Shown: piece by piece, positions 1 through 64,000 of the stretch
How the letters are laid out: each line of letters begins with the position of its first letter
How positions within the stretch are numbered: position 1 is the first letter of the stretch
NCBI RefSeq assembly: GCF_028737315.1
Contig: NZ_JAQZAO010000005.1
Span: 372,001-436,000 of the forward strand
Length of the DNA: 64,000 nt
From: Actinomycetospora lemnae
Lineage (GTDB): Bacteria > Actinomycetota > Actinomycetes > Mycobacteriales > Pseudonocardiaceae
Direction of reading: 5' to 3'
The notes under the pieces: generated by a model
What the model was told of the DNA's origin: nothing
Databases searched by the model: none
What the model saw: the letters and a program-made list of their open reading frames with translations, nothing else
Program-made: the position numbers and the translations under genes

Positions 1-453
1 GCCGCGGGCGAGGAGGTCGTCGGCGCGGTCGGCGAGGTCGGTGGCGTAGGCGGCGAGCAGGTGCTGGGGACGGCCGTCGAGGACGGGGAGCGCGACCTCG
101 ACCGGCGGCACCCGGTGGGTCACGACGGCGCGCACGAGGTCGGCGTGCAGGTGGGGGAGGTCGACGGCGGCGACGAAGGCGGTGGGGTCGTCGCGGACCG
201 CGCGCAGGCCCGTCGCGAGGCCCTGCAGGGGGCCGCGGTCGGGGACCGGGTCGTAGACGACGGTGGCGCGCGTCGGGTCGGGCGCCGTGCGGGGCGTGTC
301 CGCGGCCCCGACCACGACGAGCGGCCCGTCCAGCGCGTCGGCGAGCACCGCGAGGACGTGGGCGAGCAGGGTCGTCCCGCCGCTGGTCAGCGAGGCCTTG
401 TCGGTGCCCATGCGCCGCGAGCGCCCGCCCGCGAGCACGACGCCGGCGGTCAC
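1..453 (-). CDS. MobA-like NTP transferase (3' end outside window)
   Basis: N-terminal 151 residues of a nucleotidyltransferase of the MobA/MocA fold, which transfers a nucleotide onto molybdopterin. The GTG start is preceded by a GGAG-type ribosome site. Right after it comes the family signature LAGGRSRRMGTDKA (nucleotide-binding loop). Later DLPHL matches the metal-binding D-x-P-x-L region of MobA. The gene runs off the left edge, so its C-terminus and exact substrate cannot be judged. It could be MobA (GTP), MocA (CTP, needed by xanthine-oxidase-type enzymes such as the one at 38998-41520) or a related sugar-nucleotide enzyme. The divergent neighbour at 549 is unrelated in sequence. Confidence 0.82.
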   Translation of the reverse strand, partial: MTAGVVLAGGRSRRMGTDKASLTSGGTTLLAHVLAVLADALDGPLVVVGAADTPRTAPDPTRATVVYDPVPDRGPLQGLATGLRAVRDDPTAFVAAVDLPHLHADLVRAVVTHRVPPVEVALPVLDGRPQHLLAAYATDLADRADDLLARG

Positions 454-548
454 CGCCTTGCTCCGAGTGAGCTACGTGACCGGTTCAGTGCCCTGGGGCC
501 CGGGAACGCCGGTCGGGTCACGACGACGTGCGACCGGAGGTCAGCACC

Positions 549-782
549 ATGATCCGCAGTGATGAGAAGCGGGGACGCGCCGAGCCCGAGGACGTCCACC
601 GCGGCTGGGTCGCCCCGACCCCGCGCGACACCGACGAGGCCGCGGCCGACCGCGCCATGGCCGCCGCCGAGCGGGCGGTCGCCGAGGGCACGGCCAGCGA
701 GGACCAGCGCTCGCGCGTGCAGCGCATGGCGCAGGCCCGCACGCACGAGCAGCGCCGCGCCGCGTTCCGTGACGGCGACTGA
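549..782 (+). CDS. small charged hypothetical protein
   Basis: A 77-residue, strongly charged protein (many D, E and R; alanine-rich helices). I chose the ATG because GGAGG lies 8-13 bases upstream; a GTG at 528 would add seven residues. No signal peptide, membrane segment or motif is recognisable. The composition suggests a soluble, mostly helical or disordered protein. It is divergent from the MobA-like gene and convergent with the transporter gene, whose stop lies 17 bases away. Function unknown. Confidence 0.6.
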   Translation: MIRSDEKRGRAEPEDVHRGWVAPTPRDTDEAAADRAMAAAERAVAEGTASEDQRSRVQRMAQARTHEQRRAAFRDGD

Positions 783-799
783 GGCCGTCCCCACGGCCG

Positions 800-1762
800 T
801 CACGGCAGCACCAGCACGACCAGTGGCAGCGTGAGCAGCGAGAGCACCGTGGTGATCACGACCACCGCGGTGCTCTCGCGGTACCACGTGCGGTACTGCG
901 CGGTGAGCACGAAGACCGTCGCCGCGTCCGGCAGCGCGCACATCAGCACGAGCACCGCGCCCCACGGCGCCGGGACGTCCAGCAGCGCCACCGCCCCGAG
1001 GGCGAGCAGCGGCATGACGACGAGCTTGACCACCGCCGCCGCGCCGATCGGCACCCACGCCGTGCCCGACCCGCGCAGCGCGCCGACCGCGCCGCGCAGC
1101 AGGATGCCGAGCGCGAACAGGCCACCCGGGGCGGCGAGGTCGCCGAGCAGGCCGAGGGTCGACGCCACGGGCGCGGGCAGCCGCAGCCCCACGAGCGCGA
1201 CGGCCGTGCCGGCCGCGATCGCGAGCACGACGGGGTTGCCGAGCACCCGGCGCGCGAGCAGCGCCGGCAGCGCGACCGCGCCCTCCTCGCCGCGGCCCCG
1301 TCCGTCGAGCGTCACCGCGACGAGGAACACGGAGATCGCCAGCGCGGTGTGCACGGTCGAGGTCAGCGAGGCGGCGAACGCCGTGGCCGGTCCGAGCACG
1401 GCGACGGTCAGCGGGATGCCGAGGTAGCCGACGTTGCCCCAGCTCGCGACCAGCCCGGCGGCGTGCGCCTCGTGCCGCGGCCGGCGGACCACACGGGCGA
1501 CGGCCCAGCCGAGCGCGTAGGCCAGGACCACGACGGCCACCGACGCCAGCAGCGCGGTGCCGGGGACGCCGGCGGACAGGTCGGCCTCGGCCACCGAGGT
1601 GAAGATCAGGGCGGGCAGCGCGATCCAGTAGACGAGGTCGTTGAGCACGGCCGCGGTGCGCTCGCCGAAGCGCTCGGAGCGTCCGGCCACGGCGCCGACC
1701 GCGATCACCCCGAAGACCGGCAGGATCCGGCTCAGCAGCTCACCCACGGACCCGATGCCCAC
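800..1762 (-). CDS. AEC-family transporter (auxin efflux carrier-like)
   Basis: A 320-residue integral membrane protein with about ten hydrophobic segments, typical in length for the AEC family (bacterial secondary transporters, usually of organic or amino acids). The N-terminal helix starts about residue 11 (LPVFGVIAVGAVAG), followed by the conserved stretch around LNDLVYWIALPALIF. A middle basic/acidic loop near residues 160-175 separates two five-helix halves. The start is GTG. It lies 12 bases downstream of the cutinase stop on the same strand, so the two may be cotranscribed, though no functional link is obvious. Substrate cannot be told from sequence. Confidence 0.85.
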   Translation of the reverse strand: MGIGSVGELLSRILPVFGVIAVGAVAGRSERFGERTAAVLNDLVYWIALPALIFTSVAEADLSAGVPGTALLASVAVVVLAYALGWAVARVVRRPRHEAHAAGLVASWGNVGYLGIPLTVAVLGPATAFAASLTSTVHTALAISVFLVAVTLDGRGRGEEGAVALPALLARRVLGNPVVLAIAAGTAVALVGLRLPAPVASTLGLLGDLAAPGGLFALGILLRGAVGALRGSGTAWVPIGAAAVVKLVVMPLLALGAVALLDVPAPWGAVLVLMCALPDAATVFVLTAQYRTWYRESTAVVVITTVLSLLTLPLVVLVLP

Positions 1763-1774
1763 GACCCCCGATGC

Positions 1775-2587
1775 TCAGCCCTGGGCGACCGAGATGGCGA
1801 CCGGTGAGCGGGTGGCGCGTGCCACGACGATGTCGACGGCCCGCTCGAGCACCGGGAACAGCGCGACGCCGGCCGGGCCGACCGGGATCGTCGGGTAGGA
1901 GCGGTGCGCACCGGACGCCCAGCCCTCGCGGAAGGTGCGGATGTCCAGGTTCTCGGTGGCGCAGATGGGGTCGCCGGGCGCGCAGACCTCGTACACCCGG
2001 CCGTCGTAGACCGCGAGCTCACGGGTGGGGCGGGGTCCCAGCACGCCGCGGCCGGGGGTGTCGAGGAGGTTCGGTGCCTCGGGGTCGCGGCGCGGGCTGC
2101 CGAGCATGACCGCGCCGGCGATGCGGGCGGCGGGCAGCCCGATCGTTGCGTTCGCGGCGCGGTGCACGACGTCGGACACCACGTCGCCGCCCTGGCTGAA
2201 GCCGACGAGCATGATCGTCGTCTCCGGGCAGCGGGCGGCGAGGTCACCGGCGTCGCGGGCGAGGCGCTCGGCGCCACGGGACGCGCTGAGCAGGTAGAAC
2301 GGCCGGTCGAACGTGGCGGGGTACGGGACGTAGCGCACCGAGAGGGCGTCGCCCCAGCGCGCGGCGAGCGGGTCGGTGAGGCGGGCGAGCAGGCCGACCG
2401 ACCGGGCGGGATCGGCGGCCTCGGACGTCTCGTTGGTGCCGGGGACGGCGTAGAGCACGACGGGCGGGCAGTCGGCGGGCGCGGCGGTGGCTGCCGGCGC
2501 CGTCGGCACCGTGACCAGCAGGGTGCCGAGCAGGAGCCCGACGGCGAGCAGCACGCGTCTCCCCACCCACCCCGCCACGGGTCCCAT
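1775..2587 (-). CDS. secreted cutinase-family serine esterase
   Basis: A 270-residue exported alpha/beta hydrolase of the cutinase family, which in actinobacteria cleaves lipid or polyester esters. Residues 10-36 form a Sec-type signal peptide with arginines before a leucine-rich core and an Ala-rich cleavage zone. The nucleophile lies in GFSQGG (Ser131). The acid is in CAPGDPIC (Asp206, between two cysteines likely to form a disulfide) and the base is His228 in AHRSYP. The ATG at 2587 is preferred because it places the signal peptide at the N-terminus; longer reading is open but lacks a signal. Probably cotranscribed with the AEC transporter. Confidence 0.88.
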   Translation of the reverse strand: MGPVAGWVGRRVLLAVGLLLGTLLVTVPTAPAATAAPADCPPVVLYAVPGTNETSEAADPARSVGLLARLTDPLAARWGDALSVRYVPYPATFDRPFYLLSASRGAERLARDAGDLAARCPETTIMLVGFSQGGDVVSDVVHRAANATIGLPAARIAGAVMLGSPRRDPEAPNLLDTPGRGVLGPRPTRELAVYDGRVYEVCAPGDPICATENLDIRTFREGWASGAHRSYPTIPVGPAGVALFPVLERAVDIVVARATRSPVAISVAQG

Positions 2588-2804
2588 CCTCGCCGATGCG
2601 GGACGCGGGCGGGAGATCCCGTCCCGGCGAGCCGGTGGCTTTCCTGGCGTTGAGCGCCAGCGTGGACGCCAGGCTGGCACGCCGACTGTGACAGCTCGGG
2701 CTGACAGATCGCCGCGGTTCTGCCAGCGTGCCTCCCTGCGGAGCCCCCGGCGGCGGTGCCGGAGCCGGGGTGGCTGGAGTATCGGCGACACCTGGAGGAC
2801 TCGC

Positions 2805-4502
2805 GTGAGCATCCCGTCGGACCTCGAGATCGCGCAGGCCGCGACGCTGCAGCCCATGGACGAGGTGGCCCGGCAGATGGACCTGCCGACCGAGTTCCTG
2901 GAGCGCCACGGCACCGACGTCGCGAAGATCGAGCTCGACGCGATCGACGCGATGGCCGACCGGCCGCGCGCGAAGTACGTCGTCGTGACCGCGATCACCC
3001 CGACCCCACTGGGCGAGGGCAAGACGACCACGACCGTCGGGCTGGGCCAGGCGTTCTCGCACATCGGCAAGCGCGGCGTCGTCGCGATCCGCCAGCCGAG
3101 CATGGGGCCGACGTTCGGCATCAAGGGCGGGGCCGCGGGCGGCGGCTACTCGCAGGTGGTGCCGATGGAGAAGTTCAACCTCCACCTCACCGGCGACTTC
3201 CACGCCGTCACCAGCGCCCACAACATGCTCTCCGCGGTGCTGGACAACCACCTCTACCAGGGCAACGCCGTCGGCCTGGACCCGTACCGCGTGACCTGGC
3301 GCCGCGTGCTCGACGTCAACGAGCGGGCGCTGCGCAACATCGTCACCGGGCTCGGCGGGCGGATGGACGGCGTCCCGCGCGAGTCCGGCTTCGACATCAC
3401 CTCGGCGTCCGAGGTGATGGCCGTGCTGGCGCTGTCGAACGACCTCGCCGAGCTGCGCGAGCGCCTCGGGCGCATCGTCGTCGGCTACACCCCCGACGGC
3501 GACGCGGTGACCGCCGAGGACATCAAGGGCGCCGGGGCGATGGCCGCGCTCATGCGCGACGCGCTCAAGCCGAACCTCATGCAGACGCTGGAGAACACGC
3601 CGGTCCTGGTGCACGCCGGCCCGTTCGGCAACATCGCGACCGGGAACTCGTCGATCGTCGCCGACCGCATCGGCATCCACTGCGGCGACTTCCTCGTCAC
3701 CGAGGCCGGCTTCGGCGCCGACATGGGCGCCGAGCGCTTCTTCAACATCAAGTGCCGGACCTCGGGGATGGCGCCCGACGCCGCGGTGGTCGTCGCCACG
3801 GTGCGCGCCCTCAAGGTGCACTCCGGCAACCACAAGATCGTGGCGGGCAAGGACCTGCCGCCCGCGCTGCTCGAGGAGAACCCCGAGGAGGTGCACGCCG
3901 GCGCGGCGAACCTGCGCAAGCAGATCGAGAACATGCGCCTGCACGGGGTCTCGCCGGTGGTCTGCATCAACGCCTTCCCGACCGACCACCCCTCCGAGCA
4001 CGCCGCGATCCGCGAGATCGCGGAGTCGATGGGTGCGCGGGCCGCGGTCTCGACCCACTTCGCCGACGGCGGGCGGGGCGCGGCCGAGCTGGCCGAGGCC
4101 GTCGCGGAGGCCGCCCAGGAGGAGAGCCACTTCCAGCTGCTCTACCCCGACGACGCCACCCTGCGCGAGAAGATCGAGACGATCGCGACCAAGGTCTACG
4201 GCGCCGACGGCGTCGACTACGCCCCGGCCGCGAACACCTCGATCGACCTCTACGAGCGCAACGGGTTCGGCGGCCTGCCGATCTGCGTCGCCAAGACCCA
4301 CCTGTCGATCTCGTCCGACCCCAAGCTCCTCGGCGCGCCGACGGGCTGGCGGATGCCGGTGCGCGAGGTGCGCGCGTCGGTCGGGGCGGGGTTCATCTAC
4401 CCGATCTGCGGCGACATGCGGACGATGCCGGGGCTGGGCAAGAACCCAGCGGCCCACCACATCGACGTCAAGCCCGACGGCACGATCGTGGGGCTGTTCT
4501 AG
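2805..4502 (+). CDS. fhs: formate--tetrahydrofolate ligase
   Basis: A 565-residue enzyme that makes 10-formyl-THF from formate, THF and ATP in the cytosol. The ATP-binding loop TPTPLGEGKTTTT lies at residues 66-78. Conserved FTHFS blocks are visible throughout, such as RQPSMGPTFGIKGGAAGGGY and the C-terminal PICGDMRTMPGLG. Length matches the family (about 555). The GTG start has GGAGGA 6 bases upstream. The next gene begins immediately after the stop. The 217-base upstream gap holds a small stem-loop (CTGGCG/CGCCAG near 2644-2660). I looked there for a ZTP (pfl) riboswitch, known upstream of some fhs genes, and did not find its conserved core. Confidence 0.97.
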   Translation: MSIPSDLEIAQAATLQPMDEVARQMDLPTEFLERHGTDVAKIELDAIDAMADRPRAKYVVVTAITPTPLGEGKTTTTVGLGQAFSHIGKRGVVAIRQPSMGPTFGIKGGAAGGGYSQVVPMEKFNLHLTGDFHAVTSAHNMLSAVLDNHLYQGNAVGLDPYRVTWRRVLDVNERALRNIVTGLGGRMDGVPRESGFDITSASEVMAVLALSNDLAELRERLGRIVVGYTPDGDAVTAEDIKGAGAMAALMRDALKPNLMQTLENTPVLVHAGPFGNIATGNSSIVADRIGIHCGDFLVTEAGFGADMGAERFFNIKCRTSGMAPDAAVVVATVRALKVHSGNHKIVAGKDLPPALLEENPEEVHAGAANLRKQIENMRLHGVSPVVCINAFPTDHPSEHAAIREIAESMGARAAVSTHFADGGRGAAELAEAVAEAAQEESHFQLLYPDDATLREKIETIATKVYGADGVDYAPAANTSIDLYERNGFGGLPICVAKTHLSISSDPKLLGAPTGWRMPVREVRASVGAGFIYPICGDMRTMPGLGKNPAAHHIDVKPDGTIVGLF

Positions 4503-5072
4503 GTGGGCTCCGCCCAGGTGAGCCGGCCGCTGGGCGAGGTCCCGGTCGGGCGGCTGGGGGAGGTGCTCGCGGGCGCGGGGCCGGGGCCGGCGGCCGGGTC
4601 GACGGCCGCGATCACCGCCTCGCTCGCGGCGGGCCTCGCCACCAAGGTCGCCAAGGGCGCCGCCGACCGCGAGGCCGTCGCCGAGCTCGACGCCCTGCGC
4701 GCCCGGGCCCTGCGCCTCGCCGACGACGACGTCGAGGCCTTCGCCGGGTTCCTCGAGGCCCGGCGCAAGCCCGGCAGCGGACCGGCCGCGGCGGAGGCGA
4801 TCATCCAGGTGCCCGCCGACGTCGTCGGGCTCGCCGTGCGGGTGGCGGAGCTCGCGGCCCTGCTCGCCGAGACCGGTCCCGACGCGCTGACCGGCGACGC
4901 GGTCACGGCTGCCTTCCTCGCCGCCGCGGCCGCCGAGTCCGCGGCGGCCCTGGTCGGCGCGAACATCGCCGACAGCCAGATGGTCGAGGGGGGCGAGCTC
5001 GGCGACCCCCGCGTCGAGCACGTCGAGGAGCGCGCCGGGCACGCGCGCACGCTGGCCGAGCGGCTGGTCTGA
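4503..5072 (+). CDS. fchA: cyclodeaminase/cyclohydrolase family folate enzyme
   Basis: A 189-residue all-helical protein of the formiminotransferase-cyclodeaminase C-terminal family, which converts formimino-THF to methenyl-THF or hydrolyses methenyl-THF. The hallmark is the N-terminal run with GPGPAAGSTAAITASLAA followed by a helix carrying VAKGAADREAV, and a C-terminal helix with VGANIADSQM. The GTG start abuts the fhs stop with no gap, so translation is probably coupled; a second GTG 15 bases on is possible. Paired with fhs, it would interconvert formyl- and methenyl-THF. Gene symbol by analogy with clostridial fchA. Confidence 0.85.
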   Translation: MGSAQVSRPLGEVPVGRLGEVLAGAGPGPAAGSTAAITASLAAGLATKVAKGAADREAVAELDALRARALRLADDDVEAFAGFLEARRKPGSGPAAAEAIIQVPADVVGLAVRVAELAALLAETGPDALTGDAVTAAFLAAAAAESAAALVGANIADSQMVEGGELGDPRVEHVEERAGHARTLAERLV

Positions 5073-5083
5073 GCCCCGCGCCC

Positions 5084-6019
5084 GTGACCGGACCCTGGAC
5101 CGTCGAGGTCACCCGGGGCGCGCTCGTCGAGTCGGAGCACCGGGTCGCGCTCGTCGTGCTCGAGGCCGACGGCACGGTCGGGCTGTCCGCCGGCGACGTC
5201 GAGGCCCCGGTGCTCGCTCGCTCGGCGCTCAAGCCCGCGCAGGCGGCGGCGTGCCTCGAGGCCGGGGCGGAGCTCGACGATCGCGAGCTCGCGCTGGCCG
5301 CCGGCTCGCACTCCGGCGAGCCCGGGCACCTCGCGGTCGCGGCCGGCCTGCTCGCGCGCCTCGGGCTCGGTCCCGACGACCTGGGATGCCCGCCCGCGCG
5401 CCCCCTGGGCCTCGCCGCCGACCACGCCTGGGGTGCCCGCGACCCCGAGCGCCTCGTCATGAACTGCTCGGGCAAGCACGCGGCGATGCTGGCGGCCTGC
5501 ATCGTGCGCGGCTGGGAGCGCGCCGGCTACCTCGCCCCCGAGCACCCCGTCCAGCGCCACGTCCGCGACGCCCTCGCCCGGCTCGCGGGCCCGGTCCGGG
5601 GCGTCACCGTGGACGGCTGCGGCGCGCCGGCCTTCGCCACCGACCTCGTCACCGTCGCGCGCCTGGGTCGCGCGCTGCACCTCGCCGCGCCCGGCACCAG
5701 CGAGCACCGGGTCGCCGCGGCGATGCGTCGCCACCCCGACCTCGTCGCCGGCACCGGCCGTCTCGACACCGTCCTCATGACCCTGCTGCCCGGGTCGCTG
5801 TCGAAGGTCGGCGCCGAGGGCGTGCTGCTCGCGGTCCTCCCCGACGGCGCGGCGCTCGCGCTCAAGGTCCTCGACGGCGGCGCGCGGGCGGTCGGCCCCG
5901 TGCTGCTGGAGGTACTCGGACGCCGGGGACTCGACCACCCGGAGGAGCTGCGGACGCTGGCCGCGCCACACGTGCGAGGAGGGGGTCACCCGATCGGTGC
6001 TCACCGTGTGCGAGTGTGA
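5084..6019 (+). CDS. asparaginase, AsnA2/AnsA-II (Rhizobium etli type)
   Basis: A 311-residue protein of the thermolabile asparaginase II family, which hydrolyses asparagine to aspartate and ammonia. Family hallmarks are the N-terminal VTRGALVESEHR region, ALKPAQAAACLEAGA, the serine-containing AAGSHSGEPGHLA, the cysteine motif MNCSGKHAAML and VDGCGAPAFATDL. The GTG at 5084 is the first usable start in frame; it lies 11 bases after the fchA-like stop, so the gene is likely in the same transcript. This family is sequence-unrelated to E. coli AnsA/AnsB. The link to the one-carbon genes is positional only. Confidence 0.9.
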   Translation: MTGPWTVEVTRGALVESEHRVALVVLEADGTVGLSAGDVEAPVLARSALKPAQAAACLEAGAELDDRELALAAGSHSGEPGHLAVAAGLLARLGLGPDDLGCPPARPLGLAADHAWGARDPERLVMNCSGKHAAMLAACIVRGWERAGYLAPEHPVQRHVRDALARLAGPVRGVTVDGCGAPAFATDLVTVARLGRALHLAAPGTSEHRVAAAMRRHPDLVAGTGRLDTVLMTLLPGSLSKVGAEGVLLAVLPDGAALALKVLDGGARAVGPVLLEVLGRRGLDHPEELRTLAAPHVRGGGHPIGAHRVRV

Positions 6020-6048
6020 GAGCACTCATCGGGGTGAGGAGCGCGTGA

Positions 6049-6675
6049 ATGGGATCGTGTCTGGTCTTCGCCGGAGCGACGCCCGCCAGGGAACGCCTGG
6101 TCGGTCATCTCTCCTCCGTCTTCGACGACCTGCCGTGCGTCGACAACGTCCCCGACCTCGTCGTGCGGCTCACGCGGACCCCCGTCGCCGCTGGTGACGG
6201 GCACGCGCCCGACGTCGTCCTCGTCGGCGCGGACGACGGCAGCGCCTGGATGGACGCCGTCCGCCAGGTCCGCCGGTACACCCCGGAGACGCCGGTGCTC
6301 GTCGTGGGCGAGCCGCCCGCGGGCGCCATGGACCCGCTCGGCGACCGCCCCGCGCCCGATCCGGCCGGCGTCGCCGAGGACGAGCGGGCGGCCTGGGCCC
6401 TGCGCCTGGGCGCCCGGGGCTTCCTCCGCGCGGGGGAGCTCGCCGACCCCACGGTCCTGCCGGGTGCCCGCCCCCGGACCACCGAGCTCTCCGAGCGCGA
6501 GATGGACGTGCTGCTCGGGATGACCGAGGGCCTCTCCAACGCCGAGATCGCCGCCGAGCTCGTCCTCGCCGAGGACACGGTGAAGACCCACGCCCGGCGG
6601 CTGTTCCGCAAGCTCGGCGCCGGCGATCGGGCGGACGCCGTCGCCCGCGGCTTCCGCCAGGGCCTGTTGCGCTGA
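6049..6675 (+). CDS. LuxR-family regulator with degenerate receiver-like domain
   Basis: A 208-residue DNA-binding protein. Residues about 145-205 form a clear LuxR-type helix-turn-helix (ELSEREMDVLLGMTEGLSN, then the recognition helix in EDTVKTHARRLFRKL). The first 120 residues resemble a response-regulator receiver fold (beta strands DVVLVGADD and TPVLVVGE), but the acidic pocket and the usual Asp-x-Met-Pro phosphorylation context are absent. It is probably not phosphorylated in the standard way. The ATG is preceded by GAGGAG. It stands alone between the asparaginase gene and the cobalamin riboswitch. No cognate kinase is adjacent, and its target is unknown. Confidence 0.82.
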   Translation: MGSCLVFAGATPARERLVGHLSSVFDDLPCVDNVPDLVVRLTRTPVAAGDGHAPDVVLVGADDGSAWMDAVRQVRRYTPETPVLVVGEPPAGAMDPLGDRPAPDPAGVAEDERAAWALRLGARGFLRAGELADPTVLPGARPRTTELSEREMDVLLGMTEGLSNAEIAAELVLAEDTVKTHARRLFRKLGAGDRADAVARGFRQGLLR

Positions 6676-6754
6676 ACGGCTGAGCCCGCGCGAGGTGTCC
6701 GGCACGCCACTCTCCCGCGGCGCCCCGAGGCGTTGACGCGCCGATCCCGCGCGT

Positions 6755-6925
6755 GGTCCTGTTGCCGATCGACGGACGCGGAGGAAGCCGGTGCGAATCC
6801 GGCGCGGTCCCGCCACTGTCACCGGGGAGCAGACCCCACGCGAGGCCACTGTCGGACACACCGGCGGGAAGGCCGGGGCGAGCGTCGATCCGGGAGCCAG
6901 GAGACTCCGGCCGTCGCAGGGCACT
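6755..6925 (+). promoter_or_regulatory. cobalamin riboswitch
   Basis: The conserved core is readable in order: GGAAGCCGGTGCGAATCC, then CGCGGTCCCGCCACTGT, a second GCCACTG, CGGGAAGGC, and the B12 box AGCCAGGAGACT at about 6896-6907. Complementary segments GATCGACG (near 6768) and CGTCGATC (near 6883) can close the central helix. It lies upstream of four overlapping genes of corrinoid synthesis. A GAGGAAGG ribosome site follows it closely, so control of translation of the first ORF is plausible. Boundaries are approximate. Binding of adenosylcobalamin should repress the operon, as known for this RNA class. Confidence 0.95.
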
Positions 6926-6971
6926 TCACGAGGACATCGGGCGAGGAACCCGAGGAAGGCCGGCCACGACG

Positions 6972-7295
6972 ATGCACGCTCCCGTGACCCCGCACGCGCG
7001 GACGCACCCCCCGGTGACCCGCTCCCGACGCCGCGAGGACCGGGTCCTCGGCGAGCTGCGCCGGGTCCTCACCGGCGCCGCCGGTGTCCCGCTCGACCTG
7101 CTGGGCGACGGCCCGGTCCGCGACCGCGTCGAGGCCGCGGCGCGCGTCGACGCGCTGGCGCGCGAGCTCGTCGACCGGATGCGCGGCGCGGGCTGGGCCG
7201 AGGGCGCCGCGCCGTCGGCGGTGACCTCGGTGCTCGCCGCGTCCGTCCCCGAGGCCGAGACGGTGCTCCTCCGGGCCGCGCGCGCCCGACGGTGA
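6972..7295 (+). CDS. hypothetical protein, first gene of the cobalamin operon
   Basis: A 107-residue protein I do not recognise. The ATG lies about 50 bases after the riboswitch core and behind GAGGAAGG. Its stop overlaps the next start by 4 bases (GTGA), so it is translationally coupled to the cobC-like gene. The N-terminus is rich in His, Pro and Arg (MHAPVTPHARTHPP). The rest is helical, with acidic and arginine-rich faces and no cysteine motif, signal or membrane segment. Being first after a B12 riboswitch, a role in corrinoid or cobalt metabolism, or simply as a leader ORF for the switch, is possible but not shown. Confidence 0.7.
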   Translation: MHAPVTPHARTHPPVTRSRRREDRVLGELRRVLTGAAGVPLDLLGDGPVRDRVEAAARVDALARELVDRMRGAGWAEGAAPSAVTSVLAASVPEAETVLLRAARARR

Positions 7296-8347
7296 CGGCG
7301 ACCGAGCAGGACCGTCCCGGCGCGAGCACGGGCACCTACGACCTCCACCACCACGGCGACGCGGAGGTCGGTCCCGGGCTCGTCGACCTCGCGGTCAACG
7401 TCCGCACGGGCACGCCGCCGGCGTGGCTGCACGAGCAGGTCGTCGCGAGCCTCGCCGACCTCGCCGCCTACCCGGACCCCCGCGCGGCGACCGCGGCCGT
7501 GGCCGCCCGCCACGACCGGCCCGCCGACGAGGTGGTGCCGACCGCGGGCGCCGCCGAGGCGTTCGTCCTGCTCGCCCGGGCCCTGCGCCCGCGTCACGCC
7601 GTCGTCGTGCACCCCCAGTTCACCGAGCCCGAGGCCGCCCTGCGCGCGGCGGGGCACGCGGTGGACCGGGTGGTGCTGCGCGACGACTTCGTCCTCGACC
7701 CGGCCGCGGTGCCCGACGACGCCGACCTCGTGGTCGTCGGCAACCCCACCAACCCGACCTCGGTGCGCCACCCCGCCGAGGTCCTCGCCGCGCTCGCCCG
7801 CCCCGGGCGCACGCTCGTGGTCGACGAGGCGTTCATCGACACCGCGCCCGGCGAGCCCGACTCCCTCGCCGGGCGCCGCGACCTGCCCGGCCTGGTCGTG
7901 CTGCGCAGCCTGACGAAGACGTGGGGCCTGGCCGGGCTGCGCGTCGGCTACGCCCTCGCCCCCGCCGGGCTCGCGGCCGGGCTGCGCGCGGTGGCGCCGC
8001 CGTGGTCGGTCTCGACGCCGGCCCTCGTCGCGCTCACGGCCTGCAGCACGCCCGCGGCCCGCGCCGAGGCCGACGACGCCGCGCGTGCCCTGGCCGCGGA
8101 CCGGGAGCACCTGGTGACGGCGCTGGGGCGCCTGCCCGGCCTGCAGATCCGCGGCATCCCCGCCGCCAGCTTCGTCCTCGTCCGCACCCCCGGACGCACC
8201 GACGTCCGCGCGCGCCTGCGCGAGCGCGGGCTGGCGGTCCGGCGCGGCGACACCTTCCCGGGCCTCGACGGCGAGCACGTGCGGATCGCGGTGCGGGACC
8301 GCGCGACGACCGACCGTCTCGTCACCGAGCTCGGGGACGTCCTGTGA
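7292..8347 (+). CDS. cobC: CobC/CobD-like PLP aminotransferase-fold enzyme
   Basis: A 351-residue fold-type I PLP enzyme related to histidinol-phosphate aminotransferase and threonine-phosphate decarboxylase. The PLP lysine is Lys209 in RSLTKTWGLAGLRVGY. Asp178 in VVDEAFID contacts the pyridine nitrogen and NPTNPTS (151-157) is the substrate loop. Within a B12 operon the expected job is to supply or handle the aminopropanol arm of cobalamin. The GTG start overlaps the upstream stop (GTGA), and its own stop overlaps the next start in the same way. Function as a decarboxylase versus an aminotransferase cannot be settled from sequence. Confidence 0.85.
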   Translation: MTATEQDRPGASTGTYDLHHHGDAEVGPGLVDLAVNVRTGTPPAWLHEQVVASLADLAAYPDPRAATAAVAARHDRPADEVVPTAGAAEAFVLLARALRPRHAVVVHPQFTEPEAALRAAGHAVDRVVLRDDFVLDPAAVPDDADLVVVGNPTNPTSVRHPAEVLAALARPGRTLVVDEAFIDTAPGEPDSLAGRRDLPGLVVLRSLTKTWGLAGLRVGYALAPAGLAAGLRAVAPPWSVSTPALVALTACSTPAARAEADDAARALAADREHLVTALGRLPGLQIRGIPAASFVLVRTPGRTDVRARLRERGLAVRRGDTFPGLDGEHVRIAVRDRATTDRLVTELGDVL

Positions 8348-10131
8348 GCGCCCGTCCCGACGGTCCGGCTCCGGCGGGCTCCGCGTCCCTGCACCCCGGC
8401 GACCGCGACGCCCTGCACCGCGTCCTGCGCGCCCGCCGCGACGTCCGCACCGGCTTCGTCGACACGCCCGTCGACGACGAGCGCCTGCAGCGCGTGCTCG
8501 CCGCCGCCCACGCCGCCCCGAGTGTCGGGTTCTCCCAGCCCTGGGACTTCCTCGTGCTGCGCTCGCCGGAGCTGCGCGCCGAGCTGGCCGCCCTCGCCCG
8601 GCACCAGCGCGAGGAGTTCGCGCAGAGCCTCCCGGCCGCGCGCGCGAGGAAGTTCGCCGGCCTGCGGGTGGAGGCGATCCGCGAGGCGCCGCTGGGCATC
8701 GTCGTCACCTGCGACCCGACCCGCGGCGGGCGCCACGTGCTGGGCCGGCACACGCAGCCGCGGATGGCCGCGCACTCGGTGGCCGGCGCGGTCCAGAACC
8801 TCTGGCTGGCCGCGCGGGCCGAGGAGCTCGGCGTCGGCTGGGTGAGCTTCTTCGACGAGCGCGAGATGGCCGCGCTGCTGGGGCGCCGGGTCGGGATGCC
8901 CCAGCACCTCGAGGTCGTCGCGTACCTGTGCGTCGGGCACGTCGAGGCCTTCGCCGACCAGCCCGAGCTCGCGACCGCCGGCTGGGCCCACCGCCGACCC
9001 CTGGCGTGGGCCGTGCACGAGGAGACCTGGGGGAACCACCGCATGGACCCGCTCGACGAGACGCTCGCCGCGTTGCGCGATCTCGACCCCGCGCCCGGGG
9101 CGGCCGCGGCGCGCGAGCACCTGACCCGCATGACCGTGCCGCCCGGCGCGCTCGGCGGGGTCGCGGAGATCGGAGTGCGCCTCGCGGGGCTCGCCGGGTC
9201 GTGCCCGCCGCCGCTGCCCGAGCCGGCGGTCGTCGCGGTGTTCGCCGGCGACCACGGCGTGCACGCCCGCGGGGTGACGCCGTGGCCGCAGGAGGTCACC
9301 GCGCAGATGGTCGCGAACTTCCTCGCCGGCGGGGCCGCGGTCAACGCGTTCGCGGCGACGGCGGGCGCCGAGGTCCAGGTCGTCGACGTCGGTGTCGCCG
9401 CGGACCTCGAGCCCGCGCCGGGCCTGCTGCCGCGCAAGGTCCGTCACGGCACCCGCGACATGACCGCGGAGCCGGCGATGACGCCCGACGAGGTCCGCAC
9501 CGCGGTGCGCGCCGGGATCGAGGCCGCCCGCGACCTCGTGACCGCCGGCAACCGCCTGCTCGTCACCGGCGACATGGGGATCGCCAACACCACCGCCTCG
9601 GCGGCGCTCGTGGCGGCGTTCACGGGCAGCACCGCCGAGCAGGTCACGGGCCGCGGCACCGGCATCGACGACGCCACCCACGCCCGCAAGACCGCCGTCG
9701 TCGCCGAGGCCCTGGCCCGCCACGAGCCCGACCCGGCCGACCCGCTCACCGCCCTCGCCGCCGTCGGCGGGCTGGAGCACGCGGGGCTGGTCGGCTTCCT
9801 GCTGGGCGCGGCGGCGCTGCGCACGCCGGTGGTGCTCGACGGCGTGGTGTCCGGCGCGGCGGCGCTCGTGGCGGCCGCGCTGGCCCCGACCGCGTCACAC
9901 GCCTGGATCGCGGGGCACCGCTCGGTCGAACCGGCCCATACCCTGGCCCTCGAGCACCTGGGCCTCGCGCCCGCGCTGGACCTCGGACTCCGGGTCGGCG
10001 AGGGCACCGGGGCGCTGCTGGCGGTGCCGGTGGTCACGGCCGCCGCACGGGCGCTCGCCGACGTGGCGACGTTCGACGCGGCGGGGGTGACCGAGAAGGA
10101 CCTCGGCGAGGACGGGAGAGACGCACCGTGA
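8344..10131 (+). CDS. BluB-CobT fusion: DMB synthase plus DMB phosphoribosyltransferase
   Basis: One 595-residue reading frame carries two activities for the lower ligand of B12. Residues 15-225 are BluB, the flavin-cannibalising 5,6-dimethylbenzimidazole synthase of the nitroreductase fold (RRDVRTGF, SVGFSQPWDF, VGWVSFFD). Residues about 234-595 are CobT, which attaches the base to nicotinate mononucleotide (VFAGDHGVHARGV, GDMGIANTTAS, and the C-terminal GEGTGA with the catalytic Glu). No stop or ribosome site separates them. The GTG overlaps the cobC stop by 4 bases and the stop overlaps the next GTG likewise. The product of one domain is the substrate of the other. Confidence 0.93.
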   Translation: MSARPDGPAPAGSASLHPGDRDALHRVLRARRDVRTGFVDTPVDDERLQRVLAAAHAAPSVGFSQPWDFLVLRSPELRAELAALARHQREEFAQSLPAARARKFAGLRVEAIREAPLGIVVTCDPTRGGRHVLGRHTQPRMAAHSVAGAVQNLWLAARAEELGVGWVSFFDEREMAALLGRRVGMPQHLEVVAYLCVGHVEAFADQPELATAGWAHRRPLAWAVHEETWGNHRMDPLDETLAALRDLDPAPGAAAAREHLTRMTVPPGALGGVAEIGVRLAGLAGSCPPPLPEPAVVAVFAGDHGVHARGVTPWPQEVTAQMVANFLAGGAAVNAFAATAGAEVQVVDVGVAADLEPAPGLLPRKVRHGTRDMTAEPAMTPDEVRTAVRAGIEAARDLVTAGNRLLVTGDMGIANTTASAALVAAFTGSTAEQVTGRGTGIDDATHARKTAVVAEALARHEPDPADPLTALAAVGGLEHAGLVGFLLGAAALRTPVVLDGVVSGAAALVAAALAPTASHAWIAGHRSVEPAHTLALEHLGLAPALDLGLRVGEGTGALLAVPVVTAAARALADVATFDAAGVTEKDLGEDGRDAP

Positions 10132-11336
10132 GCGAGAGCCCCCGCGTGTACCCGGTGGGGCTGCACCTGCAGGGCCGGCGGGTCGTCGTGGTCGGCGGCG
10201 GGTCGGTGGCGCAGCGCCGGGTGGCCGGGCTGCACGAGGTCGGCGCGGACACCCTCGTCGTCAGCCCGACCCTGACCACGGCCCTCGAGGCCCTCGCCGA
10301 CTCGCGCGAGATCACCTGGCTCGCCCGCCCCTACGCCGACGGCGACCTGGCCGACGCCTGGTACGCCGTGGCCGCCACCGACGACGCCGAGGTCAACGCC
10401 GCGGTCGCCGCCGAGGCCGAGCGCCTGCGGGTGTTCTGCGTGCGTGCCGACATCGCCGAGGCCGGTACCGCGGTGACCCCGGCCGTCGGGCGCTACGACG
10501 ACATCACCGTCGCCGTCCACGGCGGGGGCGACCCCCGCCGGGCCACCGGCGTGCGCGACGGCACCGTCGAGGCCCTGCGCAGCGGCACCCTGCTCGACCG
10601 CCGCCACCGCGCCGTGCGCCCCGGCGTCACGCTCGTCGGCGGCGGCCCGGGCGACCCGGGGCTCATCACGGTCCGCGGGCGCCAGGCGCTGGCGCAGGCC
10701 GACGTCGTCGTCACCGACCGGCTCGCCCCGCAGCCGCTGCTCGACGAGCTGCCCCCGGACGTCACCGTCATCGACGCCTCGAAGCTGCCCCGCGGGCGGT
10801 ACATGAGCCAGGACACGATCAACCAGGTGCTCGTCGAGGAGGCGCTGGCGGGGCGCCGGGTGGTGCGGCTCAAGGGCGGCGACCCGTTCGTGTTCGGCCG
10901 CGGCCTGGAGGAGATCCAGGCGTGCACCGCCGCGGGCGTCGAGGTCGAGGTCGTCCCCGGCATCACCAGCGCGATCGCCGTGCCGGCCCTCGCCGGGGTG
11001 CCCGTCACCCACCGCGGCGTGACCCACGAGTTCACGGTCGTCTCGGGGCACCTGCCGCCCGGCCACGCCCAGTCGCTCGTCGACTGGGATGCGCTCGGGC
11101 GCCTGCGCGGCACGATCGTGCTGCTCATGGCCGTGGAGAACATCGGCGCGATCACCGAGGCGCTCGTGACCGCGGGCCGCGACCCCGAGACCCCCGCCCT
11201 CGCCGTGCAGGAGGGCGGGCTGCCCGGCGAGCTGACGACGCGGGCGACGCTCGGCAAGCTCCCCGACGCCATCGCCGACGCCGGCCTGCGCCCGCCGGCC
11301 GTCATCGTCATCGGGCCCGTCGCGGACCTGGCCTAG
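10128..11336 (+). CDS. cysG: CysG-like: precorrin-2 dehydrogenase / uroporphyrinogen-III methyltransferase
   Basis: A 402-residue bifunctional tetrapyrrole enzyme. Residues 1-150 have the NAD-binding precorrin-2 dehydrogenase fold (GRRVVVVGGGSVAQRR). Residues about 163-400 are the SAM-dependent uroporphyrinogen-III C-methyltransferase (VGGGPGDPGLITVRG, VVRLKGGDPFVFGRG, VVPGITSAIAVPALAGVP). It makes precorrin-2/sirohydrochlorin, the entry point to both siroheme and B12. It is slightly shorter than E. coli CysG (457). Fourth gene of the riboswitch operon with a GTGA overlap. Its stop overlaps the convergent EEP gene by 4 bases, leaving no room for a separate terminator. Confidence 0.94.
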   Translation: MSESPRVYPVGLHLQGRRVVVVGGGSVAQRRVAGLHEVGADTLVVSPTLTTALEALADSREITWLARPYADGDLADAWYAVAATDDAEVNAAVAAEAERLRVFCVRADIAEAGTAVTPAVGRYDDITVAVHGGGDPRRATGVRDGTVEALRSGTLLDRRHRAVRPGVTLVGGGPGDPGLITVRGRQALAQADVVVTDRLAPQPLLDELPPDVTVIDASKLPRGRYMSQDTINQVLVEEALAGRRVVRLKGGDPFVFGRGLEEIQACTAAGVEVEVVPGITSAIAVPALAGVPVTHRGVTHEFTVVSGHLPPGHAQSLVDWDALGRLRGTIVLLMAVENIGAITEALVTAGRDPETPALAVQEGGLPGELTTRATLGKLPDAIADAGLRPPAVIVIGPVADLA

Positions 11337-12106
11337 TCCGCCAGCTCCACCACCAGCGCGCGGTGGTCGGACACCGGCGTCTCGATCGCCTGCGCGTCCC
11401 GCACCACCGGCGGCGCGCCCGCGCGGACCAGCACGTGGTCGAACTGGATGCGGGGCCGCTCGGACGGGAACGTCGGCGTGCGGACCAGGCTGTGCCAGCC
11501 GCGCAGCACCGCAGGGGGTACGGGTCCGGGCATGTTGAGGTCGCCGAGGAGGACGACCGGGCCGGGCAGGTCCCGCACCGCGCGCGCCAGCCGGGTGAGC
11601 TGGGCGATGTTGAAGCCCGGCGCGAACGACAGGTGGGTCGCGACGACCGTGCCGACCGGCGCGGGTGGGGCGAGCACCGCGGCCAGGGCGAGGCGCGGCT
11701 CGTCGGGGATGAGCGCCAGTCGCCGCGCGTCGACGAGCAGCGGCAGCGTCGCGGGTGTGGTGCCGAGCGGGATGCGGCGCCAGTGGGCGACGGGGTAGCG
11801 GCTCACCAGCCCGACGCCGTAGGTGGGCGCGACGCCGAGCACCTCGTCGGCGGCCGCGGCCCGCCACGACTCGCCCGGCGTGCCGACGACCGCCGGGACG
11901 AAGCGCGCGTCGCGGGCGCCGATGGCCTCGGCGGCGAGCGCGGTCTGGTCGACCAGCCCCGAGCGGGGCTGGGCGTGGTCGACCTCCTGCAGGGCGAGCA
12001 CGTCGGCGTCGAGGCCCTTGAGGGCGTCGTGGAGCCGTTCGGCACGCACGACGCCGTCGGCCGGCGAGCGCCCGTGCAGGAGGTTGAAGGTGGCCAGCCG
12101 GGTCAC
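11333..12106 (-). CDS. endonuclease/exonuclease/phosphatase-family protein
   Basis: A 257-residue metal-dependent phosphodiesterase-fold protein (EEP superfamily: DNase I, ExoIII, inositol phosphatases). Motifs in order: MTRLATFNLLHGR (metal Asn), LALQEVDHAQ (metal Glu), VATHLSFAPG (His), VLLGDLNMPG (Asp and Asn) and the terminal SDHRALV (catalytic His). No signal peptide, so cytosolic. It is last in a same-strand group with a Nei2-like glycosylase, which might suggest DNA repair, but EEP proteins have many substrates. The 3' end overlaps the convergent cysG-like gene by 4 bases. Confidence 0.88.
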   Translation of the reverse strand: MTRLATFNLLHGRSPADGVVRAERLHDALKGLDADVLALQEVDHAQPRSGLVDQTALAAEAIGARDARFVPAVVGTPGESWRAAAADEVLGVAPTYGVGLVSRYPVAHWRRIPLGTTPATLPLLVDARRLALIPDEPRLALAAVLAPPAPVGTVVATHLSFAPGFNIAQLTRLARAVRDLPGPVVLLGDLNMPGPVPPAVLRGWHSLVRTPTFPSERPRIQFDHVLVRAGAPPVVRDAQAIETPVSDHRALVVELAD

Positions 12107-12113
12107 GGGCCCG

Positions 12114-12203
12114 TCAGCCCTCCGGGGTGAGCATCGGCACGTGCTCGCGGACCCGGTCGGTGTGCGAGTCGGTGGCCCGCTCGGTGTCGGCGGCGACGGC
12201 CAT
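12114..12203 (-). CDS. 29-residue small ORF between Nei2-like and EEP genes
   Basis: A very short ORF with an ATG placed 4 bases after GGGGAG, a good ribosome site. The product is hydrophilic, acidic at the start and ends VPMLTPEG. It fits between the Nei2-like gene (29 bases upstream) and the EEP gene (7 bases downstream), all on the same strand, leaving little unexplained sequence. It has no transmembrane segment and no codon run suggesting attenuation. The good ribosome site and tight spacing are the only support for it being real. Confidence 0.45.
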   Translation of the reverse strand: MAVAADTERATDSHTDRVREHVPMLTPEG

Positions 12204-12232
12204 GCTGCTCCCCGGATGCTCGGATGATCTGC

Positions 12233-13069
12233 TCAGGTGTGTGCCCCGGCCGGCGCCGGCTGACACGAGGGACACCACCACACCTCGCGGGTGTACGGCG
12301 CGCCCGAGCCGGCCGCGGGGCGGAAGCGCACGAGCGTCCCGCAGCGCCGGCAGGGCCGGTTGGAGCGGCCGGTGACCCAGTGGTTCTCGCCGCGGCGCTT
12401 CACGCCCGTGGTCGTCATGCCGGTGCCGTGCTCGAGACTGTGGCGGATCATCCGTCGGGCCAGGGTGAGCAGGGGCTCGAGGTCGACGTCGCGCACCGGC
12501 GTCCACGGCCAGAGCCCGCGCAGGAAGCACACCTCGACCGCCCACAGGTTGCCGAGCCCGGACACGCCGCGCTGGTCGAGCAGGGCCTCGACGATCGGCC
12601 GGTCGGGGTCGCGGCGCAGGCGCGCGAGCGCGGTCTCCTCGTCGAACGCGGCCTGCGTCGCCGTCGGCGCGCCCGCGAGCACGTCCGGGCCGAGGTGCCC
12701 GACGACGCGGTGCTCGTCGCGGGTGCGCAGCAGCTGGAGCACCGGCACGTCGACGCCGACGAGCGAGACGCCCGTGTCGAGGGTCAGGACCGCGCGCACG
12801 GCCAGGTGCCGGGGCAGCAGCGGCCGGCCGTCGTCCCCGTGCTTGCGCACCACCGTCCACGACCCGCTCATCCGCAGGTGGCTGTGCAGGGTCAGGTCGC
12901 CCGCGACGCGGGTGAGCAGGTGCTTGCCGTGGGCACGGGTCGCGACGAGGACGCGCCCGGCGAGGTCGACGGTCGCGAGCGACGGCGTCCGGAAGTCGCT
13001 GCGGACGACGGTGGCGCCGGACAGGGCGTCGAGGCGGGCGGCGCACCGGTGGACGGCGTCACCCTCCAC
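12233..13069 (-). CDS. Nei2-like Fpg/Nei DNA glycosylase lacking the N-terminal proline
   Basis: A 278-residue protein of the formamidopyrimidine glycosylase/endonuclease VIII family (base-excision repair of oxidised bases). Visible are the N-terminal beta domain (HGKHLLTRVAGDLTLHSHLRM), the H2TH region (IVEALLDQRGVSGLGNLWAVE) and a C-terminal zinc finger (CRRCGTLV, then WWCPSCQ). Active family members begin M-P-E-G-D, with Pro2 as the nucleophile after Met removal. Here the only start, GTG at 13069 behind a strong GGGAGGAG, gives M-E-G-D. An in-frame TAG upstream blocks any longer version. Lyase activity is therefore doubtful. Followed by a small ORF and an EEP gene. Confidence 0.88.
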   Translation of the reverse strand: MEGDAVHRCAARLDALSGATVVRSDFRTPSLATVDLAGRVLVATRAHGKHLLTRVAGDLTLHSHLRMSGSWTVVRKHGDDGRPLLPRHLAVRAVLTLDTGVSLVGVDVPVLQLLRTRDEHRVVGHLGPDVLAGAPTATQAAFDEETALARLRRDPDRPIVEALLDQRGVSGLGNLWAVEVCFLRGLWPWTPVRDVDLEPLLTLARRMIRHSLEHGTGMTTTGVKRRGENHWVTGRSNRPCRRCGTLVRFRPAAGSGAPYTREVWWCPSCQPAPAGAHT

Positions 13070-13093
13070 GGCTCCTCCCTCCGGTGCTCCCCT

Positions 13094-14239
13094 CTAGTGG
13101 CGGCCCAGCCCGAGGCGCTCCGCGGCCCAGGCGGCCGCACCCGACGCGGGGCCGAACGCCGACACCGCGCCCGGGTCCCCGCCGTGTGCCAGCCCGAACC
13201 CGGTGCGCTCGGCGAGCCACTCCCGCACGCGCGGCATCTCGGTCAGCCCGCCACGCACCAGCATCGCCGGTCGCGGGCCGGTCAGCGTGCCGACGAGCGC
13301 GGTGATGCCCTGGGCGATCTCCTCGAGCCCGGGCGCGAGCATGGCGCCGAGGTCGGCGTGGGTCAGCCCGACGACCCCCGGCACCGGGTTCTCGGGCGGC
13401 AGCACCGGCAGCGCCACGTTCACCGAGCCGTGCGCGGCGAGCACCTCCTTGCCCTCGCGGACGCCCGCGCGCAGGCGGTACCAGGCGCGGTGGGCCTCGA
13501 GGTCGCCGCCGAACCGGACGCGTGCGGCGAGTGCGGGCGAGGCGCGGTCGAGCACGAGCTGGGCGAGCGCGTCGTCGAGCACCTCCGCGCCGACGTTCAC
13601 CGTGCGCACCGCGGCCACCGAGCTCGTCCCGTCAGCCGCGCGGTCGACGACGGCGAGCTCGGTCGCGGCCCCGCCGACGTCGACGACGAGCAGCCGGCCC
13701 TGCCCGCCGAGCCGGTGGGCGGCCGCACGCGGGGAGTCGAGCAGCTCGAGCTGGTCGGGCGACGTGTACGGGATGGCCCCGAGCGCGGCGAGACCCGCGG
13801 CGCGCAGGGCCTCGCGTGCGGCCGCCGTCCACGACGCCGGGTGCAGCAGCACCACCGCCGACGGCAGCGTCCCGCGGCGCGCCGCCTCCGCCCGCACCAC
13901 CTTCGCGATCAGCGCGGTCGCGACGTCCACCGCGGTGGTGGGCCGGGGCCAGCGGGTGAGCAGCTCCGGCGGGCCGCCGGTGCTCGCCGCCAGGTGCGGG
14001 CGCGTGCGCAGCAGGGCCGCCGACGGGTCGACCGCACCCGCCTCGAGCGCGGGACGACCGGCGAGCACCACGCCGTCGGGCCGCGAGAGGACCGCCGACG
14101 GCATGCTCGGGAAGCCGTCGACGTTCACCGGACCCACGCGCACCCAGCCGTCGCGGGGGTCGACGTCGGCCCAGGCGCCCACCGTCGAGGACGTCCCGTG
14201 ATCGACCGCGAGGGTCCATCGGGCGTCCGGCGTCGTCAC
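13094..14239 (-). CDS. Hsp70-like ATPase-domain protein
   Basis: A 381-residue protein with the actin/Hsp70 ATPase fold only. The phosphate-1 loop is AVDHGTSSTVGAW (11-23). Phosphate-2 is LLVVDVGGAATELAVVD and the adenosine region ends in MLVRGGLTEMPRVREWL. The substrate-binding half and C-terminal lid of DnaK (about 640 residues) are absent, so it is not a classical chaperone. The family usually carries extra domains in actinobacteria; here there are none. It lies 24 bases upstream of the Nei2-like start on the same strand. Role unknown. Confidence 0.82.
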   Translation of the reverse strand: MTTPDARWTLAVDHGTSSTVGAWADVDPRDGWVRVGPVNVDGFPSMPSAVLSRPDGVVLAGRPALEAGAVDPSAALLRTRPHLAASTGGPPELLTRWPRPTTAVDVATALIAKVVRAEAARRGTLPSAVVLLHPASWTAAAREALRAAGLAALGAIPYTSPDQLELLDSPRAAAHRLGGQGRLLVVDVGGAATELAVVDRAADGTSSVAAVRTVNVGAEVLDDALAQLVLDRASPALAARVRFGGDLEAHRAWYRLRAGVREGKEVLAAHGSVNVALPVLPPENPVPGVVGLTHADLGAMLAPGLEEIAQGITALVGTLTGPRPAMLVRGGLTEMPRVREWLAERTGFGLAHGGDPGAVSAFGPASGAAAWAAERLGLGRH

Positions 14240-14270
14240 GCTCCGCAGGGTGTCACAGACCGGCCCGCGG

Positions 14271-15479
14271 TCAGCCGTCCCCCGGCGCCAGGAGCACGGG
14301 CAGGCGCGCCCACGCGTTGACGAGCACGCTGCGCCGGCGCTCCACCGGCAGCTCCGTGCCCGCGGTGAGGCCGGGGAAGCGGTCGAGCAGCGACCGCAGG
14401 GCGACCTCGGCCTCGAGCCGCGCCAGCGACGCGCCGAGGCAGAAGTGCAGGCCGTGACCGAAGGCGAGGTGCCCGGTGGTGTCCCGCAGCTCCTCGTAGT
14501 CGTCCGGGTGCTCGAACCGCGCCGGGTCGTGGTTCGCCGCGGCCAGCGACACCGTCACCAGCGCGCCGCGGGGGATGACCACGCCGTCGAGGTCGACGTC
14601 CTGGGCGGCGAAGCGCAGGGGCGCGTGGGCGATCGGCGAGCCCCAGCGCAGGAACTCCTCGATGGCCGCGCGCAGCGCCTCGGGCTCCGCGGCAGCGAGA
14701 CGGTCACGCAGCGCGGGGTCGCGCAGCATCGCCTCGACCGCGGTGGTGATCAGCGTCGCCGTCGTCTCGTGGCCGGCGATCAGCAGGATCATGCCCATGG
14801 CGACGATCTCGTCGGTGGAGAGCGCGTCGCCCTCCTCCGAGACCTCGATGAGCGCGGAGATCAGCGCGTCGTCGGGCTCGGTGCGCTTGCGCTCGACGAG
14901 CTCGCCCAGGTACGCGGCGAGGCTCGCGCTCGCCTGCTGTTTCGCGTCGTCGGGACCCTCGTCGATCATGGTGTTCGACCAGGCCCCGAACGCGTCCCGG
15001 TCCTCCACCGGCACGCCCAGCAGCTCGCAGATCACCGCCATCGGCAGCGGCACGGCGTAGTCGGCGACGAGGTCGACCGGCCCGTCGGCGGGCATCCCCT
15101 CGAGCAGCGCCGCCGCGATCGTCTCGATCCGCGGGCGCAGCGCGGCCACCCGGCGCACCGTGAACGCCTTGACGACGAGCTTGCGCAGCCGGGTGTGCAC
15201 GGGCGGGTCGTTGAGCAGCATCATCAGCCCGCCCGGGGCCGGGATGCCGGGCACGTTCGCCCGCTGGTCCTCCGGCAGCGTGTTGCGGAAATCCTTGACG
15301 AAGCGCGGGTCGGCCATCACCGAGCGGGCGTCGGCGTAGCGCGTGACCAGCCACGTGCTGCCGCCCTCGGGCAGCTCGACCTCCCGGACCGGCGCGTGCT
15401 CGCGGACCTCGGCGAGGACGGCGAACGGCTCGCGCCAGTAGTCGTCGGTGAAGACCGGGCCGGTGGCGAGGTCGGTCAC
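14271..15479 (-). CDS. cytochrome P450
   Basis: A 402-residue soluble bacterial P450 (class I type, needs ferredoxin). The I-helix oxygen-activation motif AGHETT is at 235-240. The heme loop FGHGLHFCLGASLAR holds the Cys347 ligand, and PPVHTRLRKLVVKAF is the C-helix. In the K-helix region the expected E-x-x-R reads as EEFLRW. No ferredoxin gene is adjacent. It is the last of three same-strand oxidoreductase genes (flavin monooxygenase, SDR, P450). That grouping suggests a shared catabolic or modification pathway under the TetR regulator at 18207. Substrate unknown. Confidence 0.95.
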   Translation of the reverse strand: MTDLATGPVFTDDYWREPFAVLAEVREHAPVREVELPEGGSTWLVTRYADARSVMADPRFVKDFRNTLPEDQRANVPGIPAPGGLMMLLNDPPVHTRLRKLVVKAFTVRRVAALRPRIETIAAALLEGMPADGPVDLVADYAVPLPMAVICELLGVPVEDRDAFGAWSNTMIDEGPDDAKQQASASLAAYLGELVERKRTEPDDALISALIEVSEEGDALSTDEIVAMGMILLIAGHETTATLITTAVEAMLRDPALRDRLAAAEPEALRAAIEEFLRWGSPIAHAPLRFAAQDVDLDGVVIPRGALVTVSLAAANHDPARFEHPDDYEELRDTTGHLAFGHGLHFCLGASLARLEAEVALRSLLDRFPGLTAGTELPVERRRSVLVNAWARLPVLLAPGDG

Positions 15480-15552
15480 GAGCAGGACCCTCTTTCACTG
15501 AGCGGTGGTTCAGCGACGACGCTACGCGCGCCGCGGCGGCCCCGCCGTCCGG

Positions 15553-16461
15553 TCAGCCGCCCCGCTTCCCCATCCCCGCGCTCGTCGCGCCGAAGGTGCG
15601 TCCGGTCTTCCGGAACTGCTCCTCCAGACGGGGCACCATCGTCTTGGCCTGCGCCAGGACGGGCAGGTCGCCGAGCGACGAGAACGTCAGCGGGCGCATG
15701 GCGGCGACGAGCGCGACGGCCTTCGGCACGAAGATGCGGCGCTTGCGCTTGACGATGCCCTCGAGGAACGCGTCCGCGCAGTCCCCGACCGACGTCAGCG
15801 CGCCCAGCGGGTAGGGCAGCTTCTTCAGCGTGTCCTCGAACGTCGACGAGTCGGCCTTGACGTCGCGCACGAGGTCGGTGTCGATCCAGCCCATGTGCGC
15901 GGTCCCGACGCCGATGCCGCGGTGGGCGAGCTCGAAGCGCAGCGCGTTGCCGTAGTTCTCGACGCCGGCCTTGGCGCCGCAGTAGGCGGCCATGCCGGGC
16001 AGCGCGGTGAACGCGGCGAGCGACGACACGAGCAGCACGTAGCCGCGCCGCTTCTCGACCTCGGCGACCGTGGCCGAGACGGTGCGCGAGACGCCGATGA
16101 GGTTGACCTCCATGACGCGCGCGACGACGTCGGCGGGGCTCGTGGCGACCGTGCCGTGGTTGGCGATGCCGGCGTTGGCGACGACGACGTCGATGCCGCC
16201 GAGCTCGGAGACGGTCGTCGCCACCGCCGCGTCGAGCGACTCCTGGTCGGTGACGTCGCACTCGGCCCAGGTGTGACGCCCGTCCGTGGTCTGCCCCAGC
16301 TCGGTGACCAGCTTATCCAGGCGCTCGGGCTCCATGCCGACCGCGGCGATGTGCGCGCCGTGGGCGGCGGCGCGCCGCGCGGTCTCCTCGCCGATGCCGC
16401 GGGCGGCGCCGGTGATGAAGAGGACCTTGTCCTTCAGGGCGCCGGTCGGGATGTGGGCCAC
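15553..16461 (-). CDS. short-chain dehydrogenase/reductase
   Basis: A 302-residue classical SDR. The nucleotide loop TGAARGIG (18-25) lies after the first strand. NAG (VVANAGIAN) and the catalytic Ser-Tyr-Lys set (VSSLAAFTALPG, then AAYCGAKAG) are intact. The extra C-terminal 50 residues are basic with hydrophobic patches (KRKRRIFVPKAVALVAAM) and resemble SDRs that sit beside Baeyer-Villiger-type monooxygenases. The GTG start follows a weak ribosome site; the 5' leader contains a pentanucleotide repeat array (16476-16530). It probably oxidises or reduces the alcohol/ketone partner of the upstream monooxygenase. Confidence 0.93.
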   Translation of the reverse strand: MAHIPTGALKDKVLFITGAARGIGEETARRAAAHGAHIAAVGMEPERLDKLVTELGQTTDGRHTWAECDVTDQESLDAAVATTVSELGGIDVVVANAGIANHGTVATSPADVVARVMEVNLIGVSRTVSATVAEVEKRRGYVLLVSSLAAFTALPGMAAYCGAKAGVENYGNALRFELAHRGIGVGTAHMGWIDTDLVRDVKADSSTFEDTLKKLPYPLGALTSVGDCADAFLEGIVKRKRRIFVPKAVALVAAMRPLTFSSLGDLPVLAQAKTMVPRLEEQFRKTGRTFGATSAGMGKRGG

Positions 16462-16475
16462 GGGGTGTCTCCTCG

Positions 16476-16530
16476 TCGGATCGGATCGGATCGGATCGGG
16501 TCGGGGCGTGTCGGGTCGGGGCGTGTCGGG
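16476..16530. repeat. pentanucleotide repeat array in the FMO-SDR gap
   Basis: Eleven consecutive 5-base units fill 55 bases: TCGGA four times, TCGGG twice, GCGTG, TCGGG twice, GCGTG, TCGGG. They occupy most of the 83-base gap between the monooxygenase stop (16545) and the SDR start (16461), on the transcribed strand just before the SDR ribosome-binding region. Such short tandem repeats can slip, changing leader length, but since they are non-coding no frame switching results. Confidence 0.9.
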
Positions 16531-16544
16531 GGTGTCGAGCGCGG

Positions 16545-18107
16545 TCAGCGGCGGGACGCGGCGACCGGGGTGATCGTGTGCTCCTCGGGCCGGAAGCGCC
16601 GCACCCGCCGCCGGAACGGCATGGTGAAGGTCGGCCAGAGGGCGGAGTTCTTGCCGTGCTTGTCGAGGTACCAGCTCGAGCAGCCGCCATCGACCCAGAC
16701 GGTGCCCTCGGTCTTGCGCTGCATCTCGGCGACGAACGCCTCCTGCGCGGCGCGGGTCGGCTCGACGGCGCCGACCCCGTGGGTGCGCATGTGGCGCAGG
16801 GTGTCCATCACCAGCGCGATCTGGGACTCGATCATGAACACGACCGAGTTGTGGCCGAGCCCGGTGTTCGGTCCGAGCAGGGTGAAGGCGTTCGGGAAGC
16901 CCGCGATCATCGTGCCGTTGTGGGCGTACGGCGAGCCGTCCCAGTGGTCGGCCATCGTGCGCCCGTCGCGACCGTGGACGCGGTGGCTGATCGGCAGGTC
17001 GCCGATGGCGAAGCCGGTGCCGGCGATGATCGTGTCGACCTCGTGCTCCGTGCCGTCCGCGGTGACGACGGCGTGGGGCTTGATCTCCACGATCTTCTCG
17101 GTGACGACCTCGACGTTGTCCCGGTCCAGCGCCGGCAGGTAGTCGTTGGACAGCAGGATGCGCTTGCAGCCCATCGCGTAGCTCGGCGTGATCTTCTCGC
17201 GCAGCTCCGGGTCGGTGACCTGCCTGCGCATGTGCGCCTCGGCGATCTTGGCCGCCTTGGCCATGCGCTTCGGGTCCTTGAACCCGAACACGAACGTCTC
17301 GCGCGCCCAGTAGATCGCCTCGCGCACCAGCCGCTGCGCCGGCGGGAAGTACCGGAAGAGCAGCTTCTCGAGCCTCGTGATGGCGCGGTCGCCGCGCGGC
17401 ATGATCCACGGCGGGGTGCGCTGGAAGACCTTGAGCGTGCCCACGGCCGGCGCGATCTCCGGCACGAACTGGATCGCCGAGGCGCCCGTGCCGATGACGG
17501 CGACGCGGCGTCCGGTCAGGTCGAGGTCGTGGCGCCAGGTGGCGGAGTGGAAGACGGGCCCCTCGAAGCTGTCGAGCCCGGGGACGTCGGGGAACGACGG
17601 GTCGGACAGCGCGCCCGAGCCGAGCACGAGCACGTCCGCGGTCCAGACGCCCTGGCTCGTGGTGACGACCCAGTGCTGAGGGCCCTCCTCCCACGTCGCG
17701 TCGAGCACCTCGTGCCGGTTGCGGGTGAAGCGGTCGATCCCGTACTCGGCCGACACGCGCTGCAGGTAGGCGTGGATCTCCGGCTGGGCGGAGAACGAGC
17801 GGCTCCAGTCGGGGTTCGGCGCGAACGAGAACGAGTAGAGGTGGCTCGGGACGTCGCAGGCGCAGCCCGGGTAGGAGTTGTCGCGCCAGGTGCCGCCGAC
17901 GTCGTCGTGGCGCTCGAAGATCAGGAAGTTGTCCTCGCCCGCCTGGCGCAGCCGGATCGCCGTGCCCAGGCCCGAGAAGCCGTTCCCGACGATGGCCACC
18001 GCGAGGTGCGCGACGGGCTCGCCGCCCGACGGCTCGGCGGAGCTCCGCGGCGCTGCGTCTCCCCGCCCCGGGTCGGCCGGACGCTCGTTCTGCGTCACTG
18101 CGCTCAT
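16545..18107 (-). CDS. flavin-containing / Baeyer-Villiger-type monooxygenase
   Basis: A 520-residue NADPH- and FAD-dependent monooxygenase. The FAD loop is VGNGFSGLGTAIRL (about 39-52). The fingerprint FEGPVFHSATW matches the F-x-G-x3-H-x3-W type motif of Baeyer-Villiger and flavin monooxygenases. The second dinucleotide loop is VIGTGASAIQFVPEIAP, and a late ATG motif is IIAGTGFAIGDL. It oxidises ketones, aldehydes or soft heteroatoms; the exact substrate is not predictable. The first 35 residues are hydrophilic and disordered. The start is ATG with GAGGA upstream. It is divergent from a TetR gene, with two palindromic operators in the 99-base gap. Confidence 0.93.
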   Translation of the reverse strand: MSAVTQNERPADPGRGDAAPRSSAEPSGGEPVAHLAVAIVGNGFSGLGTAIRLRQAGEDNFLIFERHDDVGGTWRDNSYPGCACDVPSHLYSFSFAPNPDWSRSFSAQPEIHAYLQRVSAEYGIDRFTRNRHEVLDATWEEGPQHWVVTTSQGVWTADVLVLGSGALSDPSFPDVPGLDSFEGPVFHSATWRHDLDLTGRRVAVIGTGASAIQFVPEIAPAVGTLKVFQRTPPWIMPRGDRAITRLEKLLFRYFPPAQRLVREAIYWARETFVFGFKDPKRMAKAAKIAEAHMRRQVTDPELREKITPSYAMGCKRILLSNDYLPALDRDNVEVVTEKIVEIKPHAVVTADGTEHEVDTIIAGTGFAIGDLPISHRVHGRDGRTMADHWDGSPYAHNGTMIAGFPNAFTLLGPNTGLGHNSVVFMIESQIALVMDTLRHMRTHGVGAVEPTRAAQEAFVAEMQRKTEGTVWVDGGCSSWYLDKHGKNSALWPTFTMPFRRRVRRFRPEEHTITPVAASRR

Positions 18108-18149
18108 GGGTCCTCCTCGTGCGGTGGGCCGGTCGTCGTCGCGGCAATT

Positions 18150-18165
18150 GGTACGCGACCGTACC
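18150..18165. promoter_or_regulatory. TetR operator candidate 1
   Basis: GGTACGCGACCGTACC, an inverted repeat with 6-base arms (GGTACG/CGTACC) and a 4-base spacer, in the divergent gap between the monooxygenase and TetR genes. It closely resembles the site at 18183-18198; their centres are 33 bases apart, about three helical turns. Inference: bound by the adjacent TetR protein. Confidence 0.8.
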
Positions 18166-18182
18166 AGGGCGGCGACCAGTGT

Positions 18183-18198
18183 GGTACGCGGTGGTACC
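18183..18198. promoter_or_regulatory. TetR operator candidate 2
   Basis: GGTACGCGGTGGTACC, with 5-base arms (GGTAC/GTACC), the same length as the site at 18150-18165 and identical in its first eight bases. It ends eight bases before the TetR GTG start, so binding would also block the regulator's own transcription or leader. Confidence 0.8.
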
Positions 18199-18206
18199 GT
18201 TGTCCA

Positions 18207-18905
18207 GTGTCCGTTCCTGCCGCTGATCACACCGCGAACCCGCCGGGGTCCGCCCACCGTGATCGTCTCGTGCAGGCGATGATCGCGCTGGTCGCCGACC
18301 GGGGGTACGCCGCGGTCACCGTCGCCGACGTCGTCGCGGCCGCCCGCGTGTCGAAGCGGACGTTCTACCAGCACTTCTCCGACCGCGAGGACTGCTTCCT
18401 CGCCGCCTACGTCGCCGCCGCCGAGGGCCCGCTGACCCGCATCGCCGAGGCCGTCGCGCCCGCGGTGGAGGCGGACGCCGGTGCGCCGCCGCCGTCGCTG
18501 GCCGACGAGGTGACGGCGGGCACGCGCGCCTACCTCACCGCGCTCGCCGAGCAGCCGGCGCTCACCCGCACCCTGCTCACCGAGATCAGTGGTCTGGGTC
18601 CGCGGGGATGGCGGGTGCGGCGCGAGGTGCTCAACCGCTTCGCCGACCAGCTCTCCGCACTCGTCGCCCTCGGCGCCGCGCGCTGGGCGTCGACGGGGCC
18701 GGGTCGACCGGGACCGGACGTGCCGGAGCTCGCCGGGGTCGACGGCCTGCCGCGCCCCACGGCCGTCGCGCTCGTGGGCGGCATCAACGAGCTCGTGCTC
18801 GACGCCGTCGAGGACGGTCGGGGCGAGCGCCTCGGTGAGCTCGCCCCGACCGTCACCGAGCTCGTCCTCGCCGTCATCGACCGCGCCGCCCGCCGCGAGG
18901 ACTGA
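18207..18905 (+). CDS. TetR-family repressor
   Basis: A 232-residue regulator with the N-terminal TetR helix-turn-helix (residues about 18-65: ALVADRGYAAVTVADVVAAA, then RVSKRTFYQHFSDREDCF). The C-terminal 150 residues are helical and form the ligand/dimer domain. I use GTG 18207, immediately downstream of operator 2; no clear ribosome site precedes it, so the transcript may be nearly leaderless. Divergent placement from the monooxygenase-SDR-P450 genes and two matching palindromes in the gap make it the likely repressor of that group and of itself. The inducer is probably a substrate of those oxidases (inference). Confidence 0.93.
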   Translation: MSVPAADHTANPPGSAHRDRLVQAMIALVADRGYAAVTVADVVAAARVSKRTFYQHFSDREDCFLAAYVAAAEGPLTRIAEAVAPAVEADAGAPPPSLADEVTAGTRAYLTALAEQPALTRTLLTEISGLGPRGWRVRREVLNRFADQLSALVALGAARWASTGPGRPGPDVPELAGVDGLPRPTAVALVGGINELVLDAVEDGRGERLGELAPTVTELVLAVIDRAARRED

Positions 18906-19208
18906 GGCGGTCCCGCTCGAGCGTCGACCCGGCGCGTAAACGCCGCGACATCGGGGCGTCGCCGCGAGGTGAGGTCGTCGTGACCCTCGGCCGTCCGGGT
19001 GACGGTCACCGTCGCTCCTCCCGTCGCGCCGGGCCGACCGTCCGACCGTCGCGCGGTGCGCGCCCGTCGAGCGGGGGTCGGTCCCTGATGCCGTGGCCTG
19101 CGTATCCTCGGACGATCACGGCGACGGCGGCCCCCGTGGCCGGGACCCGAGAGCCGGCCGGGCGCCCACCGGCGCCGGGGCCGACGCGAGGCGCGAGGTG
19201 AGACGGCG
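18906..19208. other. 303-base gap between TetR and LCP genes
   Basis: No convincing gene. A 73-codon ORF at 18980-19201 has arginine-rich shadow-like composition and is not accepted. A possible -10 hexamer TATCCT is near 19100, which could be the promoter for the LCP gene about 100 bases downstream. Nothing else structured was noticed. Confidence 0.5.
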
Positions 19209-20609
19209 ATGAACCGACCCGGCGGACCCCCCGGCCGGGGACGACCCCCATCAGGCCCGGGCGGTGGTCCGGGCGGAGGCCCGGGCGGAGGCCCGGGTGG
19301 CGGCCCGCCGCCCGGACCCCGCGGACGCCCGCCCGGCCGTGGCGGGGGACCGCCGCCCGGCCAGCCGCCCCAGGGCCCGCCCCCGCGGCCCGGCGGCTTC
19401 GCGATGCCCGGGCGCAACCGGGGCTCGCGGGGCTCTCGGGGCAGTGGTGGCGCCACGCCCGCGGCCCCGCCCGGCGGACCCCGCCAGCAGGCCACCCGCG
19501 TCGGCGCGCCGGACTGGAGCCGCGACCCCCAGGTCGGCTTCGACCCGGACGTCGCCCGCGCCGCGCGCGAGCAGGAGGCGCCGCGCCCGTCCTGGCGCGA
19601 GCGCCTGCCCGAGCGCCCCGCGTGGCCACGCCCGGGCGGCGGCGGCCGGGGTGGCGGCCGGTCCTCGCGGCTGAGCTGGCCGAGGCGGATCGGCGCGGTC
19701 CTCGCCGTGCTGCTGCTGCTCGTCGTCGGGTTCGCGATCTACCTCGACACGCAGATGACCCGGATCGAAGCCCTGCCCGAGTACGAGGGCTCCGCCAGCT
19801 CCGGCACGAACTGGCTGATCATCGGTTCCGACAGCCGCGCCGGCATCGACGACACCGCCGCCCAGCAGCTCTCCACCGGCGAGGTCGACGGCAGCCGCAC
19901 CGACACGATGATGCTCGTGCACGTCGGCGGCTTCGGCGGCCAGACGTCGCTGACGAGCCTGCCGCGCGACTCGGTGCTGCCCATCCCGGGCCACGGTCGG
20001 GGGCGCCTCAACTCGGCGTACGGGATCGGCGGGCCGAAGCTGCTCGTGCAGACCATCGAGCAGGCCGCCGACATCGAGATCGACCACTACGCGGAGATCG
20101 GCTTCGAGGGTTTCGCCGGCATGGTCGACGCCATCGGCGGCGTCGAGATGTGCCTCGACGACGCCATCGACGACCCCAAGGCGGGCATCGACCTGCCCGC
20201 CGGGTGCCAGGAGCTCGACGGCCCGAACGCGCTGGGCTTCGTCCGCACCCGCGCGTTCCCCAACGCCGACCTGCAGCGCATCCAGAACCAGCGCAAGTTC
20301 CTCTCCGCGCTGATCTCGGAGGCGTCGAGCCCCACGGTGCTGCTCAACCCGTTCCGGATCGTCCCGTTCGCCAACTCCGCGATCGGGATGCTGACGGTCG
20401 ACGACAGCACCCACGTCTGGAACCTCGCGAGCCTCGGCTTCGCGATGCGCTCGCTGTCCGGCGGCAGCGGGGTGACGACGACCGTGCCGGTGGACCTGTC
20501 CAGCAGCGTCTCCGGCGGCGTCGTGTGGAACCGGCAGAAGTCCTCGCAGTTCTTCGACGCGATCCGCGAGGACGAGGAGATCCCGCAGGACCTCATCACC
20601 GGGGGCTGA
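19209..20609 (+). CDS. LytR-CpsA-Psr (LCP) family cell-wall ligase
   Basis: A 466-residue membrane-anchored enzyme that transfers glycopolymers (arabinogalactan or teichoic-type) from a lipid carrier to peptidoglycan. Residues 1-150 form an unusually long cytosolic, Gly/Pro/Arg-rich tail with PGGG repeats encoded by 12-base repeats near 19254-19310. One membrane helix follows (about 160-180). The extracellular LCP domain has TNWLIIGSDSR, GSRTDTMMLVHV, TSLPRDSVLPIPG and FVRTRAFPNADLQR, with the conserved Asp and Arg residues. The ATG follows GAGGTGAG. No partner wall gene is adjacent. Confident family call; acceptor polymer unknown. Confidence 0.93.
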   Translation: MNRPGGPPGRGRPPSGPGGGPGGGPGGGPGGGPPPGPRGRPPGRGGGPPPGQPPQGPPPRPGGFAMPGRNRGSRGSRGSGGATPAAPPGGPRQQATRVGAPDWSRDPQVGFDPDVARAAREQEAPRPSWRERLPERPAWPRPGGGGRGGGRSSRLSWPRRIGAVLAVLLLLVVGFAIYLDTQMTRIEALPEYEGSASSGTNWLIIGSDSRAGIDDTAAQQLSTGEVDGSRTDTMMLVHVGGFGGQTSLTSLPRDSVLPIPGHGRGRLNSAYGIGGPKLLVQTIEQAADIEIDHYAEIGFEGFAGMVDAIGGVEMCLDDAIDDPKAGIDLPAGCQELDGPNALGFVRTRAFPNADLQRIQNQRKFLSALISEASSPTVLLNPFRIVPFANSAIGMLTVDDSTHVWNLASLGFAMRSLSGGSGVTTTVPVDLSSSVSGGVVWNRQKSSQFFDAIREDEEIPQDLITGG

Positions 20610-20662
20610 GCTCCCGGAGCCCCGACATGACGGGGCCCCACACGACCGGGCCCCGACACGAC

Positions 20663-20695
20663 GACGCCGACCGGGCTCGGGGACCGGTCGGCGTC
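20663..20695. terminator. bidirectional terminator hairpin
   Basis: A perfect 12-base-pair GC stem (GACGCCGACCGG / CCGGTCGGCGTC) with a 9-base loop between two convergent genes, LCP (ends 20609) and DJ-1/PfpI (ends 20732). No U-tract on either side, as is common for actinobacterial terminators. Confidence 0.8.
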
Positions 20696-20731
20696 GGGGG
20701 TCGTGCTCGGGCTCGCGTCGGCGCGACCCGC

Positions 20732-21322
20732 TCAGGCCTGGTCGGCCGAGAGCGCGTGGGCCGGGGTCGGGGCGTTGGCGAACTCCTCGACCAGCGTGCT
20801 GCAGAACGCGGGCAGGTCGTCGGGGTTGCGGCTCGTGACCAGGCCGTCGTCGACGACGACCTCCTCGTCGACCCACTCCGCGCCGGCGTTGCGCAGGTCG
20901 GTGGCGATGCTCGGGAACGAGGTCATGCGGCGCCCGCGGACGACGTCGGCCTCGATGAGCGTCCAGGGGGCGTGGCAGATCGCGGCCACCGGCTTGCGGT
21001 TGGCGAAGAACTGCCCGACGACCTGGACCACGTCCGGGATGGTGCGCAGCAGGTCGGGGTTCGCGACCCCGCCCGGCAGCACGAGGGCGTCGTAGTTCTC
21101 GATCTTGACCTGGGTGATGACCGCGTCGACGTCGAAGCGGTCGCCCTTGTCGAGGTGGTTGAAGGCCTGGATGGACCCCGGCGTCTCCGACACCAGCACG
21201 GGCGTGCCACCGGCCTCCTGCACGGCCTTCCAGGGCTCGGTCAGCTCGACCTGCTCGGTGCCTTCCTTGGCGCAGAGGAACATGACGGTCTTCCCCTGCA
21301 GCGGCTTCGACTCATCAGCCAT
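20732..21322 (-). CDS. DJ-1/PfpI-family protein
   Basis: A 196-residue protein of the DJ-1/PfpI superfamily (PfpI/YhbO-like glyoxalase or stress protein). The nucleophile elbow is AAICHAPWTLIEA, with the reactive Cys followed by His. The conserved Glu lies in LCAKEGTEQVELTEP, and ALVLPGGVANPDLLR is the family oxyanion segment. The ATG has GAGGAG upstream. The start lies 29 bases from a copper-type operator palindrome shared with the divergent HMA protein, suggesting possible co-regulation by metal stress. Exact activity (deglycase, glyoxalase III, chaperone) is debated for the family. Confidence 0.92.
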   Translation of the reverse strand: MADESKPLQGKTVMFLCAKEGTEQVELTEPWKAVQEAGGTPVLVSETPGSIQAFNHLDKGDRFDVDAVITQVKIENYDALVLPGGVANPDLLRTIPDVVQVVGQFFANRKPVAAICHAPWTLIEADVVRGRRMTSFPSIATDLRNAGAEWVDEEVVVDDGLVTSRNPDDLPAFCSTLVEEFANAPTPAHALSADQA

Positions 21323-21348
21323 CGCGCGCGGCGCCTCCTCGCGTCGTA

Positions 21349-21366
21349 GGTACCCTCGGGGGGTAT
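21349..21366. promoter_or_regulatory. CsoR-like copper operator
   Basis: GGTACCCTCGGGGGGTAT: GTACCC and GGGGTA half-sites resemble the TACCC...GGGTA pattern bound by the copper sensor CsoR. It lies in the divergent gap between a DJ-1/PfpI gene and a CopZ-like chaperone gene, 81 bases from the chaperone ATG. No csoR gene is in the window. Confidence 0.6.
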
Positions 21367-21446
21367 GCACCCGCTCCCCGTACGGGACGGTGCGGTGGAC
21401 GCGAGGGGCTCCCCCGGCCCCGGTGCGACGAAACGGAGGCCTCCCG

Positions 21447-21671
21447 ATGACCAGCACCACCCTGTCCGTGCCCGAGATCCACTGTGGGCACTGCAAGCAG
21501 GCGATCGAGGGTGCCGTCGGCCCGCTCGAGGGCGTGCAGGCCGTCGAGGTCGACGTCGACGCCCGCAGCGTGCGCGTCGACCACGACGACGCCGTGACCG
21601 TCCGCGCGCTGGTCGACGCCATCGAGGACCAGGGCTACGACGTGCCCGACCAGGACGCCCTGGCGAACTGA
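21447..21671 (+). CDS. copZ: heavy-metal-associated (HMA) copper chaperone-like protein
   Basis: A 74-residue single HMA domain (beta-alpha-beta-beta-alpha-beta ferredoxin-like). The metal loop is EIHCGHCKQAIEGAV; the usual GMTCxxC is replaced by HCGHC, still giving C-x-x-C. It would carry Cu(I) in the cytosol to an efflux ATPase. The ATG has GGAGG 7 bases upstream. No copA is adjacent in the window. The upstream CsoR-type palindrome supports copper rather than mercury. Symbol by family resemblance. Confidence 0.88.
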   Translation: MTSTTLSVPEIHCGHCKQAIEGAVGPLEGVQAVEVDVDARSVRVDHDDAVTVRALVDAIEDQGYDVPDQDALAN

Positions 21672-21736
21672 CGCCGTCTGCGGCGCCGCGTTTGGGCTGC
21701 CGGGCGAGCCGCCGCGCCGGGGCCGCCGGTGTCTCG

Positions 21737-22771
21737 TCAGGCGCTCTTGCTGCGACGGCTCTTCGCCGGCGCGGTCTCCTCGTCGTCCTCGGACTTCTTC
21801 TTCGACGACGAGCGCCGCGTCGACTTCTTCGGCGCCTCCTCTGCTGCCTGCTCGGCCTTCTCCTCCGTCTTCTCCTCGGTCTTCTTGGTCCGCGAGCGGG
21901 AGCGCTTGGGCTTCTCCTCGGACCCGGATTCGGCCGCGACCTCCTCGGACCCGGAGTCGGAGCTCGCCGCCGCGGGCTCCTCGGCCGGCGCCTTGCCGCC
22001 GGCCGCCTCGACGCTGCGCCGCAGGGCGGTCAGCAGGTCGGTCATGTCGTCGCCCTCGTCGGCCGCGGCCGGCTCGGGTGCCGGGCGCCCGCCGCCGTGC
22101 TCGCGCTTGTACTCGATGAGGTCGACCATCGCCTGGCGGTAGTCGTCCTCGAACTGGTCGGAGTCGAAGTCGCCCGAGAGGCTCTCGACCAGCGAGGACG
22201 CCATCTGCATCTCCTGCGGGCGCAGGTCGACCTCGGTGCGCAGCGTCTCGAACTCCGGCTCGCGCACCTCGTCGGGCCACAGCATCGTCTGCAGCACGAT
22301 CGCCTCGTCACGTACGCGCAGCAGCGCCAGCGTCTCCCGCTGCCGCAGCGCCACCTTGACCACGGCCATGCGGTCGGTCTCGCGCAGGGCCTCGCGCAGC
22401 AGCGCGTAGGGCTTGACGGCCTTGTTCTCCGGCTCGAGGTAGTAGCTCTTGTCGAGCAGCAGCGCGTCGATCTGGTCGGACGGCACGAACTGCACGACGT
22501 CGATCTCGTGCCCGCTCGCGACGGGCAGCGTCGCGAGGTCGTCGTCGTCGAGCATGATCAGCTGGCCGTCGTCGGTCTCGTAGCCCTTGGCGATCTCGGA
22601 GTACTGCACCTCCTCGCCGCAGACCGAGCACGTGCGCTTCTGGCGAATGCGGCCGCCGTCGCGCTCGTGCACCTGGTGGAAACGGATGTCGTGGTTCGTG
22701 GTCGCGGCGTACAGCCGCACCGGCACGTTCACGAGCCCGAACGACACCGCGCCGTTCCAGATCGCGCGCAT
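21737..22771 (-). CDS. ku: Ku protein of bacterial NHEJ
   Basis: A 344-residue Ku homolog that binds double-strand ends and recruits LigD. It starts MRAIWNGAVSFGLVNVPV, the Ku signature. A Cys pair (CSVCGEEV) and the core ring follow to about residue 255. The last 90 residues are a lysine/serine/glutamate tail like the extended DNA-binding tails of actinobacterial Ku. Two ATGs are adjacent (22774 and 22771); the second has better spacing from GAGAGGGG. LigD is not in this window; instead a ligase-like protein without the active lysine is divergent, 164 bases away. Confidence 0.96.
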   Translation of the reverse strand: MRAIWNGAVSFGLVNVPVRLYAATTNHDIRFHQVHERDGGRIRQKRTCSVCGEEVQYSEIAKGYETDDGQLIMLDDDDLATLPVASGHEIDVVQFVPSDQIDALLLDKSYYLEPENKAVKPYALLREALRETDRMAVVKVALRQRETLALLRVRDEAIVLQTMLWPDEVREPEFETLRTEVDLRPQEMQMASSLVESLSGDFDSDQFEDDYRQAMVDLIEYKREHGGGRPAPEPAAADEGDDMTDLLTALRRSVEAAGGKAPAEEPAAASSDSGSEEVAAESGSEEKPKRSRSRTKKTEEKTEEKAEQAAEEAPKKSTRRSSSKKKSEDDEETAPAKSRRSKSA

Positions 22772-22935
22772 CATCGGCCCCTCTCGGCGGACAGGCGGGT
22801 CGTCGCGGATCGTCGACCGTCACCGTGCGTCCGCCCCAGCATGCCGCAGGAGCACCATCTGTCCCAGTCAACGCCGCCGACGACGCGCCGACCCCGGTCC
22901 GCGGCGATGTCGGACGGCGGGGGCACGATGGGCCG

Positions 22936-23646
22936 GTGCGTCCGATGCTCCCCGTCCCCGGCGACCTGCCGGTCGACGGTGCCTGGAGCTACGAGGTCGA
23001 CTGGGCGGGAGTCCGTCTGCTCGCCGACGTCGACCAGGGCGAGCTGACCCTCCGCACCGCCGACGGCGAGGACGTCACCGACCGGTTCCCCGAGTTCGGC
23101 GGCCTCGTCGACGCCGTCGCCGACGGTCTGCTCGACGGCGAGGCCGTGATGCTCGACGGCGGCAGCCCGTCCGCCGACGCGCTGGGCGAGCGCCTGCGGG
23201 TCGCCGACGCCGGCCGCGCCCGGGCGCTGGCCCGCGAGCGGCCGGCGGTGTTCATGGTCTACGACGTCGTGCGCCTCTATGGGGTGCCGCTCGACCCGCG
23301 CCCGCTCGAGGAGCGGCGGGCCGTGCTCACGCGCCTGGACCTCTCGCGCACCACCCGCATCCAGATCAGCCCGGCGTACGACGACGGCCCCGCGCTGCTG
23401 TCGGGCGTGGTCGCCCAGCGGCTGGCCGGCGTGATCGCCAAGCGCCGCGGCACGCCCTACCGCTCCGGCGACTCGGGCGGCGACTGGATCCGCGTCGACC
23501 CGGCCGTCACGACCGCTCCCACCCGGACCCCGACCGCGTCCGCCGCCCCGCCCGCCCCGCCCACCCCGACAGCTGCCCCAGCCGCGTCCCGCCGACCCCG
23601 GCACGCGCGCCGGGAGCGCACGCCGCAGCACGACACGCTCTTCTGA
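22936..23646 (+). CDS. LigD-like adenylation domain without catalytic lysine (pseudoligase)
   Basis: A 236-residue protein aligning with the nucleotidyltransferase domain of LigD-type ATP-dependent DNA ligases. It begins RPMLPVPGDLP. Motif I should read Y-E-x-K-x-D-G-x-R but is YEVDWAGVR (19-27): the nucleophilic Lys is Asp22 and the Asp is Ala24. Motif III (LDGEAVMLD, 66-74), motif IIIa (FMVYDVV) and a motif IV relic (LAGVIAKR) persist; motif V is WIRVDP. The OB-fold half is missing and replaced by a Pro/Thr/Ala then Arg-rich tail. Adenylate transfer is thus unlikely. It may bind DNA, nucleotide or Ku. Divergent from ku. Confidence 0.85.
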   Translation: MRPMLPVPGDLPVDGAWSYEVDWAGVRLLADVDQGELTLRTADGEDVTDRFPEFGGLVDAVADGLLDGEAVMLDGGSPSADALGERLRVADAGRARALARERPAVFMVYDVVRLYGVPLDPRPLEERRAVLTRLDLSRTTRIQISPAYDDGPALLSGVVAQRLAGVIAKRRGTPYRSGDSGGDWIRVDPAVTTAPTRTPTASAAPPAPPTPTAAPAASRRPRHARRERTPQHDTLF

Positions 23647-23681
23647 CGGGCGCTGGTCGGTCGCGACCTCCGGATGGCGGG

Positions 23682-25496
23682 TCATCGGCGTAACCGCCGA
23701 TCGTGGTGGTCGGTCGCGAGTCCGGGTTGGTCGGGCTCGTCGGGCCGGCCCGGTGGCGGTGCGCCGGAGGCCACCGGCGCGTGCTCGTCCGCGGTCACCG
23801 GCAGGAGAACCGGACGGACGGTGCGGTAGCGGCGGCCCGACGGCGTGGTCCAGAGGACCGAGCCGTCCGGACCGCGCGCCACGGCCCACCCGGGCAGGTG
23901 CTTGATGCGGTGGTGGTGTCGGCACTCGGGGCCGAGGTTCTCGACGGCCGTGCGCCCGCTGCCCTGGTCGGGTCCGTAGGGGACGAGGTGGTCGAGATCG
24001 CACGCCTGCGCGGGCACGCGGCAGCCGGGGAAGGTGCAGGTCAGGTCGCGGTTGCGGACGTGCTCGGCCATGGCCGCCGGTGGTCGGTAGCGCTGGTGGC
24101 CGACGTCGAGGACCGCGCCCGTGGCGGGGTCGGTGAGGATGCGCCGCCAGGTCGCGTCGTCTCCCGCCGCCAGAGCCCGCGCCGTCTCGGCGGTGACCGG
24201 GCCGTACCCGACCAGCTCGGCCGGGCGGTCGTCGAGCCCGAGGAGCGTGTCGGCCGGGACGACGACACGGATCTGCACGGCGCGCGGTCGCCGGGTCGGG
24301 GCGCGGGTCGGTGCCGCCGACGGCCGAACGCCGACCGGCCGCGCGGAGCCGGAGCGGCCGCGAGCGCCGGTCGGCCCCGTCGAGCCAGGGCTGGTCGGCC
24401 TCGCCGAGCCGGCCCCGGAGGCCCCGGCCCCGGAGGCCCCGGCCCCGGAGGCCCCGGCCCCGGAGGCCCCGGCCCCGGAGGCCGCGGAGGCGCCGGCTGC
24501 GTCGGCAGCGCCGGTCGACCGAGCCTCGTCGGCGGCGACGTCGTCGCGACCCGCCTCCGCGGCCTCCGCGGCCTCCCCGGGCAGCGCGCCCGCGGAGGCG
24601 AGCGCGCCCAGGGCCACGAGATCGCACAGCGCGTCGGCGCGCCGGGCGTCGGGGGAGCGCTCGGCGTCCTCGACGCTCGCGGGCCCGGGGTCGACCGGGT
24701 CGGCGCGGCGCGCGTGGGCGTCGAGGGTGCGGTAGAGCAGCAGGGCTTCGGCGGCCGGGAGGTAGGCGGTCACGGTGGCCATGCCGTGGTCCTCGGCGCC
24801 GAGGTGGACCCCGCGCTCGCGTGCCGCCGCCCGCTCGCGGCGGCGGGCGCTCGACGGGTCGAGGCGCACCGCGGCCCGACGCGCGCTGCCCGCGAGCTGG
24901 GCGGGCGTGCGGGCGATGGACCGACCCGCTGGCGTGCCCTCCAGCAGGTCGCGGCAGAGGCGCTCGCGCAGCGCGGGATCGAGGTCGAGCAGGACCCCAC
25001 CGACCGCGCGCACGTGCGCGAGCCCCAGGCGCCCGTCGAGCATGGCCTCGACGAGCAGTGGCAGGCCGCTGACCAGGCTGACCGCCTCGTCGACCCGCCG
25101 GGCGGCCGTGCGCTGCGCGACCTGCCAGACCAGCGCGAGCTCGGCGACCACCGAGTCGACCTCGGCGCGCACGCCGCCCACGGCGTCGTCGAGGAGCGTG
25201 CCCGGTGGCCGCCGCTCCGCGCGTTCGACTGCCCGGGAGACCAGCGCCTCGATCGAGATCATCTCCTGGGCCTGGACCCACGCCGTCATCCGTGACCAGC
25301 CCTCGAGCCGCGCGAGACCCTCGGCGGACGCGACCTGCCACGCCCGCTCGCCGGCCGGCGAGTGGTCGCCGGCCTCGGCAACCGGCGCCAGGAGCTCGGC
25401 GGCGAGCAGGTGGTCGGCCAGCTCGGCGCCTGCAGCGAGGTCGGTCAGGCCCACGACGCGCGGACCGACCGTCTCGTCGACGAATCCTTCGAACAC
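23682..25496 (-). CDS. DUF222 / HNH endonuclease domain protein (13E12-like)
   Basis: A 604-residue protein of the DUF222-HNH family, called REP13E12-like in mycobacteria. DUF222 spans about residues 40-270. A low-complexity linker with ASGAG repeats follows (about 325-355). The HNH motif is at the C-terminus: CTFPGCRVPAQACDLDHLVPY then ECRHHHRIKHLPGW. I use GTG 25496; TACCAT six bases upstream could be a -10, giving a leaderless transcript. A perfect LexA box (25489-25504) covers the start, so SOS induction is expected, as known for mycobacterial 13E12 members. DNA target and role (repair, mobile relic) are unknown. Confidence 0.9.
   Translation of the reverse strand: MFEGFVDETVGPRVVGLTDLAAGAELADHLLAAELLAPVAEAGDHSPAGERAWQVASAEGLARLEGWSRMTAWVQAQEMISIEALVSRAVERAERRPPGTLLDDAVGGVRAEVDSVVAELALVWQVAQRTAARRVDEAVSLVSGLPLLVEAMLDGRLGLAHVRAVGGVLLDLDPALRERLCRDLLEGTPAGRSIARTPAQLAGSARRAAVRLDPSSARRRERAAARERGVHLGAEDHGMATVTAYLPAAEALLLYRTLDAHARRADPVDPGPASVEDAERSPDARRADALCDLVALGALASAGALPGEAAEAAEAGRDDVAADEARSTGAADAAGASAASGAGASGAGASGAGASGAGASGAGSARPTSPGSTGPTGARGRSGSARPVGVRPSAAPTRAPTRRPRAVQIRVVVPADTLLGLDDRPAELVGYGPVTAETARALAAGDDATWRRILTDPATGAVLDVGHQRYRPPAAMAEHVRNRDLTCTFPGCRVPAQACDLDHLVPYGPDQGSGRTAVENLGPECRHHHRIKHLPGWAVARGPDGSVLWTTPSGRRYRTVRPVLLPVTADEHAPVASGAPPPGRPDEPDQPGLATDHHDRRLRR
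24411..24489. repeat. 15-bp tandem repeats in the HNH gene linker
   Basis: Four identical 15-base units (GCCCCGGCCCCGGAG) run from 24421 to 24480, with partial units on both sides. They encode five-residue ASGAG repeats in the linker of the DUF222/HNH protein. Multiples of three keep the frame, so copy number can change linker length only. Confidence 0.92.
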
Positions 25497-25504
25497 GTGT
25501 TCGA
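25489..25504. promoter_or_regulatory. LexA (SOS) box
   Basis: TCGAACACGTGTTCGA is a perfect 16-base palindrome and an exact match to the mycobacterial/Gram-positive LexA consensus TCGAAC-N4-GTTCGA. It straddles the predicted start of the DUF222/HNH gene, just past a TACCAT -10-like hexamer, so LexA would block transcription initiation. No other match was noticed in the window. Confidence 0.88.
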
Positions 25505-25566
25505 TGGTAGCTGCCGACCCCGACAGCGAGGGCCCGTTCCGCCGAGACGCCCTCAGGAAGGAGGCG

Positions 25567-26625
25567 CTACGTCTCGAGACCCATCGCCTCGTCGGCGGCG
25601 TCGAGCGCCTCGGACGTCCAGCCGATGACACGCCCGCCGGTCCGGCCGAGCTCGCGCATGTCCTCGAGGAACTCCGCGGGCGTGCCCTCGAGGTCGATGC
25701 GGACCTCGCGGCGGGCGCTGCGCGCGCCGTCGAGGGCGGTCCGCCCCTCGTGGCCCGCCGAGAGCGTCGCCAACAGACCCCCTGTCGAGGCCAGCGAGCC
25801 CCGCGCGGCCCCGAGGCGGCCGAGGGCGTCGTCCAGCGACGACAACAGCGCCGAGCGGTTGCCCTCGCACATGGCGGCGGTGAGCTCGGGGCGGGTGGCG
25901 GCGACCCGCGTGCCGTCGGTGAACGAGCCCGCGGCCAGGGCGAGGGCGAGCTCGCCGCCGTCGGCGCCGACCGCGGCCAGCACGGCGGCGAACAGGTGCG
26001 GGAGGTGCGAGATGCGGGCGACGGCGAGGTCGTGCTCGTCGGCGGCGGCCGGGACGACCACGGCCCCGCACGCCAGCGCGAGGGCGGCCACGTCGACCCA
26101 CACCTCGAGGTCGGCGTCGTCCTCGGTCGCGACGACCCACACCTTCTCGTGGAACAGCTGCAGCGAGCCGGCGTCCCAGCCGGAGAACTCGGTACCGGTC
26201 ATGGGGTGGCCCCCGACGAAGCGGGTGGCGGGCGCGCGACGGGCGACCGCCTCGGCCACGGGCACCTTGACGCTGGTGACGTCGGTCAGGCGGCACCGCG
26301 GCGCCTCGCGGGCGACGCTCGCGAGCACGTCGTCGAGCGCCGTCAGCGGCACCGCGAGCACGACGAGGGCGTCCTCGGCGGCGGCGCGGGCCAGCGCCTC
26401 GTCGACCGAGGCCGCGATGTCGTAGCCGTCGGCGGCGGCCTTCTCCGCGGTGGTCGTCGAGGCGGAGGCGCCCCAGGTGCGCCGTCCGGCGTCGGTGGCG
26501 GCGCGCAGCAGCGAGCCCCCGATCAGCCCGAGCCCGATGACGCACACCGGACGCTGCTGGGCCGCGGCCAGCGTGGCCCCGGGCGAGGCCAGGGCGGACT
26601 CCACGGCTTCCGTGTCGGCATCCAC
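25567..26625 (-). CDS. tyrA: prephenate dehydrogenase
   Basis: A 352-residue NAD(P)-dependent enzyme that oxidatively decarboxylates prephenate to 4-hydroxyphenylpyruvate in tyrosine synthesis. The Rossmann loop is VIGLGLIGGSLLRA (28-41). GGHPMTGTEFSGW is the substrate loop, and HDLAVARISHLPH supplies catalytic His. No chorismate mutase domain is fused. The C-terminal 90 residues may form an ACT-like or dimer region. The start is ATG. Upstream it borders the M20 gene on the same strand, with 55 bases between. Aromatic pathway partners are absent from the window. Confidence 0.93.
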   Translation of the reverse strand: MDADTEAVESALASPGATLAAAQQRPVCVIGLGLIGGSLLRAATDAGRRTWGASASTTTAEKAAADGYDIAASVDEALARAAAEDALVVLAVPLTALDDVLASVAREAPRCRLTDVTSVKVPVAEAVARRAPATRFVGGHPMTGTEFSGWDAGSLQLFHEKVWVVATEDDADLEVWVDVAALALACGAVVVPAAADEHDLAVARISHLPHLFAAVLAAVGADGGELALALAAGSFTDGTRVAATRPELTAAMCEGNRSALLSSLDDALGRLGAARGSLASTGGLLATLSAGHEGRTALDGARSARREVRIDLEGTPAEFLEDMRELGRTGGRVIGWTSEALDAADEAMGLET

Positions 26626-26680
26626 GCGGGCGAGGGTAGGGCGACCCGGGAGAGTGAGGACGATGCGCCCGAACGGGGTC

Positions 26681-27934
26681 TCAGCCGGGTCGCAGGGCGT
26701 CGAGGACGTACCCCGAGTACAGGGCCACGCCCGCGACCATGGCGTCCTCGTCGAAGACGACGCGGTTGGAGTGGTTCGGCGGGGCCTCGGCCGGGTCGAC
26801 GTCCGTCGGGCACGCGCCCAGGAACGCGAGCGCGCCGGGCACGCGGGAGAGCACGTAGGAGAAGTCCTCCGAGCCCATGATCGGGTCGGGCATCGGCTCG
26901 ACGAAGCGCGACCCGAGCACCGAGCGCCCGACGTCCGCGAGGCGCTCGGCGACGTCGGGGTCGTTGACGGTCACGGGGTAGCCGACCTCGATGTGCACGT
27001 CGCAGGTGCACCCGTAGGCCGTCGCGACGCCCGTGCAGACCTGCCGGATCTCGTCGAGCACCCGGGCGCGTGTCTCCTCCGACAGCGTGCGCACCGTGCC
27101 CTCGAGCAGCGCGGTCTCCGGGATGACGTTGGTCGTGGTGCCGGCGCTGATGTGCGCGACGGTGAGCACCGCGGGGTCGAACGCGCTGACCCGCCTCGTG
27201 ATCATCGTGTGCAGCGCGCCCACCATCGCCGCCGCTGCGGGGACCGGGTCGAGCGCGTCCTGCGGCGCCGAGGCGTGGCCGCCGCGGCCGGTGACGCGCA
27301 CGTGCAGGTCGTCGGACGAGGCCATGATCGAGTCGGGGCGCGTCTGCAGCGTCCCGGCGGCGAGCCGCGAGGTGACGTGCAGGGCCATCGCCGACTCCGG
27401 GACGCCGCCCGGCCCGTCCGCCGAGAGCAGGCCCTCGTCGATCATCGTCCGCGCGCCGTGGGCGCTCTCCTCGCCGGGCTGGAACATGAACACCGCGGTG
27501 CCGGCCAGGCGCTCGCGGCGCCCGCAGAGCAGCCGGGCGGCGGACGCGAGCATCGCGGTGTGCAGGTCGTGACCGCACGCGTGCATGGCGCCCTCGACCT
27601 CGGAGGCGAACGGCACCCCGGAGTCCTCCGTCATCGGCAGCGCGTCCATGTCCGCGCGCACGAGCACCGTCGGGCCGGGACGGGCGCCGCGCAGGACGGC
27701 GGTGACGGAGCTGCAGTCGCGGCCGGTGTCGATCTGGAGGGGCAGCTCGCGCAGCGCGGAGAGCACGGCCGCCTGGGTGACCGGCAGCGTCAGCCCGACC
27801 TCGGGGACGCGGTGCAGGACGCGGCGCAGGGCGAGTGTGCGGGGCTGCAGCGCGCGGGCCTCGGCGAGGAGCGCCCGCTCGGGGGCGCGGTGAGCCGCCC
27901 GACGACCGCCCGCTCGTCGCTCCGGAGCCGTCAC
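26681..27934 (-). CDS. M20 family amidohydrolase (HipO/AmhX type)
   Basis: A 417-residue di-metal peptidase-fold amidohydrolase that removes acyl groups from amino acids or similar amides. Metal motifs: VLVRADMDALPM, EGAMHACGHDLHTAML, FMFQPGEESAHGAR and the C-terminal MGSEDFSYVL. The inserted dimerisation domain spans about residues 210-320 (VRVTGRGGHASAPQDALDP). The N-terminal 20 residues are arginine-rich and probably disordered. No signal peptide. The same-strand tyrA follows it, but a functional link is not evident. Confidence 0.93.
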   Translation of the reverse strand: MTAPERRAGGRRAAHRAPERALLAEARALQPRTLALRRVLHRVPEVGLTLPVTQAAVLSALRELPLQIDTGRDCSSVTAVLRGARPGPTVLVRADMDALPMTEDSGVPFASEVEGAMHACGHDLHTAMLASAARLLCGRRERLAGTAVFMFQPGEESAHGARTMIDEGLLSADGPGGVPESAMALHVTSRLAAGTLQTRPDSIMASSDDLHVRVTGRGGHASAPQDALDPVPAAAAMVGALHTMITRRVSAFDPAVLTVAHISAGTTTNVIPETALLEGTVRTLSEETRARVLDEIRQVCTGVATAYGCTCDVHIEVGYPVTVNDPDVAERLADVGRSVLGSRFVEPMPDPIMGSEDFSYVLSRVPGALAFLGACPTDVDPAEAPPNHSNRVVFDEDAMVAGVALYSGYVLDALRPG

Positions 27935-28098
27935 CCGTCCGATCCTGGCACCCCCGTCGTGTGGCCGCGGCGTGCGCGCACCGTCCGTTCACCCGCCGGC
28001 GGTCCTGCGGATGCCCGGAGGCAGTGCGTCGACGACCGTCCGGCGCCCGTGACCTCGTCGGACTTCCACGCAGACACGCCCGCACTTACCGTAGTGGC

Positions 28099-28638
28099 AT
28101 GGCAGCCCAGGGCCCCGGAGGCTCCGCCGCGACACGCGGCGGCGCGGGCACCGTCGCGCCCCTCGACGGGTGGGCCGTGGCGGTGACGCGCGAGGAGGGC
28201 CGCTGGCGCGCCGTCCCGATGGACCGCGACAGCCTCGCCGACCTCGACGCGGCCATCAGCGCCCTGCGTGGCCTGCGCTCGACGGGCGCGGTGCTCGGCC
28301 TGCTCGACGTCGACGACGAGTTCTTCGTCCTCGTGCGCCCGACGCCCGGCGGGGTGGCGCTGCTGCTCTCCGACGCCGTCGCGGCGCTCGACTACGACGT
28401 CGCCGCCGACGTGCTCGACCTCCTGCGCCTCGAGGTGCCCGACGAGGACGAGGCCGACGACGACCCGTGGCCCGAGGGCGACCTCGGCATGCTCGCCGAC
28501 CTCGGCGTGCCGGCCGACGAGCTCGCGGTGCTGGTCGAGGAGATCGACCTGTACCCGGACGAGCAGCTCACGGCCATCGCCCGCCGCTGCGGGTTCGCCG
28601 AGGAGCTGGCCAAGGTCGTGGAGACCGCTGGCACCTGA
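28099..28638 (+). CDS. tRNA adenosine deaminase-associated protein
   Basis: A 179-residue acidic protein of the actinobacterial family that lies beside tadA. Recognisable segments are DGWAVAVTREEGRWRAVPM, the strongly acidic stretch VPDEDEADDDPWPEGDLGML, and LVEEIDLYPDEQLTAIARRCGFAEEL near the end. No catalytic motif is evident. The ATG follows a TACCGT -10-like hexamer by about seven bases, so the message may be leaderless. It is 49 bases upstream of tadA and probably cotranscribed. Conserved pairing suggests a role in A-to-I editing of tRNA-Arg, but the biochemical function is unknown. Confidence 0.9.
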   Translation: MAAQGPGGSAATRGGAGTVAPLDGWAVAVTREEGRWRAVPMDRDSLADLDAAISALRGLRSTGAVLGLLDVDDEFFVLVRPTPGGVALLLSDAVAALDYDVAADVLDLLRLEVPDEDEADDDPWPEGDLGMLADLGVPADELAVLVEEIDLYPDEQLTAIARRCGFAEELAKVVETAGT

Positions 28639-28687
28639 GGCCCGGGAGACGGAGCGGAGCGGAGCTCGACCCGTCGATGTCGCGTGG

Positions 28688-29134
28688 ATGGTCCGGGCCC
28701 TCGAGGTCGCCCGGACCTCGGGTGACGACGTGCCCGTCGGCGCCGTCGTGGTGGACGCCGACGGCCGGGAGCTCGCCGCCGCGGCCAACGCCCGTGAGGC
28801 CACCGGCGACCCGACGGCGCACGCCGAGATCCTCGCGCTGCGGGAGGCGGCGACGCACCACGGCGACGGCTGGCGTCTGGGTGGCTGCACGCTCGTCGTC
28901 ACCCTCGAGCCGTGCACGATGTGCGCCGGCGCGGCGGTCCTCGCCCGGGTCGACCGGATCGTCTTCGGTGCTTGGGAGCCGCGGACCGGCGCGGTCGGGT
29001 CGCTGTGGGACGTCGTCCGCGACCGCCGGCTCAACCACCGTCCCGAGGTGGTCGGTGGCGTGCGGGAGGCCGAGTGCGCGGCCCTCATGGTCGAGTTCTG
29101 GCCCGGTCGTCAGCGCGGAGGAGCGGTCCCGTAG
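28688..29134 (+). CDS. tadA: tRNA-specific adenosine deaminase
   Basis: A 148-residue zinc deaminase that converts A34 to inosine in tRNA-Arg(ACG). Zinc and proton-shuttle motifs are intact: HAE in PTAHAEILALRE, and PCTMCAGA with the two Cys ligands. The N-terminal VPVGAVVVDADG and C-terminal RLNHRPEVVGGV blocks are typical. The ATG at 28688 is the only good start in frame; it gives a normal length. Downstream, tRNA-Ser(CGA) begins 10 bases after the stop. Confidence 0.95.
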   Translation: MVRALEVARTSGDDVPVGAVVVDADGRELAAAANAREATGDPTAHAEILALREAATHHGDGWRLGGCTLVVTLEPCTMCAGAAVLARVDRIVFGAWEPRTGAVGSLWDVVRDRRLNHRPEVVGGVREAECAALMVEFWPGRQRGGAVP

Positions 29135-29144
29135 CCTTGTCGGC

Positions 29145-29230
29145 GGTAGCGTGTCCGAGCGGCCAAAGGAGCGCGCCTCGAAAGCGCGTGTGGGTTCTGC
29201 CCACCGTGGGTTCGAATCCCACCGCTACCG
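29145..29230 (+). tRNA. tRNA-Ser (CGA)
   Basis: An 86-base class II tRNA. The acceptor arms GGTAGCG and CGCTACC pair, with discriminator G. The anticodon loop is CTCGAAA on a GCGCG-type stem, giving anticodon CGA (reads UCG). A long variable arm (GTGTGGG...CCCACC region) and the T-loop GGTTCGAATCC are present. CCA is not encoded. It starts 10 bases after tadA, and may be read through from it. Confidence 0.96.
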
Positions 29231-29280
29231 CACCCACGGGGGCTCCGCCCCCTGTGAACCCCCCGAACACGGGGCCGGTT

Positions 29281-29327
29281 CACGACGAAGGGCCCCTCCC
29301 GATCACCGGGAGGGGCCCTTCGTCGTG
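29281..29327. terminator. strong bidirectional terminator hairpin
   Basis: A perfect 21-base-pair stem (left arm 29281-29301, right arm 29307-29327) with a 5-base ATCAC loop, between tRNA-Ser and the convergent mftD gene. A smaller GGGGGC/GCCCCC hairpin lies upstream near 29238-29252. No U-tract. Confidence 0.88.
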
Positions 29328-29337
29328 TCCGGGTGCG

Positions 29338-30516
29338 CTAGTGCACGGCCTGGCGGGTGAAGTTCGGCGGGATGATCAGGTCCTCGGGCACGAGGTCGTG
29401 CACCGACGACTTCCCGAGCCCCATGAGGCCCGAGCCGATGCCGCCGCGCAGGATCTCGAAGACGTTCTCGACGCCCGGCTGGCCGGCGGCGGCGAGGCCC
29501 CAGAGGTAGGCGCGCCCGATGGCGACGGCGCGGGCCCCGAGCGCGAGGGCCTTGACGACGTCGCTGCCGCGGCGGATGCCGCCGTCGAGGATGACCTCCA
29601 CGTCGCGCCCGACGGCGTCGACGATCCCGGGCAGCACGCGGATCGGCGCCGGGGTGGAGTCGAGGTTGTTGCCGCCGTGGTTGGACACCTGGATCGCCGT
29701 GGCGCCGGCGTCGACCGCCCGCTTGGCGTCGTCGATGCGGGTGATGCCCTTGACGCAGAAGGGCAGGTCCGAGCCCCACTGCTCGCGCAGCCACGCGACG
29801 TCGGCCCAGGTGGGCGGCGGGGTGAACATCCACTGGCCGTAGGCGCCGAAGAACGTCGGGGCCTGCTCGCCCTGGGTGGGGATGTTCGGGACCGTGAGGT
29901 CGGGGATCTTGCCCGAGCGCAGGAACGCGAGGCCCCACTTCGGGCGGGTGGCGCCCTCGGGGATGTACTTGAGGATGGTCTTCCAGTCCATCTTCTCCGG
30001 GATGGCCGGGCTGCCCCAGTCGCGCCCGTGGGAGAACGACCAGTCGAGGGTGACGATGAGGCCCTTGGCGCCGGCCTTCTTCGCGCGCTCGGCGCGGGCG
30101 GCGAGGGTGTCGCGGTCGCCCACCCAGTACATCTGGAAGAAGGTCGTCGGGTTGGCCTCGACGACGTCCTCGATCGAGCGGCTGGCGAACGACGACAGCC
30201 CCATCGCGGTGCCCGCGTTCTTCGCCGCGCGCGCCACCGCGACCTCGCCCTCCGGGTTGACCGCCTGCACCCCGGTGGGCGAGATGATCACCGGCATCGA
30301 GATCGACTGGCCCATGACGGTGGTCGTCAGGTCCTTCTCGAACGGCAGGTCGCACACGTGCGGCAGGAACTGCAGCTCGCGGAAGGCGTTGACGTTGTCC
30401 TCGAGCGTCGCGCCGGCCTCGCTGCCGGCGACCAGCGCGCCGTACACCGACTTCGGGAGGCTCTTGCGGGCGCGCCGCTGCGCCTCCGCCACGGACTCGA
30501 ACCACTGACCAGCCAT
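29338..30516 (-). CDS. mftD: MftD-like FMN-dependent alpha-hydroxy-acid dehydrogenase
   Basis: A 392-residue FMN enzyme of the lactate dehydrogenase/glycolate oxidase family, closest in sequence style to MftD (M. tuberculosis LldD1), the pre-mycofactocin synthase. Shared blocks: WFESVAEAQRRARKSLPKSV, ISPTGVQAVNPEGEVAVARA, LDWSFSHGRDWGSP, SNHGGNNLDSTPAPIR and DGGIRRGSDVVKALALGARA (phosphate binding). The active His lies in SNHGG. None of the other mycofactocin genes (mftA, B, C, E, F) lies in this window, so it is either a separated copy or a relative with its own hydroxy-acid substrate. The ATG is preceded by a GAAGGG-type site. Confidence 0.85.
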   Translation of the reverse strand: MAGQWFESVAEAQRRARKSLPKSVYGALVAGSEAGATLEDNVNAFRELQFLPHVCDLPFEKDLTTTVMGQSISMPVIISPTGVQAVNPEGEVAVARAAKNAGTAMGLSSFASRSIEDVVEANPTTFFQMYWVGDRDTLAARAERAKKAGAKGLIVTLDWSFSHGRDWGSPAIPEKMDWKTILKYIPEGATRPKWGLAFLRSGKIPDLTVPNIPTQGEQAPTFFGAYGQWMFTPPPTWADVAWLREQWGSDLPFCVKGITRIDDAKRAVDAGATAIQVSNHGGNNLDSTPAPIRVLPGIVDAVGRDVEVILDGGIRRGSDVVKALALGARAVAIGRAYLWGLAAAGQPGVENVFEILRGGIGSGLMGLGKSSVHDLVPEDLIIPPNFTRQAVH

Positions 30517-30631
30517 GAGGACCCTTCTCCGCGCGTGACTCGCTGCACAGCACCGTACCGGCGCGTGGCACGGCGCACGGTGTCTGCGCGGACGGTCCGG
30601 GGCTGTCCGTTCGGAGGGGGCGCCCCGACCG

Positions 30632-31702
30632 TCAGCGGGAGGGCGGCGGTCCGGTGGAGGCGCGCACGATCAGCTCGACGGGCAGCCGGTGCTCGTCGTC
30701 GACGCTGCTCGCGCGCAGCAGCAGGGTCGCCGCGCGCCGGCCCTTCTCCCGGTGCGGCTGGCGCACGGTCGTGAGGGCGGGGTGGGCGTCCGCGGCGGCC
30801 GGGACGTCGTCGAACCCGACGACCGACAGGTCGCGGGGCACCGCGAGCCCTGCGTCCTCCGCGGCGGCCAGGGCCCCGAGGGCGAGCTCGTCGCTCATCG
30901 CGATCAGCGCGGTCGGGCGGGGCCGGCGGGCGAGCAGCGCGGCCGCGGAGCGGCGTCCGGCGTCCCGCCCGTACGGCGAGCGCTCCTCCACGGATACGTC
31001 GGCCCAGGTCAGACCGGCCGACTCCACGGCCTCCCGGTAGCCGACGAGGCGCTCGCGGGCCGCGCGGTAGTGGGCGCGGGCCTGGCGGTCGAGGTCGGCG
31101 GTGCCCTCCCATTCGTCGTCGACGATCGGCATGGCGATGACGCCGAGGCGGGTGTGACCGAGGTCGAGCAGGTGGCGGGCGGCGGATGCAGCGCCCCGTC
31201 GGTCGTCGATGCCGACGTGCCCCGCGCCGGGCAGCCGCGGACCGTCGACGACGACGAAGGGCAGACCGCGGTCGACGATCGCCGCGAGCTTGCCCTCGAT
31301 CGGCACGTCGCAGTAGCAGATGACGGCGTCGACCAGCGCCACCCGCGCGACCGCGCCGGCGGGCCCGCCGCTGATGAGCACGAGGGCGAGGTCCTCGTTC
31401 TCGCAGACCTCGCTGACCCCCTGGAGGAACAGCACCGCGGCGGGGTCGCTGAACGCGAACGACATCGGGTCGTCGTAGACGAGACCGAGGGCGTTGACAC
31501 GCCCGCGCGAGAGCGTGGCGGCCAGCGGGTGCGGCCCGGCGTAGCCGAGCTCGCGGGCGGTGTCGAGGACCCGGTCGCGCAGGCGGGGGCTGAGGCGCTC
31601 GGGGTGGTTGTAGGCGTTGGACACCGTCGCCCGGGAGACGCCCAGCGCGTCGGCGACGGTCGCGAGCGTGACCCGCCCGCCCCGGCGCCCGTCGGTCTCC
31701 AC
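30632..31702 (-). CDS. LacI-family transcriptional regulator
   Basis: A 356-residue LacI/GalR protein. The DNA-binding helix-turn-helix is TLATVADALGVSRATVSNAYN, followed by the hinge helix RELGYAGPHPLAATL. A periplasmic-binding-type ligand domain runs to the end (FVVVDGPRLPG, MSDELALGALAAAEDAG, VVGFDDVPAAADAHPALTTVRQP). GTG 31702 is chosen; the longer TTG start would overlap an operator. Two identical TGAACCGGTTCA palindromes lie 48 and 106 bases upstream, in the divergent gap to the small gene at 31848. No sugar transporter or catabolic operon is adjacent, so the regulated genes may be only itself and that small gene, or remote. Confidence 0.93.
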   Translation of the reverse strand: METDGRRGGRVTLATVADALGVSRATVSNAYNHPERLSPRLRDRVLDTARELGYAGPHPLAATLSRGRVNALGLVYDDPMSFAFSDPAAVLFLQGVSEVCENEDLALVLISGGPAGAVARVALVDAVICYCDVPIEGKLAAIVDRGLPFVVVDGPRLPGAGHVGIDDRRGAASAARHLLDLGHTRLGVIAMPIVDDEWEGTADLDRQARAHYRAARERLVGYREAVESAGLTWADVSVEERSPYGRDAGRRSAAALLARRPRPTALIAMSDELALGALAAAEDAGLAVPRDLSVVGFDDVPAAADAHPALTTVRQPHREKGRRAATLLLRASSVDDEHRLPVELIVRASTGPPPSR

Positions 31703-31749
31703 GGACCGATTCTCCCGCGCCGTCGCGGTGGCCGGCAGTGGCGCGGAGG

Positions 31750-31761
31750 TGAACCGGTTCA
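31750..31761. promoter_or_regulatory. LacI-type operator copy 1
   Basis: TGAACCGGTTCA, a perfect 12-base palindrome with the central CG typical of LacI/GalR sites. Located upstream of the LacI gene start (31702). Identical to the copy at 31808; centres are 58 bases apart, which would allow looping. Confidence 0.82.
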
Positions 31762-31807
31762 AACACGGGTCGATCGACTTCGCCGTACCCCTTGCGACGT
31801 CCCGCTT

Positions 31808-31819
31808 TGAACCGGTTCA
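31808..31819. promoter_or_regulatory. LacI-type operator copy 2
   Basis: Second TGAACCGGTTCA palindrome, 28 bases before the ATG of the divergent small gene at 31848. Its position next to that start suggests the small gene is controlled by the same LacI protein. Confidence 0.82.
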
Positions 31820-31847
31820 GTAGCCGGGGACGAGACGAGGAGGGGAC

Positions 31848-32090
31848 ATGCGACTCCCACGGAGCTGGCGGGACCTGGTCGACCGCGACACCTGGCGCAG
31901 CGCCGCCGCGCGGGAGGTGGCGCGCGAGGCCGAGCGGGTCGTCGCCCGCGCCGCGGCCCGCGACCGGCTCCGCGCCGTCGAGGCCGAGATCGCGGCCCTG
32001 CTCGCCGACGAGTACGTGCCCGCGCGGGGGCGGCGGCTGCGCGCCCTCGAGCACGCGCGGGAGGACCTGCAGGCCGAGCTCGTCACTTGA
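31848..32090 (+). CDS. small helical protein next to LacI regulator
   Basis: An 80-residue, very Arg/Ala/Glu-rich protein predicted to be one or two long helices, possibly coiled coil (WRSAAAREVAREAERVVARAA, then LRALEHAREDLQAELVT). The ATG is behind GAGGAGGGG, a strong site. It is divergent from the LacI gene, with two LacI-type operators in between. I recognise no family. Downstream a small hairpin (32123-32141) precedes the sigma-factor gene, so it may be monocistronic. Confidence 0.7.
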   Translation: MRLPRSWRDLVDRDTWRSAAAREVAREAERVVARAAARDRLRAVEAEIAALLADEYVPARGRRLRALEHAREDLQAELVT

Positions 32091-32122
32091 GGGCCCGGCC
32101 CGTCCGGCGCGACCCGTTCCTC

Positions 32123-32141
32123 CCGACGGCCGAACCGTCGG
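32123..32141 (+). terminator. short hairpin, possible terminator
   Basis: CCGACGG / CCGTCGG, a 7-base-pair stem with a CCGAA loop, 33 bases after the small LacI-linked gene and 49 bases before the sigma-factor gene. It could be a weak terminator or a regulatory inverted repeat. Confidence 0.4.
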
Positions 32142-32189
32142 CGACCCGTGGGCGAACGACGCCCGGGAACCCGACGAGGAGGTGGCCGC

Positions 32190-32888
32190 GTGGCCCTGCC
32201 CGTGATGCCGGCGGACACCGCGGCGACGCCGGAGATCCACACCGAGGTCGAGGTCGAGGTCGAGGTCGAGGCCGAGGTCGACGTCGACACCGATGCCCCG
32301 GCGAGCGCCGACGCCGCCGTGGTCGCCCGTCTGGCCCGGCGGGAGCAGGCGGCGCTCGACGAGCTCTACCAGCGCTACGGGCGCCCCGCGTACTCGCTCG
32401 CGCGCCGGATCTGCGGCGACGAGGGCCTCGCGGAGGACGTGGTCCAGGAAGTGTTCCTCGCGCTCTGGCGCGACCCCGCCCGCTTCGACCCGTCGCGGGG
32501 CACCGTCGCCGGCTGGCTCATGACGCTCGTGCACCACAAGGCCGTCGACGCCGTGCGTCGCGAGGCCACCCGGCGCCGTCACCACCCGACGACCGGCGAG
32601 CCGGACGAGGGCGTCCCGGCCGGCGGGCCCTCGGCGGCGCGGCAGGCGTTGGGTGCGGTGATCGGCGAGCAGGTGCGCGCCGCGCTGCACCGCCTGCCCA
32701 CCGAGCAGCGCACGGCCCTCGGCCTCGCCTACTACGGCGGCTACTCGCAGCGCGAGGTCGCCGGCCTCACCGGCGTCCCGATCGGCACCGTCAAGTCCCG
32801 CATGTTCGCCGGGGTCGCGCGGCTGCGCGTGCTGCTGGGGCCGGTGCTGGGCGCGTCGGCGGCCGACGCGCTCGGGGACCTGGCGTGA
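32190..32888 (+). CDS. sigK: ECF sigma factor, SigK-like
   Basis: A 232-residue group IV sigma factor. Region 2 starts at about residue 50 (LDELYQRYGRPAYSLARRI, AEDVVQEVFLALW). Region 4 has LPTEQRTALGLAYYGG and the recognition helix GVPIGTVKSRMFAGVARLR. The GTG is 7 bases behind GAGGAGG. The N-terminus carries an unusual VEVEVEVEAEVDVD run, encoded by GAGGTC hexamer repeats at 32244-32285. It overlaps the downstream anti-sigma gene by 4 bases (GTGA). Pairing with an RskA-like anti-sigma supports a SigK-type factor; the signal is likely from outside the membrane. Confidence 0.93.
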   Translation: MALPVMPADTAATPEIHTEVEVEVEVEAEVDVDTDAPASADAAVVARLARREQAALDELYQRYGRPAYSLARRICGDEGLAEDVVQEVFLALWRDPARFDPSRGTVAGWLMTLVHHKAVDAVRREATRRRHHPTTGEPDEGVPAGGPSAARQALGAVIGEQVRAALHRLPTEQRTALGLAYYGGYSQREVAGLTGVPIGTVKSRMFAGVARLRVLLGPVLGASAADALGDLA

Positions 32889-33679
32889 GCACCTGCGCTC
32901 TGCGCGCCGACGCCGTCGGCGCCGCGTTCTCGGCGCTCGAGCCCGAGGAGGACCTCGCGCTGCGGGCCCACCTCGCGCACTGCGCGGCCTGCCGCCGGAC
33001 GCTCGCCGAGGCGACGGACGTCGTCGCCGCCCTGGGGGCCGCGGTGCCCCAGCTCGACCCGCCGCCCGCGTTGCGGGGGCGGCTCCTCGACACCGTCCGG
33101 GTCGAGCGCGGGCCGGAGCCGCCGACCCCGACGCGCGTCCCGCACCCACCCGCCGCACCCCGCCGCTCGCCTGCCCTGGCGATGGCGGGCGCCCTCCTGG
33201 CCGCCGTCGCGCTCGGGCTGGTCATGGTCCTCGCCGGTGCCGTGCTCGCGACGCGGTCGCCCACCCCGGACACGTCGGCGAGCACGGTGGACGCGCGGGC
33301 CGACCGCGTGGTCGCCGACGCCCGGTCCGCCGACCCCGGCGTGCGCGCCACCGTCCTGCGCGGGGAGACCGGCGCCCCGGTCGCCGTCCTGCTCGACCCC
33401 GGCGACCCCGCCGCAGCGGTCCGCCTCGTCGCGCTCGACCTCCCCGCGACCGGGACCGGCCGCGACTACGTCGTGTGGGCCACCGGGCTGCCGGGCAACG
33501 CGCCCGAGGCGGTGGCCGTCATGGACCCGGACGACGGGGTGACACGCCCGCTCGGCGACGTCCCGGGACCCGCTCCGGGGACGCCCGCCCCGCGCGGGTG
33601 GGCGGTGTCCGTCGAGGCCAGCGGGCCCGTGCCGCCGCGGCCGTCGACGGTCGTGGCCGTCGGTCTGGTGGCGGGCTGA
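32885..33679 (+). CDS. rskA: RskA-like membrane anti-sigma factor
   Basis: A 264-residue single-pass membrane protein. The N-terminal zinc anti-sigma (ZAS) motif HLAHCAACRRT (H-x3-C-x2-C) binds the sigma factor. A proline-rich linker and one transmembrane helix (about residues 98-121) follow. The outer domain matches the RskA C-terminal domain: DYVVWATGLPG, AVMDPDDG and RGWAVSVEASG. Starts inside the sigK stop (GTGA), so production is coupled one-to-one. Release of SigK by proteolysis of RskA is the known mechanism in mycobacteria; it is inferred here. Confidence 0.9.
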   Translation: MSTCALRADAVGAAFSALEPEEDLALRAHLAHCAACRRTLAEATDVVAALGAAVPQLDPPPALRGRLLDTVRVERGPEPPTPTRVPHPPAAPRRSPALAMAGALLAAVALGLVMVLAGAVLATRSPTPDTSASTVDARADRVVADARSADPGVRATVLRGETGAPVAVLLDPGDPAAAVRLVALDLPATGTGRDYVVWATGLPGNAPEAVAVMDPDDGVTRPLGDVPGPAPGTPAPRGWAVSVEASGPVPPRPSTVVAVGLVAG

Positions 33680-33875
33680 CGGTCGGCCGACCGCGATGTG
33701 ACCCGCTCGCCACGGGCTGTTCCACCGTTCGTCGCTGCTCGGTGGTCCCCGGTCGCAGTCCGCGCGCGCCGCGTCCGCGACGACGGTGTCAGCGTCGCGG
33801 TCCGCGTCTACCGTGGACCGTGCCGGCGATCACCCCCGCCGGCTCGGCAGCGCGACGGCTCGGGGAGGGGCGCCG

Positions 33876-35618
33876 ATGACGGACGTGGCGACCCTCGCCA
33901 CCGGGTTGCCGGGGGCCCTGGGCACGGCCGGTGCCGGCGAGGCCTCCCCGGGACGGCCCATGCTCGCGAGCGCCGGCGACGTGCCGCGCGGCGCCGGGTG
34001 GGCCTTCGAGTTCGCGTGGGACGGGCTGCGCTGCCTCGCGCGCACGGGCCCCGAGGGCCTGCGCCTCGTCACCGACGCGGGCCGCGACGTCACCTCGCAC
34101 TTCCCGGAGCTCGGCGTCACGGCGCCGTGGACCAACACCGCGGGCCTCGTGCTCGACGGCGTGGTGGTCGCGCTCGACGGGGTCGGCCGGCCGAGCGCGG
34201 GCAAGCTGCGCCGCCGCCACCGCGTCGCGCACCCCTCGGAGGTGCTCCAGGCGCAGGTACCGGTGTCCTTCTACGTCTTCGACGTCCTCGAGGTGGCCGG
34301 CGCCTCGACGCGGCGGCTGCCCTACCGCCAGCGCCGCGAGCTGCTCGCCGAGCTCGATCTCTCCGGGAGCAGGGTCGTGATCCCGCCGTTCTTCACGGGT
34401 GTCGCCGCCGAGGCCGTCGTCGACACGGCGCGCCGCTACGGGCTCGACGGCGTCGTGGCCAAGCGCCTGGAGTCGACCTACCAGGTCGGCCGCCGTTCCC
34501 GGAGCTGGATCGAGACGCCGGTGCGGCGCACCCAGGACGTCGTGGTCGGCGGGTGGGTCCCGGCGCGCGGACGTCCCGACACCGTGGGCGCGCTGCTCGT
34601 CGGGGTGCCGGGCGAGGCGGGGCTGAGCTACTCGGGGCGGGTCGTCACGGGCGTCACCGCCGCTGCGCGCCGCGAGCTCGACGGGCTGCTCGGCGGGCTG
34701 GAGCGGTCGGTCAGCCCGTTCGCCACCACGCTGCCCGAGGACACGGGCGGGACGGTGCACTGGCTGGCGCCGCGGCTGGTCGGCCAGGTCGAGCACCGGC
34801 GCTGGACCGCGACCGGCCTGCTCGAGCGCCCGGTCTGGCAGGGCCTGCGCTCGGCGCACCCGGCCACCGTCGCCGCGCCGGTGCTCTCCGCGCCCGTGGT
34901 CGACACCGACCTGGAGCTCGACGACCTCGAGGTCGCCGACGCCCGCACCCCGGCCCGGGTGTCCGACGTCGTCGCGGCCCCGTCCAGCGAGGACGTGGAG
35001 TCGGCGCTGCGGTCGCGGTTCTCGGCGCACTTCGTGCACAACACGCTGACGGCGATCGCGGCGTACGTCCGCACCGACCCCGGGCGGGCGCGCGAGCTGC
35101 TCACCGAGTTCGCCGACTTCACCCGCTACTCGTTCCGCTCGGGCGGCGAGCTCACCACGGTCGGCGACGAGCTGCTCAACGCCGAGCGCTACCTCACCCT
35201 GGAGCAGGCGCGCTTCGGGCAGCGGCTGCGCGCCGAGGTCGCGGTCGCGCCGGAGGTCCGCGGCGTGCTGGTGCCGCCGTTCGTCGTGGCGCCGCTGGTG
35301 GAGAACGCCGTGCGCCACGGCATCGAGCCGGTGCCGGGCGGGGGCTCGGTGAGCGTCTTCGCGTCCGGGTCCGGCGCCGACTGCGTGATCACGGTGTCCG
35401 ACGACGGCGCCGGCATGGGTCCGGAGGCGACGCGCGCCGCGTCGCAGGTCGACCGGCGCCACGGCGGCATCGCCGAGGTCTCGCGCCGGCTGCACGCGAC
35501 GTTCGGCTCGCAGTGCGACGTCCACGTCGACACCCGGCCCGGGGTGGGCACGGCGGTCCGGCTGCGCCTGCCCGCGGTGACCGCGGCGGAGGCGCCGAGC
35601 AGGGTCCTGGTCGGCTGA
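33876..35618 (+). CDS. fusion: lysine-less LigD-like ligase module plus LytS-type histidine kinase
   Basis: A 580-residue, apparently soluble protein. Residues 27-215 match the LigD adenylation domain: RPMLASAGDVP, motif I FEFAWDGLR (44-52, where the nucleophilic Lys is Ala47), LDGVVVALDG (motif III), FYVFDVLEV and DGVVAKRLES (motif IV). Motif V reads SWIETPV, having lost its lysine. Residues 220-325 match the ligase OB fold (VVVGGW, GLSYSGRV). From 370 on is a His_kinase/HATPase unit of the LytS class: SAHFVHNTL (His385), PPFVVAPLVENAVRHG (N box), DDGAGMG and PGVGTAVRLRLP. No membrane helix; no response regulator adjacent. ATG behind GGGGAGGGG. Confidence 0.88.
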   Translation: MTDVATLATGLPGALGTAGAGEASPGRPMLASAGDVPRGAGWAFEFAWDGLRCLARTGPEGLRLVTDAGRDVTSHFPELGVTAPWTNTAGLVLDGVVVALDGVGRPSAGKLRRRHRVAHPSEVLQAQVPVSFYVFDVLEVAGASTRRLPYRQRRELLAELDLSGSRVVIPPFFTGVAAEAVVDTARRYGLDGVVAKRLESTYQVGRRSRSWIETPVRRTQDVVVGGWVPARGRPDTVGALLVGVPGEAGLSYSGRVVTGVTAAARRELDGLLGGLERSVSPFATTLPEDTGGTVHWLAPRLVGQVEHRRWTATGLLERPVWQGLRSAHPATVAAPVLSAPVVDTDLELDDLEVADARTPARVSDVVAAPSSEDVESALRSRFSAHFVHNTLTAIAAYVRTDPGRARELLTEFADFTRYSFRSGGELTTVGDELLNAERYLTLEQARFGQRLRAEVAVAPEVRGVLVPPFVVAPLVENAVRHGIEPVPGGGSVSVFASGSGADCVITVSDDGAGMGPEATRAASQVDRRHGGIAEVSRRLHATFGSQCDVHVDTRPGVGTAVRLRLPAVTAAEAPSRVLVG

Positions 35619-35679
35619 GGACCGGGCGCCGGACGGCTCGGGGCCGTCCGGAGCCCGGGCTCGTGCTCGTCGCTCCCGG

Positions 35680-35946
35680 TCAGTCGTCCTCGGCGTCGTC
35701 CACGATCGCGCAGGACGCGTCGGGTGCGGCGTCGTCGGGCTCGAGGAGGTCGGAGAGGATCGGGACGCTCGCGTCCACCCCGCAGGCCTGGACGGGCAGG
35801 ACGGTCAGATCGTTGAGCAGGCTGATCCCCGTGGTGTCGTCGTCGGTGGTGACGGGGTCGGCCGCGGCCAGCGGGGCGGCGGCGAGCAGCCCGGCAGCGG
35901 AGAGGGCGACCGCCGCCGAGGCGGTGGCGGCAGTGCGTCGGAACAT
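35680..35946 (-). CDS. small secreted acidic protein
   Basis: An 88-residue exported protein. Residues 1-29 are a signal peptide (RR, then an Ala/Leu core, cleavage near AAA-DP). The mature part is about 58 residues, very acidic, with two cysteines (QACGVD and SCAIVD) that could form one disulfide and a hydrophobic stretch ISLLNDLTVLPVQ. The pattern is faintly like small surface proteins (chaplin/rodlin-like) but no family signature is present. The ATG follows GAGGAG. A motif GAGACCGTTCGTCGCA lies 30 bases upstream, nearly identical to one before the molybdenum hydroxylase gene. Confidence 0.75.
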   Translation of the reverse strand: MFRRTAATASAAVALSAAGLLAAAPLAAADPVTTDDDTTGISLLNDLTVLPVQACGVDASVPILSDLLEPDDAAPDASCAIVDDAEDD

Positions 35947-36176
35947 GAGGTCTCCTCGCGAACGTCTGAACGAAGGAGACCGTTCGTCGCATCTGCAGCT
36001 GCGGTGAACGGCCGGGGCTGGACTCAACCCGTTCGTGGGAGGTCCGGCAATCGCTGCGACGAAGGGCCACCGGAAAGCGTGGCGGCGGGTACGACGGGAT
36101 CAACGGTGGGTAGGGCGCGACGAACGGAAGCTCGTGCGGGGCGAACGGCGTAGCCGCGACGGGGCAGGAGGAGGCC

Positions 36177-36956
36177 GTGGAGGTCATCGCGGTCGACTGG
36201 TCGGGCGACGCGCGGGCGGCCCGTCGGCGCGTCCGCGTCGCGACCGCGGAGCCCGGGCGGCTCCTCGCGGTCCGCGGCGGCCTCGACCGCGACGGCGTCG
36301 CCGCCCTGCTGCGTGAGCGCGCCGCCGCGGGGCCGCTGGTGGCGGGCCTCGACTTCTCGTTCGCCCTGCCCGCCTGGTTCGCGCGCGAGCACGGGTGCGA
36401 CGACGTCGCCGCGCTCTGGGACCTCGTCGCGCGGGAGGGCGAGCGGTGGCTGCGCGAGTGCCGGCCGCCGTTCTGGGGCCGCGGCGCGACGCCCCGCCCG
36501 CCGCTCGACCCGGCGCGGCCCGGGTTCCGCGTCACCGAGGAGGCGGCGCGTGCCGACGGGCTCGACCCACGTCCGACCTTCCAGATCGGCGGCGCCGGCG
36601 CGGTCGGCACGGGCTCGCTGCGCGGCATGCCGCACCTCGCGCGGCTGCGCGCGGCGGGGTTCGCGGTGTGGCCGTTCGACGACGCCGGCCCCGCGACGCT
36701 CGTGGAGATCTACCCGCGGGTGCACACGGGGCCGGTGGTGAAGCGCTCGCCCGGCGCCCGGCAGGAGGTGGCGCAGGCCGACCCCCGCATCCCCGCGGCC
36801 CTGGAGGGCGACGTCGCCGCCACCGAGGACGCGTTCGACGCCGCCCTGTCGGCGCTCGCGCTGGCCGAGCACCTCCCGGAGCTCCGCGCGCTGCGGGCCG
36901 TCCCGCGCGACCGGCCCGAGGCGCTCGAGGGCGCGCTGTGGCGCCCCCGAGCCTGA
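36177..36956 (+). CDS. DUF429-like / RNase H-fold protein
   Basis: A 259-residue protein beginning EVIAVDWSGDARAARRRV, the typical start of DUF429-type proteins with an RNase H-like nuclease fold (first Asp of a possible DDE-like set). LVAGLDFSFALPAWFARE gives a second Asp strand, and FQIGGAGAVGTGSLRGMPHL and LVEIYPRVHTG are family blocks. Metal catalysis is possible but unproven. The GTG follows GGAGGAGG. The stop is three bases from the convergent tatB stop. Confidence 0.75.
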   Translation: MEVIAVDWSGDARAARRRVRVATAEPGRLLAVRGGLDRDGVAALLRERAAAGPLVAGLDFSFALPAWFAREHGCDDVAALWDLVAREGERWLRECRPPFWGRGATPRPPLDPARPGFRVTEEAARADGLDPRPTFQIGGAGAVGTGSLRGMPHLARLRAAGFAVWPFDDAGPATLVEIYPRVHTGPVVKRSPGARQEVAQADPRIPAALEGDVAATEDAFDAALSALALAEHLPELRALRAVPRDRPEALEGALWRPRA

Positions 36957-36959
36957 GCC

Positions 36960-37304
36960 TCAGGCCCGGGTGCGCGGCCGTGTCTGCGGGCGGGCGGGCG
37001 TGCGGGCGTGCGTCCGGGACGCCGGCGTCGGGACGTCGCGGAACGCCTCCCGCACCGCCCGGCGCGGGTCCGCCGACCGGATCTCGGCCAGCGGCTCCCG
37101 CAGCTCGTCGAGCTGGCGACGCACCTCGGCGAGGTCGGCCGCCGTGTCGACCTGCTCGCGGACCGACGCCGCGTACCCCTTGGCCTGTGTCGCGACGCGG
37201 GCCAGCGACCGGATCGCCCCGGGGAGGCGCTCCGGGCCGATGACGAAGAACCCGATGAGGGCGAGCAGCACGAGCTCACCCATGCCGAGACCGAGCACGG
37301 TCAC
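36960..37304 (-). CDS. tatB: twin-arginine translocase subunit TatB
   Basis: A 114-residue Tat component. One N-terminal membrane helix (GELVLLALIGFFVIGPERLPG, with the conserved Glu and the FG/GP hinge) is followed by an amphipathic helix and a charged coil. The C-terminus is Arg/Thr/Pro-rich (THARTPARPQTRPRTRA). It serves in substrate reception with TatC. The GTG overlaps the tatC stop by 4 bases. In most actinobacteria tatB stands apart from tatAC; here all three are together below a Tat substrate. Confidence 0.9.
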   Translation of the reverse strand: MTVLGLGMGELVLLALIGFFVIGPERLPGAIRSLARVATQAKGYAASVREQVDTAADLAEVRRQLDELREPLAEIRSADPRRAVREAFRDVPTPASRTHARTPARPQTRPRTRA

Positions 37305-38215
37305 CTCCCGTTCGAGGGCGGGGTGGGGTCGGGCAGGGGTGAGACCTCGTCGTCGGGGAGGTCGTCCCAGCCGGGGTCCCGCCGCGCGCGGCGGCGGTCG
37401 TGCAGGCGGCAGACCTGGACGGCCAGCTCGAGCAGCACGCAGAGCGCGACGCCGAGCACCGCCATGGAGATCGGGTCACCGCCCGGGGTCGCGATCCCGG
37501 CGAAGAGGAAGGCGCCGAAGACCATGCCGCGCCGCCAGCTCGCGAGGCGCTGGTAGGAGACGACGCCGACCCGGTTGAGCATGACCACGACCAGCGGGGT
37601 CAGGAAGCCGACGCCGAAGACGACCATCAGCGAGAGGACCAGCGAGTAGTACTCGTCGCCGCGCAACGCCGTCGTCTGCACCGAGTTGCCGATCCCGAGC
37701 AGGAAGCGGAGCGCCTGGGCCACGACGAGGTAGGCGACGACCGCCCCGCCGGCGAACAGCAGCGAGGCCGTGCTGATGAAGACCACGGCGCCACGCCGCT
37801 CGTGGCGCCGCAGGCCCGGCGTCACGAACGCCCACAGCTGCCCGAGCCACCCGGGGGCGGACAGCACCACCCCGGCGGTCGCCGCGACCTTGACCCGCAG
37901 CAGGAACTGGTCGAACGGGCCCGTCGCGAGCAGGCGGCAGTCGGTGCCGCCCAGCCCGGCCCGGGCGGACGGGGGCAACGAGCAGTAGGGCTCGATGAGC
38001 AGCGAGCCGAGGCTCGGCACGCCCAGCACCCCGTTCTCGTACCAGACGAACCCGGCCACGGTGCCGACCGCGAGCGCGGCCAGCGCCCAGGCCAGGCGGC
38101 GGCGCAGCTCGAGGAGGTGGTCGAGGACCGACATCGTGGCCTCGGGGTCCCGGCGGCGGCGTCCGGGCCACCACCGCCGGCACCGCTGCGCCCAGGGGCG
38201 CGTCAGCGTCGTCAC
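37301..38215 (-). CDS. tatC: twin-arginine translocase subunit TatC
   Basis: A 304-residue polytopic protein with six membrane helices that binds twin-arginine signal peptides. Conserved N-terminal DHLLELRRRLAWALAA and the FLLRVKVAATAGVVLSAP loop (F-x3-R-x-K) are visible. An extra 27-residue basic N-terminus (RRWWPGRRRRD) precedes a second ATG at 38134, which may be the true start. Located between tatA (4 bases upstream) and tatB (overlap). Confidence 0.95.
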   Translation of the reverse strand: MTTLTRPWAQRCRRWWPGRRRRDPEATMSVLDHLLELRRRLAWALAALAVGTVAGFVWYENGVLGVPSLGSLLIEPYCSLPPSARAGLGGTDCRLLATGPFDQFLLRVKVAATAGVVLSAPGWLGQLWAFVTPGLRRHERRGAVVFISTASLLFAGGAVVAYLVVAQALRFLLGIGNSVQTTALRGDEYYSLVLSLMVVFGVGFLTPLVVVMLNRVGVVSYQRLASWRRGMVFGAFLFAGIATPGGDPISMAVLGVALCVLLELAVQVCRLHDRRRARRDPGWDDLPDDEVSPLPDPTPPSNGR

Positions 38216-38219
38216 GCGC

Positions 38220-38465
38220 TCAGACCGTCGTCCCGTTCGTGGTGCGCACGGTGGCCCCGTTCACGGCACCGTCGACCGGCGCGGGCTCCACGGCGGCCGG
38301 CTCGGCCTTCTTGTCGTCCTCCGCCAGCGCGGAGGTCTCGGCCTTGAAGATGCGCAGCGATCGGCCGATCCCGCGCGCGGCGTCGGGCAGGCGCTTCGCC
38401 CCGAACAGCAGCAGCAGGACGACGAGGATGATCAGCCAGTGGGACGGGCTCAGTGCTCCGGTCAT
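38220..38465 (-). CDS. tatA: twin-arginine translocase subunit TatA
   Basis: An 81-residue TatA/E protein. The short membrane helix is SHWLIILVVLLLLFGAKRLP with the FG hinge, followed by the amphipathic helix DAARGIGRSLRIFKAE and an acidic then polar tail. It forms the pore ring of the Tat system. The ATG is behind GGAAGGA. It follows the 2Fe-2S subunit gene by 44 bases on the same strand. Confidence 0.93.
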   Translation of the reverse strand: MTGALSPSHWLIILVVLLLLFGAKRLPDAARGIGRSLRIFKAETSALAEDDKKAEPAAVEPAPVDGAVNGATVRTTNGTTV

Positions 38466-38509
38466 GACGGTTCCTTCCGGGGGGAGTCGGGTGGGGAGGT
38501 GAGCCGGGC

Positions 38510-38986
38510 TCACATGTTCTCGGCGCCCTGCTTGATGGCCTCGCGGATACGGGCGTAGGTGCCGCAGGCGCACATGTTGCGGATCTCGTCGATGTCGTCG
38601 TCGGTGATCGATCCGCCGTCGGCCTGGACCTTCTTCACCAGGTCGACGGCGGCCATGATCTGGCCGGGCTGGCAGTAGCCGCACTGGGGCACGTCCCGGT
38701 CGATCCACGCCTCCTGCATCGGGTGCAGGTCGGCGCCGACGGTGTCGGGGAGCCCCTCGATCGTCGTGATCTCGTCGGTGGGCCCGATGCGGCTCACCGG
38801 GACCGAGCAGGGGTTGAACGCGCGGCCGTTGATGTGGCTGGTGCAGGCCTTGCAGACGTTGATGCCGCAGCCGTACTTCGGGCCGGTGATCCCGAGGACG
38901 TCGCGCAGCACCCAGAGCAGGCGCACGTCGTCCTCGATGTCGACCGTCACCTGGCGGCCGTTGACGGAGAGGGTGCGGGGAGGCAT
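38510..38986 (-). CDS. 2Fe-2S subunit of a molybdenum hydroxylase (IorA-like)
   Basis: A 158-residue electron-transfer subunit of the xanthine oxidase family, closest to isoquinoline 1-oxidoreductase alpha. The first cluster is a plant-type C-x4-C-x2-C (KYGCGINVCKAC) plus a later Cys in FNPC. The second is QCGYCQPGQ and MCACGTYARIR. It passes electrons from the molybdenum cofactor to a carrier. It has no signal and is likely exported bound to its Tat-signal partner. It starts 11 bases after the partner's stop, behind GGAG. Confidence 0.93.
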   Translation of the reverse strand: MPPRTLSVNGRQVTVDIEDDVRLLWVLRDVLGITGPKYGCGINVCKACTSHINGRAFNPCSVPVSRIGPTDEITTIEGLPDTVGADLHPMQEAWIDRDVPQCGYCQPGQIMAAVDLVKKVQADGGSITDDDIDEIRNMCACGTYARIREAIKQGAENM

Positions 38987-38997
38987 GGGGGAGCTCC

Positions 38998-41520
38998 TCA
39001 GCTCGCGGGGTTGAACGCCGGGCCGGCCGCGGACGGCGCGGGGTACGCCTCCAGACCGTCCGTGGGCGAGGGGGGCAGCGGCGGGACGAAGTCCTTGACC
39101 TCGAACGGCACGTCCTTGGTGTGGCCGATGGGGAAGCTGGTCGGCATCTCCCCGACGGCCCGGGCGTAGGCGCAGGCCACGGCGGCCGTCGCCGCGCCGA
39201 CGGCCAGCTCGCCGGCGCCGCCGGGGCGGTCGCCGCTCGGCGGCATGACGATCACGTCGATCTCCGGCGGAGCGTTCCAGTGCCGGGTGTAGCGGTAGTC
39301 GTCCCAGCTGCCCTCGAGGAAGTTGCCGTCGCGCAGGTGCAGGCTGCCGGTGAAGACGTGGGAGATGCCGGTCATCACCCCGCCCTCCATCTGCGCCTTG
39401 AGGCCGAGGGGGTTGATGGGCAGGCCGACGTCGACCGCGACGGTGACCTTGCGGACCCGCGGCCCCGTGGTGGCGCCGGGGATCTCCCGCTCGGCGGTCC
39501 CGGGGCGCGTGTCGACCTCGGCGAGCACGGCGACCGAGCCCTTGTACTCGTTGTGCACGACGACGCCCTGCGCGACGCCCTCGGGCAGGTCCTCGCCCCA
39601 GCCGCCCTCGTCGCGGACCGCCTCGAGCACGGCCTTCGCGCGCTCGTCCTCGACGCGGTCCAGCCGGAACTCGAGGGGGTCCTCGCCGAGCCGCGCGGCG
39701 AGCTGGTCGACGACGAGCTCCTGGGCGGGCCGGAAGTCCTGGTTGTTGAGGTTGCGGACGCTGCCGGTGGCGAAGCGGTCGAAGTCGAAGATCTCGTTGT
39801 AGCCCAGCGCGATCGCGCCGAGGTCGTACGGGACGCTCGCGGTCAGCAGGAAGACCGTCTGCGAGAGCGTGAGCTCGTTGGCGAACGGGAGCTTCGCGGC
39901 CTGGGACGTGATCATGTCGCCGAAGGACTCGGTGTAGTCGGTGGCGACGCTGGTGTGGCGCTGCTCGAAGCTGACGACCTCCCCGGCGGTCGGGCTGTAG
40001 GTCGCCCGCACCCGGGAGATGCACATCGGGTGGACGCGTCCGGCCCGGCACTCGTCGGCCCGGTGCCACATGAGGCGCACCGGCTTGCCGATCTCCTTCG
40101 ACACCCGCGCGGCGTCGAGGGCGGCGTCGCTGAACAGGCGACGGCCGAACGCCCCGCCGCCCCGCGGGACGTGCACGGTCACCTGGCTCTGGGGCAGGTC
40201 CAGCACCTGCGCGAGCTGGGTCTGGGTGACGATCGGGATCTGGCTCGGCGTCCAGATCTCCGCCTCGCCGTCGCGGACGTCGGCGATGGCGACGTTGGGC
40301 TCCATGGCGGCGTTGCTGCGCCAGTAGAAGACGAACTCCTGGTCGATCGTCTCGACGGCCCCGACGCCGTCGAGGACGTCACCCACCGGCTCGGTGACGA
40401 GCGGGAGCTGCCCGCCCACCTCGTCGAGCGGTCCCGGCGAGGGCAGGTTGGCGGGCGCGTCGGCCGCCCGCAGCTGCTCGAGGATCGAGGCGTCGGACTC
40501 GCCGTCGACGTTGCCCCGGCCCCAGCTGATGTCCAGGGCGTTGACGGCGTCGATGCACTGCCCGAACGTGCGCGCCCGGACCGCCACCGCGGACGACGTG
40601 GTCCCGCGCCCGGGCTCGGCATCGGTGGAGATCTCGACGACGTCGGTGACCCCGGGCATGCCCTTGACCTGCGCCAGGTTGTTGACCGACTCGACGGTGC
40701 CCTTGATCGTCGGCGGCCGGGCGATCATCGTCGGCAGCGCGTCGGGGACGTCGAGGTCCATCGTGTACTTCTTGCGCCCGGTCACGGCGGCGACGACGTC
40801 GTCGCGGCGCTGCTCGGTGCCGATGATCTCGAACTCGTCGACCGGCTTGAGCTCGGTGATCGCCTCCCGGGTCACCTCGTTCGCGGCGGCCGCGGCCAGC
40901 TCGGCGAACGGCACGCTCGAGCCGGCGGTGGAGAGCACGCGGCCGCCGGTGGTGCGGAGGTTCTCGGCCTCGTCGCCGAGGATCGTGGCCGCCGCCTCGA
41001 CCAGCCGTCCGCGCGCCAGCGCGGCGGCGACCCGGACCGGCGTGTAGATGGAGATGACGGACGCCGAGCCCTGGGTCTGCTGGTTGAACAGCAGCTCCGG
41101 GCGCGCGTCGGCGAGGTCGACCGTGACGTCGGAGACGTCGATGCCCATCTCCTCGGCGATGAGCATCGCCGCCGTCGTCGTGATGCCCTGCCCGCTCTCG
41201 GCCCGCGGGATGGTGAACGAGACCGTGCCGTCGGAGTTGACCACGATCGTGATGAGGTTCGCGGTCGGCCGGGTGGAGTCCAGCAGGAGGTCGGACAGGT
41301 CGTAGACCTCCGACACCTCGGGCGTGGGCGAGGGCAGGGCCTCGGCGGAGAGGACCGAGTCGCCGGTCAGCTTGGCGCCGACCGCGAGCGTCGGGGCGGC
41401 GATGAGGTAACCGAGGAACCGGCGGCGCTGCATGCCGCTCGGCGCCCCCGTGACGGCAGATCTCTTGTTCGCGATCGGACGACGTGGTGGGCGGGGGGCG
41501 GTGTGGTGCTTGCCAGGCAT
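38998..41520 (-). CDS. Tat-exported molybdenum hydroxylase large subunit (IorB-like)
   Basis: An 840-residue molybdopterin-binding subunit of the isoquinoline 1-oxidoreductase/aldehyde dehydrogenase group. A Tat signal is at residues 31-52 (QRRRFLGYLIAAPTLAVGA). The pterin motifs are VPRGGGAFGRRLFSDAALDAA and MEGGVMTGISHV, and the catalytic Glu lies in RPGGAGELAVGAA near the end. It hydroxylates a carbon next to N or an aldehyde outside the cytoplasm. It is the first gene of a run that continues with the 2Fe-2S subunit, tatA, tatC, tatB. Substrate unknown; no cytochrome partner is adjacent. Confidence 0.93.
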   Translation of the reverse strand: MPGKHHTAPRPPRRPIANKRSAVTGAPSGMQRRRFLGYLIAAPTLAVGAKLTGDSVLSAEALPSPTPEVSEVYDLSDLLLDSTRPTANLITIVVNSDGTVSFTIPRAESGQGITTTAAMLIAEEMGIDVSDVTVDLADARPELLFNQQTQGSASVISIYTPVRVAAALARGRLVEAAATILGDEAENLRTTGGRVLSTAGSSVPFAELAAAAANEVTREAITELKPVDEFEIIGTEQRRDDVVAAVTGRKKYTMDLDVPDALPTMIARPPTIKGTVESVNNLAQVKGMPGVTDVVEISTDAEPGRGTTSSAVAVRARTFGQCIDAVNALDISWGRGNVDGESDASILEQLRAADAPANLPSPGPLDEVGGQLPLVTEPVGDVLDGVGAVETIDQEFVFYWRSNAAMEPNVAIADVRDGEAEIWTPSQIPIVTQTQLAQVLDLPQSQVTVHVPRGGGAFGRRLFSDAALDAARVSKEIGKPVRLMWHRADECRAGRVHPMCISRVRATYSPTAGEVVSFEQRHTSVATDYTESFGDMITSQAAKLPFANELTLSQTVFLLTASVPYDLGAIALGYNEIFDFDRFATGSVRNLNNQDFRPAQELVVDQLAARLGEDPLEFRLDRVEDERAKAVLEAVRDEGGWGEDLPEGVAQGVVVHNEYKGSVAVLAEVDTRPGTAEREIPGATTGPRVRKVTVAVDVGLPINPLGLKAQMEGGVMTGISHVFTGSLHLRDGNFLEGSWDDYRYTRHWNAPPEIDVIVMPPSGDRPGGAGELAVGAATAAVACAYARAVGEMPTSFPIGHTKDVPFEVKDFVPPLPPSPTDGLEAYPAPSAAGPAFNPAS

Positions 41521-41756
41521 GGAGAGGTCCCTTCGGGCGAGGGTGGAAGAGACCGTTCGCCGCAGTGGTGGGGAGCGTAAGGACCAACGTCAGGTCACGC
41601 GAACGTAACGAACGACGATCACGAGCATCAAACGTGGTCTTGCTCGCTCCGATGAGCGGAGGTCCGGTTGCGGCCACCGGCTGTCTCGCATCGCCCGACC
41701 GGGGGCATGATGAGCGGCCGGGGGGACCACAGGGCGGTCCGGCGGGAGGAGCGAAG

Positions 41757-43067
41757 GTGAGCCTCGGGGCAGGTCCGGTCCGGGTCGGGATCGTCGGCGC
41801 CGGGAGCCGGGGCCGCCTGCACGCCCGGGCCGTGCACCGGGCCGGCGGCCGGGTCGTCGCGGTCGCGGAACCGCACCCGGGGCGGCGCGATCGTCTCGCC
41901 GACACGCACGACGTCCCCTCCGACGCCCGGTACGCGGACTGGTCCGACCTCGCCGAGCGCGGCGCCGACCGGCTCGACGTCGTCGTCGTCGCCACCCAGG
42001 ACCACGACCACGCCGACCCCGCCGTCGCCTTCGCCGAGCGCGGGGTGCACCTGATCTGCGAGAAGCCGATCGCGCCCGAGGAGCCCGAGGCCCTGCGCGT
42101 CGTCGAGGCGGTGCGGCGGGCGGGTGTGCAGTTCACGATCTGCCACCCGCTGCGCTACGCCCCCGCGACCCGGGCGCTCGTGGCCGCGCTGCGCGCCGGA
42201 CGGATCGGCGACGTCGTCTCGGTCCAGCACCTCGAACCGGTCGGCGCCTGGCACTTCGCCCACTCCTACGTGCGCGGGCCCTGGCGGCGCGAGGACGCGG
42301 CGTCGTCTCTGCTGCTGGCCAAGTGCTCGCACGACATCGACCTGCTCACCCACCTCGTCGACGACCGCCCCGCGCGCCTGTCGTCCTTCGGGCGGCTGAG
42401 CCACTTCCGGCCGGACCGGCGGCCGGCGGGCGCCGCCGCGCGGTGCCTGGACTGCGCGGTCGAGCCGACCTGCCCGTTCTCCGCGCCGCGGCTCTACCGC
42501 TCGTGCCTGGGCGACCCCGACTGGGAGGAGCAGCTGCTCAGCGCGGTCACCGAGGACCCGACACCGGCGGCCCTCGACGCCGCGCTGCGCGACGGGCCCT
42601 ACGGCCGCTGCGTCTACGCCGCCGACAACGACGTCGTCGACCACCAGGTCGTGGCGCTCGAGTTCGCGGGCGGGGTCAGTGCGACCCACACCGTCACCGC
42701 GTTCACCGAGCCCGCCCCGCGCCAGACCCGCGTCTTCGGCTCCCACGGCGCGGTCGAGGTCGACGGGAGCGTGCTGCGGTTCCACGACTTCCGCGCCCAC
42801 CCCGAGCGCCGGGTCGAGACGATGACCACCGGCGACGGCCGGGCTCCGCACCAGGAGGGCGACGAGGAACTCGTCCGGGCGTTCCTGCACGCGGTCGCGC
42901 ACGACGACCCGGATGCCAACATCACCGGCCTCGACGAGGCCCTCGCGAGCCACCGGATCGTCTGGGCCGCCGAGCGCGCGCGGCACTCGGGCGAGACCGT
43001 GCGGATGGCGTGGGACGACGACGAGGACGGCGCGGTGCCGGTGGCCCCGATCCGGGCCTGCGGATGA
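41757..43067 (+). CDS. Gfo/Idh/MocA-family oxidoreductase with Cys motif
   Basis: A 436-residue NAD(P)-dependent dehydrogenase. The Rossmann loop is RVGIVGAGSRGRLHAR. CEKPIAPEEPEAL carries the family Glu-Lys-Pro with catalytic Lys, and KCSHDIDLLTHL supplies His/Asp. A mid-chain insertion has CLDCAVEPTCPFSAPRLYR, a Cys cluster seen in a subgroup of this family. It acts on sugars or polyols (exact substrate unknown). The GTG follows GGAGGA. Its stop overlaps the LLM gene by 4 bases (ATGA). Confidence 0.92.
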   Translation: MSLGAGPVRVGIVGAGSRGRLHARAVHRAGGRVVAVAEPHPGRRDRLADTHDVPSDARYADWSDLAERGADRLDVVVVATQDHDHADPAVAFAERGVHLICEKPIAPEEPEALRVVEAVRRAGVQFTICHPLRYAPATRALVAALRAGRIGDVVSVQHLEPVGAWHFAHSYVRGPWRREDAASSLLLAKCSHDIDLLTHLVDDRPARLSSFGRLSHFRPDRRPAGAAARCLDCAVEPTCPFSAPRLYRSCLGDPDWEEQLLSAVTEDPTPAALDAALRDGPYGRCVYAADNDVVDHQVVALEFAGGVSATHTVTAFTEPAPRQTRVFGSHGAVEVDGSVLRFHDFRAHPERRVETMTTGDGRAPHQEGDEELVRAFLHAVAHDDPDANITGLDEALASHRIVWAAERARHSGETVRMAWDDDEDGAVPVAPIRACG

Positions 43068-43960
43068 GGATCGGCATCACCGTCCCGAACTTCGGGCCCG
43101 CCGCGACCGCGGACTCGCTGCGGGCCTGGGCGGCGGTCGTCGAGGACGCCGGGTTCGACTTCCTCATGGTCGGCGACCACGTCGCCGCCACCCCGGACGT
43201 CACCGCCGCCTACCCCGGCCCCTTCTGGGAGCCGCTGACCCTGCTCGGCTACCTCGCGGGCGTCACGCGCCGCGTCGAGCTGGGCACGACGGTGCTCGTC
43301 GTCCCCTACCGCGACCCGCTGCTGACCGCGCGGAGCCTCGCGGGGCTCGACCAGCTCAGCGACGGCCGGCTGATCGTCGGCGTCGGGGTCGGCTGGGCGA
43401 CCGACGAGTTCGCGGCGCTGGGCCTCGACCCGCAGCGCCGCGGCGAGGTCACCGACGAGTACCTGCGCGCGCTGCTCGCGCTGTGGTCGGACGACGTCGT
43501 CAGCTTCCACGGCCGCTGGGTCGCCTTCACCGACGTCGACAGCCGGCCGCGGCCCCGCCGCCGCCCGCACCCGCCGGTGTGGGTCGGGGGCAACGGGGCG
43601 GCCGCGCGTCGGCGGGCGGTGGCGCTCGGGCAGGCGTGGCACCCGCTGCGGGTGCCGGTCGGCTGGCTGCGGGCCACCGGCCTGCCGGGACTGCGGGCCG
43701 CGGCCGAGGAGGCCGGGCGTCCGGCGCCGGCGCTCGCGCCGCGCGTCGTGCTGCACCCCACGGCGGAGTGGCGGCCCGACGACGACCGGCTGCTCGGCGA
43801 GGGCCGCCCCGACCAGATCCGCGCCGACCTCGACGAGCTGCGGGCGCTCGGCGCCACGCACGTCCTGCTCGACACCCACCGCGACGCCGTCACGGCCGCG
43901 CGCGACGACCACGACGCCCAGCGGGCCCTCGTCGAGGACGCGGCCGGCTGGCTCGCCTGA
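43064..43960 (+). CDS. LLM-class flavin/F420-dependent oxidoreductase
   Basis: A 298-residue TIM-barrel enzyme of the luciferase-like superfamily. MRIGITVPNFGP opens the barrel, and FDFLMVGDHVAATPDVTAAY, RLIVGVGVGWATDEFAALG and PPVWVGGNGAAARRRAVALG are typical. Most actinobacterial members use F420; FMN is also possible. ATGA overlap with the upstream Gfo/Idh gene shows coupled expression, so both likely serve one pathway. It ends three bases before the convergent ROK regulator gene stop. Confidence 0.9.
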   Translation: MRIGITVPNFGPAATADSLRAWAAVVEDAGFDFLMVGDHVAATPDVTAAYPGPFWEPLTLLGYLAGVTRRVELGTTVLVVPYRDPLLTARSLAGLDQLSDGRLIVGVGVGWATDEFAALGLDPQRRGEVTDEYLRALLALWSDDVVSFHGRWVAFTDVDSRPRPRRRPHPPVWVGGNGAAARRRAVALGQAWHPLRVPVGWLRATGLPGLRAAAEEAGRPAPALAPRVVLHPTAEWRPDDDRLLGEGRPDQIRADLDELRALGATHVLLDTHRDAVTAARDDHDAQRALVEDAAGWLA

Positions 43961-43963
43961 GCG

Positions 43964-45109
43964 TCATCCCCGCCCGGACAGCAGGCCCTCCCACGCGCGG
44001 TGGCGCGCCTCGGCGAGCGCGCCCCACAGCGGCGCGGTCTCCCCGAGCGCGCCCGCGACCACCGGCACCGGGCGGGGCGCCAGCTCGGCGACCGTGGCCT
44101 CGACGTGCGGCCGCAGTCCCGGGATGAGGCCGACCGGGCCGCCGAGCACGAGCAGCGCCGGGTCGACCGTTGCGCACACCGCCACCGCGGCCTCGCCCAG
44201 CGTCCGGCCCGCCCTGGCGAGCCGGGCGTCGTCCGTCTCCGCCGGCGCGTCGTCGGCGGTCTCCGCCGCCGGCGGCGTGAGCCCGTGCGCCGCCACCGCC
44301 TCGCCGAGCCGGAAGCGCCCGGTGCCCGCGCCGAGCGGGAGGTAGCCGATCTCGCCGGCGAGCCCGTGGGCGCCGCGGACGAGGACGCCGTCGAGCACGA
44401 GGCCCAGCCCGACGCTGTGCCGCTCGCCGACGTAGAGGTAGCCGAAGGTCGCGGTGCCGACGGCGGCGCCGTGGTCGCGCTCGGCCAGCGCCGCGAAGTT
44501 CACGTCGTTGTCGAGCACCACCATCGACGGGTCGACGCCGCGCACGTCCTCGACGCCGACGACGCCCGCGGGGAACGCCGACTCGCGCAGCTCGACGACG
44601 CGGCCGGTGGCGGGGTCGACGGGGTTCGCGATCGACACCGCCACGGCACGCACCGGGCGTCCCTCGCCGGTCCACCGCCCCCCGACCGTCGCCAGGACGT
44701 CGTCGAGGCGCGGCGCGACGAGGCCGTCGTCGGGCGGGTCGTGGTCGAGGTGCTCGAGGCGGCGGCCGGCGAGGTCGGCGACCGCGGTGCGCACCACGCG
44801 ACGGTTGATCTCGACGGCGACGACGACACCGGCGCCGGGCGCGAGGTCGTAGAGCGTGGCGACCGCCCCCGGCACCCCGGAGCGCGGTCCGATCGGGACG
44901 AGCACCTCGTCGGCCTCGAGACGCCGCACGGCCTCGCTGATCGCGGGCGGGGAGATACCGGTGCGCCGGGACAGCTCGGCGCGGGTCAGCGGGCCGAACT
45001 CGGCGGCGAGCTCGTCGAGGATCGCCCGCTCGGTGGTCGCGCGGCGCAACCCGCTGTGCGGCGACGTGCTCCGCACCCCCGCCGCCGCCCCGCGCTCACG
45101 GTCCGTCAT
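43964..45109 (-). CDS. ROK-family transcriptional regulator
   Basis: A 381-residue regulator. A winged helix-turn-helix (RAELSRRTGISPPAISEAVRRLEA, about residues 43-66) is fused to a sugar-kinase-like ROK domain (VVLDNDVNFAALAERD, GLAGEIGYLPLG). The usual zinc motif C-x-C-G-x2-G-C-x-E after GEIGH is missing, and the segment is GEIGYLPLGAGTGRFRLGEA. It is therefore a regulator with altered metal site rather than a kinase. It probably governs the Gfo/Idh genes on one or both sides in response to a sugar; a good operator was not seen. Confidence 0.9.
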   Translation of the reverse strand: MTDRERGAAAGVRSTSPHSGLRRATTERAILDELAAEFGPLTRAELSRRTGISPPAISEAVRRLEADEVLVPIGPRSGVPGAVATLYDLAPGAGVVVAVEINRRVVRTAVADLAGRRLEHLDHDPPDDGLVAPRLDDVLATVGGRWTGEGRPVRAVAVSIANPVDPATGRVVELRESAFPAGVVGVEDVRGVDPSMVVLDNDVNFAALAERDHGAAVGTATFGYLYVGERHSVGLGLVLDGVLVRGAHGLAGEIGYLPLGAGTGRFRLGEAVAAHGLTPPAAETADDAPAETDDARLARAGRTLGEAAVAVCATVDPALLVLGGPVGLIPGLRPHVEATVAELAPRPVPVVAGALGETAPLWGALAEARHRAWEGLLSGRG

Positions 45110-45149
45110 GCCACCTCCCACCATCCGGGAGAAGGGTAGGGGGAGCGCA

Positions 45150-46163
45150 TCACACAGCGGTGTCGTCCTCCCGGAAGACGATGCCGATCTGGTCGGCGGC
45201 CTCCGCGAGCACACCCTGGACGGCGAGGGTGTCGTCGAGGGGCATGACCGTGCTCTCGGTCGCCCCGGCCCGCAGACACTCCGTGACCTCGACCAGCTCG
45301 TGGTAGTAGCCCGCGCCGGTGGCCGGCAGCTCGATCCGCTCGCCCGGGTCGTTCGTGTCGTGGTGGAGCACGATCGTGCTCGGGTGGTGGAAGCGCGGGA
45401 GGACGTCGATCCAGCCCGTGGTCCCGAACACCCGCGCCTGGCCCGGCGAGGGGCTGTGGAACGACGTGTGCAGCGTCGCGTACCGGCCGTCCTCGAACGC
45501 CAGCAACATCGCCCCGTCGGCGTCCACGCCCGTGGTCTCCCGCGAGGCGACGGCCGTGACCCGGTCCGGCGCCCCGAGCACCATCTGCGCGAACGACACC
45601 GGGTAGACGCCCAGGTCGAGCAGGGCGCCGCCGCCGAGCTCGGGGGCGAAGAGGCGGTCGGTGGGGTCGACGTCGCGGACGGTGCCGAGGTCGGCCTGCA
45701 CCGAGCGGGGCTCCCCGATGGCGCCCTCGACGATCAGCTCGCGCAGGCGCACGACGGCGGGCTGGAAGCGCGTCCACATCGCCTCCATCGCGAACACGCC
45801 GCGGGTGCGCGCGGTGTCGACGACCCGCCAGGCCCCGGCGAGCGTCGCGGTGAACGCCTTCTCGACCAGCACCCCCTTGCCGGCCTCGAGGCAGGCGACC
45901 GCGAAGGCGGCGTGCTGGGGGTGCGGGGTCGCGACGTAGACGACGTCGACGTCCGGGTCGTCCACCAGCGCCCGGTAGCTGCCGTGGGCGCGCACCCGCG
46001 CGCCGCCGTTCGCGTCGGCGAAGGCCCGCGCCCGCTCCTCCGAGCGTGATCCGACGGCCACGAGCTCGGCCCCCTCGACCAGCGCCAGGTCCTGGGCGAC
46101 CTTCGCGGCGATGCGGCCGGGGCCGGCGATGCCCCATCGGATGGCGGCCCCGTTGTACGGCAT
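45150..46163 (-). CDS. Gfo/Idh/MocA-family oxidoreductase
   Basis: A 337-residue NAD(P)-dependent dehydrogenase of the dimeric dihydrodiol/glucose-fructose oxidoreductase type. IRWGIAGPGRIAAKVAQDL is the nucleotide loop. VEKAFTATLAGA holds the catalytic Lys in EKA (in place of EKP), and MWTRFQPAV and GGGALLDLGVYPV are subgroup marks. ATG 46163 is chosen; a GTG ten codons earlier is possible. It lies 40 bases upstream of the ROK regulator on the same strand, suggesting a sugar-linked unit. Substrate not predictable. Confidence 0.92.
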   Translation of the reverse strand: MPYNGAAIRWGIAGPGRIAAKVAQDLALVEGAELVAVGSRSEERARAFADANGGARVRAHGSYRALVDDPDVDVVYVATPHPQHAAFAVACLEAGKGVLVEKAFTATLAGAWRVVDTARTRGVFAMEAMWTRFQPAVVRLRELIVEGAIGEPRSVQADLGTVRDVDPTDRLFAPELGGGALLDLGVYPVSFAQMVLGAPDRVTAVASRETTGVDADGAMLLAFEDGRYATLHTSFHSPSPGQARVFGTTGWIDVLPRFHHPSTIVLHHDTNDPGERIELPATGAGYYHELVEVTECLRAGATESTVMPLDDTLAVQGVLAEAADQIGIVFREDDTAV

Positions 46164-46189
46164 GGCGCTCACTGTGTCAGCGCGCCCCG

Positions 46190-47050
46190 TCACGACCCCG
46201 GGCGGGCCAGCAGGTCGACATCGCGCGCCGTCCCCGACACCACGAGCTCGCCGTTCTCGGCACGCAGCTCGGTCGCCGTGATCGAGAACGGCAGCTGGCC
46301 GGGGTCCACGCTCGTCGAGAACCCGGAGAGCTGACGACGCAGCGCGGCCGCCGCCACCTGCCCCGCGGCGCCCTCCCCGCCCTCGGCGCGGATGTCGCGG
46401 GCCTGCAGCGTGATGCGCCCCCCGGAGAGGCGGAAGGTCGCCACGACCGAGACCTCGACCTGCTGGCCGCCGATCGTCCGGGTCGAGTTCAGCCGCACCG
46501 CCTGGGCGGGGTCGACGTCGGCGAGGGCGCTGCTGCTGCCCGACGCGCCGGAGTCGTCGGCCGCGGCGTCGGCGCGCAGCGCCTCGAGGTCGGCCTCGGT
46601 GAGCGGCTCGATCGTCAGGTCACCGACGTCGAGCAGGCGGGCGAGGTCGGTCGGGTTGACCCGCGCCGAGGCGACGACCTGCTCGGCCGGGATCTCGGGG
46701 ACCTGCCCGTTCAGCAGGTTCTCGACCGGCACCGAGACGCCCGTGAGGTCCGCGGTCAGCGTGATGTCGCGCAGCTCGCCGTACGGGATGTGCGGCGCCG
46801 AGAGCCCGACGTCCTCGAACTGCCCGGACAGGGCCTGGGTGAGGAAGGGGAAGCCGCGCACGTCGACGTCCGGCTCGGCGGGCAGCGACAGGGAGTCCTG
46901 CAGCGCCGCGGCGACCCGGTCCTCGGCGATCCAGCGGGCGCCGAAGTCGACGCCCACGACCACCGCGACGAGCACGAGCAGGGCGACCAGGCATCCACGC
47001 ACGGGGGACACCGTGTCATCAGCCGTCACGGCGCTCGCCGCCGGGCGCAT
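46190..47050 (-). CDS. LmeA-like (DUF2993) envelope protein
   Basis: A 286-residue protein with an N-terminal signal/anchor (RGCLVALLVLVAVVVGVDFGAR, about residues 19-40) and a DUF2993 domain (LmeA family: RWIAEDRVAAALQDSL, VRGFPFLTQALSGQFEDV, LTADLTGVSVPVENLL). The M. tuberculosis member LmeA binds phospholipid and aids mannan elongation. The ATG at 47050 is used; a GTG at 47026 would also keep the anchor. Positioned divergent to the acidic repeat protein; stop 27 bases before the Gfo/Idh start region. Confidence 0.85.
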   Translation of the reverse strand: MRPAASAVTADDTVSPVRGCLVALLVLVAVVVGVDFGARWIAEDRVAAALQDSLSLPAEPDVDVRGFPFLTQALSGQFEDVGLSAPHIPYGELRDITLTADLTGVSVPVENLLNGQVPEIPAEQVVASARVNPTDLARLLDVGDLTIEPLTEADLEALRADAAADDSGASGSSSALADVDPAQAVRLNSTRTIGGQQVEVSVVATFRLSGGRITLQARDIRAEGGEGAAGQVAAAALRRQLSGFSTSVDPGQLPFSITATELRAENGELVVSGTARDVDLLARPGS

Positions 47051-47205
47051 CGGGACCGGCGGGCGGCGCACCCGCCTGGACCGGTCGGCGTGACCTCGGG
47101 GCGAGTCCCGCACGCCCGGCGTGTCGCCGCGACGCGCCGGGCATCACCCGGCGTTCCGGTCGCCCCCGGCCCTGTGGGGCGGCCCCAGGACGAGAGGGAA
47201 CGGGA

Positions 47206-48342
47206 GTGCGGATGACCTCCGAGGACTACGGGCGGACGCCACCGATGGTGTCCGACGCCGTCGCGAGCTGGTTCGACGACGTGTTCCGCATCTACGGCGA
47301 GGTGATCGACTCGCAGCGCCGCCTCGCGGTCGCGCTGGTCAAGGCATCGGCGCCGGTGCTGGACGTGGGGGAGAAGACCGGGGAGAAGGTCGCCGACGGC
47401 GCGGAGCGCCTGTCCGCGAAGGTGCAGGCGCGACGGTCGCGGGGCGACGCGGCCCCGGGCGTGTCGGGCGGCCCGGCCCGGCCCGTGGCGCCGGCCGAGC
47501 CCGTCGATCCCGCCGAGGCCGTCGTCCCCGTCGTGGTGGCGGACCTCGGCGACCGGGCCGGGGTGGAGCCCGAGGACGTCGACACCGGTCGCGAGTGGGT
47601 GGACGCGCCCGTCGACGTGGCCGGGGTCGGGGACGTCGAGGACGTCGAGATCGACGAGGTCGAGGGTCTCGAGGACGCCGAGGCCCTCGAGGACGCCGCG
47701 GTCCTCGAGGACGCCGCGGACGACACCGAGGGCGACCTGGTCGAGATGGACCTCGACGAGGCCGACGTCGTCGACACCGAGCGGGACGAGATGGAAGCCG
47801 GCGGCGGGACCGTGGCCGGCGAGACCGGAGGCGGCGACGTCGTCACCGGCGTGCTCGCGGTCGACGCCGGTGTCGGGAGCGTCGACACCGCCGACACCGC
47901 CGACGCCCAGGCCGGCGACCGGGACGAGTCGGCGGTCGGCGCCGGGGACACGGGCGAGGAGACGGGCGAGGACACCGGCGAGGAGACGGGCGAGGAGACG
48001 GGCGAGGACACCGGCGAGGTGATCGCCGCCCTCGACCTCGGCCCGGACGTCCCGGCCGACGCCGAGGACGCCGGTGCCGCCGACGACGCCGGCACCGTGA
48101 CCGTCGCCGACGACCTCACGGACGCCGGGAGCACGGAGGACGCCGAGGACACGGACGCCGGGAGCGCCGAGGACACGGACGCCGGGAGCGCCGAGGACAC
48201 CGACCGCCGGGAGCGGCGCCGCGCGAGCGGTGCGCGACGGAGCTCGGGGTCGTCGGGGACGTCCCGGCCCGCGCGCCGCACGTCGGGCAACCGGAGCTCG
48301 AGCAGCCGGTCCGGCTCGTCGAGCGGCGGGACCTCGCGCTGA
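47206..48342 (+). CDS. acidic repeat protein with basic Ser/Arg tail
   Basis: A 378-residue protein of unknown function. Residues 1-70 look folded and helical (VSDAVASWFDDVFRIYGEV, then DSQRRLAVALVKASAPVL). Residues about 75-335 are almost wholly D, E, A, V, G and T, with tandem TGEE/TGED units and AGSAEDTD units. The last 45 residues flip to basic and serine-rich (RRERRRASGARRSSG, SSSSRSGSSSGG). The pattern suggests a short helical module on a long disordered polyanionic spacer ending in a polycationic patch. The GTG has GAGGGA six bases upstream; an ATG two codons on is also usable. Confidence 0.75.
   Translation: MRMTSEDYGRTPPMVSDAVASWFDDVFRIYGEVIDSQRRLAVALVKASAPVLDVGEKTGEKVADGAERLSAKVQARRSRGDAAPGVSGGPARPVAPAEPVDPAEAVVPVVVADLGDRAGVEPEDVDTGREWVDAPVDVAGVGDVEDVEIDEVEGLEDAEALEDAAVLEDAADDTEGDLVEMDLDEADVVDTERDEMEAGGGTVAGETGGGDVVTGVLAVDAGVGSVDTADTADAQAGDRDESAVGAGDTGEETGEDTGEETGEETGEDTGEVIAALDLGPDVPADAEDAGAADDAGTVTVADDLTDAGSTEDAEDTDAGSAEDTDAGSAEDTDRRERRRASGARRSSGSSGTSRPARRTSGNRSSSSRSGSSSGGTSR
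47947..48018. repeat. 12-bp tandem repeats encoding D/E-T-G-E
   Basis: Six 12-base units, alternating GACACGGGCGAG/GAGACGGGCGAG/GACACCGGCGAG, give (D/E)-T-G-E repeats inside the acidic protein at 47206. Units differ only at the first and sixth codon positions noted, so recent expansion is likely. Confidence 0.92.
48121..48201. repeat. 24- to 33-bp tandem repeats encoding DAGSAEDT
   Basis: One 33-base unit (48121-48153) followed by two 24-base units (48154-48177, 48178-48201) that start GACGCCGGGAGC and end GAGGACAC. They encode DAGS...AEDT repeats near the C-terminal end of the acidic protein. Confidence 0.85.
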
Positions 48343-48360
48343 GCCAGGCCCCGACACCCC

Positions 48361-48397
48361 GATGCCGGCCGGTCCCCCGCAGGGATCGGCCGGCATC
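48361..48397. terminator. bidirectional terminator hairpin
   Basis: A 16-base-pair stem (left 48361-48376, right 48382-48397, one G-U pair) with a CCGCA loop, between the acidic repeat protein and the convergent tRNA-Ser(GGA). No U-tract. Confidence 0.82.
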
Positions 48398-48414
48398 GGT
48401 GCTGGTCAGCGCGG

Positions 48415-48500
48415 CGGAGGATACGGGATTCGAACCCGTGAGGGGTGTTGCCCCAACACGATTTCCAATCGTGCGCCTTAGGCCGCTCGGCCAATCCTCC
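48415..48500 (-). tRNA. tRNA-Ser (GGA)
   Basis: An 86-base class II tRNA read on the minus strand. The acceptor GGAGGAT pairs with ATCCTCC, discriminator G. The anticodon stem CACGA/TCGTG has loop TTGGAAA, so the anticodon is GGA (reads UCC/UCU). A long variable arm (TTGGGG...CCCCTC) and the T-loop GGTTCGAATCC are present. CCA is not encoded. Confidence 0.96.
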
Positions 48501-48589
48501 GCGGGAGACGATACAGCTCCCCCCGGCGTGTCCCGTGGGTCGGGGCGGGGCCCACGGACCGGCCGGGCGTCTTCGATACACTGGCGCAC

Positions 48590-48676
48590 GGACCCCGCGC
48601 GGCGTCCATCCTGTGAACTCCCCCAGGGCCGGAAGGCAGCAAGGGTCAGCGGGCTCTGGCGGGTGCGCGGGGTCCC
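48590..48676 (+). ncRNA. ffs: signal recognition particle RNA (small, 4.5S type)
   Basis: The SRP apical core is clear: CAGGGCCGGAAGGCAGCAAGGG (here split into CAGGGCCGGAAGG and CAGCAAGGG) with the GGAA tetraloop, closed by perfectly paired ends GGACCCCGCGC (48590-48600) and GCGCGGGGTCC (48665-48675). A TACACT -10 hexamer sits at 48577-48582, about eight bases before the 5' end. Location just upstream of dnaX is the usual one in actinobacteria. Confidence 0.93.
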
Positions 48677-48722
48677 CCTATCTCCCCGCCGCGCCGTCGG
48701 TGCTGCCGCGTAGCCTCGCCGT

Positions 48723-50915
48723 GTGGCTCTGGCGCTCTACCGCAGGTACCGGCCGGCGACGTTCGCCGAGCTCGTCGGGCAGGACCACGTCACCGAGCCC
48801 TTGCGCACGGCGCTCGCGGCCGGCCGCATCAACCACGCGTACCTCTTCTCCGGGCCGCGGGGCTGCGGCAAGACCTCGAGCGCGCGCATCCTCGCCCGCT
48901 CCCTGAACTGCGAGCAGGGCCCGACCCCCGACCCGTGCGGGGTCTGCGCGTCGTGCGTCGCGCTCGCCCCCAACGGGCCCGGCTCGCTGGACGTCACCGA
49001 GATGGACGCGGCCAGCCACAACGGCGTCGACGACGCCCGCGAGCTGCGCGACCGCGCCCACTTCGCGCCCGTGAGCTCGCGTTACCGCGTCTTCATCATC
49101 GACGAGGCGCACATGGTGACGACGGCGGCGTTCAACGCGCTGCTCAAGGTCGTCGAGGAGCCTCCGGACCACCTCATCTTCATCTTCGCCACCACCGAGC
49201 CGGACAAGGTGCTCACCACCATCCGCTCGCGCACCCACCACTACCCCTTCCGCCTGCTGCCGCCGAGCACGCTGCGCGGGCTGCTCGAGCGCATCTGCAC
49301 CGAGGAGGGCGTGTCCGTCGAGCCGGCGGTCTACCCGCTCGTGGTCCGCGCCGGCGGCGGCTCGGCGCGCGACTCGCTCTCGGTGCTCGACCAGCTGCTC
49401 GCGGGCGCCGACGACGCCGGCGTGACGTACGCGCACGCCGTCGGTCTGCTCGGGGTCACCGACGTCGCGATCCTGGACGACGTCGTCGACGCGCTCGGCG
49501 CCCACGACGGGCCCGCCGTGTTCGGCGCGGTCGACCGGCTCGTCGAGGCGGGCCACGACCCCCGGCGGTTCGCCGCCGACCTCCTGCAGCGCCTGCGCGA
49601 CCTCATCCTCGTCCAGGCCGTGCCCGACGCCGGCGAGCGCGGTCTCGTGGACGTGCCCGCCGACGAGATGGAGCGGATGGTCGACCAGGCCCAGCGCCTC
49701 GGTCCGGCCGCACTCGCGCGGTACGCGGAGCTCGTGCACACCGCGCTCACCGAGATGCGCGGCGCGACGGCCCCGCGCCTGCTGCTCGAGCTGGTCTGCG
49801 CCCGCATGCTGCTGCCCGCGGCGTCGTCCGAGGACGCGGCGATGGTCCAGCGCCTCGAGGGCGTCGAGCGGCGCCTCGCGCTGGGGGCGTCGGGCGGCGC
49901 GGCGGGGGCCCCGGCGGCTCCGGTACCGGGTGACGACGCCCCCGCGCGCTTCACGCGTCCCTCGCAGCGCAGCGAGGGCGACGGGGAGGCACCGCCGCGC
50001 CAGGAGCGCGCCCGCGATCGCGCCGACGACCTCGACGCCACCGTCGCCCCGCCCACCGACCGCCCGACGGCCACCGTCGCGAGCACCGACGAGCCCCCGC
50101 GCGACGTGCCCCGCCGCGAGCACCAGGCCCGCCCGGAGCAGCAGCGCCCCGAGCCCGCCCGCCCGGAGCAGCAGCGCCCGGAGCAGCAGCGCCCGGAGCA
50201 GCAGCGCCAGGACCACCGGGCCCGGCCCGAGCAGTCCCGTCCCGAGCCGGCCCCGGCTCCGTCCGCGCCCGCCGCGGGCGCCGTCGACGCCGCGGCGCTG
50301 CGGCGGGTGTGGCCGGAGGTCATGAACCAGGTCCGCGAGCGCAACAAGCCCACCCACGCGCTGCTCCAGAACGCCACGGTGACGGCGGTGGAGGGCACGA
50401 CGGTCACGCTCGGCATGCCGACGCCGCCGCTCGCGCGCCAGCTGTCCCAGCCCAACCGCGCCGACCACGTCGCCGCGGCGCTCGGGGTGGTGCTGTCCGG
50501 GCAGTGGACCGTCCAGGCGGTGCACGGCACCGGCGGTGGTGACAGCGGTGGCGGGGGAGGTGGCGGGGGAGGTGCGCGTCCTGAGCCCGCGCGCCGCCGC
50601 CCCGACCCGCCCCGACGCCCGGAGCGCCCGCGTCGCGAGGAGCCGGCGCCCGAGGCCGGCCGCGAGCAGGCCCGCGAGCAGTCCCGTGACGCCGGGCCCC
50701 GCGAGATCCGCCGCCCGAGCCGTCCGGAGCCCGCGGATGTCCCGCCCCCGCCGGAGCCCCCGCCCGAGGACGGCGAGGTCACCGAGGAGGACATGTACAA
50801 CGAGGCCGCCGCCGACCCGGGCGGCGCCGCCGGCGGCACGCGCGTCGACCCGGAGGAGGCGGCGATGGAGCTGCTGACCTCGCAGCTCGGCGCCCGCCGG
50901 GTGGACGGCCGCTAG
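48723..50915 (+). CDS. dnaX: DNA polymerase III subunit gamma/tau
   Basis: A 730-residue clamp-loader ATPase. Walker A SGPRGCGKTSSAR is near residue 45, the zinc-binding cysteines are CEQGPTPDPCGVCASC, Walker B is FIIDEAHM, and ATTEPDKV is sensor 1. AAA+ and collar domains end near 385. The C-terminal half is a long Pro/Glu/Gln/Arg linker with PEQQR repeats (15-base DNA repeats near 50130-50215). A tau-like patch WPEVMNQVRERNKPTHALLQNA is near 525-545. The GTG follows ffs. No slippery A-run is visible in this GC-rich gene, so gamma by frameshift is unlikely. Confidence 0.95.
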   Translation: MALALYRRYRPATFAELVGQDHVTEPLRTALAAGRINHAYLFSGPRGCGKTSSARILARSLNCEQGPTPDPCGVCASCVALAPNGPGSLDVTEMDAASHNGVDDARELRDRAHFAPVSSRYRVFIIDEAHMVTTAAFNALLKVVEEPPDHLIFIFATTEPDKVLTTIRSRTHHYPFRLLPPSTLRGLLERICTEEGVSVEPAVYPLVVRAGGGSARDSLSVLDQLLAGADDAGVTYAHAVGLLGVTDVAILDDVVDALGAHDGPAVFGAVDRLVEAGHDPRRFAADLLQRLRDLILVQAVPDAGERGLVDVPADEMERMVDQAQRLGPAALARYAELVHTALTEMRGATAPRLLLELVCARMLLPAASSEDAAMVQRLEGVERRLALGASGGAAGAPAAPVPGDDAPARFTRPSQRSEGDGEAPPRQERARDRADDLDATVAPPTDRPTATVASTDEPPRDVPRREHQARPEQQRPEPARPEQQRPEQQRPEQQRQDHRARPEQSRPEPAPAPSAPAAGAVDAAALRRVWPEVMNQVRERNKPTHALLQNATVTAVEGTTVTLGMPTPPLARQLSQPNRADHVAAALGVVLSGQWTVQAVHGTGGGDSGGGGGGGGGARPEPARRRPDPPRRPERPRREEPAPEAGREQAREQSRDAGPREIRRPSRPEPADVPPPPEPPPEDGEVTEEDMYNEAAADPGGAAGGTRVDPEEAAMELLTSQLGARRVDGR

Positions 50916-50922
50916 CAGGTCC

Positions 50923-51789
50923 TCAGCGGCGTCCGGGGGCGACGTCCGCGCGGTCCGGAGCCGGGTCGAGCAACCGGACCCCGAACACCGCGAGGCCCGC
51001 GGCCAGCACGATCCCCGCGGTGGTCGGGGCGTCGAGGGCCACGCGCTCGGAGAACCACACCGCCCCGATGACCGTCGCGGCCAGGGGGTCGGCGAGCAGG
51101 ATGACCGTCACCACCGGCCCCGCCCGCCGCGCCCGGGCGAGCGCGCGCTGGCTCGCCACGAAGGCGGCCGGGCCCACGAGCAGCAGCAGGAGACCGGCGA
51201 GGACGAGCTGCGGGTCGGTCAGCGCGGCGCCCGGGTCGCGCGCCACGTCCCGCGCGAGCACCGCCAGCAGCGAGGCCCCGAGCCCGTAGCCCACCCCGCA
51301 CGCCAGCGCGAGCCCCAGGGCGCCCGGCGGCCCGGGCCGGTGCCGCGCCCACCACAGACCGCCGCCGGCGACCGCCCCGACGCCGAGCACGCTCGCGGCG
51401 ACCGGGAGCCCGGTGAGGTCGACGGGCGCGCTCGCCGCCGCCTCGACCGGCCCGAGCAGCACCACGACGAGGAGCGGGCCGAGCATCGCGAGCAGGACAC
51501 CGAGCATCGGCCCGCGACCCGGCAGCCGCTGGGCCAGCAGCGCCTCGCCGACCGTCGTCCACGCCACCGCCGTCGCCAGCAGTGCCTGCACCACGACCAC
51601 CGCGCCCGAGGCCAGCGCGACGGCCTGCAACAGGCTCGCCACGACCGAGGCGCCGGTCCCCGCGAGCCACCACGGCCGGCGCAGGAGCCGCCGGTCGGCC
51701 GCGCCCAGCTCGTGGGTCGCCCGCTGCTGGGCGACCACCGCCGACCCGGCCGCGACGGCCGAGCCGACGGCCAGCACCTCGGCGAGCAC
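50923..51789 (-). CDS. DMT/EamA-like membrane protein
   Basis: A 288-residue protein with about nine or ten hydrophobic helices arranged as two halves, as in the drug/metabolite transporter superfamily. It starts directly in a helix (LAEVLAVGSAVAAGSAVVAQQRA) and has the RRPWWLAGTG turn seen in actinobacterial DMT proteins near glycosyltransferases. The last helix region is TTAGIVLAAGLAVFGVRLL. Its ATG lies four bases downstream of the glycosyltransferase stop, so the two are cotranscribed. It may move a lipid or lipid-linked substrate; this is inference. Confidence 0.82.
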   Translation of the reverse strand: MLAEVLAVGSAVAAGSAVVAQQRATHELGAADRRLLRRPWWLAGTGASVVASLLQAVALASGAVVVVQALLATAVAWTTVGEALLAQRLPGRGPMLGVLLAMLGPLLVVVLLGPVEAAASAPVDLTGLPVAASVLGVGAVAGGGLWWARHRPGPPGALGLALACGVGYGLGASLLAVLARDVARDPGAALTDPQLVLAGLLLLLVGPAAFVASQRALARARRAGPVVTVILLADPLAATVIGAVWFSERVALDAPTTAGIVLAAGLAVFGVRLLDPAPDRADVAPGRR

Positions 51790-51793
51790 GGGC

Positions 51794-52900
51794 CTACCCG
51801 GCGGCGACGAGGACGGGCTCGCCGAGCACGTGGCGGGCGACGGCCGCCGAGGCGTCGCGCTCCTCGGTCCACCAGGGTCGCGGCGGACGGCGGCGCAGGG
51901 GCCGGGCGCCGTAGGTGTCGATGGCCTCGACGAGCTCGTCGGGACCGTGCAGCCACGGCGCGATGCCGGCGTCGTCGAGCACCGCGGCGTTGGCGCGGCC
52001 GTGGCCCGGGATCGGGCGGTAGGTGATCGCCGGCAGCCCCGCGACCAGCGCCTCGGTGCACGAGAGCCCGCCCGCGTTGTGCACGAGGACGTCGGCGGCG
52101 GCCATGAGCTCGGGGACGTCGTCGCGCCAGCCGAGCGTCACCACCCGCTCGCGGCCCGCGAGCCGCGCGCGCAGCTCGGCGTTGCGTCCGCAGGCGACGA
52201 CCGCCCACGCCCGCGGGTGCCGGCCCAGCGCGTCGACGGCGTGCTCGACGTCGCCCATCCCCAGCGACCCGCACACGAGCAGGGCCACCGGCACGTCGTC
52301 GGGCACCCCCAGCTCGGCGCGCACCCGCCCGCGCGTCGCGACCGGCATGGGCCGGGAGAAGCGCGGCGCGCACAGCGGTCCGACGCTGCGCAGTGCCACG
52401 CCGTAGCGCGCACCGTCGAGCGCGGTGGCGTCGGTGACGGTGAGGTGGTCGTCGAGACCCGGGTGGCACCACAGGCGGTGCGCGGCGGGGTCGGTGAGGA
52501 ACGTCAGCGCGGGCACGCCGAGGCGCCCGTCGAGCCGCAGCCGCCCGAGCGTCTGGCCGGCGGGCGGGTAGGTCGCGACGACCGCGTCGGCGTCGGCGGC
52601 GGCGGCCAGCACCGGCTCCTCGGCGAGCCTGGTCAGCCGCCGGGTGACGAGGCTCGCCGGCCGCCGCGGGTGCTCGAGGTCGCGGAAGATGCGGTCGAAC
52701 AGCGCCGGCGTGTGGTGCACCGACGGCGCGTACAGGTCGCGGAGCAGGCGCCGGCCCCACGCGGGCAGCAGGTCGGTCCAGTCGAGGACGTGCGCGTCGA
52801 CGCCGCGACGGTCGAGCCGCCGCACGAGCTCCCGCGCCGCGCCGTCGTGGCCCTGGCCGATCGCGGCGCTGAGCACCAGCACCCGGGGTCGCTGAGACAC
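51794..52900 (-). CDS. MGDG synthase/MurG-like glycosyltransferase
   Basis: A 368-residue GT28-type (GT-B fold) enzyme. The N-terminal RVLVLSAAIGQGHDGAARELV is the signature of diacylglycerol glycosyltransferases (MGDG synthase N-domain). The donor-binding C-domain has LLVCGSLGMGDVE, ELMAAADVLVHNAGGLSCTEALVAGLPAITYRP (nucleotide-sugar loop with Glu). It likely adds a sugar to diacylglycerol or a related lipid at the inner face of the membrane. The DMT-like gene follows immediately. Acceptor not known. Confidence 0.88.
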   Translation of the reverse strand: MSQRPRVLVLSAAIGQGHDGAARELVRRLDRRGVDAHVLDWTDLLPAWGRRLLRDLYAPSVHHTPALFDRIFRDLEHPRRPASLVTRRLTRLAEEPVLAAAADADAVVATYPPAGQTLGRLRLDGRLGVPALTFLTDPAAHRLWCHPGLDDHLTVTDATALDGARYGVALRSVGPLCAPRFSRPMPVATRGRVRAELGVPDDVPVALLVCGSLGMGDVEHAVDALGRHPRAWAVVACGRNAELRARLAGRERVVTLGWRDDVPELMAAADVLVHNAGGLSCTEALVAGLPAITYRPIPGHGRANAAVLDDAGIAPWLHGPDELVEAIDTYGARPLRRRPPRPWWTEERDASAAVARHVLGEPVLVAAG

Positions 52901-52982
52901 GCCGCCACCCCACCCCGGTCACGGGGGCAGGGGATGAACGCGCGGTGAGCGCCGGTGATGGATCGGATGGCGGGCGGCCCCC

Positions 52983-54806
52983 TCAGGGAGCGAGCGTGCG
53001 CCCCAGGAACGCGACGGCCCGCGGGTAGGCGTCGAGCCGGTTGACCCGCTTCGCCAGCCCGTGGCCCTCGTCGTCGTAGACCACCATCTCGACCTCGACC
53101 CCGTTCGCCCGCACCGCCGCGGCCACCTGCTCGGCCTCCGAGAGCGGCACGCGCGGGTCGTTGGCGCCGTGGATGACGAACAGCGGCGCGCGGACCTCGC
53201 CGATGCGGCCCAGCGGCGAGGCGCGCTCGAGGAACTCACGGTCGCGCTCGAGCGAGCCGTACTCCCGCTCCCGGTGGGCGCGGCGGTAGGCCGAGGTGTT
53301 CTCGAGGAAGGTCACCAGCGACGAGATGCCGACGATGTCGACGCCCGCGGCCCACAGCTCGGGCTGGAACGCGAGGCCCGCGAGCACCATGTAGCCGCCG
53401 TAGGAGCCGCCCCACAGCGCCGCGCGGGCGGGGTCGAGGCCGAGGCGGGGCAGGTAGGCGTGCAGGGCGGCGAGGTCGGCGACCGAGTCGAGGCGGCGCT
53501 CGACGTCGTCGAGGGAGTACCAGCGCTTCCCGTAGCCCACCGAGCCCCGCACGTTGGGGACGAGCACCGTGTGCCCGTCGCCGACGAGTGCCTGCACGAT
53601 CGCCGAGAACGACCGCACCGACTGCCCCTCGGGCCCGCCGTGCACGATCGTCACGCTCGACCCCGACGGCTGCGCCGGCGCGTAGACGAAGCACGGCACG
53701 GTCTCCCCGTCGGGCGTCGGGACGCCGTGGCTGGTGGGGTCGACGAGGTCGAGATCGGACAGCGGCTCCCGCGACGACGCCACCACGCCCGCGCGCCCCC
53801 GGCCCGCGTCGACGAGCAGGACGTCGGCGGGCGTGGCGGGGTCGGTCCAGGTGAGCGCGAGGCCGGTCGAGTCCGGGGACCAGCGCGGCACGGCGAGGAA
53901 GTCGGCGACGCCGCCGCGCAGCTCGGGCGGCAGGGCGATCGCGCGGAGGAAAGTGCCGTCGACGTCGTGCACGGCGAGGCGGCTGGCGCCGTCGTCGTCG
54001 GTGACCGCGAGCAGCAGGCGGCCGTCGGGGGACAGCCGCCCGGTGACGTCGTGGGCGTCGTCGGTGATCAGGTAGGTCACCGCCCCGGTCGCGACGTCGA
54101 GCCGGGCGACGCCGAGGTGGTCACGGCCGACGTCGGTGGTGATGACGGCCGCAGTGCCGTCGGGCAGCCACTCGGGGGCGAGGTGGCGGGCGTGCTCGTC
54201 GGCGTCGGTGAGCTCGGTGACGGTGTCGCCGGCGAGCAGCAGGACCTGCGAGCTCAGGGCCGGGCGCGCAGGCCTGGTCATGAGCGCGCGGGTGCGGTCG
54301 GGGGCGATCGCGGCGTTGCCGACCATCCCGCCGCCGTCGTAGAGCACGGTCTCGGTCCCGGCGTCGACGTCGCGGACCACGAGGTCGAAGTCGACGCCGT
54401 TGCGGCGGTTGGTGGCGTAGACGACGGTGCCGCCCGGCAGCACCTCGACGAGGCCGTGCAGGTGGTCGGGGTCGTGCACGAGCGGGGTGAGGCCGTCCTC
54501 GCCGACGGGCTCGCCCTCCTTCGCGACGGCGTCGGGGTCGAGCAGCGAGAGCTGGGCGCGCTCGTTGCCCCCGACGTCGTGGGACACCACGACCTGCCGG
54601 CGTCCGGGGAGGTAGCGCCCGCTCACGGCGCCGGGCAGGGCCGTCAGCGGCACCCGCGTCCCGTCGGGATGGAGCTCCACGAGCTGGACGGACCCCGACG
54701 CGTCGTGGCCCGCGAGGATGCGGCCCTCGGCGTCGACGTCGAAGGAGCGCCAGGTGGTGGCGTCGAGGAGGCGGTGCAGCAGGGTGCTGGCGTCGGTGGC
54801 GTCCAT
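52983..54806 (-). CDS. S9-family (prolyl oligopeptidase-like) peptidase
   Basis: A 607-residue cytosolic serine peptidase. Residues 1-360 form a beta-propeller (repeated DG/VS strands, e.g. GRYLPGRRQVVVSHDVGGN). The alpha/beta hydrolase domain has HGGPEGQSVRSFS, the nucleophile in WGGSYGGYMVLAG, Asp in HGANDPRVPLSEAEQ and His in YDDEGHGLAKR. It cleaves short peptides or acylated amino acids. The start is ATG with no close upstream gene; divergent to ybaB with a 52-base gap that must hold both promoters. Confidence 0.93.
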   Translation of the reverse strand: MDATDASTLLHRLLDATTWRSFDVDAEGRILAGHDASGSVQLVELHPDGTRVPLTALPGAVSGRYLPGRRQVVVSHDVGGNERAQLSLLDPDAVAKEGEPVGEDGLTPLVHDPDHLHGLVEVLPGGTVVYATNRRNGVDFDLVVRDVDAGTETVLYDGGGMVGNAAIAPDRTRALMTRPARPALSSQVLLLAGDTVTELTDADEHARHLAPEWLPDGTAAVITTDVGRDHLGVARLDVATGAVTYLITDDAHDVTGRLSPDGRLLLAVTDDDGASRLAVHDVDGTFLRAIALPPELRGGVADFLAVPRWSPDSTGLALTWTDPATPADVLLVDAGRGRAGVVASSREPLSDLDLVDPTSHGVPTPDGETVPCFVYAPAQPSGSSVTIVHGGPEGQSVRSFSAIVQALVGDGHTVLVPNVRGSVGYGKRWYSLDDVERRLDSVADLAALHAYLPRLGLDPARAALWGGSYGGYMVLAGLAFQPELWAAGVDIVGISSLVTFLENTSAYRRAHREREYGSLERDREFLERASPLGRIGEVRAPLFVIHGANDPRVPLSEAEQVAAAVRANGVEVEMVVYDDEGHGLAKRVNRLDAYPRAVAFLGRTLAP

Positions 54807-54858
54807 CGCCGACCAGCGTGCCCGGTCGGCCGCGCGACGGCGCGGTTAGTGTGGGCAC

Positions 54859-55212
54859 ATGCAACCCGGCCAGAACCCCGAAGGCATGGACATGGGCGCC
54901 CTGCTGCAGCAGGCGCAGGCCATGCAGGAGCAGCTGATGAGCGCCCAGGCGGAGCTGGCCGAGGCCGAGGTCACCGGCCAGGCGGGCAACGGCCTGGTGA
55001 CGGTGACGCAGACCGCGACCGGCGAGATCCGTTCGGTGAAGATCGACCCGAAGGTCGTCGACCCGGACGACGTCGAGACGCTGCAGGACCTCATCGTCGG
55101 CGCGATCTCCGACGCGGCCCAGGCCGCCGCGGACCTGCAGGCGGAGAAGATGGGCCCGCTCGCCGGCGGGCTCGGGGACATGGGCGGCGGGCTGGGCCTG
55201 CCCGGCCAGTAG
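54859..55212 (+). CDS. ybaB: YbaB/EbfC nucleoid-associated protein
   Basis: A 117-residue DNA-binding protein of the YbaB family. The N-terminal part is Gln/Met-rich ([22 protein letters not shown]), then [29 protein letters not shown] and a helix with [20 protein letters not shown]. It forms dimers that coat DNA. A TAGTGT -10-like hexamer lies six bases before the ATG, so the message is probably leaderless. The dnaX-ybaB-recR order is conserved, though here three minus-strand genes have been inserted between dnaX and ybaB. Confidence 0.95.
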
Positions 55213-55219
55213 ACCTCCC

Positions 55220-55828
55220 GTGTTCGAGGGGCCGGTCCAGGACCTCATCGACGAGCTGGGTCGCCTGCCCGGCATCGGGCCGAAGAGCGCCCAGCGCATC
55301 GCGTTCCACCTCCTCGCCACCGAGGAGGCGGACGTGACGCGCCTGCAGGAGGCCCTGCAGAAGGTCAAGATCGGGGTCGTGTTCTGCGAGGTCTGCGGGA
55401 ACGTCTCCGAGCAGCCCCGCTGTCGCATCTGCAGTGACGCCCGGCGCGACGCCACGCTCGTCTGCGTCGTCGAGGAGCCCAAGGACGTCGTGGCGGTGGA
55501 GCGCACCCGCGAGTTCCGCGGCCGCTACCACGTGCTGGGCGGGGCGCTCGACCCGCTCTCGGGCGTCGGCCCCGACCAGCTGCGCGTCCGCGAGCTCCTC
55601 CAGCGCATCGGCGGCGCCGGCGACGAGCCCGAGATCGCCGAGGTCATCCTCGCCATGGACCCGAACACCGAGGGCGAGGCCACGGCCACCTACCTCGTGC
55701 GCCTCCTGCGCGACTTCCCGGGCCTGACCGTCACCAAGCTGGCGTCGGGCCTGCCCATGGGCGGCGACCTCGAGTTCGCCGACGAGCTCACGCTCGGCCG
55801 CGCCCTCGCCGGTCGCCGCGCCCTCTAG
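55220..55828 (+). CDS. recR: recombination protein RecR
   Basis: A 202-residue protein of the RecFOR pathway, loading RecA on gaps. In order: Hh[21 protein letters not shown], zinc finger [16 protein letters not shown], and Toprim ([45 protein letters not shown]). The GTG lies eight bases after the ybaB stop, so the pair is one operon. It ends three bases before a convergent small gene. Confidence 0.97.
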
Positions 55829-55831
55829 CGG

Positions 55832-56029
55832 TCAGACGCGGAAGTCCCGGCCGCGCGCGGGCGTGCGGCCGGCGATGATCACGTCCTGGTCGAGCGCCAT
55901 CTCGGCGCGGTGCAGGCGGGCGCTGCGACGTCGCGTCGCCTCGCGGTGCACCGAGATGCCCACGAGGACCCCCACCACGAACAGGGCCCAGAAGACGACC
56001 ACCGCGACGATGATCGTCATGGCGGTCAT
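55832..56029 (-). CDS. small single-helix membrane protein
   Basis: A 65-residue protein with one N-terminal membrane helix (MTIIVAVVVFWALFVVGVLVGI) and a basic cytosolic tail with HREATRRRSARLHRAEMALDQ. The ATG at 56029 has only a weak ribosome site; upstream in-frame starts give Arg-rich, less likely versions. No known family. Convergent with recR. Confidence 0.55.
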   Translation of the reverse strand: MTAMTIIVAVVVFWALFVVGVLVGISVHREATRRRSARLHRAEMALDQDVIIAGRTPARGRDFRV

Positions 56030-56195
56030 CGCTGCTCGCGGACGGTCCCGCGACGGCGCCGCCCTCGGCGCTCGCTCCTCGTCTCGATCATGTCGTCGTG
56101 CCTCCCGTCGAGTCGTGCTGTGTCCAGCGAATCCGGCTCCGGCAAGGATGAGAGTGCCGAGTGCGATGACGCCACACAAGTGCTTTTTGCAATTG

Positions 56196-56212
56196 CACGC
56201 AACGATTGCGTG
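56196..56212. promoter_or_regulatory. inverted repeat, possible XRE operator
   Basis: CACGCAA-CGA-TTGCGTG, a 17-base inverted repeat with 7-base arms, directly after the palindrome TGCAATTGCA (56188-56197). Both lie in a relatively AT-rich stretch about 100 bases before the XRE regulator gene at 56309. Likely a binding site for that protein (inference). Confidence 0.55.
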
Positions 56213-56308
56213 ACGACATGGCCGTCCGAGGTCTACCGTGTACGGACAGCCGCCGGTCGAGGGGGAGCCGGCACCTCCACCCCGTGGTTCGCCCCAGGAG
56301 GCGTACGG

Positions 56309-57178
56309 ATGTCCCAGTCACCCGGCCCCGTGGTGACCCGTCGCCGGCTCGGCGGCGAGCTCAAGCGACTCCGGGAAGGCCTGGGCCTCAAGCTCGAGGA
56401 CGTCGCCCGCAGCCTGGAGTGCTCCCCGTCGAAGATCAGCCGGCTCGAGAACGGCAAGGGCGTGCCCCGCTGGCGCGACGTGCGGGACATGCTCGAGGTG
56501 TACCGCGTGCCCGAGGGTGACGAGCGGAAGCGGCTGCTCGACTGGGCGCAGAGCGGCCGCGCGCCGATGTGGTGGCAGGACTACGCGGACGTTCTCGCGC
56601 CCGACATGGCGCTCTACGTGGAGTACGAGTGGGACGCGGCGCGGATCGACGCCTACGAGGCGCACATCGTCCACGGGCTGCTGCAGACGCGCGATTACGC
56701 GCGAGGGGCCTTGCGCTCGTTCTGGAGCGGGAACCTCGACGAGGGGCAGATCGAGCGGTTGGTCGACGTGCGTATGCGGCGGCAGAAGGCACTCGCCGCC
56801 GACCATGGTCTGACGTTCCGATGCGTGCTCGACGAGTCGACCCTCTATCGGGTCGTGGAGACCGCCGAGGTGCTCGCCGAGCAGGTCGAGCACCTCATCC
56901 ACATCGCCGAGGCCGAGCACGTCGACGTGCGCGTGCTCCCGTTCAGCGCCGGCCTTGTGCCCGCCAGTCGCGAGTCGTTCGCGAAGCTGCAGTTCTCGGC
57001 GGGGATCGAGCACGGGATCGTCTACATCGAACGTCCGGTGCAGAGCGAGTTCCTCGCCGATCGCGGCGACATCGCGCGGTACGACCGGCGCATGGCGGCT
57101 CTGGTGGACGCCTCGCTGCCGGAGCACGACTCCGTTCCCCTGATGAAGCGCGCCCTTCGGCGCATGGTCGACGCCTGA
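56309..57178 (+). CDS. XRE regulator with DUF5753 (Scr1 family)
   Basis: A 289-residue protein. The N-terminal XRE helix-turn-helix is LGGELKRLREGLGLKLEDVA, then RSLECSPSKISRLENGKG. DUF5753 spans residues about 95-275 (ALYVEYEWDAARIDAYEAHIVHG, VLPFSAGLVPASRESFAKLQF, IVYIERP). This pair-type regulator occurs in dozens of copies in filamentous actinobacteria, each next to a DUF397 gene as here, and some act in development or as antitoxin-like factors. The ATG has AGGAGG 6 bases upstream. The gene and its leader are less GC-rich than neighbours. Confidence 0.93.
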   Translation: MSQSPGPVVTRRRLGGELKRLREGLGLKLEDVARSLECSPSKISRLENGKGVPRWRDVRDMLEVYRVPEGDERKRLLDWAQSGRAPMWWQDYADVLAPDMALYVEYEWDAARIDAYEAHIVHGLLQTRDYARGALRSFWSGNLDEGQIERLVDVRMRRQKALAADHGLTFRCVLDESTLYRVVETAEVLAEQVEHLIHIAEAEHVDVRVLPFSAGLVPASRESFAKLQFSAGIEHGIVYIERPVQSEFLADRGDIARYDRRMAALVDASLPEHDSVPLMKRALRRMVDA

Positions 57179-57219
57179 TCGTGGGGTCGGCGTCCTGGTC
57201 ATGGAGGCGCTCCGCCAGG

Positions 57220-57432
57220 ATGCCGCCCGTGACCTCGCCTCAACCGCGTCGTGACCTCGCCGTCCGTACGAGCAGCTTTTGTTCCGACGGCGACTGTGTC
57301 GGCGTAGCCATCGACGACGGCGAGGTCCGCGTCGTCGACACGAAGTCGTCCGCGGCGCTGAGCTTCACCCCGGACGAGTGGGCGGCGTTCGTCGCCGGCG
57401 TCAAGGCCGGGGAGTTCGACCTCCCGTCCTGA
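57220..57432 (+). CDS. DUF397 protein (partner of XRE/DUF5753)
   Basis: A 70-residue DUF397 protein: VRTSSFCSDGDCVGVAIDDG and VRVVDTKSSAALSFTPDEWAAFVAGVKAGEFD are the family core, with the conserved W-x3-F at the end. A GTG three codons in is an alternative start. It follows the XRE gene by 41 bases on the same strand; such pairs are known as regulator plus small effector or antitoxin-toxin-like modules. Downstream is a bidirectional hairpin. Confidence 0.9.
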   Translation: MPPVTSPQPRRDLAVRTSSFCSDGDCVGVAIDDGEVRVVDTKSSAALSFTPDEWAAFVAGVKAGEFDLPS

Positions 57433-57439
57433 CGCCGTG

Positions 57440-57499
57440 ATCGCGATCCCGATGACGAACCCCCGCACATCCGCGGGCCTTCGTCACCGAGACCGCGAT
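57440..57499. terminator. imperfect bidirectional hairpin
   Basis: Paired arms ATCGCG/CGCGAT at the ends enclose TGACGAA/TTCGTCA and CCCGC/GCGGG with small bulges and a short apical loop. It lies between the convergent DUF397 and leuA genes and is the only candidate terminator for both. Confidence 0.6.
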
Positions 57500-57521
57500 C
57501 AAGCCGGCAACCCAGGAGCGT

Positions 57522-59414
<1,893 letters not shown>

Positions 59415-59471
59415 TCAGACCCCGCCGCGGCGGCGAAGGAGCAGCCCGAGGGCTGCGAGCGCGAGAGACAT
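59415..59471 (-). CDS. leucine-rich leader peptide of leuA
   Basis: An 18-residue ORF, MSLALAALGLLLRRRGGV, with six leucines, three in a row (CTG CTC CTT) just before an Arg run. No ribosome site precedes its ATG; instead TACCGT lies about 10 bases upstream, so it is probably a leaderless start at the mRNA 5' end. It ends 82 bases before leuA. A Leu-codon leader of this sort is the classical arrangement for ribosome-mediated attenuation, proposed for leuA in other actinobacteria. Confidence 0.75.
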   Translation of the reverse strand: MSLALAALGLLLRRRGGV

Positions 59472-59624
59472 CACGTGCACGGTAGCCCCGTCACGCGCCG
59501 ACCCGGTACCCCGGGCCCCCGACGGCGGGCGCGGCGCGGGCTGGATCCCGCCGCTGAGCTGCGACGATCGACCGCTGGTGACACAGGTCGCATCCCTGGC
59601 TACCGACGGGTCAAGTCGCGTGTC

Positions 59625-59996
59625 ATGATGTCGCGCATGGCGCAGGATGCGAGCACGGAGACGTCCGAACAGCGGCGTTCGCACACCGGAGAGGACCTCC
59701 GTGCGCTCACCCGCAAGGTCCTGACCGTTGCCGCCTCGGTGATCCGGATCCTCACGGTCGTCTTCGCGGCGATCCTCGTGATCCACGTGATCCTCTCCGT
59801 CGCCGGCGCGAACCCCGCCAACGGCATCACGGTCTTCTTCCGTGACCTCGCATCGAACCTGACGCTCGGCATCGGCGACCTGTTCCTGCCGGCGAGCGAG
59901 TCGCTGCGGATCATCCTCAACTTCGGCCTCGCGGCCGTCGTGTGGATCGTGATCGGCATCGTCGTCTCGAAGCTGCTCAACGCCCTCGCGCCGTAG
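59625..59996 (+). CDS. small integral membrane protein upstream of lysC
   Basis: A protein of about 119-123 residues with two membrane helices: about residues 36-60 (VASVIRILTVVFAAILVIHVIL style) and the C-terminal LRIILNFGLAAVVWIVIGIVVSKLLNAL. Between them lies NGITVFFRDLASNLTLGIGDLF. Three in-frame ATGs (59625, 59628, 59637) compete; no good ribosome site is seen. It has YggT-like hydrophobicity but no firm family. Same strand as lysC, 92 bases downstream, but a TAGGGT -10-like hexamer at 60044 suggests lysC has its own promoter. Confidence 0.75.
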   Translation: MMSRMAQDASTETSEQRRSHTGEDLRALTRKVLTVAASVIRILTVVFAAILVIHVILSVAGANPANGITVFFRDLASNLTLGIGDLFLPASESLRIILNFGLAAVVWIVIGIVVSKLLNALAP

Positions 59997-60088
59997 CCAC
60001 GTCGGGGTGTCCCCGGACACCTCGTGACCTCCCCCGCCTCGGATAGGGTCGGACCCGTTCGCCGACCAGCAGGTGGAGGTCAGTCGCG

Positions 60089-61354
<1,266 letters not shown>

Positions 61355-61367
61355 GGCAGGAGAGACC

Positions 61368-62420
61368 ATGACGACGCTCGCCATCGTCGGGGCCACCGGT
61401 GCGGTCGGCTCCGTCATGATCGACATCATCAACGCGCGCGAGAGCGTGCCGTGGAGCGAGATCCGGCTGATCGCCTCACCCCGTTCGGCCGGCCGGCGGC
61501 TGCGGGTCCGCGGCGAGGAGATCGAGGTCGTCGCGCTGTCGCCGGCGGCGTTCGACGGCGTCGACATCGCGATGTTCGACGTCCCCGACGCCGTCAGCGC
61601 GGAGTGGGCGCCGGTCGCGGTGTCGCGCGGCGCGATCGCCGTCGACAACTCCGGCGCCTTCCGCATGGACCCCGAGGTCCCGCTGGTGGTGCCCGAGGTC
61701 AACGCCGAGCAGGCGCACGAGCGCCCCAAGGGCATCGTCTCCAACCCGAACTGCACGACGCTGTCGATGATGGCCGCTCTCGGGGCCCTGCACCGCGCCT
61801 TCGGGCTGCGGGAGCTGGTGGTCGCGAGCTACCAGGCCGCCTCCGGCGCGGGCCAGGAGGGCATCGACCGCCTGCAGGACGAGATCGCCGCGGTCGCGGG
61901 CAAGGGCGTGGGCCACCGGCGTGGCGACGTCGCCGAGGTCATCGCGTCGGCGGGCCTGCCGGCGGAGTCGCCGTTCAACGCCCCGCTGGCGCTCAACGTG
62001 GTGCCGTTCGCCGGCTCGCTCAAGGACGACGGCTGGACCTCGGAGGAGCTCAAGGTCCGCAACGAGTCGCGGAAGATCCTCGGGCTGCCCGAGCTCAAGG
62101 TGTCGGCGACGTGCGTGCGCGTCCCCGTCGTCACCACGCACTCGATCGCGGTGCACGCGACGTTCGACGGGCCGGTGGACGTCGCCACCGCGCACCAGGT
62201 CTTCGCCTCGCAGCCCTCGATCGTGCTGGTCGACGAGCCCGAGGCCAAGCGGTTCCCGACCCCGGTCGACGTCGTCGGCGAGGACCCGACGTACGTGGGC
62301 CGCGTGCGCCAGGCCCTCGACTTCCCGAACACCCTCGACTTCTTCGTGTGTGGCGACAACCTGCGCAAGGGCGCGGCGCTGAACACCTACGAGATCGCCG
62401 AGGAGCTCGTCCGCAGCTGA
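61368..62420 (+). CDS. asd: aspartate-semialdehyde dehydrogenase
   Basis: A 350-residue NADPH enzyme that reduces aspartyl phosphate to the semialdehyde. [18 protein letters not shown] is the Rossmann loop, [14 protein letters not shown] holds the catalytic Cys, and [16 protein letters not shown] has the His/Arg set. The ATG is behind GCAGGAGAG and follows lysC by 13 bases, forming the conserved lysC-asd operon. No terminator is obvious after the stop before the fur promoter. Confidence 0.97.
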
Positions 62421-62439
62421 CGGGGCACCGTCCCTTTTC

Positions 62440-62455
62440 TTGACTCGTTCCAGTC
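62440..62455. promoter_or_regulatory. FurA/CatR-type operator and -35 region
   Basis: TTGACTCGTTCCAGTC, 22 bases before the fur ATG, contains a TTGACT -35 and resembles the conserved sequence in mycobacterial furA promoters, where FurA represses furA-katG. Inference from similarity; binding by this Fur protein has not been shown. Confidence 0.55.
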
Positions 62456-62477
62456 TCGGTGGCACCGTGGAGCCATC

Positions 62478-63068
62478 ATGACCCCATCGACCGGTCCTCG
62501 GGACGAGGCTGCGCCCACCGCCGCGGCCGCGCCTGCCGCCGGTCCGGCCCTGGACCCGCGCCACCACATCGCCGACCCGCGGGCCCGCCTCCGTCAGGCG
62601 GGCCTGCGGGTCACCGCGCCGCGGCAGGCCGTCCTGGGCGTGCTGGGCGAGCACCCGCACTCCACGGCCGAGGCCGTGGCGGCGGCGGTGCGCGCCCGGC
62701 TGGGGTCGGTCAGCACCCAGGCCGTGTACGACGTCCTCGCCGCGTGCGTCGACGCCGGTCTCGTCCGTCGCATCGAGCCCGCGGGCTCGGCGGCCCGGTA
62801 CGAGACCCGTACCGGGGACAACCACCACCACGTGGTCTGCCGGTCGTGCGGGGCGACCGCCGACGTCGACTGCGTCGTCGGCGAGCCCCCGTGCCTGATC
62901 CCCTCCGACGCCGGCGGCTTCGTCATCGACGAGGCCGAGGTCGTCTTCTGGGGAACGTGCCCGACCTGCGCCGGAGCAGGAGCGGGTACCCGGGACTCGC
63001 GACGTGCCGTCCGCGGCGCCGTCGCCGTCCTGCACGAGAGCCACCACCACCCTGAGAGGCGAACGTGA
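62478..63068 (+). CDS. furA: Fur-family peroxide/iron regulator
   Basis: A 196-residue Fur/PerR/CatR-type repressor. The winged helix spans [19 protein letters not shown] and [22 protein letters not shown]. The regulatory metal site is in [19 protein letters not shown], with the second Cys pair CPTC near the end (zinc). An N-terminal 30-residue Ala/Pro tail and a C-terminal His-rich tail ([12 protein letters not shown]) are extra. It overlaps the catalase start by 4 bases (GTGA), so it is the FurA/CatR of the catalase operon, likely self-repressing and derepressed by peroxide. Confidence 0.93.
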
Positions 63069-64000
63069 CCAATACGCATCGCTCCTACGCCACCGACGAC
63101 GCCGGCATCCCGGCGCCGAGCCACGAGTTCTCGGCCACGGTCGGGACCGACGGGCCCCTGGTGCTGCAGGACCACTACCTCATCGAGCAGATGGCGAACT
63201 TCAACCGGGAGCGCATCCCGGAGCGCCAGCCTCACGCGAAGGGGAGTGGTGCGTTCGCGAAGTTCGAGGTCACCCAGGACGTCACCGCCTACACCAAGGC
63301 CGCGGTGTTCCAGCCCGGGGAGGTCACCGAGGGCATCATCCGCTTCTCGACGGTCGCCGGTGAGCGGGGCAGCCCCGACACCTGGCGCGACCCGCGCGGC
63401 TTCGCCCTCAAGCTGTGGACCCGCGAGGGCAACTGGGACATGGTCGGCAACAACACGCCGGTCTTCTTCATCCGCGACCCCATGAAGTTCCAGAACTTCA
63501 TCCGCTCGCAGAAGCGCCTCGCCCGCAACGGCCTGCGCGACCACGACATGCAGTGGGACTTCTGGACGCTCTCGCCGGAGTCGAAGCACCAGGTCACGTG
63601 GCTCATGGGCGACCGCGGCATCCCGCGCACGTGGCGCCACATGAACGGCTACTCGAGCCACACCTACATGTGGATCAACGCTGCCGGCGAGGAGTTCTGG
63701 GTCAAGTACCACTTCAAGTCGGACCAGGGCGTCGAGTGCCTCACCGAGGAGGAGGCCGGCCGCCTCGCCGGTGAGGACGCCGACTACCACCAGCGCGACC
63801 TCTACGAGGCCATCGAGCGCGGGGAGTTCCCGAGCTGGACCCTCCACGTGCAGATCATGCCGTTCGAGGACGCGAAGACCTACCGGTTCAACCCGTTCGA
63901 CCTGACCAAGGTGTGGCCGCACAGCGACTACCCCCTGCAGGAGGTCGGGCGCCTGACGCTGAACCGGAACCCCGAGGACTACCACACCGAGATCGAGCAG
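63065..64000 (+). CDS. katA: heme catalase (3' end outside window)
   Basis: The first 312 residues of a monofunctional catalase that breaks down hydrogen peroxide. Active-site His lies in [19 protein letters not shown], the distal Asn in [14 protein letters not shown], and [25 protein letters not shown] precedes the NADPH-side region. The heme Tyr ligand is beyond the edge. Family length is about 480-500, so the last third is missing from the window. GTG start inside the furA stop shows tight coupling with the regulator. Confidence 0.96.

Follow-up and report, generated by a model that had tools for sequence, protein, structure and literature searches.

To our knowledge, bacterial nonhomologous end joining (NHEJ) has been described as Ku plus a ligase with no signalling arm, and we know of no two-component kinase with a DNA-repair fold as its input domain. 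In animals, DNA-PKcs is a kinase that works with Ku at broken ends. The Deinococcus kinase RqkA is a DNA-damage-responsive Ser/Thr kinase that is not known to involve a ligase fold or Ku, and Spo0B-type phosphotransferases combine a DHp domain with a degenerate ATPase domain. The ligase domain of Mycobacterium tuberculosis LigD is bound directly by the Ku core (PMC9638933). A search of the open-access literature found no description of a ligase-like domain fused to a histidine kinase, in line with the original prediction for this locus, which knew of no described system with such an architecture; nor is such a protein described in passages of the NHEJ papers PMC5124664 and PMC7719229. The parts of the protein reported here are of known kinds, and their combination, the lysine-less family and its linkage to Ku are new to us.

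The gene lies in a 64,000-nucleotide stretch of the genome of the soil actinobacterium Actinomycetospora lemnae (contig NZ_JAQZAO010000005.1, positions 372,001 to 436,000 of the forward strand), referred to as the window. Its product is best read as a soluble histidine kinase in which an NHEJ-type DNA ligase, devoid of its catalytic residues, has become the input domain. The uninterrupted 580-codon frame proposed earlier is present as one open frame from the ATG at 33876 to the stop at 35616-35618, and GGGGAGGGG is located a few bases 5' of this ATG. The features are:

33876..35618, + strand: pseudo-ligase/LytS histidine kinase fusion of 580 amino acids (single frame, Pfam, fusion kept in relatives)
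33954..34520, + strand: nucleotidyltransferase domain, residues 27-215, without the motif I Lys, the motif III Glu and the motif V Lys
34521..34856, + strand: OB-fold domain, residues 216-327 (Pfam DNA_ligase_A_C and model)
34887..34994, + strand: disordered linker, residues 338-373 (pLDDT <50)
35004..35228, + strand: LytS-class DHp domain, residues 377-451, with His385 and Asn389 (Pfam His_kinase; both residues in 52/52 aligned fusions)
35283..35576, + strand: HATPase_c ATP-binding domain, residues 470-567, with intact N, G1 and G2 boxes

The domain search that the original prediction had proposed returned all four expected families in the expected order, each exceeding its curated Pfam cut-off: DNA_ligase_A_M at residues 39-212 (7e-19), DNA_ligase_A_C at 235-326 (5e-16), His_kinase at 377-451 (6e-16) and HATPase_c at 470-567 (2e-9). 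The LigD-type ligase fold predicted for residues 27-325 was recovered in a search of the Protein Data Bank, where 1vs0, the LigD ligase domain of M. tuberculosis, aligns to residues 27-327 (5.6e-50), as well as by structure prediction. The LytS-class part, predicted at residues 370-565, extends over about 375-567 and contains His385, the N box and the DDGAGMG sequence as described. With 200.2 bits the protein stays below the cut-off of 227.75 for the NCBIfam family TIGR02779 (NHEJ_ligase_lig), which is passed by some fusions from the two uncultured genera g14 and g45 introduced below. An AlphaFold2 model built with 34 aligned sequences had a mean pLDDT of 83 with a dip at about residues 511-530 in the ATPase part; its single domains are confident, and the arrangement of the domains is uncertain because the pTM is 0.56. 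In a Foldseek search with this model, LigD ligase structures were best by E-value (7e-29) at an rmsd of about 13, and a tighter fit was obtained to DNA-bound human ligase 1 (rmsd about 4). Over 19-residue stretches the mean Kyte-Doolittle hydropathy reached at most 1.5, too low for a membrane helix, which supports a soluble protein. A frameshift or misassembly was ruled out, since the ligase and kinase parts share a single open frame in relatives of 97 to about 36% identity; they occur there as one gene and not as the two separate genes or the shifted frame that the original prediction had considered.

Compared with the LigD ligase domain (TIGR02779; 1vs0, 6nhx), the N-terminal part has the same fold, is 40-48% identical to its kin and in some genera is likewise linked to Ku, but it lacks the three catalytic residues of motifs I, III and V and has a kinase attached. 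Residue counts were made for 52 aligned fusions and 40 kin ligases (lone or LigD-type), the same 40 to which the identity values refer. The 52 remain from 70 loci after removal of 17 duplicate loci with the same genes and of the ordinary LytS locus L075, and they are part of at least 82 fusions (17 from Actinomycetospora, 10 from g14, 3 from g45 and at least 52 from Pseudonocardia); the second copy of the g45 genome G388 (L092) is outside the alignment. The motif I lysine is present in 40/40 kin ligases and in 0/52 fusions, where its place is taken by Ala (22), Val (10), Ser (8), Leu (5), Gly (3), Thr (2), Arg (1) or Tyr (1). In the window protein motif I reads EFAWDG versus EGKWDG in 1vs0, with Ala at residue 47 as predicted, and motif V reads WIETP versus WVKDK, in agreement with the predicted loss of its lysine. 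Two further losses are those of the motif III Glu (V96) and of LigD Arg501, whose place is taken by D67. The kin ligases share 76 positions conserved in at least 97% of their sequences, and 15 of these drop below 50% in the fusions. Most affected are K47, R67, E96 and L265 with 0/52 each (Arg replaces L265 in 49), followed by K213 of motif V (3/52) and G230 (4/52); K47, R67, E96 and K213 each occur in 40/40 kin ligases. The place of E191 is held by Glu in 9 and by Asp in 28 fusions, and R52, R114, R153, R154, R207 and W211 are kept in 52/52.

The same separation was seen among 80 named loci, in which 38 fusions with an aligned H box all lack the motif I lysine and 40 kinase-free ligases all have it; the other two are lysine-less ligase parts without an aligned H box, L176 and L147, where the contig ends. 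The net charge of the ligase part has a median of +7.5 in the fusions versus +3 in the kin ligases. Judged from these residues, ligase chemistry should be dead, as the original prediction also held, because the catalytic residues of motifs I, III and V are lost across the 52 aligned fusions, the motif V lysine excepted in 3. Residual activity through another lysine was considered and rejected, the motif IV Lys196 being found in only 42/52.

The original prediction had left room for binding of ATP or NAD, and the old ATP pocket could in principle bind a nucleotide without chemistry and so act as a nucleotide or cofactor sensor. By the 1vs0 alignment and position counting, K47, R67, E96, E191 and K213 correspond to LigD Lys481, Arg501, Glu530, Glu613 and Lys635, and R52 and R207 to Arg486 and Arg629, residues whose roles are given in PMC8656161. 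The same paper describes a Lys481 mutant that retains ATP binding, so loss of the lysine alone leaves ATP binding possible, and the invariant Arg486 and Arg629 equivalents also speak for this reading. On the other side, the equivalents of Lys481, Arg501, Glu530, Glu613 (here Asp), Lys635 and Lys637 (here Pro) are all changed in the window protein, although the last counts for little because this position is not Lys in 35/40 kin ligases either. A conserved ATP/NAD sensor across the fusions is unlikely because most residues of the ATP pocket are changed, which weakens the earlier suggestion and makes nucleotide sensing a decidedly improbable role for the domain.

The fusion is present in Actinomycetospora, in Pseudonocardia and in the two uncultured Pseudonocardiales genera g14 and g45. 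It was found in 17/18 Actinomycetospora genomes (g1), the exception being the 83% complete G035, and the closest named relative found belongs to Actinomycetospora straminea (L112, 97%). Full-length matches, defined as reaching model position 482 or beyond, occur in at least 52/62 Pseudonocardia genomes; 51 have no internal stop and one spans a stop. In 395 other genomes sampled from the phylum, each of the matches listed extended over either the ligase or the kinase part, and none over the two. The ligase tree places the fusions in one clade with support of 100/98 (17 rows, including the fusion L072), and in the kinase tree one branch parts 16 fusions from 16 ordinary LytS proteins at 93/97, just short of the tool's star. 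The fusion has a single origin by these computations. Between the window gene and six Actinomycetospora relatives dN/dS was 0.065-0.166 for the ligase part, 0.013-0.084 for the kinase part and 0.10-0.44 for the linkers, and three comparisons within a second subclade gave 0.16-0.35, 0.14-0.24 and 0.25-0.52, respectively, showing that the fusion is under purifying selection within this genus. The fusion is no artefact and recurs across four genera. Decay of the ATPase half in Pseudonocardia, described next, is what a fusion losing its function might display; the full-length frames in Pseudonocardia and Actinomycetospora and dN/dS values well below 1 argue against an artefact or a functionless, decaying gene, which is extremely unlikely given this conservation.

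The kinase part resembles other LytS-class (PF06580) kinases, which work with LytTR regulators, in its HFxxN DHp motif, its ATPase boxes and its 52% identity to the ordinary LytS of the same genome, with 48/74 identical positions in the DHp domain and 52/119 in the ATPase part. It differs in having a ligase-like input domain, where the ordinary LytS has a weak GAF match under the cut-off, in lacking an adjacent LytTR gene, and in that many of its relatives have lost the ATPase. His385, Phe386, Asn389 and Glu432 are found in 52/52 fusions. The kinase boxes reported as intact by the original prediction are so in the window protein and in the Actinomycetospora proteins aligned (N, G1 and G2), and the fusions of g14 and g45 retain the N and G1 boxes with a weak G2 box. 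By contrast, 21/24 aligned Pseudonocardia fusions have lost the N box, their later boxes being lost or degenerate, and the ATPase boxes of the remaining three (L052-L054) are partly degenerate. This weakens the predicted phosphotransfer sensor as a description of every copy: ATP-driven kinase activity, and with it signalling by autophosphorylation, is not common to all fusions, because HATPase_c was recognised by Pfam in only 17/31 fusions scanned and the boxes are gone in most Pseudonocardia copies. An Asn four residues past the phosphoacceptor His is used for phosphatase activity in histidine kinases, and because this residue is kept, the DHp domain may serve as a phosphatase, or else as a phosphotransfer module, in the Pseudonocardia lineages with a decayed ATPase. 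These copies, like Spo0B-type proteins, consist of a DHp and a degenerate ATPase domain, whereas Spo0B-type proteins have no ligase-like domain.

A scaffold would be another use of such a molecule. The DHp dimer could hold two pseudo-ligase arms, so that two Ku-bound ends are kept together or an active ligase is held in place, with phosphorylation secondary or absent. Recognition of the PF06580 DHp domain and the pseudo-ligase in 31/31 fusions scanned, as compared with the 17/31 for the ATPase domain, points in this direction, as do the linkage to Ku described below and the model of one Pseudonocardia fusion, in which the ATPase fold is partial and the chain ends there. A pure scaffold is nevertheless not expected to keep His385 and Asn389 in 52/52 proteins, since we take these to be active-site and not dimer residues, and in the six comparisons with the window gene selection constrains the kinase part more tightly than it does the ligase part. 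On balance we regard the scaffold as unlikely.

The neighbourhood of the fusion gene in the window contains a Ku gene and a second ligase-like gene:

21740..22819, - strand: Ku gene (open frame), about 11.1 kb from the fusion (Pfam Ku, 2.9e-51)
22825..23643, + strand: second lysine-less ligase-like protein, nucleotidyltransferase domain only, motif I YEVDWAG, start codon uncertain

In all ten fusion-bearing g14 genomes, Ku is encoded immediately 5' of the fusion on the same strand, with gaps of -5 to 94 nt that are approximate because the starts of the relatives were assigned by a script (nearest ATG/GTG 5' of the aligned part; none was found for L136). The upstream gene of the g14 locus L046 was identified as Ku by Pfam (2.5e-47). 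In g45, G387 has its fusion tail to tail with Ku; of the two copies in G388, one is arranged in this way and the other is on a contig without Ku. The Ku-adjoining copy of G388 (G388:C543, L092:7175-8578) is a 468-residue frame with an ATPase match under the cut-off and the motif I sequence FEFTWDGNPG, in which the motif I Arg is also lost. Ku is 8.0-13.6 kb from the fusion (median 10.4 kb) in the 15/15 Actinomycetospora genomes with both genes on one contig, and G031 and G032 have them on separate contigs. This spacing of 8-14 kb is not an operon, and the 15 genomes are not independent because they share one inherited arrangement; a Ku gene within 14 kb has a chance of roughly <1% per genome, to be read with the Actinomycetospora arrangement as one inherited state. 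No linkage was seen in 39 Pseudonocardia genomes, of which 11 have both genes on one contig, separated by no less than 494 kb, and 28 have them on separate contigs. A comparison of 40 loci showed no neighbour other than Ku whose homologues occur in three of the four genera. By computation, linkage of Ku to the fusion gene was thus seen in three genera, with Pseudonocardia as the exception.

The second ligase-like gene is head to head with Ku and its product has no OB match. Asp occupies the place of the motif I lysine, and YEVDW is found in 8/8 distinct Actinomycetospora genomes aligned; homologues have Arg in G388 and Lys in three Pseudonocardia copies adjoining Ku. A small lysine-bearing ligase is next to Ku in the 3 Pseudonocardia genomes checked. 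These proteins bear on the possibility that the pseudo-ligase is a competitor, which takes Ku or DNA ends, blocks active ligases and limits mutagenic joining, with the kinase as its gate. The fusion-bearing genome still encodes, at other loci, lysine-bearing ligases of the LigD/LigC kind, and a second lysine-less ligase adjoins Ku in Actinomycetospora. A brake of this sort would need neither a conserved phosphoacceptor nor an intact ATPase, and we consider it quite unlikely.

Other neighbours were recorded. The fusion is directly preceded, at 32148-33676 (+) of the window, by genes for an ECF sigma factor and for a protein whose weak zinc-finger (anti-sigma-like) match falls just short of the cut-off, and a sigma-factor gene with region 3, different in type from the Actinomycetospora ECF factor, is near the fusion in the Pseudonocardia locus L055. 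An acyl-CoA-dehydrogenase-like gene (Pfam on L052 only) of low similarity occurs 1-7 kb from the fusion in Actinomycetospora and Pseudonocardia and is taken for a common family. At L055:5087-12642 and equivalent loci, many Pseudonocardia fusions share a conserved setting that comprises a HAD hydrolase, a GH65 enzyme and an opposite-strand DUF3516 DEAD-box helicase, as established by Pfam on L055 only and by homologues in the other D2/D3 loci. The A. lemnae genome also has a ligase-like gene split over two frames, perhaps a pseudogene, whose motif I (AELTWDG) has Thr at the position of the Lys (G000:C24:232701-233284, L008).

The absence of an adjacent LytTR gene, noted in the original prediction, was confirmed: none is near the fusion, and of the genome's two LytTR matches one is 191 kb off on the same contig and the other is on another contig. 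The partner had been left open on these grounds, and for this part a candidate now exists. The 16/16 Actinomycetospora genomes examined (of 18) each encode the fusion, one ordinary LytS and no third LytS-class kinase, together with one LytTR gene in 10/16 and two in 6/16; in g14 two LytS-class kinases were counted in 9/10 genomes and one LytTR in 8/10. The argument from a single regulator fails in g45 (4 and 3 LytTR genes) and in four Pseudonocardia genomes counted (2-4 LytTR and 3 LytS genes each) because of their two to four LytTR genes. The greater likeness to LytS of the DHp domain than of the ATPase part is expected if one regulator is shared, but a slower-changing DHp domain would give the same result. 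From the gene counts and the DHp similarity we infer that the two kinases may share a LytTR partner. In the A. lemnae genome a LytTR gene is about 5 kb from the ordinary LytS (L243, G000:C26:205500-217500), and the genes around this pair, which encode an S49 peptidase, a sodium:solute symporter and an AMP-binding enzyme, suggest no obvious link to DNA damage.

Five readings were weighed, with the remainder of the probability left to unspecified explanations, and the one we favour, at a probability of about 0.42, is that the fusion is a candidate Ku/DNA-end sensor kinase. A ligase domain beside Ku whose fold and positive charge persist while its catalytic residues are gone is most simply a docking and sensing part. 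The adjacency of Ku in the relatives strengthens the sensor reading. In the sensor kinase, the pseudo-ligase would replace an active ligase by docking on Ku where DNA is broken, or directly on the broken end. Its occupancy would alter the DHp dimer, the ATPase domain would phosphorylate His385, and the phosphate would be handed on to the LytTR response regulator with which the ordinary LytS otherwise works. The full chain, in which Ku at a broken end recruits the dead ligase to start His-Asp signalling and double-strand breaks become a two-component signal independent of RecA/LexA, is more doubtful. The likeness to Ku/DNA-PKcs holds only if this hypothesis is right, since the fusion belongs to an unrelated kinase family, would transfer phosphate through His and has a candidate association with Ku; RqkA is likewise a bacterial kinase tied to DNA damage but again of a different kinase family.

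Even without the kinase reading, the fusions form a clear pseudo-ligase family whose gene adjoins Ku in several genera. A conserved, Ku-linked dead ligase on a histidine kinase would, if true, join NHEJ and two-component signalling and offer a testable route to the question of how double-strand breaks can be sensed without RecA filaments as the reporter. It suggests a possible route by which bacteria turn broken DNA into a signal, and would make the fusion a functional, though not a homologous, bacterial counterpart of a Ku-dependent DNA-break kinase.
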